Below are positions 1 to 31,810 of a DNA stretch of 31,810 nucleotides, in pieces; positions within the stretch are counted from its first letter, which is position 1, and each line of letters opens with the position of its first letter. A program made the translations under genes and the position numbers. The notes under the pieces were generated by a model, which saw nothing but the letters and a program-made list of their open reading frames with translations, made no database searches and was not told where the DNA came from. Source of the DNA: a virus; IMG/VR virus record IMGVR_UViG_3300032278_000068, positions 1-31,810 of that record, one strand, 5' to 3'.

Positions 1-350
1 TACATCGACCCCCGAATGATCTGGTGGGAAAGTCGGGGTCTCGAACAGACATGCCCTATCACGTAAGACGAAGGGCGCACCTTCGCTGGGCTTTCAGTCA
101 CCTGCCAATAGACTGAGAGCAGTCTATCCAATAAAGAACTCAATCCCTCAAGGATCACCCACTGAGGTAAAATGCTCTGGCGGCAAGGGTGCGAAAGTGA
201 ACCACGTAATGGTTCGGGGCTACCAGCAACAACGGAAGGTAAAGGTAACCAACAGCGGTAGGAGAGGACGAGGGGGATAGAGATCCGTCTTTATGGAAGC
301 GTTGACTGTGAAAGACTTGACTTATCACCAAATTATATTATATTTGTCTC

Positions 351-400
351 TAACGATGCCTCCATACATGGGTTCCTCCTCAGTATGAGATCGTTATTTT
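351..400 (+). terminator. Stem-loop followed by T4, possible terminator
   Basis: TAACGAT (351-357) pairs with ATCGTTA (390-396), an inner ATAC/GTAT pairing extends the stem, and TTTT follows at 397-400. The loop contains CCTCCT, which is complementary to a Shine-Dalgarno site. It could be a weak terminator or simply one domain of the preceding structured RNA. Confidence 0.35.
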
Positions 401-408
401 CCCACCAA

Positions 409-444
409 CCCTGCGGCCCTCACGGGTCGTAGGGCTTTCTTATC
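409..444 (+). terminator. Terminator-like hairpin directly before the nuclease-like gene
   Basis: CCCTGCGGCCC (409-419) pairs with GGGTCGTAGGG (424-434) over 11 bp with two G-U pairs and a TCAC tetraloop. The pyrimidine tract CTTTCTTATCT runs right up to the ATG at 446. The T tract is imperfect. Because no Shine-Dalgarno site fits between hairpin and ATG, it may act as an attenuator for the next gene rather than as a full stop. Confidence 0.6.
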
Positions 445-445
445 T

Positions 446-895
446 ATGAATAATAAACCCGAACATCAAGAAGTAGAGCAGATGGTGGCCGATAGAATAT
501 CCACCATCTTCAAATGCAGAGAGCTAAAAACAGGCTCTGAAACCGCCCGCGTAGATAGAATCTTCTTCCGAGATGGTAAAGCCGTAGCCATAGCAGAAAT
601 AAAAGGACGCAAAGAATCCATCGAACAACTGAAAGAATGGGGTTCCCTCCTCATCACCGCCGATAAGCTGACAGACGGACAACTGCTATCCTCCCTACTT
701 CATGTTCCCTTCTATGTAATAGCCTACCTCAAAGCATCAAAAGCTATCGCCCTGTTCCCTATTACCGATGACCGTGGATCGCTTAAATGTAACTACACCG
801 TAAAAGAAACCGAAACAAAAGCTCATTGTGAGGGTGGCCTAGCCCTGAGAGAGAATGCCTTCATACCACTAGACCAGATGAGGTTATACGAATGA
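446..895 (+). CDS. PD-(D/E)XK nuclease-like protein
   Basis: 149 aa. The core shows a nuclease-fold signature: an N-terminal helix (residues 8-24) with acidic residues, D37 in ARVDRIFF, and the E51-I-K53 motif in AIAEIKGRK. A helix with a Trp follows, as in many small PD-(D/E)XK enzymes that cut or resolve DNA using a metal ion. The remaining part is a plain alpha/beta pattern. Which substrate it acts on cannot be told from sequence. The gene ends in an ATGA overlap with the terminase-like gene, so the two are probably co-translated and may both act in DNA packaging or end processing. The start is unusual: a terminator-like hairpin ends 11 bases before the ATG and no Shine-Dalgarno site is visible; an internal ATG at 482 also lacks one. 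Fold assignment is fairly sure, role is inference. Confidence 0.6.
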   Translation: MNNKPEHQEVEQMVADRISTIFKCRELKTGSETARVDRIFFRDGKAVAIAEIKGRKESIEQLKEWGSLLITADKLTDGQLLSSLLHVPFYVIAYLKASKAIALFPITDDRGSLKCNYTVKETETKAHCEGGLALRENAFIPLDQMRLYE

Positions 896-1506
896 ATGAC
901 CATAGACCCCCCGCCGATAAAGCCGCCCCCTTCAGAAATAAACCCGAAAAAAGAGAACTCATCATAGATGTTGTCGCTAAGTGGAAAGCACTACCCACCG
1001 AACTCAAAGAAGATAGGACATTAGGCGAACTGGCCCGAAGACATGGCATAACACCCAATACCGCCTTCTACCATACCGCTCGGTCCGCTGAAGTATATCA
1101 CCGGATGCTTACCGAAGTAGCCGGAAAAGGACTGGACGAAGCCCCCGAAATACTCCATACCCTTGCGAAAAATGCTAAGGAAGGGCATACACGCTCTGCC
1201 GAAGTCTACCTAGACTTTGTACGTAAGACCCTCACCGACGATAAACTCATAGCGCAAGTGAGACCCCCCAAACAACTGCAAGATACCCTAGAAAAGATCG
1301 GTAAAGGCGCTACCGAGATGCTCCAAATAGCTAAAACCCTCGCTAATCCCGAAGAAGCTAACGCCTACCTACAAGCCCAAGCCGTAGATGGCGAGTTCGT
1401 AGATGTGAACGAGGCCCAACATTTGGACGATTCTACATCCGAGGGGGCAAACGAATCCCCCCGTATGATGGTCGCAGGGGGAAACGACCTCCCACGGGGG
1501 GTATAA
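892..1506 (+). CDS. Probable terminase small subunit (TerS-like)
   Basis: 204 aa. Residues about 42-65 (LGELARRHGITPNTAFYHTA) form a helix-turn-helix, and the next 60 residues are helical with a segment (EGHTRSAEVYLDFVRK) that resembles the oligomerisation part of many phage small terminases. The C-terminal 50 residues are acidic and probably disordered. Small terminases recognise the packaging site and load the large subunit. The start overlaps the stop of the nuclease-like gene (ATGA). Unusually, no large terminase follows: downstream is a 1-kb structured non-coding region. The coding strand here is C-rich, opposite to the G-rich coding strand of the genes from 2548 on. A general DNA-binding regulator with the same helix-turn-helix is the main alternative. 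Confidence 0.55.
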   Translation: MNDHRPPADKAAPFRNKPEKRELIIDVVAKWKALPTELKEDRTLGELARRHGITPNTAFYHTARSAEVYHRMLTEVAGKGLDEAPEILHTLAKNAKEGHTRSAEVYLDFVRKTLTDDKLIAQVRPPKQLQDTLEKIGKGATEMLQIAKTLANPEEANAYLQAQAVDGEFVDVNEAQHLDDSTSEGANESPRMMVAGGNDLPRGV

Positions 1507-1842
1507 AGAAGCTTCTCAGCGCCGCTAACAACCGCAACGCCTTAACGCAGTTCTCTCCGAAGAACAGTCACACGGACCTCTCCTTGGTGCTGTCCCACGT
1601 CAGTGACTTTATTCTTTCGTGACCTCTCTCTCCTCGTCACACTTCTGTTCACGGGGTGTGTCTCCCTTGCAACACCGCTTCTCTTCTCATCGGCGCGACC
1701 AAGCCACGTCTTCTCTACAACGAGCGGCATGTTCGTCTGCGACGCGTGATCACCGCCGCGAAAGGTGCTGTCTTTGCTTCGCATTCGAGAGCACCTCGCT
1801 CTGGGGTGATCCGTACAGAATGTCTGCGATGCTTTCCACAAT

Positions 1843-1860
1843 GTCCCAAAAAGACGGGAC
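1843..1860 (+). other. Hairpin with AAAAAGAC loop, copy 1
   Basis: GTCCC (1843-1847) pairs with GGGAC (1856-1860) around the 8-base loop AAAAAGAC. The same loop closed by G-C pairs recurs at 2424-2431 and 5649-5656. A relative with a 13-base loop lies at 2022-2044; both it and this copy are preceded by AT and begin GTCCCAAA. Confidence 0.8.
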
Positions 1861-1910
1861 GAACCCCGACTGATAGTGTCTGCGACCCGAGGTTTTATCA
1901 GTCGGGGTTC
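1861..1910. repeat. Perfect 15-bp inverted repeat
   Basis: GAACCCCGACTGATA at 1861-1875 is exactly complementary to 1896-1910, with a 20-base loop. The last three bases are shared with the next stem (1908-1915/1933-1940), so the two stems compete at their junction. There is no T run after either one, so neither looks like a simple terminator. Confidence 0.9.
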
Positions 1911-2363
1911 TCGACGCGTGAACAGCTACGCGGTCGAGAAGATGCCCCTTCAGCAGCACCCTTCCTTGGACCCACCCTTCCGCTCCACTCGCCCGAGGGT
2001 ACTCTCTGCCCTTTCGCTGATGTCCCAAACAGAAGAAGCGGGACGCGAAAGGGCTCTCGTCGAAACAGCCCTCCTCACCTCGCTACAGAACGCTCGCTTT
2101 GTTAAGGATAAGCCCGGCACCACTCCCACTGAATGATTTCATTCAGCGGCAGCGGAGTGCTTTCTCCGACCAGCCGTCTATTTTTCCGCTTCTCTGCTAG
2201 GGTGCCGATGGACAACAGCAAAAGCGTCCATCGGAATTATTATATCGAATGCTCAGCATAAGCAGACGGCTTTGCAGGTACGAGACGCTGCACTCTGCAT
2301 CGGCATGGACTCGACGCCACGGGTCCGTGAACACTCCTATGGTCGTGTTCACCCGTGTCTAAA

Positions 2364-2488
2364 GCTTGTCAAGGGACCGCAGTAACACGGGCCTGAAACT
2401 TCTTTGGAAAAGAAGCCGTCCCCAAAAAGACGGGGACCACTTTTCCAAACAAGTTGTCGGACGGCCCGTCTGCGAACCCTTGACAAGC
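2364..2488 (+). other. 125-nt rod-like hairpin with AAAAAGAC loop, copy 2
   Basis: A single long, almost unbranched helix. GCTTGTCAAGGG (2364-2375) pairs perfectly with 2477-2488. Inside it CGCAG pairs with CTGCG, ACGGGCC (2385-2391) with GGCCCGT (2463-2469), AACTT (2397-2401) with AAGTT (2451-2455), TTTGGAAAAG (2403-2412) with 2440-2449, and GTCCCC (2418-2423) with 2432-2437 around the loop AAAAAGAC. Small bulges separate the segments. An AT-rich tract and the first early gene follow. Confidence 0.85.
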
Positions 2489-2547
2489 ATCGCCGCGCTT
2501 CCTTTTTCTATAAGTTTTTTATTAACCTTAACTTAGTGAGGTGTACC

Positions 2548-2817
2548 ATGAAGGCTTTGAATAATAAGATATTGTGGAACAAGGCAGGGTTTGTGACCTT
2601 CACCGACCGCCAGAAAGCGGTTGAGTTCTGGTTCGCTTGTGGGTCGCGGAGCTTGGCAGTTCAGGGTGGGAGAGTCATCGCAGACGACTTCCACTTTTAC
2701 TACGTGGCGAAGGCGGGCGAAGCCGCAGCGAAGCGGGTTCAGGATTATGCCCTTGCCGTAGAGATTGAAGTTGCGGCATCGGGAGTTCATTACTCCGACA
2801 TTGCCCCTAACGCTTAG
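2548..2817 (+). CDS. Hypothetical early protein, 89 aa
   Basis: The ATG at 2548 is chosen because GAGG at 2538-2541 sits at the right distance; the frame is open upstream to 2404 but that part runs through the hairpins of the structured region and would be Arg-rich. The product starts MKALNNKILW, is mixed alpha/beta and has no motif I recognise. It is the first gene of the early plus-strand block and the first with a G-rich coding strand. It ends 11 bases before the next start, with which it shares a Shine-Dalgarno site (AGGAGG right after its stop). Confidence 0.7.
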   Translation: MKALNNKILWNKAGFVTFTDRQKAVEFWFACGSRSLAVQGGRVIADDFHFYYVAKAGEAAAKRVQDYALAVEIEVAASGVHYSDIAPNA

Positions 2818-2828
2818 GAGGAATAGCA

Positions 2829-3014
2829 ATGACTAATTACGAAGGTCGTAGTCGGGAGGAGATTCGGGCAAGCGACGCCGCACTGGCTAAGTGTCAGTGC
2901 CGCACCATCACGGTTTACAGGGACGAGGTTCCATACGAACATGACATCCTCTGCAAGACTTGCGAGGAGTTGCGAAGGTCGTGGCAGCATCCACCAGTCA
3001 ACTACGAGGAGTAG
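2829..3014 (+). CDS. Small Cys-rich (zinc-ribbon-like) protein, 61 aa
   Basis: A strong AGGAGG lies 7 bases before the ATG. Four cysteines form two pairs, C22-x-C24 and C42-x2-C45, which could bind one zinc ion as in small zinc ribbons. The rest is charged. Phages often encode such small proteins to bind nucleic acid or host polymerase, but no specific family is recognisable. A hairpin and an AGGGGGAA box follow it. Confidence 0.7.
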   Translation: MTNYEGRSREEIRASDAALAKCQCRTITVYRDEVPYEHDILCKTCEELRRSWQHPPVNYEE

Positions 3015-3018
3015 GGTC

Positions 3019-3051
3019 AGCGGTGGTGGGGCATTCGGCTCCACCACTGCT
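3019..3051 (+). other. Intergenic 11-bp stem-loop
   Basis: AGCGGTGGTGG (3019-3029) pairs with CCACCACTGCT (3041-3051), one G-U pair, loop GGCATTCGGCT. It directly precedes an AGGGGGAA box. No T run follows, so termination is unlikely to be its only role. The loop shares ATTCGG with the hairpin at 5414-5444. Confidence 0.7.
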
Positions 3052-3053
3052 TG

Positions 3054-3064
3054 AGGGGGAACAA
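3054..3064 (+). promoter_or_regulatory. AGGGGGAA box before the 205-aa gene
   Basis: AGGGGGAACAA lies 38 bases upstream of the ATG at 3102 and is separate from that gene's own GGAGGAG ribosome site. One of a family of nearly identical boxes in the early region. Confidence 0.5.
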
Positions 3065-3101
3065 CTATACATTTCTTAATATAACTCGGAGGAGAACTAA
3101 G

Positions 3102-3719
3102 ATGAATGCATCAACGAAGGGCTTGTGGCGTCACATAGAGCATAATCTGCTTCCTGAAGCTTCGTGGCATCTGGAAGATCTGAGGTGGGATGCCAAAGCA
3201 TTGAATGCTGCTTTGGCAGTGCGGTTCAGCAAAGATCCGAAGGTTTTGCTTGAGAATGAGGAGCATTGGTTCGACATGAGCGCAGACTCACACGTCAGCC
3301 ATTGCGCGGAGGATGCTGCGGCTGACCATCGTCGCAGTGAGTGGGTCATTACAGCGGTTAGTAAGCGTTGTAAGGTACTGGCAGCCCGTTGGGGTCTCAA
3401 CCAGTTGAGTGTTGGCGTTGGCCCAGACGGTCCGGCGTTTATTTCATCTGACAAAGAGTTTTGTTCCCCCGATATCAAACAGCCAACTACATGGGGTTAT
3501 GTCCCCCACAAGAAGCTCGAAGCGGCTGTAGTGGCTGGCCGGAAGGAAGCCACTGCGAAGGTCGTGGCAGCAGCCACCAAGCTTGGTAAGAGCTTGGGAG
3601 TAGTTGTCGGGATGTTCGTGGCTTTCGTTGGCGTTGTATGTTTAATTTACTTGGGCGGCTGGCTGGGAGGCTTAGCCGCGTTGTTCGCCCTTGGTACGTT
3701 GCTGGAGTGGTTGGTTTAG
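3102..3719 (+). CDS. Hypothetical membrane protein, 205 aa
   Basis: The ATG at 3102 follows GGAGGAG by 7 bases; a longer frame from 3051 would start inside the AGGGGGAA box and is rejected. Residues 1-150 are soluble and mixed, with many Trp, His and Ser. The C-terminal end (about residues 160-205) holds two hydrophobic stretches (GVVVGMFVAFVGVVCLIYLG and LAALFALGTLLEWLV) with a short Gly turn, suggesting a tail-anchored or hairpin membrane protein with the soluble part in the cytoplasm. No family recognised. It is flanked by perfect hairpins on both sides, so it may be expressed as its own unit. Confidence 0.65.
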   Translation: MNASTKGLWRHIEHNLLPEASWHLEDLRWDAKALNAALAVRFSKDPKVLLENEEHWFDMSADSHVSHCAEDAAADHRRSEWVITAVSKRCKVLAARWGLNQLSVGVGPDGPAFISSDKEFCSPDIKQPTTWGYVPHKKLEAAVVAGRKEATAKVVAAATKLGKSLGVVVGMFVAFVGVVCLIYLGGWLGGLAALFALGTLLEWLV

Positions 3720-3730
3720 TAGCATTCGTG

Positions 3731-3760
3731 GCAGTGCGGTGCAACTCAGCACCGCACTGC
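3731..3760 (+). other. Perfect 12-bp intergenic stem-loop
   Basis: GCAGTGCGGTGC (3731-3742) is exactly complementary to 3749-3760 with loop AACTCA. It starts 11 bases after the stop of the 205-aa gene. The tail TTGCTGTTC is only partly T-rich, so it may stabilise a transcript end or terminate weakly. Confidence 0.75.
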
Positions 3761-3809
3761 TTGCTGTTCACCACGGAGCATCAGCTTCGTGAGACTATTG
3801 GAGGTTCCA

Positions 3810-5405
3810 ATGGTTGGTGCATTAGGTTGGCTCATGCAGAAATGTGCGGTCATCGAAGAGCCGCGCATTCCCAAAGCTTTGAATCGGATAGACGCTTCGG
3901 CGTTGCTATTCGATACTCCGGTGAGATCTGCGCCGGAGTCACAGAGCTTGGACACGGTTTATCCGACGCTAGCGGGGGGAACGGACCCTCGCTTCTTTGG
4001 CAACGATGGCATTGTGGAGGGTCACCTCCGCAATGTAAAGCCACAGCTATCCAGCTTCTACGGCGTCTACGATTGGCGTTGGGATGCGGAGCATGGCGAT
4101 GAGGCGCGGAGCATCGCGGAGCAGTTGTCGATGACCCACAACGGTCCGCAGGTTGTGGTCATAGATCGGCACGGCCTGTTCGCCATCCAGAAGCTGGGTG
4201 GCAAGCGGGTGGGCAAGGCTTTTATCGGTGGCATGGAGCGGGATCTTGAAGCCGCTCCAGAGGCTCCGGTAGAGGGGACGCTGCGCCCGAAAGTGGATGC
4301 GGACGGTAAGGCTATCGACTACCGTCCGAAATGGGGTGAGTTGGTTGGTCACGAGATGACCAGCCTCAGAGACCTCATCGACATTTCGTCGGAGGTCACG
4401 CATAAGCCTCTGGACGAGGTGCAGTTGTTTCTTGCCGCTGGCGATCCTTCGTCAACGGACGAGGAGTTAGATGCTGCAGAGAAAGCGGCGGCTATGACGG
4501 AAGAGGCGTTGAACCTGCCTCGCCGCAGGGAGGTGGCACGGCGGGAGTTGGACGCTCTTGCCAAGGTGGCTAAGAAGCTGCCTAAGATGATCCGGGGGCA
4601 GAAGAGCAAGCGTTGGTCTTACGCTTGGAAGCAGTTCTATAGACGCAGGGAGGAACTGCTGGCACAGGGGCTGGTCGTAGACCCCATAGAGCCGGGACAA
4701 GCAGCGAAGTACAGAGCAGCGGGTGCCTATGTCTGGTACTCGCTGGCTTCGGCACGGCGGTTTGCCAAGCTGGCATCGTCGGGAAAGATGTTATGTATTA
4801 CGGGCCGCAACGTGATCGTGGCCCGTCAGGAGGACACGGGGCATTACTACTGCTTCGTGAATTGCAGCCCCAAAGATCCAGCGTCTATGGTTGAGACGTG
4901 GTTCGCGGGGCGTCCGACTCCTTCGCCTTACCGTCGTGGTGACTTCAAGCGCACCTACACGGCGGTGCTAACGTGGGCGGGCGGCAGCAAGCCTGAGAGC
5001 CGTCGTCTCATACAGGGTCATGCTGGCCTTGACCATACACCAGCGGTTAAAGGAGACTATGATTACGTCTTCGGCACCAGCTTCGGCAACCGCTGGCTGG
5101 ATGAGGAGCATCTGGAAGTTCGGAAGCTCCCCACTGGCAAGGGCGGTTATTGGAGCGATTTCAGAGCCGTAACCGACGAGGAGGCTATGATGCTCCTTGA
5201 GGTTTTCTTCGGCTCATTCGATTGGGTCGAAGGCATTGACTCTGCGATCGTCCAAGCGGTGGAGGACGACAACGAGCGGTCTGGTGCCGATCTCGTTGGT
5301 GGGTACGAAGCCACGCCGCTATCCGAGGAGGACAGTGGTGAAGGCGGCAGCTTCGCTTGGCATGAGCGTCAGTACGATGCCGAGGCTGAGGAGTACCTAC
5401 AGTAG
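3810..5405 (+). CDS. Large hypothetical early protein, 531 aa
   Basis: The ATG at 3810 has GGAGG at 3800-3804; an in-frame GTG at 3789 lies upstream of this site and is less likely. This is the longest early gene in the window, and I do not recognise it. Visible features: a compact N-terminal part (residues 1-140), a long charged helical region rich in Glu, Lys and Arg around residues 200-290 that may be coiled, a more globular part from about 300 to 470 with several aromatic residues (WYSLASARRF, YYCFVNCSP), and an acidic, Gly/Glu-rich C-terminal tail. No membrane segment or signal peptide. It is flanked by perfect hairpins and ends at an AGGGGGAA box, so it is probably expressed as a separate unit early in infection. 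Confidence 0.75.
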   Translation: MVGALGWLMQKCAVIEEPRIPKALNRIDASALLFDTPVRSAPESQSLDTVYPTLAGGTDPRFFGNDGIVEGHLRNVKPQLSSFYGVYDWRWDAEHGDEARSIAEQLSMTHNGPQVVVIDRHGLFAIQKLGGKRVGKAFIGGMERDLEAAPEAPVEGTLRPKVDADGKAIDYRPKWGELVGHEMTSLRDLIDISSEVTHKPLDEVQLFLAAGDPSSTDEELDAAEKAAAMTEEALNLPRRREVARRELDALAKVAKKLPKMIRGQKSKRWSYAWKQFYRRREELLAQGLVVDPIEPGQAAKYRAAGAYVWYSLASARRFAKLASSGKMLCITGRNVIVARQEDTGHYYCFVNCSPKDPASMVETWFAGRPTPSPYRRGDFKRTYTAVLTWAGGSKPESRRLIQGHAGLDHTPAVKGDYDYVFGTSFGNRWLDEEHLEVRKLPTGKGGYWSDFRAVTDEEAMMLLEVFFGSFDWVEGIDSAIVQAVEDDNERSGADLVGGYEATPLSEEDSGEGGSFAWHERQYDAEAEEYLQ

Positions 5406-5413
5406 GGGGAATA
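5404..5413 (+). promoter_or_regulatory. AGGGGGAATA box before the 47-aa gene
   Basis: AGGGGGAATA begins within the stop codon of the 531-aa gene and is followed at once by the hairpin at 5414-5444. The gene at 5464 has its own GAGGAGG site, so this box is not its ribosome site. Confidence 0.5.
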
Positions 5414-5444
5414 GGAGCGGTAGGCTATTCGGGTCTACCGCTCC
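5414..5444 (+). other. Perfect 10-bp leader stem-loop
   Basis: GGAGCGGTAG (5414-5423) pairs exactly with CTACCGCTCC (5435-5444); the loop GCTATTCGGGT shares ATTCGG with the loop of the hairpin at 3019-3051. It lies between an AGGGGGAATA box and the ribosome site of the next gene. Confidence 0.75.
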
Positions 5445-5463
5445 ATCACACTGAGGAGGAACT

Positions 5464-5607
5464 ATGAGACTCATCATCCAGTACCTAATCGGACTCTTTG
5501 CCGTCAGCGAAGTTCTGACGAAGCAGGAGCCGACAGAAACGCCGAAGGTGCGTCGCTACTCTGGCAATAGCCACCAGCGGCGCATTCAACGACGGCGTGA
5601 GGGTTAG
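5464..5607 (+). CDS. Small basic protein with hydrophobic N-terminus, 47 aa
   Basis: GAGGAGG lies 6 bases before the ATG, which is strong support for such a short gene. The product starts MRLIIQYLIGLFAVSEVL, a hydrophobic stretch of about 18 residues that could be a membrane anchor, and ends in an Arg-rich tail (QRRIQRRREG) that could bind RNA or DNA. No family recognised. Its stop codon lies inside the 5' arm of the branched hairpin at 5603-5702, so translation could influence that fold. Confidence 0.6.
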   Translation: MRLIIQYLIGLFAVSEVLTKQEPTETPKVRRYSGNSHQRRIQRRREG

Positions 5608-5702
5608 CCCCCTATCGTCAAAAACAAATAGCTTGTTCTGCCCTCGCCAAAAAGACGGCGAGGGCAGAACAAGCTAACCGCCTTCGGCGGTAGGGGGCTA
5701 GC
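5603..5702 (+). ncRNA. Three-way-junction RNA element with AAAAAGAC loop, copy 3
   Basis: An outer 12-bp stem (5603-5614 with 5691-5702, one G-U pair) encloses a single-stranded A-rich stretch, a perfect 19-bp hairpin (5630-5648 with 5657-5675) closed by the loop AAAAAGAC, and a small hairpin CCGCC-TTC-GGCGG (5678-5690). No T run follows, so it is not a normal terminator. It fills most of the gap between the 47-aa and 85-aa genes. It may be a protein-binding, processing or antitermination site. The structure is directly visible; its role is not. Confidence 0.7.
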
Positions 5703-5730
5703 GGGGCAGAACGTATGCAAGCGTATGTAA

Positions 5731-5740
5731 AGGGGGAATA
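5731..5740 (+). promoter_or_regulatory. AGGGGGAATA box, doubles as ribosome site
   Basis: AGGGGGAATA ends 2 bases before the GTG at 5743 and no other purine-rich site is present, so here the box itself probably serves as the Shine-Dalgarno site. Confidence 0.5.
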
Positions 5741-5742
5741 AG

Positions 5743-6000
5743 GTGAAGATTCAAGTAAAGAACAAGGCTGAAGCTTTCACGCAGTTGAAAGGCTTCCTTG
5801 GCGAAGAGAGGGCTAAGGAACTTATAGGGGGAATAACTAAGGATTTGTTAAATGGAGAGATGGTGATTTTGCCGCTCTCCGCAACTGAAACCCTTATCCT
5901 CACTGGCCCAACAAAGGAGAGCAAGGCTAAGGAGCGCAGACGTATGTATGCAAAACGTGCGAAACGAAAAAAGAAGAGGGGGAATAAGTCCAACTCATAA
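5743..6000 (+). CDS. Hypothetical basic protein, 85 aa
   Basis: Starts with GTG directly after an AGGGGGAATA box. The first 55 residues are a small mixed fold (MKIQVKNKAEAFTQLKGFL start), and residues 57-85 are very rich in Lys and Arg (ERRRMYAKRAKRKKKRGNK), suggesting nucleic-acid binding. A second AGGGGGAATAA copy lies inside the gene at 5826-5836 and a third overlaps its last codons at 5977-5987. Not recognised as any family. Confidence 0.6.
   Translation: MKIQVKNKAEAFTQLKGFLGEERAKELIGGITKDLLNGEMVILPLSATETLILTGPTKESKAKERRRMYAKRAKRKKKRGNKSNS
5977..5987 (+). promoter_or_regulatory. AGGGGGAATAA box before the DGQHR gene
   Basis: Overlaps the 3' end of the 85-aa gene. It is followed by CTCATAACCTAGGAGG, a downstream pattern shared with the boxes at 6932 and 8635. 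The gene at 6014 has its own AGGAGG. Confidence 0.5.
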
Positions 6001-6013
6001 CCTAGGAGGTATT

Positions 6014-6925
6014 ATGCCTAGAACGATGTCCAACCTGTCGCATGAGGTTGAGGTTGAGCTAATCTCACCCAAGAAGGCGGCTGGTTATATGGATGGGACG
6101 TTTGAGCGTAACCGCCCCATCGTGAAGGAAGTCGTAGACATGTATGCAAAGCGCATGGATGACGGTGACTTCCTTACGGCAACGCCCATCGTATTTGCTC
6201 AGGTGGGTGATGAGAGGCTTGTGCTGGTCGATGGTCAGCATCGTATGTGGGCTGTGTCGAAAGGCACCAAAAGCCTACGCTTCACTGTGCAGACCTACTA
6301 CTTGTCAAGTGAAGATCAGTTGTCCGAGTTGTATGGGACGCTGGACGTAGGCAGGTCGCGCAACCTGAGTGATAATATTCGGGCGCACGGTTTGCCAGAG
6401 ACGATGGATCTCACACAAAGCGATTGCACCAGTCTCACAAGTGCATTAAATTTTGTAGTCCACAAGCGTCCTGCTTTCAATGTTAAGGCGCGTCAGTGCG
6501 GCACTTTCACCGATCAGATAGAAAGAGCTAGAAAGTGGCTGGCTGAAGGTCAGTGGTACTTTAATCTCCTGAAAGAAACACCTCGTCCTATGAAGGATGT
6601 AGCAAGACGCAAGGCTATCATTGCTTCTGCGATGATAACGATGCGTGGCTATCCGTCAAAGGCTAAGGATTTCTGGAAAGGCGTTCTCACATTGGAGAAC
6701 ATCAATAACGACGATATCCGCTTCAAGCTCCATATGAAGCTGATAGAGTTGGATCAGAAGCGCACCATGAACAACCCCAAGGCGGCGTATCACAGTTCGT
6801 GGCACATCGCTTCTCTTATCGCCTGTTGCTGGAATGCGTACATAAGCAATAGACAGATGACGGTCATCAAAGGACTCAGCACCATCGTGTTCAAGCGGTG
6901 TCGTTGGCGGGAAGAGAAAGACTAA
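6014..6925 (+). CDS. DGQHR-motif, ParB/sulfiredoxin-fold-like protein
   Basis: 303 aa. The ATG at 6014 is set by TAGGAGG six bases before it. The motif LVDGQHRMWAV (D73-G-Q-H-R77), preceded by a strand-rich part with VKEVVDMYAKRMDDGDF, is typical of the ParB-like nuclease/DGQHR group, whose members bind nucleotides or DNA; DndB-type proteins carry the same motif. The C-terminal 200 residues are helical and not recognised. In phages such proteins often sit with replication and recombination genes, as here next to ssb. Whether it cuts DNA, binds it or acts as a regulator cannot be decided. Box elements lie at both ends. Confidence 0.65.
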   Translation: MPRTMSNLSHEVEVELISPKKAAGYMDGTFERNRPIVKEVVDMYAKRMDDGDFLTATPIVFAQVGDERLVLVDGQHRMWAVSKGTKSLRFTVQTYYLSSEDQLSELYGTLDVGRSRNLSDNIRAHGLPETMDLTQSDCTSLTSALNFVVHKRPAFNVKARQCGTFTDQIERARKWLAEGQWYFNLLKETPRPMKDVARRKAIIASAMITMRGYPSKAKDFWKGVLTLENINNDDIRFKLHMKLIELDQKRTMNNPKAAYHSSWHIASLIACCWNAYISNRQMTVIKGLSTIVFKRCRWREEKD

Positions 6926-6931
6926 AAGAAG

Positions 6932-6942
6932 AGGGGGAATAA
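6932..6942 (+). promoter_or_regulatory. AGGGGGAATAA box before ssb
   Basis: AGGGGGAATAA lies 32 bases before the ssb start and is followed by ACTCATAACGAGAGGAG, closely resembling the sequence after the box at 5977. Confidence 0.5.
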
Positions 6943-6973
6943 CAGTACACTCATAACGAGAGGAGAGACTATC

Positions 6974-7354
6974 ATGTCTCTAAACATAGTGATCTTGCAG
7001 GGTAACCTCTGCGCTGATCCAGAGTTGCGTAAAACAAGTAACGATACTCCGGTTGCTAATTTTCGCATAGCGACCAATGAGTATCGTGGCGGTGAAGAGC
7101 ACGCCGAGTTCCACAGAGTCGTCTGCTGGGATAAGACGGCTACGAACGTAAAGGAGTATTGCCAGAAGGGCAAGAACGTCACTGTCGTCGGTCGGTTGCA
7201 GCATCGCTCCTACGATGACAATGAGGGCGTTACTCGTTACGTGACGGAGGTCAATGCGAATAGGGTTAACTTTGGTGCCAGTAGCAACGGCGGCAATGGC
7301 AGCACCAGCGCCAAGACCGAAGAAGAAGCCTTAGTCGATTTTCCAGACATCTAA
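6974..7354 (+). CDS. ssb: Single-stranded DNA-binding protein
   Basis: 126 aa. Residues 1-110 match the bacterial/phage SSB OB fold: the start MSLNIVILQGNLCADPELR, then TPVANFRIATNEY, the FHRVVCWDKTA segment with YCQKGKNVTVVGRLQ, and VTRYVTEVNANRVNF. A short flexible Gly/Ser/Asn linker leads to an acidic end (EEEALVDFPDI), a variant of the usual acidic tip that docks partner proteins. It protects single-stranded DNA during phage replication and recombination, and fits the annealing and Gp157-like genes downstream. The start is supported by GAGAGGAGAG upstream. A branched RNA structure with a terminator-like tail follows right after its stop. Confidence 0.92.
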   Translation: MSLNIVILQGNLCADPELRKTSNDTPVANFRIATNEYRGGEEHAEFHRVVCWDKTATNVKEYCQKGKNVTVVGRLQHRSYDDNEGVTRYVTEVNANRVNFGASSNGGNGSTSAKTEEEALVDFPDI

Positions 7355-7360
7355 TATCTG

Positions 7361-7490
7361 AGCCAGATGTATGTAGGCAGCGGGGGAGCGCCAAGGAGAG
7401 GATCGACCTTATCTTGGTGAACGCTGTAAAGGATTATGGACTGGGGAGATATCGCCTTAATCCACTACATGCATCTGGCTTTTTCTCTTT
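7361..7490 (+). ncRNA. Y-shaped structured RNA with terminator tail
   Basis: A 16-bp closing stem (7361-7376 with 7465-7480, one G-U pair) encloses two arms. Arm one is CAGCG/CGCTG (7378-7382 with 7422-7426) continuing into CGCCAAG/CTTGGTG (7389-7395 with 7413-7419). Arm two is GGATTA/TAATCC (7431-7436 with 7458-7463). TTTTCTCTTT follows at 7481-7490, so the whole may end transcription. There is no room for a gene. It could be a stand-alone small RNA of about 125 nt, a 3' stabilising structure for ssb mRNA, or a regulated terminator in front of the gene at 7503. It lacks the features of a tRNA. Confidence 0.65.
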
Positions 7491-7502
7491 AGAGGAGGAA
7501 TC

Positions 7503-7751
7503 ATGCCAGACATTAAATATAGGAAGAGATTTGACGAGGGATCGGCAGAGTATAGCCTGTGCGTTTGGCTGAACGCAGTCAAGCACGATCTAACTGAGCT
7601 TCAGAATGCTGTTGGACATCTGGAAGCTAAGGCGAGAGAGATCCTTGAGCAGGGTGAGGAGATGAAGAAGAAGCTTCGTAGCATGGCGAGGGAAAAGGGG
7701 GAAGAGCGTATGGATGGAATAGAGGATGCACTGGAAGTAAATCCCTTCTAG
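7503..7751 (+). CDS. Small coiled-coil protein, 82 aa
   Basis: GAGGAGG precedes the ATG by 6 bases. Residues 25-70 form a continuous charged helix with heptad-like hydrophobics (LTELQNAVGHLEAKAREIL), likely a coiled coil; no other motif. Unknown function. It sits between a structured RNA with a terminator-like tail and the 93-aa gene, which starts 12 bases after its stop, so the two are probably translated from one message. Confidence 0.7.
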   Translation: MPDIKYRKRFDEGSAEYSLCVWLNAVKHDLTELQNAVGHLEAKAREILEQGEEMKKKLRSMAREKGEERMDGIEDALEVNPF

Positions 7752-7763
7752 AGGAGGAATCAG

Positions 7764-8045
7764 ATGGAGGCACCAAGAGAGCATCTACAGGAGCAGTATG
7801 AGCTTGAAGAAGGTCATACGCCGGTACATGATGCATTATATGGCATGACGGCGAAAGTCCTCATGCTGCCGCAGTGTCAAGGGCATGAGGTCATTCACAA
7901 CCATGCCAATGTGATAGGGAATCTGAATCACACGGATGCAGTTTTCCTAGAGCTTCTCTTTGAAACGGAGACGTTCTGGTCTATTCCGAGAGTAGGAGGG
8001 AATATCTATGTCTTCATTCGTGATGGCATAGCTCGATTGGCATAG
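7764..8045 (+). CDS. Hypothetical protein, 93 aa
   Basis: GAGGAGG lies 7 bases before the ATG. The N-terminus is acidic with His residues (EHLQEQYELEEGHTPVHD) and the C-terminal half is more hydrophobic, ending IYVFIRDGIARLA. No recognisable family or membrane segment. It is the last gene before a very strong terminator at 8064-8106. Confidence 0.65.
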   Translation: MEAPREHLQEQYELEEGHTPVHDALYGMTAKVLMLPQCQGHEVIHNHANVIGNLNHTDAVFLELLFETETFWSIPRVGGNIYVFIRDGIARLA

Positions 8046-8063
8046 TAATAATTATTCGTTATT

Positions 8064-8106
8064 GAGTTCAAGAGATATGGGCCAGTATCTCTTGAACTCT
8101 TTTTTT
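8064..8106 (+). terminator. Strong rho-independent terminator
   Basis: GAGTTCAAGAGATA (8064-8077) is exactly complementary to 8086-8099, 14 bp, with an 8-base loop, followed by seven T. It closes the unit that ends with the 93-aa gene. It is the clearest terminator in the window. Confidence 0.95.
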
Positions 8107-8141
8107 GTGGTATTCTCTGAACGTATGAAGAGGAGGGTCTA

Positions 8142-8291
8142 ATGTCGTTAAAATGGGTGCTGAAGGCTATAGAACGTATGCTGCGTGAGATCGTTGGCAG
8201 GGGAGAACAGAGCAACGACACGGCCAGCGCATTACTGTGGCTAGCCGATGTAATACGAGACCAATCTTGGGAGGATCTACCCAAGCAATGA
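8142..8291 (+). CDS. Small protein, 49 aa
   Basis: Starts MSLKWVLKAIERML after AGGAGGG with 5 bases of spacing, and ends at TGA just before the next AGGGGGAATA box. The product is one amphipathic helix, a loop (GRGEQSNDTA) and a second helix (LLWLADVIRDQSW), a common layout for small phage proteins that bind host factors. No family recognised. Position, ribosome site and clean helix pattern support it as real. Confidence 0.6.
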   Translation: MSLKWVLKAIERMLREIVGRGEQSNDTASALLWLADVIRDQSWEDLPKQ

Positions 8292-8295
8292 GTAA

Positions 8296-8305
8296 AGGGG
8301 GAATA
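8296..8305 (+). promoter_or_regulatory. AGGGGGAATA box before the 91-aa gene
   Basis: AGGGGGAATA lies 38 bases before the ATG at 8343; AGAGGAGG immediately before that ATG is the ribosome site. Confidence 0.5.
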
Positions 8306-8342
8306 TTTATAAGAGTAAACTACAAAAGCAAGAGGAGGTTGA

Positions 8343-8618
8343 ATGCTAAAACAGATTAATCAACTAGATGGCATTACCAAGGGCGAGCTTGCCAAGCAGG
8401 TATATGGCGATGCTACTTACGACATTGCCTTGCCGCAGCAATGGCTCGATGATGCCGTAGAGGAGTTAGGAGTAGATTATCACGTATTTCTTTCGGGTGT
8501 CGTCTGGCTATATCCCAACCCCGATTCTCCAAAATCAGGCACGATATTAGGGTTACCTGCACCATTGACCATAGATCATTTGGTGTGGCTTAGAAAAGTA
8601 ACCCGCTTTTATTCTTAG
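8343..8618 (+). CDS. Hypothetical protein, 91 aa
   Basis: GAGGAGG is 4 bases before the ATG. The beginning (INQLDGITKGELAKQVYG) looks like the first helices of a helix-turn-helix or winged-helix fold, but the recognition helix is not clear, so DNA binding is only a suggestion. The middle is mixed and the C-terminus (APLTIDHLVWLRKVTRFY) is helical. An AGGGGGAATAA box follows. Confidence 0.6.
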   Translation: MLKQINQLDGITKGELAKQVYGDATYDIALPQQWLDDAVEELGVDYHVFLSGVVWLYPNPDSPKSGTILGLPAPLTIDHLVWLRKVTRFYS

Positions 8619-8634
8619 CGAAGGGTGGTAAATG

Positions 8635-8645
8635 AGGGGGAATAA
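8635..8645 (+). promoter_or_regulatory. AGGGGGAATAA box before the DUF932 gene
   Basis: AGGGGGAATAACAATACC then CATATAACCTATAGGAGG: the same order of elements as after the boxes at 5977 and 6932. The DUF932 ATG lies 30 bases downstream of the box. Confidence 0.5.
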
Positions 8646-8675
8646 CAATACCATATAACCTATAGGAGGTGTCAT

Positions 8676-9605
8676 ATGGTAGAACAAGTAGCTCCATTAG
8701 AGGTTGACCATCAGAATCGGCTGTTGGTAGCAACGGACGATATTGGTGAAAACCGTATGTGGAATCACCGTGGTAGCGTGGAGGTATCGTATGGCGATCT
8801 TCGTCAGATAGAGGCTCCAAGCGACACGGACACGTATACAGCTATCGGTCATTCCGACTTTGCCGAGACGTTGTATAAACACGCTGACAGGCTGATGACT
8901 CCCAAGGGCTATACGCTTGAAGGTCAGCAGTATATCGTCAGCAAAGAAGGTAATCGCATGTTCTTCATTCACTCGTATTCGAATGGAGACACAGGGATGC
9001 AGTTGGCATTGGCTGGTAGAAACAGCTATGACAAGAGCATGAGGGCTGCGCTGGCTGTAGCCGCTAAGGTCACTGTATGCGATAACCTATGTATGATCAC
9101 CGAGGATGGCGTTAGCATCTTCCGCAAGCACTCAGGCAATGCGAGAAGCTACCTCAACGATCAGATCATCTTAGGGATGGTGAAGGCTACCGATTCGTGG
9201 GATGACATGAGGAGCGATAGAGACTCAATGGCTGAAGTCGATCTCAATGAACGCGAAGGCTTTGAGTTGATGGGTTATGCCAAGGCGATGACCCGAACCA
9301 ATAAGGCGGCATCCAAGAGGCTCTTGACTACGCCCAAGGAGTGGAACGCGGTCCAGAATTACTGGGAAGCTCCTAAACATGACTACGAGGGTGGTAATCG
9401 TACCTTGTGGGCGTGGTATAACTCTTTTACTGTAGATATGAAGAGTCTCAAGCCTGAGTTGCAACTCGCGCAACACGCCTCTATTCACTCTGTTGTTAAG
9501 GGGGAATTGTCTGAAAGGGACACAATAGAAGCTGTTGATGATCCCGACGAAGATCGGTTTGGCGATAAGATGGATCAGTTGCTGAATCGTGGCGATGAGG
9601 AGTAA
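8676..9605 (+). CDS. DUF932 family protein
   Basis: 309 aa. The segment NSYDKSMRAALAVAAKVTVC (residues 116-135), continuing into DN, is the hallmark of DUF932, a family common in phages and plasmids whose biochemical role is not established. A helical region follows and the tail is acidic (EAVDDPDEDRFGDKMDQLL). AGGAGG precedes the ATG. Members often lie near recombination genes, and here the Gp157-like and annealing candidates are close downstream. An AGGGGGAATT sequence occurs inside the gene at 9499-9508. A perfect 16-bp inverted repeat follows its stop. Confidence 0.8.
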   Translation: MVEQVAPLEVDHQNRLLVATDDIGENRMWNHRGSVEVSYGDLRQIEAPSDTDTYTAIGHSDFAETLYKHADRLMTPKGYTLEGQQYIVSKEGNRMFFIHSYSNGDTGMQLALAGRNSYDKSMRAALAVAAKVTVCDNLCMITEDGVSIFRKHSGNARSYLNDQIILGMVKATDSWDDMRSDRDSMAEVDLNEREGFELMGYAKAMTRTNKAASKRLLTTPKEWNAVQNYWEAPKHDYEGGNRTLWAWYNSFTVDMKSLKPELQLAQHASIHSVVKGELSERDTIEAVDDPDEDRFGDKMDQLLNRGDEE

Positions 9606-9611
9606 GTAGTA

Positions 9612-9661
9612 ATTACCGCTATAAGGCGAAGAAAGGTCGCGGCCAGCCTTATAGCGGTAAT
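9612..9661 (+). other. Perfect 16-bp inverted repeat after the DUF932 gene
   Basis: ATTACCGCTATAAGGC (9612-9627) is exactly complementary to 9646-9661 with an 18-base loop that is G-rich. No T run follows. It starts 6 bases after the DUF932 stop and ends 20 bases before the next ATG. It could be an mRNA-stabilising structure or protein-binding operator. Confidence 0.8.
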
Positions 9662-9681
9662 ATCGCTTTACAGGAGGAGCT

Positions 9682-10101
9682 ATGTTACTTTTTTCTGGCT
9701 TATTAGGCGTATGCAGTTGGATAGTAGAGGTGGTCGTTATCCGTCAAATACCTTTCGTATGGAACATTGCGAAGAGGTCCACCAAGGCAAGTATCTCTAT
9801 CTCATTGATAGTGGCATTTGCCATTTCCACCATATTCGGAGCAGGAGGTGTTCACCTATTACTAGCCTCTATGATAGCAGTTGTGTTATCTCATTTAACG
9901 TATAGAACGGCTGGTATAGGGGGAACTATTTATGAAAGATTTAATAAGACGATTAGAAGATTGGGAGAAAGATGTGGAAAAAATAGAAAGCGAGGAAAAA
10001 CGAGAAAGGATATGGTATCTGATAGAGAAAATAGGTACCGTAGGAATAATAATCGCCATAGTTCTTCTAATGCACGCAGTAATAAAGATAGGAGGTCTTG
10101 A
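9682..10101 (+). CDS. Membrane protein with three hydrophobic segments (holin-like?)
   Basis: AGGAGGAG precedes the ATG by 5 bases. Residues 2-20 (LLFSGLLGVCSWIVEVVVI), about 36-60 and 60-75 are hydrophobic, so three membrane spans are likely, as in some holins, but nothing proves that role and its early position argues against a simple lysis gene. From about residue 84 the reading frame turns into a Lys/Arg/Ser/Asn-rich tail that coincides with the overlapping 57-aa gene in another frame. The tail therefore either is real but unusual, or marks a frame change. The frame as read ends at 10101. Confidence 0.55.
   Translation: MLLFSGLLGVCSWIVEVVVIRQIPFVWNIAKRSTKASISISLIVAFAISTIFGAGGVHLLLASMIAVVLSHLTYRTAGIGGTIYERFNKTIRRLGERCGKNRKRGKTRKDMVSDRENRYRRNNNRHSSSNARSNKDRRS
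9918..9928 (+). promoter_or_regulatory. AGGGGGAACTA box, ribosome site of the 57-aa gene
   Basis: AGGGGGAACTA sits inside the 139-codon frame and 3 bases before the ATG at 9932, at normal Shine-Dalgarno distance and with no other candidate site. Confidence 0.5.
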
Positions 10102-10105
10102 GTGA
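9932..10105 (+). CDS. Small membrane protein, 57 aa, overlapping gene
   Basis: Starts MKDLIRRLEDWEKDVEKI: a charged helix of about 33 residues, then a clean membrane segment (TVGIIIAIVLLMHAVIKIG) and a short end. This looks far more like a real protein than the Arg/Asn-rich frame it overlaps for 170 bases. It uses the AGGGGGAA box as ribosome site and its stop overlaps the GTG of the next gene (GAGTGA). Layout is that of a cytoplasmic coiled helix with a C-terminal anchor. It may work with the three-span protein encoded just upstream. Confidence 0.65.
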   Translation: MKDLIRRLEDWEKDVEKIESEEKRERIWYLIEKIGTVGIIIAIVLLMHAVIKIGGLE

Positions 10106-10683
10106 ATGCACATGAGATGTATGGAGGTGATCTGCCAGAGCAGGATGAGTATGAGAATGAGAATGTAATAACTTCTCAGGAACTGGCAGAGAAGCAATTG
10201 CGCTGTTTGAAGTATTGGAACGAAGAAGAGCGCATGATCGTTGAACATTATCACAAAGAGAAGGAACGCATTGAGCTATGGAAAGAGCATAAGCTCAACC
10301 GCATCGCCAATAAGAAGAGATGGCATGAGCACGGTCTGCGTCTTTATCTGGAGACCAGTTGCAAGAATAAGGTCGATCTTGTGCATGGTGTCATCAGCAA
10401 GTCCAAAGGTCGTGAGGTCGTTGAGATTACAGACCCTACAGCTTTTGAGGCATGGTTCATAGAAAGCGAGGTGCCATTAGAAGATCTCTATATCATCAAG
10501 AGTAGTCCAAGTAAGAATTTAATCAAGGACTATATAAAGAACAGTGGCGAGATACCGGGAGGATGCTTATTTGAAAGAAACCCAGACAAGATAAAGGTAG
10601 AGATAAAAGAAGATATCGCAGTAGCAGAATCTGTGATGTCGATGTCATCCATCCACAACCATAACGATATTCCCTTCGAATAG
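10102..10683 (+). CDS. Gp157/Gam-like protein (recombination or nuclease-inhibitor type)
   Basis: 193 aa. A long charged helix (residues about 30-75, with KYWNEEERMIVEHYHKEKE) is followed by a beta part with REVVEITDPTAFEAWF, then PSKNLIKDYIKNSGEIPGG and a final strand with DKIKVEI. This order of coiled coil, short strands and the 'SKxxIKxxIKxxGEIPG' segment resembles siphovirus Gp157 and Mu Gam-type proteins, which bind DNA ends or block host nucleases. The GTG start at 10102 overlaps the stop of the 57-aa gene and has AGGAGG upstream; the nearby ATG at 10106 is out of frame. Located directly before the annealing candidate, as in many phage recombination modules. Confidence 0.6.
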   Translation: MNAHEMYGGDLPEQDEYENENVITSQELAEKQLRCLKYWNEEERMIVEHYHKEKERIELWKEHKLNRIANKKRWHEHGLRLYLETSCKNKVDLVHGVISKSKGREVVEITDPTAFEAWFIESEVPLEDLYIIKSSPSKNLIKDYIKNSGEIPGGCLFERNPDKIKVEIKEDIAVAESVMSMSSIHNHNDIPFE

Positions 10684-10695
10684 AAAGGAGCGATT

Positions 10696-11517
10696 ATGCC
10701 GCTGAAACTACACGGCAAAGAGTATATGACGGTAGCAGAGAGAATCAATCTGCTACTTAGTCAAGGAGAAGTGACGCGCTTTTACTCGCTTAATACAGAT
10801 ATTGTCGAGATAAACGATGCGTATTGTGTGATAAAGGCAACGCTTACATTGGGACCGAATCTCTCAGGCTGCACTTCACCGAATTTCACAGGCCATGCGA
10901 TGGAAGAGAAAGGCAACAAGGGAGTCAATAAGACATCCCATGTTGAGAACTGCGAGACCAGTGCCATAGGTAGAGCGTTGGCTGCTGCTGGATTTCATGG
11001 TTCAGAGTATGCCTCTGCGGATGAGTTAGTCGAAGCTCTCAATAAGCAATCCGATAAGTTCGCAGTGACCACGAACTCAAAGCCTAGCGAGCCTGAGAAG
11101 ATAAGCGGTGTAAAAGCTTCTGCGAAAGCGGCTGGATTCAAAGGAAGCTATTATGATTTCCTTAATCAGTGTTCGGTTGAGAAGGCAACGGTTGGAGAGG
11201 CGCAGTACCGATCCATACTGAGCGAGCTTGGTGTCAGCAAAGCCAATCAGATAGATAAAGGCAACAAGGTTGCTCAGATCGACATCCTTAAGAAGCTCAG
11301 CACGATGAAGCCTGTGACGGATGATATGATCTTTCCGTTAGAGGTGAGCTACCTTTGCTCGACCTATGGCGAAGAAGTTGAAAGAACGGTCATCGACAAA
11401 GATCTCGATAGCTTTAAAACGACTGTAGAGAGGAGGTCGTTTCTCGATACTATCCACATTGCGATTCAAAGCGTTGTGAATAAGAGAAGTCAGGCCGCTC
11501 TACAGCTTAATGAGTGA
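10696..11517 (+). CDS. Putative single-strand annealing protein (Rad52/ERF-type)
   Basis: 273 aa. The segment GVNKTSHVENCETSAIGRAL (residues 76-95), followed by AAAGFHGSEYASADELVEA, is the pattern shared by many phage single-strand annealing or ssDNA-binding proteins of the ERF/Rad52 superfamily. The N-terminal 75 residues give a strand-rich core; the C-terminal half is helical and more variable, possibly for partner binding. AAAGGAG precedes the ATG by 6 bases. Together with SSB, DUF932 and the Gp157-like gene it suggests a recombination module. No partner exonuclease is visible in the window. Exact family membership needs a profile search. Confidence 0.5.
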   Translation: MPLKLHGKEYMTVAERINLLLSQGEVTRFYSLNTDIVEINDAYCVIKATLTLGPNLSGCTSPNFTGHAMEEKGNKGVNKTSHVENCETSAIGRALAAAGFHGSEYASADELVEALNKQSDKFAVTTNSKPSEPEKISGVKASAKAAGFKGSYYDFLNQCSVEKATVGEAQYRSILSELGVSKANQIDKGNKVAQIDILKKLSTMKPVTDDMIFPLEVSYLCSTYGEEVERTVIDKDLDSFKTTVERRSFLDTIHIAIQSVVNKRSQAALQLNE

Positions 11518-11525
11518 GGTCAGCG

Positions 11526-11972
11526 ATGCAGCAATATCCAGATGTCCCCGGCCATAACCATGTTCCTACTAGCGTTGCAGCAGCAGAGTCTGTCGTCTCT
11601 ATCGCGCAATCTATCCGGTGGCGCATTCATGCTTTGCTGTTGGAAGGACATGAGTTAACGAGTGAAGAAACGGCAAAGAGGCTGAATATAAGCCATGACA
11701 ATGCATGGAAACGCTTCTCAGAGTTACGAGCCACTGGAGTGGTCGAGGACTCTGGGATTACCAGACCCAATGCATCGGGTCGTCAAGCTATTGTCTGGCG
11801 AATACGCGAAGAAGATGGTACCGACATTAGTCATCGTGAGACTAAAGCGGAACTGCGAGCGAAGATTCTATTGTTACGACAGCAGAATCGTCAACTGATG
11901 AAGCTTATACTTAAGCGTCAGATCGAGCCTATCGTTGACTGGATGAGTACTCCACTTTCATCGGAATCCTAA
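11526..11972 (+). CDS. Winged-helix protein, 148 aa
   Basis: Residues about 25-95 show a winged helix: a first helix (SIRWRIHALLLEGHELT), helix-turn-helix SEETAKRLNISHDNAWKRF, then a turn and wing ending VEDSGITRPNASGRQAIVW. This pattern is common in short phage proteins near replication genes. The C-terminal part is a charged helix (KAELRAKILLLRQQNRQLMK) that could dimerise. ATG 11526 is preferred because GAGG lies 6 bases upstream; a GTG at 11514 overlapping the previous stop (GTGA) is possible. The last 15 bases overlap the end of the opposing ejection-protein gene. Confidence 0.65.
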   Translation: MQQYPDVPGHNHVPTSVAAAESVVSIAQSIRWRIHALLLEGHELTSEETAKRLNISHDNAWKRFSELRATGVVEDSGITRPNASGRQAIVWRIREEDGTDISHRETKAELRAKILLLRQQNRQLMKLILKRQIEPIVDWMSTPLSSES

Positions 11973-14900
11973 TCCAGTTAATAGTGCATTCGAAGGCTTT
12001 TCTTCGTCACCAGCTTCTTTAAGCCTTTTGATAACTACGGGGCCGTAAGATTCCATTGCAGCCATGTAGTTGCCATGCAGCAGATCCAAGATCATATCGG
12101 CGGGTGGACCTCCAACTGTTTCAAGTACCCCACGACTTGCAAGGTTGGTAGGCGAGAAATCCTCTATCGGATGTCCTACTTGCAAAGTAAGGTTGGAGGC
12201 TCCACCTCCCGCTGCCATAGAGGCGGCAGATCCCAAGGCGGCATACGCTAGAAGGTGCTTAGCCAAAGGACCGACATCATTATCCTTAATTGCATTCTCC
12301 AGTAACTCGGCAGAAAAATTCATCTGATGCAAAGCATACGACTTGAACATCAGAAGAAATCGTGCGCCGGGGCTGTAAAACAAAGGGATAGTCCCGGCTC
12401 TATTAAAGGGGAAGTGAACTTTTTGTACAAAGCGACGAGCGTCAATGACTGCGGTAGCATGTTCCATGCCTTCGCCTATGGATCGTTCGTACTTCCCTAG
12501 GAAGGCAACGCCACGGTTAAAGTTCTCGGAGATACGCGCAGGTGCCATCGCCACCTCCTCCAGTTGACTGAGAAAACCCAGCCCTCTGGTAGGGGTGAAC
12601 TCACGCGCTTCGGGAATATCGGAGAGGATACCTGAAGCGTTTATTACATCCTCTACGGTCTCGCCATTCTTAAACTTGTGCTGGGGGTTGCCCACGTATC
12701 GCTGTACCCCTCTGGCAACGCCCTTTAAACCAAGTAAAGGCATAGCATCGACCAGTGTCTGTGTCAGATTTATCAGACCGTGACTAACGGATAGACCTAG
12801 TTTAGCGACAACCATGCTACGGTACATACTCTCTAAGACTACCGGACGAGCATGAGGGTTGGCGAGGCCAGCACGTATATCGTCTATCTTCAAGGCCAAT
12901 CGCGCCCTGAACTGCTTGACGCTCATACCTTTCATCTTACCTTCTATGGTAGATTGATTAGCCTCTTTGATTAGTCCATCGAACCAGTCGATAGCCTTCC
13001 GTTCCTCTGCCTTACTGAAGGTATAGCCCCCTTCTCTTGTCGTTCCTTTACCAAGGGTCTTACCTCGCAGCAAGGTCATAAGACCCTTGGTCTCCGCATC
13101 GCCAATAAGTTCAACGAGGTGGTCTATATTGAGGTTGAAAAGGTCATTATCCTGCCACCATTTAGCCCACTGTTTCTTCCAATCGCTTGGTCTTCCCACT
13201 ACATAGTTAACCCAGTTGGAGTAGGAACCCTTCAGGTTAAGCTCACGCTTAGCGGCATCTTCGGTCGGCAGTCTTAGCAGTAACTTCTTCGACATCTCTA
13301 AGAAGTCGTTATAGAAAGGCACCTCTGCTGCACCGGAGAGATAACTGTACATGACAGCATCGAGGTCTCTATTATACCCCTCGGCTCCTATCGCCCTTGA
13401 CTCTTTACTGCCAAAGTATTTAAGGGCTGGTATGCCGTCTGTTCGGGTCTTGTCGAGGTAGTGCGTTACCTTGCCTATCCTACTGCCTATCTCCATGCTG
13501 AGCCTTCTGGCTCGATAAGCACCTGTAGTACCATCGAAGATATGAGGGAAGTAGTCTTTAAGGTAACCCTGCTTCCTGAAGCCAATGCCAATATGTTCGC
13601 CAGACTCATCCAATAACCCACGTATTTGATTATAGATAGGTACCAGATTAGCGTTTTGGGAGAGGATCTCATTGACGTTTTCACCATTGAGAGCTTGCAC
13701 CAAGAGGTTCTTATTACGGATCTCTTCTTCTACCGCTTCCTTTGCAGAAGTCCTACCCATCGCCGCAAAAAGCTGCTGCTTATTGCCAGCACTGAGGGGC
13801 TTCACCATCTCTTGGTAGCGTTTGATCCAGTCCATCTTAAGCTTGCCGATTTCTTCAAACATATTCATCCCATACTCAACACCCTGTTTGGTGAGAGGAT
13901 GAGATCCTAACCCCCATCGAGAATATGGAGGAGTCATCTTGAGGAAATATGGCAATCCTAATTCTTCAAATATCTCAACAGAAGGATCTGCTGTTTGACG
14001 AGCAACACGCCCTCGCGTTGGGTCGGGCTTTCCTTTTACACCGGCAGCAGGTATCCAGTACTTGCCTTCGGGGTCGAGCTTATGACGTATGCGCTCTTTG
14101 ACGAGGGCTTCACGTATCTCTTTTATATTCTCTTTGAAAGACTTCTCGCTCTGCCATCCTTTGGTACGGGCAAAGGCCGATTTCCAGCCCTTGGAAGCAT
14201 TCTCTACTAACATCTCCTGAATACGATGGGGGTCAATGTCTTCACGTAATGTAGCAGATAGCGCCTTTTGGCTGGACCTACCTTCAATCTGTAGCACTTG
14301 ACCTCGCAGGTAGGTATCCATCTGCCGGACTTTGTTCATCGAGTTCTTAGGATCGAAGAGCTTATTCATAATCTCAGAGCTGATCATAGGCTCTTCCAAG
14401 CGTTCCAAAGACTTGTTTATCTCAGTGACGACCTCACTCAGGCGAAGTCTTTGATCGTCTGTAGCCTCCTGATCCAATACCCTTTGCTCAAAGCGACCAC
14501 TCTTGCCGCGCATTGCCCCTTCGGGAGACTTATAAGCTCGCTTATGAATCTTTAAGATCTCCTTATCAATCTCATCTCTGGAGAACTCTACCCACTGCGC
14601 TCCAGCAGACCCGCCCTTTCTAGGGCCAAGGCTAGCTTGTGCGGCAGGGATCTCCTGCTTGATAAATCGCTCAAGATCCTTGAAGGTGATCTGCCCATGC
14701 AAGAACATGTCGAGAAGCTCTGCACCTTGCTCTTTACTAGTCAAGTCAAAATTTTCATACCCATCTTTAACCGCTCTAAGAGCACTACGAATAATATCAT
14801 ATTGCTCTATGTCTGTGATATCTTTCCCAATAATCTCCATCATCGTAGGGATTATATCTGAATCAGGATCTCCCAGAGCGAGTTCTGAGAAGCGGACTCC

Positions 14901-15797
14901 CGGCGCACCTGATGAATTAAAAAGATCTACTATGTGCTCTCTCTGGTCATCGTTGACAATAGCTCTACCTATCGTCTCTGCTTTCTCAGTTTGCGACCAC
15001 TTGGAAAGCCCCGGCAAACGACCTATAAGATCCTTGAAAGTGAGACCGCTACCAATAAGTTCTTCCTTGCCATCTCTATCAGTGGGGATGCCAGCACCAT
15101 CAAGCTGCTCTTTTGCGACATCGCCTGTCACGTTCACCGCTTCTTGTTGTTCTATGGGAAGCTTCTTGCCTTCGCGTATCTTCTTCCACCCCTTTATCGC
15201 TAATGTCCCCGTGCCTTCCATGATAAGTCCAGCAGCGGTCCATATAGCCACCATCTTTATGATCTCGTCTATGTCACCATCGCTTTGTATGTAGCCTTGT
15301 ATAGCGCCGGGGATAGCCTCCGCACTTACTATCTGAAGGACTTTACCACCCTTGCTAAGCTTCGTTCCCTTTTCGACAGTGCCAACGACAATGCCACCTT
15401 TTTGATACCATGACCCCAGCGGCTTGGCTTTTGCTACCATGCCTAATGCTTTAAGACCTTTGCCAGCACCGATATATGCTCCAAGGCCGGGGGTTATAGA
15501 TCCTGCAATATTGCCAGCAACACGGGAAGGCTGCACTTCACCGAAGTAAGGCATCTCTGCTTTGCCAGCGCGAGGAACCTCCTCACCTTCATAGTAGCCA
15601 AGTGTTGCCGACTCTTGATAGCCCTCACTGAAAGCCTCTATTTCTTGACTTATAGATATTGGCAATGCCTCGTATGGATCAAAAGCTTCTATGCCAGAGG
15701 CAGTGATGATTTCATCTAAAACATCTGAATACTGTGGGTACTTAGCGTAAAGTCTCCCAAATTCAGCTTTTTCTTGATCCGTTAATGTGAGTGCCAT
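11958..15797 (-). CDS. Very large internal virion / DNA-ejection protein, 1279 aa
   Basis: Last gene of the late operon. Most of it is helical and charged. An N-terminal region near residues 95-125 (NIAGSITPGLGAYIGAG), a segment near 185-200 (MVAIWTAAGLIM) and the C-terminal region (HLLAYAALGSAASMAAGGG) are hydrophobic, fitting a protein that is packed inside the capsid and inserted into the host membrane on infection, as for T7 gp16 or P22 gp16 types. A segment LLMFKSYALHQMNF near residue 1140 resembles the end of large polyvalent phage proteins. No lytic transglycosylase motif is evident. Length, place behind three other large late genes, and lack of signal peptide support the assignment; the exact family is unknown. 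Its end overlaps the last early gene by 15 bp. Confidence 0.5.
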   Translation of the reverse strand: MALTLTDQEKAEFGRLYAKYPQYSDVLDEIITASGIEAFDPYEALPISISQEIEAFSEGYQESATLGYYEGEEVPRAGKAEMPYFGEVQPSRVAGNIAGSITPGLGAYIGAGKGLKALGMVAKAKPLGSWYQKGGIVVGTVEKGTKLSKGGKVLQIVSAEAIPGAIQGYIQSDGDIDEIIKMVAIWTAAGLIMEGTGTLAIKGWKKIREGKKLPIEQQEAVNVTGDVAKEQLDGAGIPTDRDGKEELIGSGLTFKDLIGRLPGLSKWSQTEKAETIGRAIVNDDQREHIVDLFNSSGAPGVRFSELALGDPDSDIIPTMMEIIGKDITDIEQYDIIRSALRAVKDGYENFDLTSKEQGAELLDMFLHGQITFKDLERFIKQEIPAAQASLGPRKGGSAGAQWVEFSRDEIDKEILKIHKRAYKSPEGAMRGKSGRFEQRVLDQEATDDQRLRLSEVVTEINKSLERLEEPMISSEIMNKLFDPKNSMNKVRQMDTYLRGQVLQIEGRSSQKALSATLREDIDPHRIQEMLVENASKGWKSAFARTKGWQSEKSFKENIKEIREALVKERIRHKLDPEGKYWIPAAGVKGKPDPTRGRVARQTADPSVEIFEELGLPYFLKMTPPYSRWGLGSHPLTKQGVEYGMNMFEEIGKLKMDWIKRYQEMVKPLSAGNKQQLFAAMGRTSAKEAVEEEIRNKNLLVQALNGENVNEILSQNANLVPIYNQIRGLLDESGEHIGIGFRKQGYLKDYFPHIFDGTTGAYRARRLSMEIGSRIGKVTHYLDKTRTDGIPALKYFGSKESRAIGAEGYNRDLDAVMYSYLSGAAEVPFYNDFLEMSKKLLLRLPTEDAAKRELNLKGSYSNWVNYVVGRPSDWKKQWAKWWQDNDLFNLNIDHLVELIGDAETKGLMTLLRGKTLGKGTTREGGYTFSKAEERKAIDWFDGLIKEANQSTIEGKMKGMSVKQFRARLALKIDDIRAGLANPHARPVVLESMYRSMVVAKLGLSVSHGLINLTQTLVDAMPLLGLKGVARGVQRYVGNPQHKFKNGETVEDVINASGILSDIPEAREFTPTRGLGFLSQLEEVAMAPARISENFNRGVAFLGKYERSIGEGMEHATAVIDARRFVQKVHFPFNRAGTIPLFYSPGARFLLMFKSYALHQMNFSAELLENAIKDNDVGPLAKHLLAYAALGSAASMAAGGGASNLTLQVGHPIEDFSPTNLASRGVLETVGGPPADMILDLLHGNYMAAMESYGPVVIKRLKEAGDEEKPSNALLTGLGFR

Positions 15798-15813
15798 AAT
15801 ATCTTATTGTTTT

Positions 15814-17766
15814 TTATCCTTTAGTACCTGTACCTGTAGGACGATCAAGATGACCATACTGACCCGGCACGCTAAACCCTCCAACAGCCTTAGAAGAGTC
15901 TGGTATTGCAGTCCCTCCACCAGTCGTAGAGGAGTCTGGCACCGACTCTTCCCAGTAATTCTTTGGCAATTTTTCTTGGAACCAATCTGATATGTTTCCT
16001 AACGCCTCTCCAGCCGGAACCAACCTTCCAGAAGAGCTTTTACTACCTGTCTGACTACTTGGCTGATCCTCTTCTGAACCTCGTCCATGTGCTTTCCTCC
16101 ACAAGGCATCTGTATCAATCTTACCCCCTTTCCTCGCATCGTTCGATTTTATTATGCTCGTAATCAATGAATGAACGCTATCTGCAAAATCCCCTTGCTG
16201 TCTCTTTTGTAAATATTCGGAATAGCCGGTTCCACTTCCTATCATCGCTTGAAATTTAATTTGAGCGGAGAGATCGAGTCGTCCTTGCAGCGCGTCTAGA
16301 TTGAGCATCAGAGTTACAATATCCTCTTGCTGTTTCGGTGTAACTACTCCACTTGTTGCTTCCTCAACCTTCTCATCCCATTCCGGGCGTGTCAACGTCG
16401 AAGTATCAATATCTAGAAGCGATTCGCCAGCTTCTGTGAGGCCCAGCATTCGATGAATACCACGACGAATATAATTCATCGAATTATTGTACCAAGGAAA
16501 CCATTCGTCACTGCCAATTCCGGGATTAAGTGCATGAAAACCGACCATATAATCAGTCGTCAATGTATTATCTAAGATATTTCCAAGCTCTTCTACTATT
16601 TTTGATATTTCACCTTGTATTTCCCCATACTGTCCGGGGTCTAGAGCCAGATCTGCATCTGGACCCTCTTTCGCAAGTAGAGCCTTTAATCTGGCAATTT
16701 CGTCACCTCTTTTTGCTTGGAAGCTGAGCAATTTACCCAATAGGTTTACCTGTACATTTTGCTTCTCTATATAGCTCATCTCCCTCCATCGTTTATCTTG
16801 ATCTATACCGCGCTGTTTTTCTAACCTTGTTCTCTCTTCTTGATCCTGTTGTTCCCTCGCTGCTATTCTTTGAGCATGGTATGGACCCATCTCATATCCA
16901 TCCATATCCAAAGGATCAGACTTACCGAACATAGCATTAAGCTGCTCAGCAATAGGTTTCAGAAAGTGACCCGCCTCTTCGCCAGAGGGGACAAAGCCAT
17001 CAATTTGTTCCCTTACCTTGCCAAAAGCTTTATTGACAAAGCCTCTTGACTTGGGATCGGGATTAACCTTACTAGGGTCGGACACCGGCATAGCATCGAC
17101 TAGTTTCCAGCTATCTTGGTCAATACTCCATATCCATCGCTTGCCATCAGGAGCGATGGGAGGTTTGTCTATGACCTGCTGTCGCTGAAAATCAGTAACA
17201 GACCTGTCGTAATCCAAAGTGTCAGTATACGTAGTTACTTGTCTTTGAATTTCTTCAGCATTGGGCTGCTCTTGTATTGTTTTCCCTCCAACTGTAGGAT
17301 ATCTATTAGTTGGGTCTCTCTTTATCTCTTGTATGTATTGATCAGCTATATCAAAGTCCTTAAAGAAGTCACCCTCATCGGCAGTGGCTTTACGAAAACC
17401 AGTAGCACCAGTTGTCTCTGGAGCAGGGCTTACTGCAGTTGTCTCTGGAGCAGGGCTTATTGCCGTCTCTGTTGGAGAAAACATCTCATTGATAAGCTTG
17501 AGTAGTTCTGGATCATTAATATCCTGAGCTATGCCACGCATAATTGACATCTGATCATCGGACATTAATGATGTACGGGAGGTAGATGCCTCCTCTTCAT
17601 CTACCTCACCTTCTTCGAAAAAAGGAGCTTTCGGGTCACTACCCTCACCTTTACGCACCCACCCTTCACGCAATAACTCATTGATCTGCTGCTGCGTATT
17701 GAAGTCGGCCATGCTCTTGGAGGCACCCGACCCCAAAAGCTGAGAAAAGAATCCTTGTAATGCCAT
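15814..17766 (-). CDS. Late virion-associated protein, 650 aa
   Basis: Start ATG at 17766 is preceded by GGAGATAG, 4 bases after the upstream stop. The sequence is hydrophilic, rich in Asp, Glu, Gln and Pro, with long helical parts (residues about 295-380) and no membrane span. Residues 104-118 carry a short tandem repeat (SPAPETT twice), mirrored in the DNA near 17405-17465, probably a flexible linker. The C-terminus is Gly/Ser/Thr-rich and probably disordered. Not recognised. Its place between two large virion-type genes suggests it is an internal or ejected protein too, perhaps a soluble partner of the 1279-aa protein. Confidence 0.5.
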   Translation of the reverse strand: MALQGFFSQLLGSGASKSMADFNTQQQINELLREGWVRKGEGSDPKAPFFEEGEVDEEEASTSRTSLMSDDQMSIMRGIAQDINDPELLKLINEMFSPTETAISPAPETTAVSPAPETTGATGFRKATADEGDFFKDFDIADQYIQEIKRDPTNRYPTVGGKTIQEQPNAEEIQRQVTTYTDTLDYDRSVTDFQRQQVIDKPPIAPDGKRWIWSIDQDSWKLVDAMPVSDPSKVNPDPKSRGFVNKAFGKVREQIDGFVPSGEEAGHFLKPIAEQLNAMFGKSDPLDMDGYEMGPYHAQRIAAREQQDQEERTRLEKQRGIDQDKRWREMSYIEKQNVQVNLLGKLLSFQAKRGDEIARLKALLAKEGPDADLALDPGQYGEIQGEISKIVEELGNILDNTLTTDYMVGFHALNPGIGSDEWFPWYNNSMNYIRRGIHRMLGLTEAGESLLDIDTSTLTRPEWDEKVEEATSGVVTPKQQEDIVTLMLNLDALQGRLDLSAQIKFQAMIGSGTGYSEYLQKRQQGDFADSVHSLITSIIKSNDARKGGKIDTDALWRKAHGRGSEEDQPSSQTGSKSSSGRLVPAGEALGNISDWFQEKLPKNYWEESVPDSSTTGGGTAIPDSSKAVGGFSVPGQYGHLDRPTGTGTKG

Positions 17767-17769
17767 TAT

Positions 17770-20700
17770 CTATCTCCTAGACCCCATTTGACTACTGTAC
17801 TGAGTACCTTGAAATGCACCGGGATTCATCATCATCTGATAATTACGCTGATTGTTGGATATCATATCGCCAGTGGCACCAGTTACACCACCCAAGCCTG
17901 TCATAGCCGCGCCGATATTAGGCTGTATGGCAGTACCCAAGCCACCGAGCATCATCCGCAGGGCATTGTCGTATGAATCCTGTGGTGCCATATAAGAGCG
18001 GAATATCTGCTCCATATAGTTGTTGAAGTCTTGCGTGGACTGACGCTGTAGCTGGTCTTGAAAACCCATCTCATCTCGCACACGCCCCGTCTCAAAGCCT
18101 AGAGCTTGTGAGAGATCCTGAACGCGACCACGCCGCATCGGTTCAGCCGCCTCTGCCGCCTGTTGACCAAACTGAGAGGTGACACCCAGCTTAGCCCTTG
18201 CTCTATCCTCTTCCAGATCCTTCATCGCCTCCCGAAATCCCGGAGATCCAAGGTTGTCCATGACAGCAAAGCGATTCTCAAGGTTGGCTCTCTTCTCATC
18301 ATAGATCTCGTCCAAGTAAGCATTTTGACCGCCCAAGATCTCATCACGCCTAGTATCATAGGGACTAGCCTGATCCAATGCACTGAGGATATTGTTATAC
18401 ATAGGCATCTGTAGTGCTTGGCTGTAGTCGGTGATGCCGGGCATATCCAACTGAGGTGCTTCCATAGAGTATGCATCGCCAGCCATAGCGAAATCATCGT
18501 CTACTCCATCGCCTTCCGAAGGCTGCTGCGCGATAGGATCTAAACCTTGGAGCTTGTTAAGCTCTGCAAGCAAGCCTCCGCTCTGCATTTTCTCTATCTC
18601 TGCTTGCATCCCCGCCAAAGGATCACCAACTATACTTCGCAGTAAGTTTTCAATTTCTCCTTGAGGAAATAACTCCTTGCCGATTCTCCCTAGGACATCC
18701 CGTTCACCACCTCGGAGCCATTCGGGCAAAAGATCTGCTTGTGTTGGTAGCTCCTCACGCCAATCCGCTTGCATATAAGGCTTAAAAAACTGATACATGT
18801 CATTGGGATTAGTCAACCAGTCGGGTGTAGTCTCATTAAATTGAATAGCCCCCGGTGACATAAGACCCGTATTCATACCAGAGAAAGCTTCGGGAGCAAT
18901 GAGACCTCTATTCATATTTTCAAATTGATTCAAGCCCCCAAAATCAAAGGCACCGGGAGCAAACATACCTTTGTTCATTGTAGCAAGACCCGAACCAAGC
19001 CCCGCCAACCCACCACCTATTCCTTCTAACCCTGTGCCAATGCCCGACATTGCCGTGCCAAAGCCTTGGCCTAAACCCGTAAGGCCGGTGCCAAGCCCTT
19101 GACCGAACTGCCCTAAGCCAGTGCCAAAATCTCCAAAGCCTGTGCCTATCCCTGCTAAGCCCGTGCCAAGTCCTTCTCCCATACCCGTGAGTCCACCACC
19201 TAGGCCAGTGCCAAGACCTTCAAGTCCCAGACCGCCTTGACCAAACATGCCATAATCACCGAAGTTGACGTTGCCACCCTGCACAGCCCCTTGGCCGAGC
19301 AAGGGGTTGCCGCCCAAAAGACCGCTACGGCCAAACATGCCATAGTCACCGAAGTTAATAGAAGACTCGCTTGCCCCACCCGCTCCACCTTCAACAGTAG
19401 GGTTGAAGACAGGATTGAATTGTTGATTCCATCGATCTCCATCAAGCACACCTTTTTCTACAGTTTTAAGGAGAGGAGATTCTATTGGTATTACGTCACT
19501 TCTATTACCTTCAAATCCTGTTACGCTAGGAGCTATACTCATAGCGCCTCCCGGACCCCAACCTCCAGTATGGAGCTTGGTTTCAGGAATTTCAGTGTCC
19601 CCTACATTTGGGATTACACCCGGACCTTGGGGTTCCCAATCATAGTCAGGGGCATAACTCGATAGTGGCCCTTTTCCCCTCACTGTAGGACCACCTAACG
19701 TAGGAGACGATAGACGAGCCAGTGGCTCTACAGGACTCGTTCCATCAACCCGACGCCACCGGGGGTCACCGGGTAATGCTGCCGCAGTGCCGCTTTGATC
19801 CCACGGATTCATAAATGCAGGTGCTTGGTAAGGATTCTCATCAACTTCAGTGCGAGGTATAAACTCAGCAGAGCCGGGTAATGCCGTCGCAGTGCCGCTT
19901 TGATCCCACGGATTGACGTTCGACAGGTTGCTGGTCAACGCTTTGATATCGCCCTCCATATAATCTGTAGGAGGTTCCCATGTATAAGGATTGGGACCGC
20001 GTTCATCATCCCAATAACTGTCTAACGGATTTGCCGTAACATCACCGCTCGTCACAGATGGCATGAATGGCTGGGGGTTCCATATCGCGCCAAGATCCTC
20101 CATATTACGCCCACCCGGAGTAATGCCCATTTCCCAAGGCATCTGAGTGCTTCTTCCCGATGGAAAGAATGGAAGCGTTTCTTGCATCCCCGGTCCATAG
20201 TCCGTCTCCCAAGGCATTTGAGTGCTTCTTCCCGATGGAAAGAATGGAAGCGTTTCTTGCATCCCCGGTCCATAGTCCGTCTCCCAAGGCATTTGAGTGC
20301 TTCTTCCCAAAGAAAAGAATGGTGGAAGCGTTCTTTCCATCCCCAGTCCATAGTCCATCCCCGAAGGCATCAGATTAGTCAGCAATCCCATATCCCCCGG
20401 ACCAAAAGTTCTTCCGGCGGTGTGTTCGGGTTCCCAGTCATGTGTGCCAAAACTCACATCTCTAGGGAAAAGAGCATCGCTAAGACCGCCAGTCTTACTA
20501 TCACCGGGGATTAACCCACCAGAATCCCTAATGTCAACAGGAGATTCAAACACCGGCTTATTATAAGAACTAGCTAGATTCAACTGATCTAGGTCGATCT
20601 CGTTACCCGCCATGAGATTTTGAAGTACCGACGGGTCGTGCTGTAGACCACCAAGACCTGCGGCGTTGAGTCTTTGTATATAATCCCCTCTACTGCCTTG

Positions 20701-20778
20701 AACCCACTGTTCAGTTGCGGGATTAAAAAGCTCACTTAACTGGAACGTGTTACCGCCGTTACTGCCAAAAAATGCCAT
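17770..20778 (-). CDS. Large repeat-bearing virion protein, 1002 aa
   Basis: Three kinds of internal repeat are visible. Residues about 140-220 hold three 25-residue units containing SGRSTQMPWETDYGPGM, encoded by a 75-bp tandem repeat. The phrase NPWDQSGTA-ALPG occurs twice (about 290-335). Residues about 505-605 form a Gly-rich run built on GLGTGL and GIGTGF units, alternating Gly with Leu, Ile or Phe. The C-terminal third is helical and ends in a hydrophobic Gly/Ala/Met-rich stretch. Such proteins lie among the ejection proteins of podoviruses, and the Gly-rich run could form a membrane-active or fibrous part. No named family recognised. It follows the 168-aa gene by 14 bases. Confidence 0.5.
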   Translation of the reverse strand: MAFFGSNGGNTFQLSELFNPATEQWVQGSRGDYIQRLNAAGLGGLQHDPSVLQNLMAGNEIDLDQLNLASSYNKPVFESPVDIRDSGGLIPGDSKTGGLSDALFPRDVSFGTHDWEPEHTAGRTFGPGDMGLLTNLMPSGMDYGLGMERTLPPFFSLGRSTQMPWETDYGPGMQETLPFFPSGRSTQMPWETDYGPGMQETLPFFPSGRSTQMPWEMGITPGGRNMEDLGAIWNPQPFMPSVTSGDVTANPLDSYWDDERGPNPYTWEPPTDYMEGDIKALTSNLSNVNPWDQSGTATALPGSAEFIPRTEVDENPYQAPAFMNPWDQSGTAAALPGDPRWRRVDGTSPVEPLARLSSPTLGGPTVRGKGPLSSYAPDYDWEPQGPGVIPNVGDTEIPETKLHTGGWGPGGAMSIAPSVTGFEGNRSDVIPIESPLLKTVEKGVLDGDRWNQQFNPVFNPTVEGGAGGASESSINFGDYGMFGRSGLLGGNPLLGQGAVQGGNVNFGDYGMFGQGGLGLEGLGTGLGGGLTGMGEGLGTGLAGIGTGFGDFGTGLGQFGQGLGTGLTGLGQGFGTAMSGIGTGLEGIGGGLAGLGSGLATMNKGMFAPGAFDFGGLNQFENMNRGLIAPEAFSGMNTGLMSPGAIQFNETTPDWLTNPNDMYQFFKPYMQADWREELPTQADLLPEWLRGGERDVLGRIGKELFPQGEIENLLRSIVGDPLAGMQAEIEKMQSGGLLAELNKLQGLDPIAQQPSEGDGVDDDFAMAGDAYSMEAPQLDMPGITDYSQALQMPMYNNILSALDQASPYDTRRDEILGGQNAYLDEIYDEKRANLENRFAVMDNLGSPGFREAMKDLEEDRARAKLGVTSQFGQQAAEAAEPMRRGRVQDLSQALGFETGRVRDEMGFQDQLQRQSTQDFNNYMEQIFRSYMAPQDSYDNALRMMLGGLGTAIQPNIGAAMTGLGGVTGATGDMISNNQRNYQMMMNPGAFQGTQYSSQMGSRR
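20132..20359 (-). repeat. Three tandem 75-bp repeats in a virion gene
   Basis: Copies start at 20132, 20207 and 20282. The first two are almost identical, the third has substitutions and a 3-bp insertion (78 bp), so the frame is kept throughout. Each encodes 25-26 residues. The near identity of two copies points to a recent duplication that could still change in number. Confidence 0.9.
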
Positions 20779-20792
20779 GATAGATCTCTTCT

Positions 20793-21299
20793 TTATTGGG
20801 TCTTAGGTTGTGGCATCAAGGGATTTCTAATAGCTGGAGGTTTTTGATAGGGTGAAGACGCTGTACCCAAAGCAGGAGCGCCACCGCCCATCAGTGCCGC
20901 TGCAATAGAACCCTGCTTGCTTGGATCAAACCCTGTTGTCGTAGTTGGAGCAACCCGATTAAGCCGCTCGTAAGGATTAGAAGGCGTAAAAGACTTCGGC
21001 ATGATACGCGGTGCTTTCTCAGCTTCCCTGTTCCTCAAGGCACCAAAGAGATCCGAACGAAAGGGCATATCCTCTTGGAACTGTTTGGCTTGCATGTTAT
21101 ACTGACCAGTAGCAATCTGCATCATGCGCTTGAGAGCTTCGTCCTGAGCTTTACTCGGGCCTTTGTTAGCTTGAGAACTGATAAACATAGGCAGGAGACT
21201 CTTAAGAGCACTAGCTGCCATGCCACCGGGGGTCATGTCACCTCCCCCGAACAATACTTCTAAAAAGGTTTTAGCAACTTCTTCTTCTTCATCAGCCAT
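20793..21299 (-). CDS. Late hypothetical virion-associated protein, 168 aa
   Basis: GGAGGAGG precedes the ATG, and the start overlaps the previous stop as TAATG. The N-terminus is acidic (MADEEEEVAKTFLEVLFGGG), then comes an Ala/Leu/Met-rich helical stretch (GGMAASALKSLLPMFISSQ) that could touch a membrane, then a Gln/Met-rich helix and a Pro/Thr-rich tail. No family recognised. It opens the block of four genes with ejection-protein character. Confidence 0.55.
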   Translation of the reverse strand: MADEEEEVAKTFLEVLFGGGDMTPGGMAASALKSLLPMFISSQANKGPSKAQDEALKRMMQIATGQYNMQAKQFQEDMPFRSDLFGALRNREAEKAPRIMPKSFTPSNPYERLNRVAPTTTTGFDPSKQGSIAAALMGGGAPALGTASSPYQKPPAIRNPLMPQPKTQ

Positions 21300-21667
21300 T
21301 ATTCAACCTCCTCCAGTTCGCCTATCTCTTTGCTCTGCGCTATTAAGATATTACGTCTTTCGTGAAGCTGCTTCAGGTCATTGGAACAGCTGAAGATAGC
21401 CGCCTTCATTGCCTTAAGCTGTCGTATATGAGTCTCTTGAAGGTTGGCGATGCCAATGCCAATAGAAGACTCACTGATGTTCTCATCTTGTATGAGACCC
21501 GTTCTGAAGTGATCTAGCTGTGCTTCGGAGAGTGCGATCATCTGCAAGGTCTTCTGATAGCTGCCTATCTCTGACTGAAGGCGAGAGAAGAGTTTTTGCA
21601 ACCGCTCAAAGTCACGCAGATCTATTTCATGTACTCTCTCATAAAGGGTAGGATCTTTAGCCATCAT
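21299..21667 (-). CDS. Late coiled-coil protein, 122 aa
   Basis: Nearly all helix: residues 10-60 and 75-118 carry heptad-like patterns (ERLQKLFSRLQSEIGSYQ), so a two-helix coiled coil is likely. The gene begins ATGATGG over the stop of the previous gene; AGAGGA lies closer to ideal distance from the second ATG (21664), so the product may lack the first Met. No family recognised; may be a chaperone or assembly factor for the virion proteins that follow. Confidence 0.6.
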   Translation of the reverse strand: MMAKDPTLYERVHEIDLRDFERLQKLFSRLQSEIGSYQKTLQMIALSEAQLDHFRTGLIQDENISESSIGIGIANLQETHIRQLKAMKAAIFSCSNDLKQLHERRNILIAQSKEIGELEEVE

Positions 21668-22038
21668 AGAGTCCTCTGGTAGACGGTGCGTAGCCTCATC
21701 ATATTATTTCTCTCTTCGGAAGAAGATATAGATACATTACAAACGATATGACTCTCTCTAGAGGTTCCAGACTTAACGACCCTCAGCAAAAGCCAGCCAA
21801 CAGCAGAGGTATCGGTATCGTCAAGACGAACCGTATACCATCCATTTCCGGTCTCAGCCCATGTCCCATCAGAAGCACTGGCAAAAGAAGCCCCATTCTT
21901 ACTGATCTGAATAGTCGGAGAGGAGACCCCTGTTTCCAAGGTCTCTCCATCCGTATCGTCGACCAGCCTGACAGGAACCTTTTGCCCAGAGATCCCATTT
22001 CCAAGGTTGATGCCATCATGTGTTATTGCTTTCGCCAT
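21664..22038 (-). CDS. Late beta-rich protein, probable tail or virion accessory, 124 aa
   Basis: The pattern is all-beta: VPVRLVDDTDGETLETGV, then SPTIQISKNGASFASASDG and GNGWYTVRLDDTDTSAVGWL, ending in a strand pair with a Ser/Thr/Arg mix. Small beta-sandwich proteins with this 'GWYTVRL...DTDT..G' signature are common near phage tail genes, where they attach to tails or bind receptors. It overlaps the coiled-coil gene by 4 bases and lies downstream of the tail fibre and the membrane cluster. Confidence 0.55.
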   Translation of the reverse strand: MAKAITHDGINLGNGISGQKVPVRLVDDTDGETLETGVSSPTIQISKNGASFASASDGTWAETGNGWYTVRLDDTDTSAVGWLLLRVVKSGTSRESHIVCNVSISSSEERNNMMRLRTVYQRTL

Positions 22039-22044
22039 TGAAAG

Positions 22045-22455
22045 TCAGTCTGCCTCGTAGTAACTTCGCGCTACCCACGCAAAGGTTGTCGTTGCGAACC
22101 AGCATACGGCCCCATAAAAAATCTCAGACTCCATCAAAAACGGAGGGAGAGGCGATCCATAGTGTTGCATGGCTTGCCACGTGAGGGTCACGCATCCAAT
22201 GGCGGCACCCGACCAGCCAGCCGTAGATTTCAGCTTTTCTGACGCTGCTTGCTTACGTGAAATAACATCCATCTTGCGGACAAGCTGACGTTTCTCTTTT
22301 TTTAATTCTTCTGCCTCAAGACGTCTATCCCGCGTTATAGACTCCATCGCGTGTAGATTACGCTGAAGTTCTTTTTTCTCCGCGAGGAGCCTGTCTACTT
22401 CGACCCTGCATTCCGCAAAGGTCGGTATCTCTTTGCTCGATTCTGGGCGTGGCAT
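22045..22455 (-). CDS. Coiled-coil membrane protein, 136 aa (possible lysis protein)
   Basis: The ATG at 22455 overlaps the preceding stop (TGATG); a GTG at 22458 is possible. Residues 15-75 are a highly charged coiled coil (LLAEKKELQRNLHAMESI, then a Lys/Arg-rich stretch), followed by two hydrophobic segments (TAGWSGAAIGCVTLTWQAM and IFYGAVCWFATTTFAWVA) and a short charged end. This layout, cytoplasmic coiled coil plus a membrane hairpin, fits a holin-like or membrane scaffold protein. It directly follows the MscS-like gene and they are probably made together. Confidence 0.6.
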   Translation of the reverse strand: MPRPESSKEIPTFAECRVEVDRLLAEKKELQRNLHAMESITRDRRLEAEELKKEKRQLVRKMDVISRKQAASEKLKSTAGWSGAAIGCVTLTWQAMQHYGSPLPPFLMESEIFYGAVCWFATTTFAWVARSYYEAD

Positions 22456-22871
22456 CACTCATTTTTCCTCTTGCCATTCGGTCCTTCCGACCAACGCCAG
22501 TAATCTTCAGACTCCAAATTCTCCAGCGGTTTTTCAATCCTCATATCCTTGAGTGTTGTATTCGGGACTGCCAATTTAGTGCCTCCAACAGCAACACCTT
22601 CACGGTATGTGTACAAATAAAAAACTGTTTTGGTCAGCCCTACTCTAGCGATTCTACCGGGACGCCCGTCAACGATGACTACATCGTCCTCGTCGTAGTC
22701 GCTACCGAAAAAAACTTGCAGCCCCGCTACGCCATTTTCGATACTCGACTTGAACAGCAGCAGCGCAAACGCGATTACCGCGATCCAAGAATACTCGCTT
22801 ACAAGATTCGCAACGCCACTTTGCTCACCAAACTCGGTCAGAGCCACCGTTGCGTCAGTATCCACGTCCAT
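22455..22871 (-). CDS. MscS-like beta-domain membrane protein, 138 aa
   Basis: One membrane segment (residues 29-42, WIAVIAFALLLF) is followed by a beta-rich part: VFFGSDYDEDDVVIVDGRPG, RIARVGLTKTVFYLYTYREG and KLAVPNTTLKDMRIEKPL. The order GD-like turn, 'VxxGxxGxVxxI', Thr-rich strand and 'xxPNxxL' is the pattern of the beta-domain of small-conductance mechanosensitive (MscS) channels, which sits just inside the pore helix. The protein is far shorter than MscS (about 286 aa in E. coli) and lacks the first two membrane helices and the C-terminal cage. It could form a minimal channel, alter host channels, or help lysis. It lies in a cluster of three small membrane proteins. Confidence 0.6.
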   Translation of the reverse strand: MDVDTDATVALTEFGEQSGVANLVSEYSWIAVIAFALLLFKSSIENGVAGLQVFFGSDYDEDDVVIVDGRPGRIARVGLTKTVFYLYTYREGVAVGGTKLAVPNTTLKDMRIEKPLENLESEDYWRWSEGPNGKRKNE

Positions 22872-22971
22872 CTTTTCGCCGCTGGACAGCCGCCCAAATC
22901 ACGAGCGCACTCATCCAGACGATGGCCGAGCCGAGGATGAAGATTATCACCGCTTCGCAGGTGTGAATCAT
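22855..22971 (-). CDS. Single-span membrane peptide, 38 aa
   Basis: Starts MIHTCEAVIIFILGSAIVWM and continues hydrophobic to residue 28, then ends in a basic tail (QRRKDGRGY), an inside-positive topology with the N-terminus outside. It overlaps the start of the MscS-like gene by 17 bases, which suggests coupled translation. The ribosome site is weak (GGTGGA), the main reason for doubt. Small single-span phage proteins of this size act as holins, spanin parts or regulators. A GTG 15 bases upstream in frame is an alternative start. Confidence 0.5.
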   Translation of the reverse strand: MIHTCEAVIIFILGSAIVWMSALVIWAAVQRRKDGRGY

Positions 22972-23037
22972 GGCCGCAGCATCCACCGAAGGAGGCGAAT
23001 AAATGGGCGTAGAAGACGGTCGAGAATTGGAGTAAGC

Positions 23038-23169
23038 CTAATAACCCTTAGTCCGTGCTTTGGGTTTCTTGGCTTTCTTCATTGGCTTGCCCGTGCGTTT
23101 GGCTTCCTTCTTAGCCGCCGCTACGCCTTTTTTGCCGTAGCTATAAGTCTTGCTTCCGACTTTAGGCAT
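23038..23169 (-). CDS. Small highly basic protein, 43 aa
   Basis: GGAGAA lies 8 bases before the ATG. The product starts MPKVGSKTYSYGKKGVAAAK and is about one third Lys/Arg to its end. Very similar Lys/Ala/Gly-rich small proteins starting MPKVG are familiar from many tailed phage late regions and are probably packaged with DNA or bound to nucleic acid. It lies in the late operon between the acidic 66-aa protein and the membrane cluster. The extreme basic content next to two acidic neighbours may be functional. Confidence 0.7.
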   Translation of the reverse strand: MPKVGSKTYSYGKKGVAAAKKEAKRTGKPMKKAKKPKARTKGY

Positions 23170-23238
23170 GATCAGGTTCTCCGTGGTTTGATTACCGTTA
23201 CGGTAATCCCCAGTGCCGCGAAGATATTCGCAAAGAAT

Positions 23239-23439
23239 CTACGCATCGTCAGGTACCTTGCCATTAGTCGATGTGAGGGCCGTAAGAATATCCCGCTGCC
23301 CAACACACCGCTGGTAGATCGGATCGTTAGACGCGAGGACGTTTAAACGCTCTTGCATCTGACCCTCAACTATCGCTAACTGCTGCTCTGGCGTCGTCGT
23401 CTGAGACTCGGTGGCTTCTTCGACTGCTTCGGTTTCCAT
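23239..23439 (-). CDS. Small acidic protein, 66 aa, paralogue of its upstream neighbour
   Basis: Starts over the previous stop as TAATG with TTGAGGAGACT upstream as ribosome site. The N-terminal part (METEAVEEATESQTTTPEQQ) and LAIVEGQMQERL match the neighbour at 23439-23591 closely, so one arose from the other by duplication. The C-terminal part differs, ending in NGKVPDDA. Acidic and helical; function unknown. Confidence 0.65.
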   Translation of the reverse strand: METEAVEEATESQTTTPEQQLAIVEGQMQERLNVLASNDPIYQRCVGQRDILTALTSTNGKVPDDA

Positions 23440-23591
23440 TATAAAGTCTCCTCAAAGCCAGTTTCTTCTCTTTCATCTTTGCCACCAAATATGCGATCAA
23501 GCATACCTTCGACTATAACCAACTGCTGCTCTGGCGTCGTCTGGGGCTGAGCCTCGGTGACTTCTTCTTGTTCGATTGCTTCGGTTTCCAT
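23439..23591 (-). CDS. Small acidic protein, 50 aa
   Basis: The ATG overlaps the tail fibre stop (TAATG) and the stop overlaps the next start the same way, which supports this short gene firmly. Sequence begins METEAIEQEEVTEAQPQTTP, continues EQQLVIVEGMLDRIFGG and ends with an acidic stretch. It is a paralogue of the 66-aa neighbour. Function unknown; placed directly after the fibre, it might assist fibre assembly. Confidence 0.65.
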   Translation of the reverse strand: METEAIEQEEVTEAQPQTTPEQQLVIVEGMLDRIFGGKDEREETGFEETL

Positions 23592-26500
23592 TATGCGGCC
23601 TCCAATGTTTCGACTCGCGCCGTAAGCTCCTGTAGGGCTTTTACCAGCATCGGCACCAGTGCGTTTTTATAGCTTTTTCGCATCATAGGTTCGTGCGCCT
23701 TTGCGGCTACTTTAACATCGCCGATTGACTTGCCCTCTGGAATTTGATTCAATGTTTTAACGTCACCCACCGCTTTATCTGGTGGTATCATAATATCACC
23801 TTCGATGTACAGAACTTCTGCGTCCTCTGCGGTGTATAACTCCTCAGTGACACTGTTGTCTCCAGAAATATCATACTCTGTCACAAGTGACGGGAAGACC
23901 TCCTCAAACTCCTGCGCTATGAACCCTATTTTTTTCTCACCTACTTGATTGGGATGATATTCTGGAGTCCACTCAAAGTTTCGCACTTTCAGCCGCATAA
24001 GATCCGCAAGTTTATTACTCGCATCGACAATATTGGTTTTCAACCGCGAATCTGATGTAAGTATCCCATCGTCTGATGTCGTAACATCACCATTCCTAAA
24101 GACTTGGAACCGTTGCGTCCCGTCAGTGCAGTTTATAAAGTGTCCACCGGAATCATCATTGGCACTGGCTGAGTGGTGTATGTTAAGGCCGTTGGGATTA
24201 GATCCGTGGGATTGTGTTAGTACATAGCCCCACCCACTATTCGCAGCCGAGGTGGTGAGAGCGCCCGTATCGGCGATCCGCATACGCTCTACGAGAGTAT
24301 AACTTCCATTGGGAGTCGTCTTAAATTGAATATAGCCGGGGTGGTCGTCACTGGCCCAGAGTTCCGTAGCCCGTGCCTCAATAACTGCACCACCCCAATG
24401 ATTGCTAGTAGCTTCGTCGCTCCCACCAAAAAAGATACTCCCAAGACCATCGTTTGCTACTGGATAAGCGTGTGTGCCTTTCGTCCCAGAGCGAGACTTA
24501 TTCAACGCCAATGTCGCTGGGTCAGCATTGGCACCATGATGACTAATCGTCATCGCGGGCCAGCCCGTACCAAAAATGTCCACAACCTGAGCAGTGCTAC
24601 CTGCTGTACTGGCCTGAGCGGTGTAATCTATTACAAGCCCTCCAGTGCCAGCTACCTGCGGTAGTAGGATAGTATTAGTGCCATCATAGTAGAGGTCCGC
24701 ATCGCCGCCATCGCCCAGCGTGACTTTTACATTATCGGCAAACGTCATATCGCCCGATATGGTCGAGGTGCTGGATAGTGTCATCGTAGCAGCGGCAAGC
24801 AATCCATCGGTTGTCAGATTGCCATTAAATTGGCCCACACCCGCCGTAGAGATCGTTGCGCCAGTGCTACCATATCCACCACCAAACGTACCTGCTGCCG
24901 TGCAGACGAGCGAGGCTAATGTAGCCGCGCCGGTATCCAACGTTGAACTACCGTTATCTATATTGCCAAAGCCACTGGTGATCGAACCACTATTCAAAGC
25001 TCCAGTAGTGACGATGCTACTACTTCCTGCCGCAGCGGCAGCAGCGGCAATCGTCACCGTATCTGAGCCAGCAGTAGTCGTAAGCGTTACATTCGATCCA
25101 GCAGCGAAGGTCAGTGTATCCGTGGTAGAATCGGCCACTACGTTATCCTGACCACTGACGGCTATCGTCTGAAAGGCATTGGCAGCAGATGAAGAGGTGA
25201 GGTCGGTTCCATCAACGGCTACCGTCTTACCCGATGCCATGTCAATGCCGCCATCGTCAATATCGAATATCTCAACATCATCGACATAAAAGCTAAACTT
25301 GCCATGATTCGCTGTGCCAGAGGCAGTAGAGCTAGTTATTTTTATCTCTTGAGCCGTCTTATCCGAGCCGCCATTAAGGACTTCGATCTTAAGGGCTTCT
25401 GTGGCACTGGTCCCTATTGAAAGGCTAGTATCAGCATTATTCTGATCATCGAAGATAGTCAGATCGGCTGTACTTGATATAGCCCCGCACCCTACGGTAC
25501 CTAGCCCTGAGACATTGCCGCTTGTATCGAAGGTATAGTTACCATCTGATAAGGTGCCATCAAGTGTAATATTGCGGAAGGTGCCGATGTCCTTGTTAGA
25601 GTCCACCACTACAGCTTTGCTAGCCACCACCGTCCCGGCGGTGATGCCATCGATAGTCTCTAGCTCTGCCTCGTTGATGACAGCACTGCCGATAGTAAAA
25701 CCAGTGCCTGTAACAACGCCCGTGCTAGTGATAGCCCCAGATGCTATCGTGCCTAACCCAGAGACATTGCCAGAGGTGTCGAAGGTATAGTTGCCATCTG
25801 AGAAAGTCCCGTCAATCGTCACGTTGCGAAAGGTGCCAATGTCCTTATTACTGTCTACGACAACGGCTTTACTCACCGCTACTGTCCCCGCCGTAACACC
25901 ATCAATGGTTTCTAGCTCAGCTTCCGTGATCGAAGCTGAACCAATGATGAAGCCACCAGAGGTGATAGAGCCTGAAGTCTGCAATGCCCCAGAGCTATTT
26001 AGCGTCATCTTAGCAGCATAAGAGCCACTGGTATAGTTCTCCCAAGTGCGGATACCGCCATCGGCTACGCTGATCTTCCACTTATCGGCATTATCTTCGC
26101 CAGCATCGGCAATATGATAGATGTCAGCCGCTGCACCAGAGGCTCCTTGAACGGTGAAAGTCTGAACGCTTGCGCCCAACCCTGAACTACCGCCTGTCAA
26201 GAACTCAGGAACACTGCCAAAAGCAAAGGCAATGCGCCCCGTAGAAGCATGAACTACTGTGACCGTGCCGACAACTTGAATATACTGACCGCCCGTAGGA
26301 CGGGTCTTCGTCCACCCACCCGCCGTAGTATCCAGATAGATCAAGTCTCCGACAGAGGTAGAAGAGGTATCTATACCGCTTAACTCATAAAAGACTGCTG
26401 CAGTGCCGTCCGCTCCATTTGCCGTCGTTGCGACAAGGAGACCCTGAGCAAAGTAATTGCTGCTGGCCGTAGCATGGGAGACCGCCTTGGCTACCTTGGG

Positions 26501-26776
26501 ATAGTTCGTAGTCCCATCGGAGTAAGTGCCACTGAAGTAGACAAGGGTACCTGCCGAAAGAGATCCCCCGGTAGCATTACGCACCTTGATACGAACCGCA
26601 TCTATATTAGCATTGGTTCTTATATCAGCAGGGACAAGACCATTCTCTTGGACATTAGTCGTATCCAACCCCGTTGTATTAAGAAGCGTCTGCACCTCTG
26701 TAAACGGAGTAGAGACATGAGTCCAGTCGTGCGGCTTGCCGTTAGCTCCAGAAAGTGTAAGCGATAAAAGTGGCAT
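23591..26776 (-). CDS. Tail fibre/spike with C-terminal S74 chaperone
   Basis: 1061 aa. The first 250 residues are beta-rich and probably attach to the tail. The middle consists of repetitive beta-strand sequence rich in Gly, Ser and Thr, including two 84-residue modules with ETIDGVTAGTVAVSKAVVVD. Near residue 905 the motif SDSRLKTNI, then NFEWTPEYHPNQVGEKKIGF and IAQEFEEVFPSLV, marks an intramolecular chaperone of the peptidase S74 type. This domain helps the trimer fold and then cuts itself off, using the Ser at the start of SDxRxK and the Lys of RLK. The last 30 residues form a coiled coil (LVKALQELTARVETL). The fibre recognises the host surface. Start and previous stop overlap as TAATG. 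Confidence 0.88.
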   Translation of the reverse strand: MPLLSLTLSGANGKPHDWTHVSTPFTEVQTLLNTTGLDTTNVQENGLVPADIRTNANIDAVRIKVRNATGGSLSAGTLVYFSGTYSDGTTNYPKVAKAVSHATASSNYFAQGLLVATTANGADGTAAVFYELSGIDTSSTSVGDLIYLDTTAGGWTKTRPTGGQYIQVVGTVTVVHASTGRIAFAFGSVPEFLTGGSSGLGASVQTFTVQGASGAAADIYHIADAGEDNADKWKISVADGGIRTWENYTSGSYAAKMTLNSSGALQTSGSITSGGFIIGSASITEAELETIDGVTAGTVAVSKAVVVDSNKDIGTFRNVTIDGTFSDGNYTFDTSGNVSGLGTIASGAITSTGVVTGTGFTIGSAVINEAELETIDGITAGTVVASKAVVVDSNKDIGTFRNITLDGTLSDGNYTFDTSGNVSGLGTVGCGAISSTADLTIFDDQNNADTSLSIGTSATEALKIEVLNGGSDKTAQEIKITSSTASGTANHGKFSFYVDDVEIFDIDDGGIDMASGKTVAVDGTDLTSSSAANAFQTIAVSGQDNVVADSTTDTLTFAAGSNVTLTTTAGSDTVTIAAAAAAAGSSSIVTTGALNSGSITSGFGNIDNGSSTLDTGAATLASLVCTAAGTFGGGYGSTGATISTAGVGQFNGNLTTDGLLAAATMTLSSTSTISGDMTFADNVKVTLGDGGDADLYYDGTNTILLPQVAGTGGLVIDYTAQASTAGSTAQVVDIFGTGWPAMTISHHGANADPATLALNKSRSGTKGTHAYPVANDGLGSIFFGGSDEATSNHWGGAVIEARATELWASDDHPGYIQFKTTPNGSYTLVERMRIADTGALTTSAANSGWGYVLTQSHGSNPNGLNIHHSASANDDSGGHFINCTDGTQRFQVFRNGDVTTSDDGILTSDSRLKTNIVDASNKLADLMRLKVRNFEWTPEYHPNQVGEKKIGFIAQEFEEVFPSLVTEYDISGDNSVTEELYTAEDAEVLYIEGDIMIPPDKAVGDVKTLNQIPEGKSIGDVKVAAKAHEPMMRKSYKNALVPMLVKALQELTARVETLEAA
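25490..25990 (-). repeat. Two 252-bp coding repeats in the tail fibre
   Basis: Matching segments recur at a spacing of 252 bp (for example GACATTGC at 25511 and 25763). Each unit encodes 84 residues with DSNKDIGTFRN and DGNYTFDTSGNVSGLGT. The DNA has diverged at many third positions while the protein stayed alike, so the duplication is old and under selection. Edges are approximate. Confidence 0.8.
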
Positions 26777-28449
26777 TAGCGTCTATCCTCCACATACCCA
26801 AGCATTGACCATGAATTAACCTGAAAATCACCCGTTATATTGCCATTATCGTATATCTCTAAGTCGAACTTCCTACCTAGTATTCCCATTAATGTTCGTT
26901 GATTCACAAATTCTCCTGCATTCCATCCAGTGCCATCACCCCAAGTTCCAGTGGAGGACTCCGACCCCCATGAGATCAAAGAGCCAGAGAGATCCATCTC
27001 TACCTCATTGGACCTTGCCCCACCATCGGCTATGACTCTGGCAAAGAGCGAACTATCGCCCACCAGCGTAGCACGGAAATAAGAGCAACGAAGGCTTTTC
27101 TCATGCTGACGCACCCCATCCTCCATGCCATCATACCCATCTCTACGGATATAAAAGGGAATACTGTAATCCGTCCCCTCTATAGAGTCCTCATCCTGAT
27201 CGACAGAATCCATCTCATAGACCCACCCATTCTTAGCGCAGAGGCACCGCAGCACCCCATCGGTATCGGGAGCATTGCTGTCTGGATGTATACGTGCTGT
27301 GAACAAGGTAGAAACAGGGAGGTCTTTATTCTCATTATCCCTGATCCTCCAGTAAGGATATGCGGTTTCGCCCATAGCGAAAGACAAGGCAGAGGTGAGG
27401 CTAAGGCAGCAGAGCATATCATTCTGAGTGCCTCCCCCAGCATAGGTCGTCTTCTTAGTCACTGCGAAGCGAACCTCGTCGAACTCTGGCACATAGGAAC
27501 CAATAACATCGTCAAAACGATCTATAGCCAATGCTGGCAACCCTTGATACTCGATGCCACGACTTGCCTTTGCCAAGGGCGGCGAGAGATCCAAGAGCGA
27601 AGGCAGTCCATTGCCTTCCTGATAGAGCATCATAGGGCCATCTGTAGACCAGAAAAAGGCTACATTACGCCCCGTCTTACCCTGCGTAGCCGGTATAGGA
27701 ACATAACTCAATTGTGAAGAAGGACCGATGAGCGTAGAGATATGATCATTATCCCAATCGTAAGGCGAGGCAGTGCCAAGATAATAGGAGCGTGTAAAGG
27801 TGCGCCCCCCGACAATAAGGAAAGATCCAAGCGTTCCTATAGCCGTTATCTTCTCCCCATGCGCTCCTGTAACATCAACCGACAGTGCCGCATCCCAAGA
27901 GGTAGAATCCCTGATACCAGAAGGGAAGAAGGTAAAGGGATAAGTTGCATTGCCAGCGAGGATAAGGCGATTTGCATAGACAGCCCCTATAGAGCTTGGA
28001 TTGGAGTAAGACGACTCACCGGGAGTAGCCCAAGCACTGCCTGTCCATGACTGCAAGGTCGTCCCGTCTATGACATGAAGCTTGTTGGCGAACATAAGGA
28101 GGACAACACGCTTATTATTTGCTATGGTTCTAGACTGAGCCGTCCATGTGCTATCAGAGGTGTTGAAGAAGTAAAGATCGGCATTGGAAGCTCCTTCTTG
28201 GATGATACAGAGCTTCTGTGTGCCATCGTTGAAATGAGCGTCGAAACCCGCTAGCGTATCTAAAGAGTCAGACCCGATGCGCGTAGTCGCAATATGCTTA
28301 AGGCCTTTATCCTTGGTGACAGCACCACGGTTGAAGAGATGCCCATTTCTGAGCACACGATACCGCCTAACGCTCTCAGAGGCATCCTGACGAATGCCAT
28401 CAAAGACGGCATCCTCCTCCCAAGTAAACTGTCCACTTCGTTCAATCAC
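26776..28449 (-). CDS. Tail nozzle/stabilisation-like protein, 557 aa
   Basis: The sequence is almost all beta with repeated strand-turn units (KLHVIDGTTLQSWTGSAW, VYANRLILAGN, FLIVGGRTFTRSYYLG), the look of a beta-propeller. Proteins of this size and pattern between the connector and tail fibre genes are tail nozzle or stabilisation proteins of podoviruses (T7 gp12 or P22 gp10 type). The C-terminal part (MGILGRKFDLEIYDNGNITG) is another beta domain. It starts with GTG at 28449, overlapping the AT-hook gene by 8 bases, and probably depends on translation of that gene. The assignment rests on fold impression and order, not on a sequence motif. Confidence 0.5.
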   Translation of the reverse strand: MIERSGQFTWEEDAVFDGIRQDASESVRRYRVLRNGHLFNRGAVTKDKGLKHIATTRIGSDSLDTLAGFDAHFNDGTQKLCIIQEGASNADLYFFNTSDSTWTAQSRTIANNKRVVLLMFANKLHVIDGTTLQSWTGSAWATPGESSYSNPSSIGAVYANRLILAGNATYPFTFFPSGIRDSTSWDAALSVDVTGAHGEKITAIGTLGSFLIVGGRTFTRSYYLGTASPYDWDNDHISTLIGPSSQLSYVPIPATQGKTGRNVAFFWSTDGPMMLYQEGNGLPSLLDLSPPLAKASRGIEYQGLPALAIDRFDDVIGSYVPEFDEVRFAVTKKTTYAGGGTQNDMLCCLSLTSALSFAMGETAYPYWRIRDNENKDLPVSTLFTARIHPDSNAPDTDGVLRCLCAKNGWVYEMDSVDQDEDSIEGTDYSIPFYIRRDGYDGMEDGVRQHEKSLRCSYFRATLVGDSSLFARVIADGGARSNEVEMDLSGSLISWGSESSTGTWGDGTGWNAGEFVNQRTLMGILGRKFDLEIYDNGNITGDFQVNSWSMLGYVEDRR

Positions 28450-28606
28450 TAGGTTTCTTTCTTGGTCTGCCCCTCTTCTTATAAGGGGTTTTTACGCCAG
28501 AGATAGGAACGCCAAGGGGGATCTTAACCTCGATACGAGATTCTTCTTTCCTCTCCTCACCAGACCGACCTCGGTGTTGGATCTCCCACATCTCGTACAT
28601 ATTCAT
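28442..28606 (-). CDS. Small AT-hook-like protein, 54 aa
   Basis: The start overlaps the previous stop as ATGA, and the end overlaps the next gene's GTG, so it fits snugly in the operon. It begins MNMYEMWEIQHRGRSGEER and ends in YKKRGRPRKKPSD, whose RGRP core flanked by Lys/Arg is the AT-hook that binds the minor groove of AT-rich DNA. The rest is charged with a short strand (SRIEVKIPLGVPI). An AT-hook in a late virion operon is unusual; it may bind DNA during packaging or in the host after ejection. Confidence 0.65.
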   Translation of the reverse strand: MNMYEMWEIQHRGRSGEERKEESRIEVKIPLGVPISGVKTPYKKRGRPRKKPSD

Positions 28607-28797
28607 TGGCCTGTCTCTTTCCAGTGTTCTCTAAGCGTTTTCATTTTAGTTGTCTTCTTAGTTCTTGTGGTAGCAGCCTTCGCAGACGTTGGCTTGTTAG
28701 CAAGCGCTGCACGAAGAGGAACAAGACTTGCTCTTTTTGACAGCTTGCGAAGATGCCGTTGTGCTTCATCTAATGAAGAACCTTTTCTCTTACTCAT
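28603..28797 (-). CDS. Small basic protein, 64 aa
   Basis: Begins MSKRKGSSLDEAQRHLRKL and is rich in Lys, Arg, Ala and Thr to the end; helical N-terminal half and probably disordered C-terminal half. It starts 12 bases after the previous stop and overlaps the AT-hook gene by 4 bases. Two adjacent basic small proteins suggest DNA or RNA contact inside the capsid or during assembly. No family recognised. Confidence 0.6.
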   Translation of the reverse strand: MSKRKGSSLDEAQRHLRKLSKRASLVPLRAALANKPTSAKAATTRTKKTTKMKTLREHWKETGQ

Positions 28798-28809
28798 TAT
28801 TTCTTATCC

Positions 28810-29706
28810 TTATCTTGATGGTGACTGTGGAGCGCCGCCAGCAGTAGGCCTACGCTTATCTCTTAAGGCACCACCAAGACCGCCAGCACCTAGGCCAGCA
28901 CCAAGGAGAGCCGTATTTAGTGTAGACGACCCTTTACCCATGAGCTTTTGAAAGGTCTCCATAAATCTAGCCATATCCTTATTTGCACGATCATAATCCT
29001 TCGGCTTGCCAAGGCTTCTGAAGCTACGCGGGTTTAGTGTCGGCCAATCAGGGTCACTCGCTAAGGACTCAAGAGCGTCAATCTTATCGGCAACAGTCAT
29101 ATCTGAAAATTCGGCTAATAAATCTTTGATTTCTGATTCGCTTACTTCATTACTCCGAGGATGATCTCGCAGTAATTTCTCAGCCAAATACTCAAGCCTC
29201 TTATCTTTCGCAAGGGGGTCGCCACCCAATACTCCTCGCGTGTACGGAAGTGCTCTTTTGTCTGTCTCTCCTACGGGAGCATTCGTGCGTCCTTTTAACT
29301 CAAAAGGATCTCTGTCAGGCCAGTGCTTATAACCTTCCTCCGTAAATGCCCCTCTTGGAGTATTATCTAATTGAGAAATAGGGAAACGATCTGGATAATT
29401 TTGTTCGCGCAGTCCCTTCTCAAAGTCCACGGTGCCTCTGTAAGGCCCAAACTGGGCTTTAGCCTCTTCAGGCGTCATACCGCCTTCTATCAACATCTTT
29501 TCTAGGAAAGCTTGTTCCTGACCGGGAGATAACTCTTCACCTTCTGGCCTAGGATGTTTCTTTAAATCCATTCCCCCTTCAGTACGTTTCTTATAAGGAA
29601 CTTGGGTTTCAGCCAGAGCCTGACCCAACTTCGGCTTCGGCTTCGGCTTTGATTTTGAGGCAGCCTTAGTAAGAGCCTCAAGTAAAAGCTTGAATAGATT
29701 GCCCAT
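28810..29706 (-). CDS. Late hypothetical protein, 298 aa
   Basis: The N-terminus has a short amphipathic helix (MGNLFKLLLEALTKAASK) and a KPKPKPK stretch, then a largely hydrophilic, Pro/Glu/Lys/Asp-rich body with little predicted order. Near the end a hydrophobic Gly/Leu/Ala run (LNTALLGAGLGAGGLGG) precedes a basic tail. Helix plus Gly-rich hydrophobic end could fit a protein that is ejected or touches membranes. It lies 3 bases after the adaptor gene. Not recognised. Confidence 0.55.
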   Translation of the reverse strand: MGNLFKLLLEALTKAASKSKPKPKPKLGQALAETQVPYKKRTEGGMDLKKHPRPEGEELSPGQEQAFLEKMLIEGGMTPEEAKAQFGPYRGTVDFEKGLREQNYPDRFPISQLDNTPRGAFTEEGYKHWPDRDPFELKGRTNAPVGETDKRALPYTRGVLGGDPLAKDKRLEYLAEKLLRDHPRSNEVSESEIKDLLAEFSDMTVADKIDALESLASDPDWPTLNPRSFRSLGKPKDYDRANKDMARFMETFQKLMGKGSSTLNTALLGAGLGAGGLGGALRDKRRPTAGGAPQSPSR

Positions 29707-29709
29707 AGG

Positions 29710-30618
29710 TTATACCCCATGATCCACAGGCACGACGATCTCATCTGCGGTCATCTGTCGCTTTTGCAGCCACCCTAAGAGACTCATCTCCAGCCCCGGT
29801 CTCCCCGGCGATCCGTAGTATACAGACTGTATCTCTCTGAGCCTGTTCCTATTCTTGATAGCCCCATCCATCGCTGCACGAAGAGGAACAAGCTGATGGA
29901 AGTCCTCAGGTACCGGAGAGAGGATGGCGAACTGCGTCTCAGAGCCTGAATCAATGCTCAATGTCGTAGACCATGCGGCACTGACAGTAATACGTCTGGT
30001 AGAGCCACCCGTGTAATCGCTTATAGTACGCAAATCGCCAATGCCATCATTCTTTGTCAGTAGCACCGTCATGCCATTATAATAGTCATCTCTTGGATCG
30101 GGAATACCAAAGTTAATGGTATAATTGGGATCGCCAGCGTAGAAGTCCAAGGTAGTCGTATCCTGCCCATTTATAGCCCCTTGGATCATATTGCCGAAGA
30201 TAGGCAGATAATAGACGCGGATAGAGTTAACACCTCCCGGCGTACCCATAATACGAACTTGATTGCCTTGCAGGATGAAGTGATGGTGGTTGGAGAGGTT
30301 GGCAACACCGGGGGATTCAAAGGAGAGAAGCTCACGCAGTTCCTGCACGGGCGGCATCTCAGTCACCGTATCGGTATTCTCAATGAAGACGATACGAGAT
30401 CCCAGACGGGCATTCTGCGGAAGGTCGTAGAGGTTCGTATCCGCTACCGTATCAAAGGTATGCGTCTGAACAAAGTAGGTGGGATCTTCCCTGTTTATGA
30501 GACGTATTATCTCACGGTTGGCGCTGTCTAGCTTTCTCCAAACCTCGTCCCCAGACATGAAATTGGAATCCACATCTAGGTAGGATTGGAACTCGGCATA
30601 CATTTCTTGAGGAGTCAT
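29710..30618 (-). CDS. Head-tail adaptor-like protein, 302 aa
   Basis: Residues 1-45 are helical with WRKLDSANREIIRLINRED, followed by a beta-rich domain (FDTVADTNLYDLP, then HHHFILQGNQVRIMGTPGG) and a C-terminal helix with LVPLRAAMDGAIKNRNRL. Short N-terminal helical bundle, beta insertion and closing helix are typical of podovirus adaptor proteins (P22 gp4, T7 gp11), which join portal to nozzle. It lies upstream of the nozzle-like gene and overlaps the previous gene by 4 bases (ATGA). Function from layout and pattern. Confidence 0.55.
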   Translation of the reverse strand: MTPQEMYAEFQSYLDVDSNFMSGDEVWRKLDSANREIIRLINREDPTYFVQTHTFDTVADTNLYDLPQNARLGSRIVFIENTDTVTEMPPVQELRELLSFESPGVANLSNHHHFILQGNQVRIMGTPGGVNSIRVYYLPIFGNMIQGAINGQDTTTLDFYAGDPNYTINFGIPDPRDDYYNGMTVLLTKNDGIGDLRTISDYTGGSTRRITVSAAWSTTLSIDSGSETQFAILSPVPEDFHQLVPLRAAMDGAIKNRNRLREIQSVYYGSPGRPGLEMSLLGWLQKRQMTADEIVVPVDHGV

Positions 30619-31088
30619 ACGACACGGTCTTTTTCAGTATCTTCGGCAATGGCGATTTCGCGCTCTTCAGTATATTCTTCTACAGATTGAATGTCTTCTT
30701 TGGGAACATTCGTTGACCCAAAATCGTCTCCGAATCCACCAGCAGGGATGGTATCGCTTACTAGCGACTCCATCTCATTACGATTGTCTCTGTCTATCGC
30801 TTCTTGCTGACGCTGTGTGTTCTCCATAATCTCACGCAGCACCGTCTCAGTGCCTCTACGATGATGATCACCCATAGCCAGCGTATTGAGAGTGCGCCTA
30901 TCTAATGGCAGATACTCCTTCCCCGGTCCCTCTACAACATGAACGAGAACGTCCTTATTATAGAGGTTACCGGGAGAAGGAATATTGCGATAGATACCCC
31001 ACCGCTCCTTGCGGGATATCCATCGCGCAGACAGTTTATCGTCATACGCCTTGAGTCGCTTAACGAAATGCCAGTCTGGTATATACAT
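30615..31088 (-). CDS. Late hypothetical protein, 157 aa
   Basis: The start is set at 31088, where the previous stop and this ATG overlap as TAATG; the frame is open further upstream to 31142 but that would overlap the neighbour by 55 bases. The product begins MYIPDWHFVKRLKAYDDKLS, followed by ARWISRKERWGIYR, then a beta-like part (DVLVHVVEGPGKEYLPLDRR) and a long acidic helical tail. Trp- and Arg-rich segments like this are seen in small proteins between capsid and adaptor genes; no family name can be given. Confidence 0.6.
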   Translation of the reverse strand: MYIPDWHFVKRLKAYDDKLSARWISRKERWGIYRNIPSPGNLYNKDVLVHVVEGPGKEYLPLDRRTLNTLAMGDHHRRGTETVLREIMENTQRQQEAIDRDNRNEMESLVSDTIPAGGFGDDFGSTNVPKEDIQSVEEYTEEREIAIAEDTEKDRVV

Positions 31089-31738
31089 TAAGTAGTCGAT
31101 TGATCTTTGTATACACTCACAGTCTCTTCCGTATTGACGCAAAGAAGAGGAATGTAATCAAGCTCAAGACCAAGGAATATTACGTCAGTGACCTCAAACC
31201 CAGTCCACGTAGGCGCATTGACTTCCCAAAGAATACCGCCCTGTCGTGCCGTAAAATCAAACTTATCAGCATTGATGATGCCACGACTGGTACGATGAAG
31301 AAGAAGAGCAGTCGTATCTGATGGACCCTGAGTAGCAATAACCGTATCCAATGAAGTGGCCGCGGTAACCATAGCTTCACCTATGTCCACCTGATCGTAC
31401 TGGACAGTGAAATGAACACGATCACTAGTTGAAACTGCTGCATTAGGAGCCCAAATACAGCGTACTCCTATCTCTTCCGTTGGATCAGCTACGGAGGGAA
31501 ACTCGAAGTCCATAAAGGCACCCATATCACCAGCAGCACCTATTAGAAGCCCGCCAAAGCCAAAACTTGATACCTCTGTAATTAGAGGCGCACCCGTTCC
31601 AAGAGTAGTGATAGTACCAGTACCACCACTGCTATCAGTTCCCGATGGAACAGCTACCGTCCCAGAAAAACCAAAATTAACGGCAGGAATAATCTTTTTA
31701 CGCCGTAGCCAATCTATGTTTCTATCTCTGATACCCAT
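31088..31738 (-). CDS. Late beta-rich structural protein, 216 aa
   Basis: AAAGGAAC lies 5 bases before the ATG. After a basic N-terminal start (MGIRDRNIDWLRRKKIIP) the sequence is all-beta with Gly/Thr/Ser-rich turns (GTDSSGGTGTITTLGTG, VRCIWAPNAAVSTSDRVHF) and hydrophobic strands, no signal peptide or membrane span. Its place next to the start of the late operon and its pattern suggest a head decoration or other virion surface protein. No named family recognised. Confidence 0.5.
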   Translation of the reverse strand: MGIRDRNIDWLRRKKIIPAVNFGFSGTVAVPSGTDSSGGTGTITTLGTGAPLITEVSSFGFGGLLIGAAGDMGAFMDFEFPSVADPTEEIGVRCIWAPNAAVSTSDRVHFTVQYDQVDIGEAMVTAATSLDTVIATQGPSDTTALLLHRTSRGIINADKFDFTARQGGILWEVNAPTWTGFEVTDVIFLGLELDYIPLLCVNTEETVSVYKDQSTT

Positions 31739-31778
31739 GATAGTTCCTTTCTATAACCCGTTTACGTCGGAGTCACGT

Positions 31779-31810
31779 TTAGTAAGATTCAGTAGCTAGA
31801 TTTGGATCAA
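31779..31810 (-). CDS. 3' end of an upstream late gene (partial)
   Basis: One minus-strand frame runs in from the window edge and ends at TAA (31781-31779), giving the last residues DPNLATESY. The two other frames stop within the first 12 bases. The 40-base gap to the next gene and its ribosome site are normal for this operon. By gene order the product could be the major capsid protein, but nothing in nine residues can confirm that. Confidence 0.35.
   Translation of the reverse strand, partial: DPNLATESY

Follow-up and report, generated by a model that had tools for sequence, protein, structure and literature searches.

In an uncultured tailed phage, a hairpin-rich region of about 1 kb probably gives rise to a previously undescribed, large structured RNA that belongs to a new family and is situated near a replication start. 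The region lies within the window, by which we mean the whole stretch of DNA analyzed here, an IMG/VR virus record of 31,810 bases classed as linear. The reading that we favor, and put forward tentatively, is that of a structured noncoding RNA of ~1 kb which is transcribed rightward, lies at the origin or forms part of it, and acts in cis at the origin or the start of the early operon. No description of such a locus was found in the open-access literature.

The hairpin locus follows a TerS-like gene and precedes the early genes

The gene order runs from leftward late genes through a second structured RNA (RNA-U, described below), a PDDEXK endonuclease gene, a TerS-like gene, and the hairpin locus to rightward early genes and then leftward structural genes. 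The features around the 5' boundary of the locus are as follows.

446..895, + strand: PDDEXK endonuclease gene
892..1506, + strand: TerS-like gene; helix-turn-helix and long helices in a low-confidence model
1441..1503, + strand: G-run/C-run element (GGGGGAAACGACCTCCCACGGGGGG type) in the 3'-terminal part of the TerS-like gene, read directly in the sequence
1507..2507, + strand: hairpin-rich noncoding locus, probable structured RNA of ~1 kb

The identification of the 892..1506 product as TerS is tentative; the protein has a weak fold match to the phage protein 2ao9, and no family match was found for it. A second sequence, L003, is 99.97% identical to the window across their overlap and extends it leftwards, where it encodes a terminase large subunit (recognized through its distant similarity, in tblastn, to annotated terminases) and a P22/SU10-type portal. 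The terminase large subunit is seemingly split into separate ATPase and nuclease open reading frames (ORFs), both in L003 (4434-6179) and in the relative L010 (4648-6376).

The locus is noncoding and rich in stems

The preliminary description of this DNA held that no gene fits the locus. ORFs of up to 149 amino acids are present within 1507-2507, and tblastn searches of these ORFs against the relatives returned only short fragments, several of them crossing stop codons. No reading frame is kept, which bears out that claim, and we rejected a protein gene at this position.

The stems named in the preliminary description are all real and lie where it had placed them. The 15-bp perfect stem at 1861-1910 pairs 1861-1875 with 1896-1910, the 12-bp outer stem of the 125-nt rod pairs 2364-2375 with 2477-2488, and the 9-bp stem pairs 2205-2213 with 2226-2234; the remaining one combines 10 bp (2008-2017/2045-2054) with an inner GTCCC/GGGAC helix of 5 bp at 2022-2044. 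The locus has 6 perfect stems that reach 8 bp or more with loops of at most 60 nt; in mononucleotide shuffles the expected number was 0.35 and the maximum 1. The elements within the locus are listed here.

1619..1640, + strand: hairpin GTGAC/GTCAC, also in L005 at 8723-8744
1735..1746, + strand: conserved motif GTCTGCGACGCG, with further copies at 1822-1833 and 1878-1889; conserved in L006 and L010
1748..1811, + strand: helix H-A, GATCACC/GGTGATC, directly after GTCTGCGACGCG
1843..1860, + strand: hairpin GTCCC-aaaaagac-GGGAC, with the A-rich loop motif
1861..1910, + strand: 15-bp perfect hairpin, 13 bp of its stem identical in L010
2008..2054, + strand: hairpin of 10 bp + 5 bp with loop aaacagaagaagc
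2205..2234, + strand: 9-bp hairpin with loop aacagcaaaagc
2364..2488, + strand: 3' rod, with P1 GCTTGTCAAGGG/CCCTTGACAAGC, a covarying P2 (2378-2382/2470-2474), and an apical hairpin (2418-2437) with loop aaaaagac
2489..2507, + strand: T-run closing the structured region, a weak terminator in the window

The + strand RNA fold of the locus reaches -384 kcal/mol, with a z-score of about -8. Coding 1-kb controls from the same window range from -1.3 to -6.7, so the z-score of the locus is by itself a moderate outlier, supportive and not decisive, and we downgraded it as proof of structure. The minus strand folds nearly as well in z terms.

The preliminary description had also failed to match the region to any RNA of known consensus. 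Rfam covariance models agree with this, giving no match at the gathering threshold for the window or six related loci, and a search of window positions 1-3100 found none of GOLLD, ROOL, OLE, or HEARO up to E=5. Sub-threshold miRNA-type matches were attributed to chance, and a known Rfam RNA was rejected. The locus likewise has no match among 50,697 phage records.

Related phages carry counterparts at the same position

Protein and pattern scans of IMG/VR located homologous loci after the same TerS-like gene in three other phages.

L005, 8616-9703: homologous locus
L006, 8610-9746: homologous locus
L010 (minus strand)/L008: homologous locus

Besides the window and L005, the pattern scan with TATTATANCGAATGCTC returned unrelated chance matches only; that with TGTCAAGGRACCGYRGG recovered known members (the contig of L006, L008, and L010) along with ten other matches, and a scan with early-gene proteins added no further phage. 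Covariance models of two domains, R2 and R3, match only these first four phages (the window, L005, L006, and L008/L010). Noncoding stretches of ~1-1.5 kb also stand behind the TerS-like genes of L035, L047, L062, L067/L068 and, in part, L038 and L045. Because neither R2 nor R3 reaches L035, L047, L062, L067, or L055, we count the regions in these phages as positional counterparts only, sharing position and character. In L055 the TerS-like gene is inverted, yet a similar stretch with a G/C-run lies between it and the opposite genes. Runs resembling the G/C element at 1441..1503 open the noncoding region in the relatives, L055 included. L027, from a Gemmatimonadetes MAG, has no such locus after its TerS-like gene; an integrase gene occupies that place. 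A different hairpin element (GCAGAGTGG...CCACTCA) occurs three times in the reverse-complement noncoding region of L035 and once in that of L047.

This arrangement bears on whether the region is a packaging (pac/cos) site recognized by the TerS-like protein. The locus adjoins the gene for that protein and is abutted by the conserved G/C-run element, and several contigs break near it, although these breaks may be assembly effects. A pac or cos site needs no conservation of a 1-kb fold, however, and the hairpin region stays beside the early genes in L055 despite the inversion of the TerS-like gene there. We regard a packaging site as very improbable.

Helices are maintained through two-sided changes

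Of the 39 pairs in the H-A domain, 10 are changed on both sides, a count reached in none of 500 shuffles, and 89.7% of cells are paired compared with 27-43% when slid. Helix H-A itself reads GATCACC/GGTGATC in the window, GATCGC/GCGATC in L006 and L010, and CCGTCCC/GGGACGG in L005. Similarly, P2 of the 3' rod is CGCAG/CTGCG in the window, GGGCAG/CTGCCC in L005, and CGTGGG/CCCACG in L010, with one broken pair in L006. The P1 rows of the manual alignment table were off register for L006 and L010 and were excluded. Long stems are kept through double changes between L006 and L010, and AGTGGTG/CACCGCT is kept as AGTCATC/GATGGCT across L035/L047. Compensatory changes in homologous regions, which the preliminary description had proposed as a check, thus maintain helices in a small set of sequences, the four sequence-homologous phages. 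Some G.U pairs are kept across relatives.

Several apical hairpins have been replaced outright between relatives, a pattern that may be likened to the variable regions of other large RNAs. Some perfect stems are very long, reaching 20 bp in L006; selection for pairing alone would seldom be expected to give an RNA such stems, which count against the reading that we favor. Mismatches inside stems are equally often G.U and A.C, with no strand preference, and the attempt to assign the strand from them gave no signal. Conserved helices, folding, and covariation are alike on both strands; the pairing statistics settle neither the strand nor the choice between RNA and single-stranded DNA.

One A-rich loop recurs on one strand

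Unrelated stems carry one type of A-rich loop closed by C-G (AAAAAGAC, AAACAGAAGAAGC, AACAGCAAAAGC, AAAAAGAAGAAGC, and others). A strict search found five such loops in the window, of which four belong to the locus and the fifth to an intergenic region among the early genes, all on the + strand (5 to 0). The corresponding counts (+:-) are 3:0 in L005, 5:0 in L006, and 2:0 in L008, always in the early-gene direction. The loop is kept while the stems differ, which suggests that the loop is the part read by a partner. The copy outside the locus is the following.

5629..5676, + strand: perfect hairpin of 20 bp with loop aaaaagac, between genes of the early operon

Within window positions 5605-5700, this 20-bp hairpin with loop AAAAAGAC is enclosed by AGCCCCCTA/TAGGGGGCT. 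L067 has intergenic hairpins of 12 and 17 bp with AACAGC-type loops at 6578-6614 and 9989-10028, outside its 1-kb region.

The same loop in the hairpin at 5629-5676 and in the intergenic hairpins of L067 would suit a long early-operon leader, in which A-rich hairpins bound by a phage protein mediate RNA-based antitermination or attenuation. The locus stands directly before the early operon, and terminators precede both gene groups, as such a leader would have it. Against this, the binding protein is hypothetical, and known leader antiterminators are far shorter than 1 kb, which makes a leader quite unlikely in our judgment.

A terminator hairpin with a T-run closes the locus in L006 and L010 in the early-gene direction, and T-runs are found at the matching 3' point in the window, L005, and L047; a terminator scan of the window called none at 2489..2507. 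Inside the locus, a terminator-like hairpin followed by AATATAACC is present in L006 (9303-9320) and L010 (1683-1666), and it may divide the locus into two transcripts in these phages. Two predicted promoters, TTGACA-16-TATCTT before RNA-U and another at the RNA-U 3' end, point in the early-gene direction. Loop orientation and the terminator-like 3' ends favor an RNA from the + strand.

Strand asymmetry switches near the 3' boundary of the locus

The base composition of the two DNA strands changes where the structured region ends.

2500..2547, no strand: GC-skew switch, with its minimum at about window position 2532

Here GC skew goes from about -0.15 to +0.19. The minimum of the cumulative skew lies beyond the end of the locus by 31 nt in the window and L003, by 32 nt in L005, and by 35 nt in L010, a precision that is partly due to the first early gene starting there; in L006, L047, L062, L067, and L055 the minimum is 0.6-3.8 kb further downstream. 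The rightward PDDEXK and TerS-like genes have third-position skews of -0.43 and -0.41, respectively, unlike every other rightward gene tested. For the TerS-like gene this value is negative in all 12 of the phages in which the gene is divergent from terL, +0.20 to +0.56 in the four in which it runs with terL (L048, L050, L055, and L075), and near zero in L066 and L073. The bias tracks the DNA strand, irrespective of which strand is coding, and the skew pattern points to a replication origin near the locus as its best account. Long opposing transcription is conceivable because a leftward promoter is predicted upstream of RNA-U, and it is the weaker account.

An origin had been listed in the preliminary description as an alternative to an RNA. 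Strand asymmetry gives that alternative independent support, tempered by the displaced or weaker switch in L006, L047, L062, L067, and L055, and the two readings may both be right. The switch is also what would be expected of a DNA element, that is, an origin or single-strand initiation region whose hairpins form in single-stranded DNA and which has no functional RNA. The frequency of stems with Watson-Crick pairs only, the absence of a G.U preference, and a DNA folding z-score of -5.8 fit such an element, whereas the terminator-like 3' ends on the + strand and the conserved G.U pairs do not; nor was an iteron array found in the locus, only degenerate direct repeats of 12-23 nt. We consider a purely DNA-based element unlikely.

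A second structured RNA lies upstream

RNA-U is an independent structured RNA in the same neighborhood.

1..348, + strand: RNA-U, 5' end cut by the window; complete in L003 at 6949-7324

It is ~360 nt long, precedes the PDDEXK and TerS-like genes 1.5 kb upstream of the hairpin locus, and is 84% conserved in four closely related phages, with matches at E values of 3e-15 to 8e-4 in seven more loci (L010, L045, L043, L070, L074, L062, and L038). In a model-fitted alignment, where fitting inflates such values, 43 of 77 pairs are changed on both sides (a large effect, reached by 0 of 500 shuffles) and 90.9% of cells are paired, compared with about 40% when slid. This covariation is much stronger than that of the 1507-2507 locus. 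RNA-U was absent from the preliminary description, and the Rfam search gave no known family match for it. A strong intrinsic terminator at window positions 409-434 separates it from the PDDEXK gene, and L005 has a comparable one at 7366-7393.

Proposed role and comparison with other noncoding RNAs

Under the origin-associated RNA that we favor, transcription would run rightwards (+ strand) from upstream through the locus, and the folded RNA would end at the U-run, some 40 nt short of the first early gene, which would place its 3' end where rightward leading-strand synthesis would begin. Acting in cis, the RNA would be an origin transcript or primer and/or a regulator of early transcription and replication. 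Its stems would turn over quickly, and the recurrent A-rich loop could be read by a protein or RNA partner. We infer that the locus is transcribed, that its hairpins form in RNA rather than in single-stranded DNA, and that it has a primer or regulator role. More speculatively, and with considerable doubt, the locus may represent a new class of ~1-kb phage origin RNAs whose 3' end primes the leading strand, with fast-swapping hairpin cassettes, a single A-rich loop, and RNA-U as partner.

A structured transcript with a 3' end at the leading-strand start and a G-run near its 5' part is a likeness that we take to hold with ColE1 RNAII-type primer RNA; it is drawn by description, with priming at the locus suggested by skew only. 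The phi29 packaging RNA (pRNA) is a phage noncoding RNA of about 174 nt, whereas the locus is 1 kb long and adjoins a TerS-like gene in a TerS/TerL-type phage.

Like the locus, GOLLD, ROOL, and OLE are large multi-stem noncoding RNAs (Rfam; PMC12286853), and GOLLD and ROOL occur in phages and prophages, with unknown functions (PMC12286853). The locus differs from them in having no covariance-model match, a different repeated loop, and a placement after a TerS-like gene and ahead of the early operon. It also lacks the adjacent tRNA genes frequent for GOLLD and ROOL, as ARAGORN found no tRNA in the whole window. The lytic phage ICP1 has a 1-kb gap without ORFs, beside its lysis cluster, from which a noncoding transcript of ~800 nt is made in abundance (PMC7567579). 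Compared by description, the locus is likewise an ORF-less gap of about 1 kb, but the ICP1 transcript is proven by RNA-seq and that of the locus is predicted.

The ICP1 precedent is consistent with a large ornate RNA that acts in trans and is comparable to GOLLD or ROOL; it would be abundant, might form oligomers, and would have only an incidental position in the genome. Size, complex fold, and phage location fit such an RNA, and the repeated loop motif could serve contacts between loops or with a protein. However, the locus matches no Rfam family of this kind and has no nearby tRNA in the window, and its position at the start of the early operon is kept even with the inverted TerS-like gene of L055, which suggests a role in cis. 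We rate a trans-acting RNA as somewhat unlikely.

The preliminary description had spoken of a possible new giant phage RNA. Its noncoding status, conserved position and fold, compensatory changes, and separation from Rfam families all stand, and we infer the discrete RNA. The locus can be placed in the loose category of large phage noncoding RNAs, but it matches no Rfam family tested and has a different neighborhood and repeated loop. Noncoding stretches as long as 1 kb are rare in phages, and no function has been established for the few large RNAs known from them. Because this locus has a defined place, comparable relatives, and a simple recurrent loop usable as bait, it makes the role of a large phage RNA directly testable.
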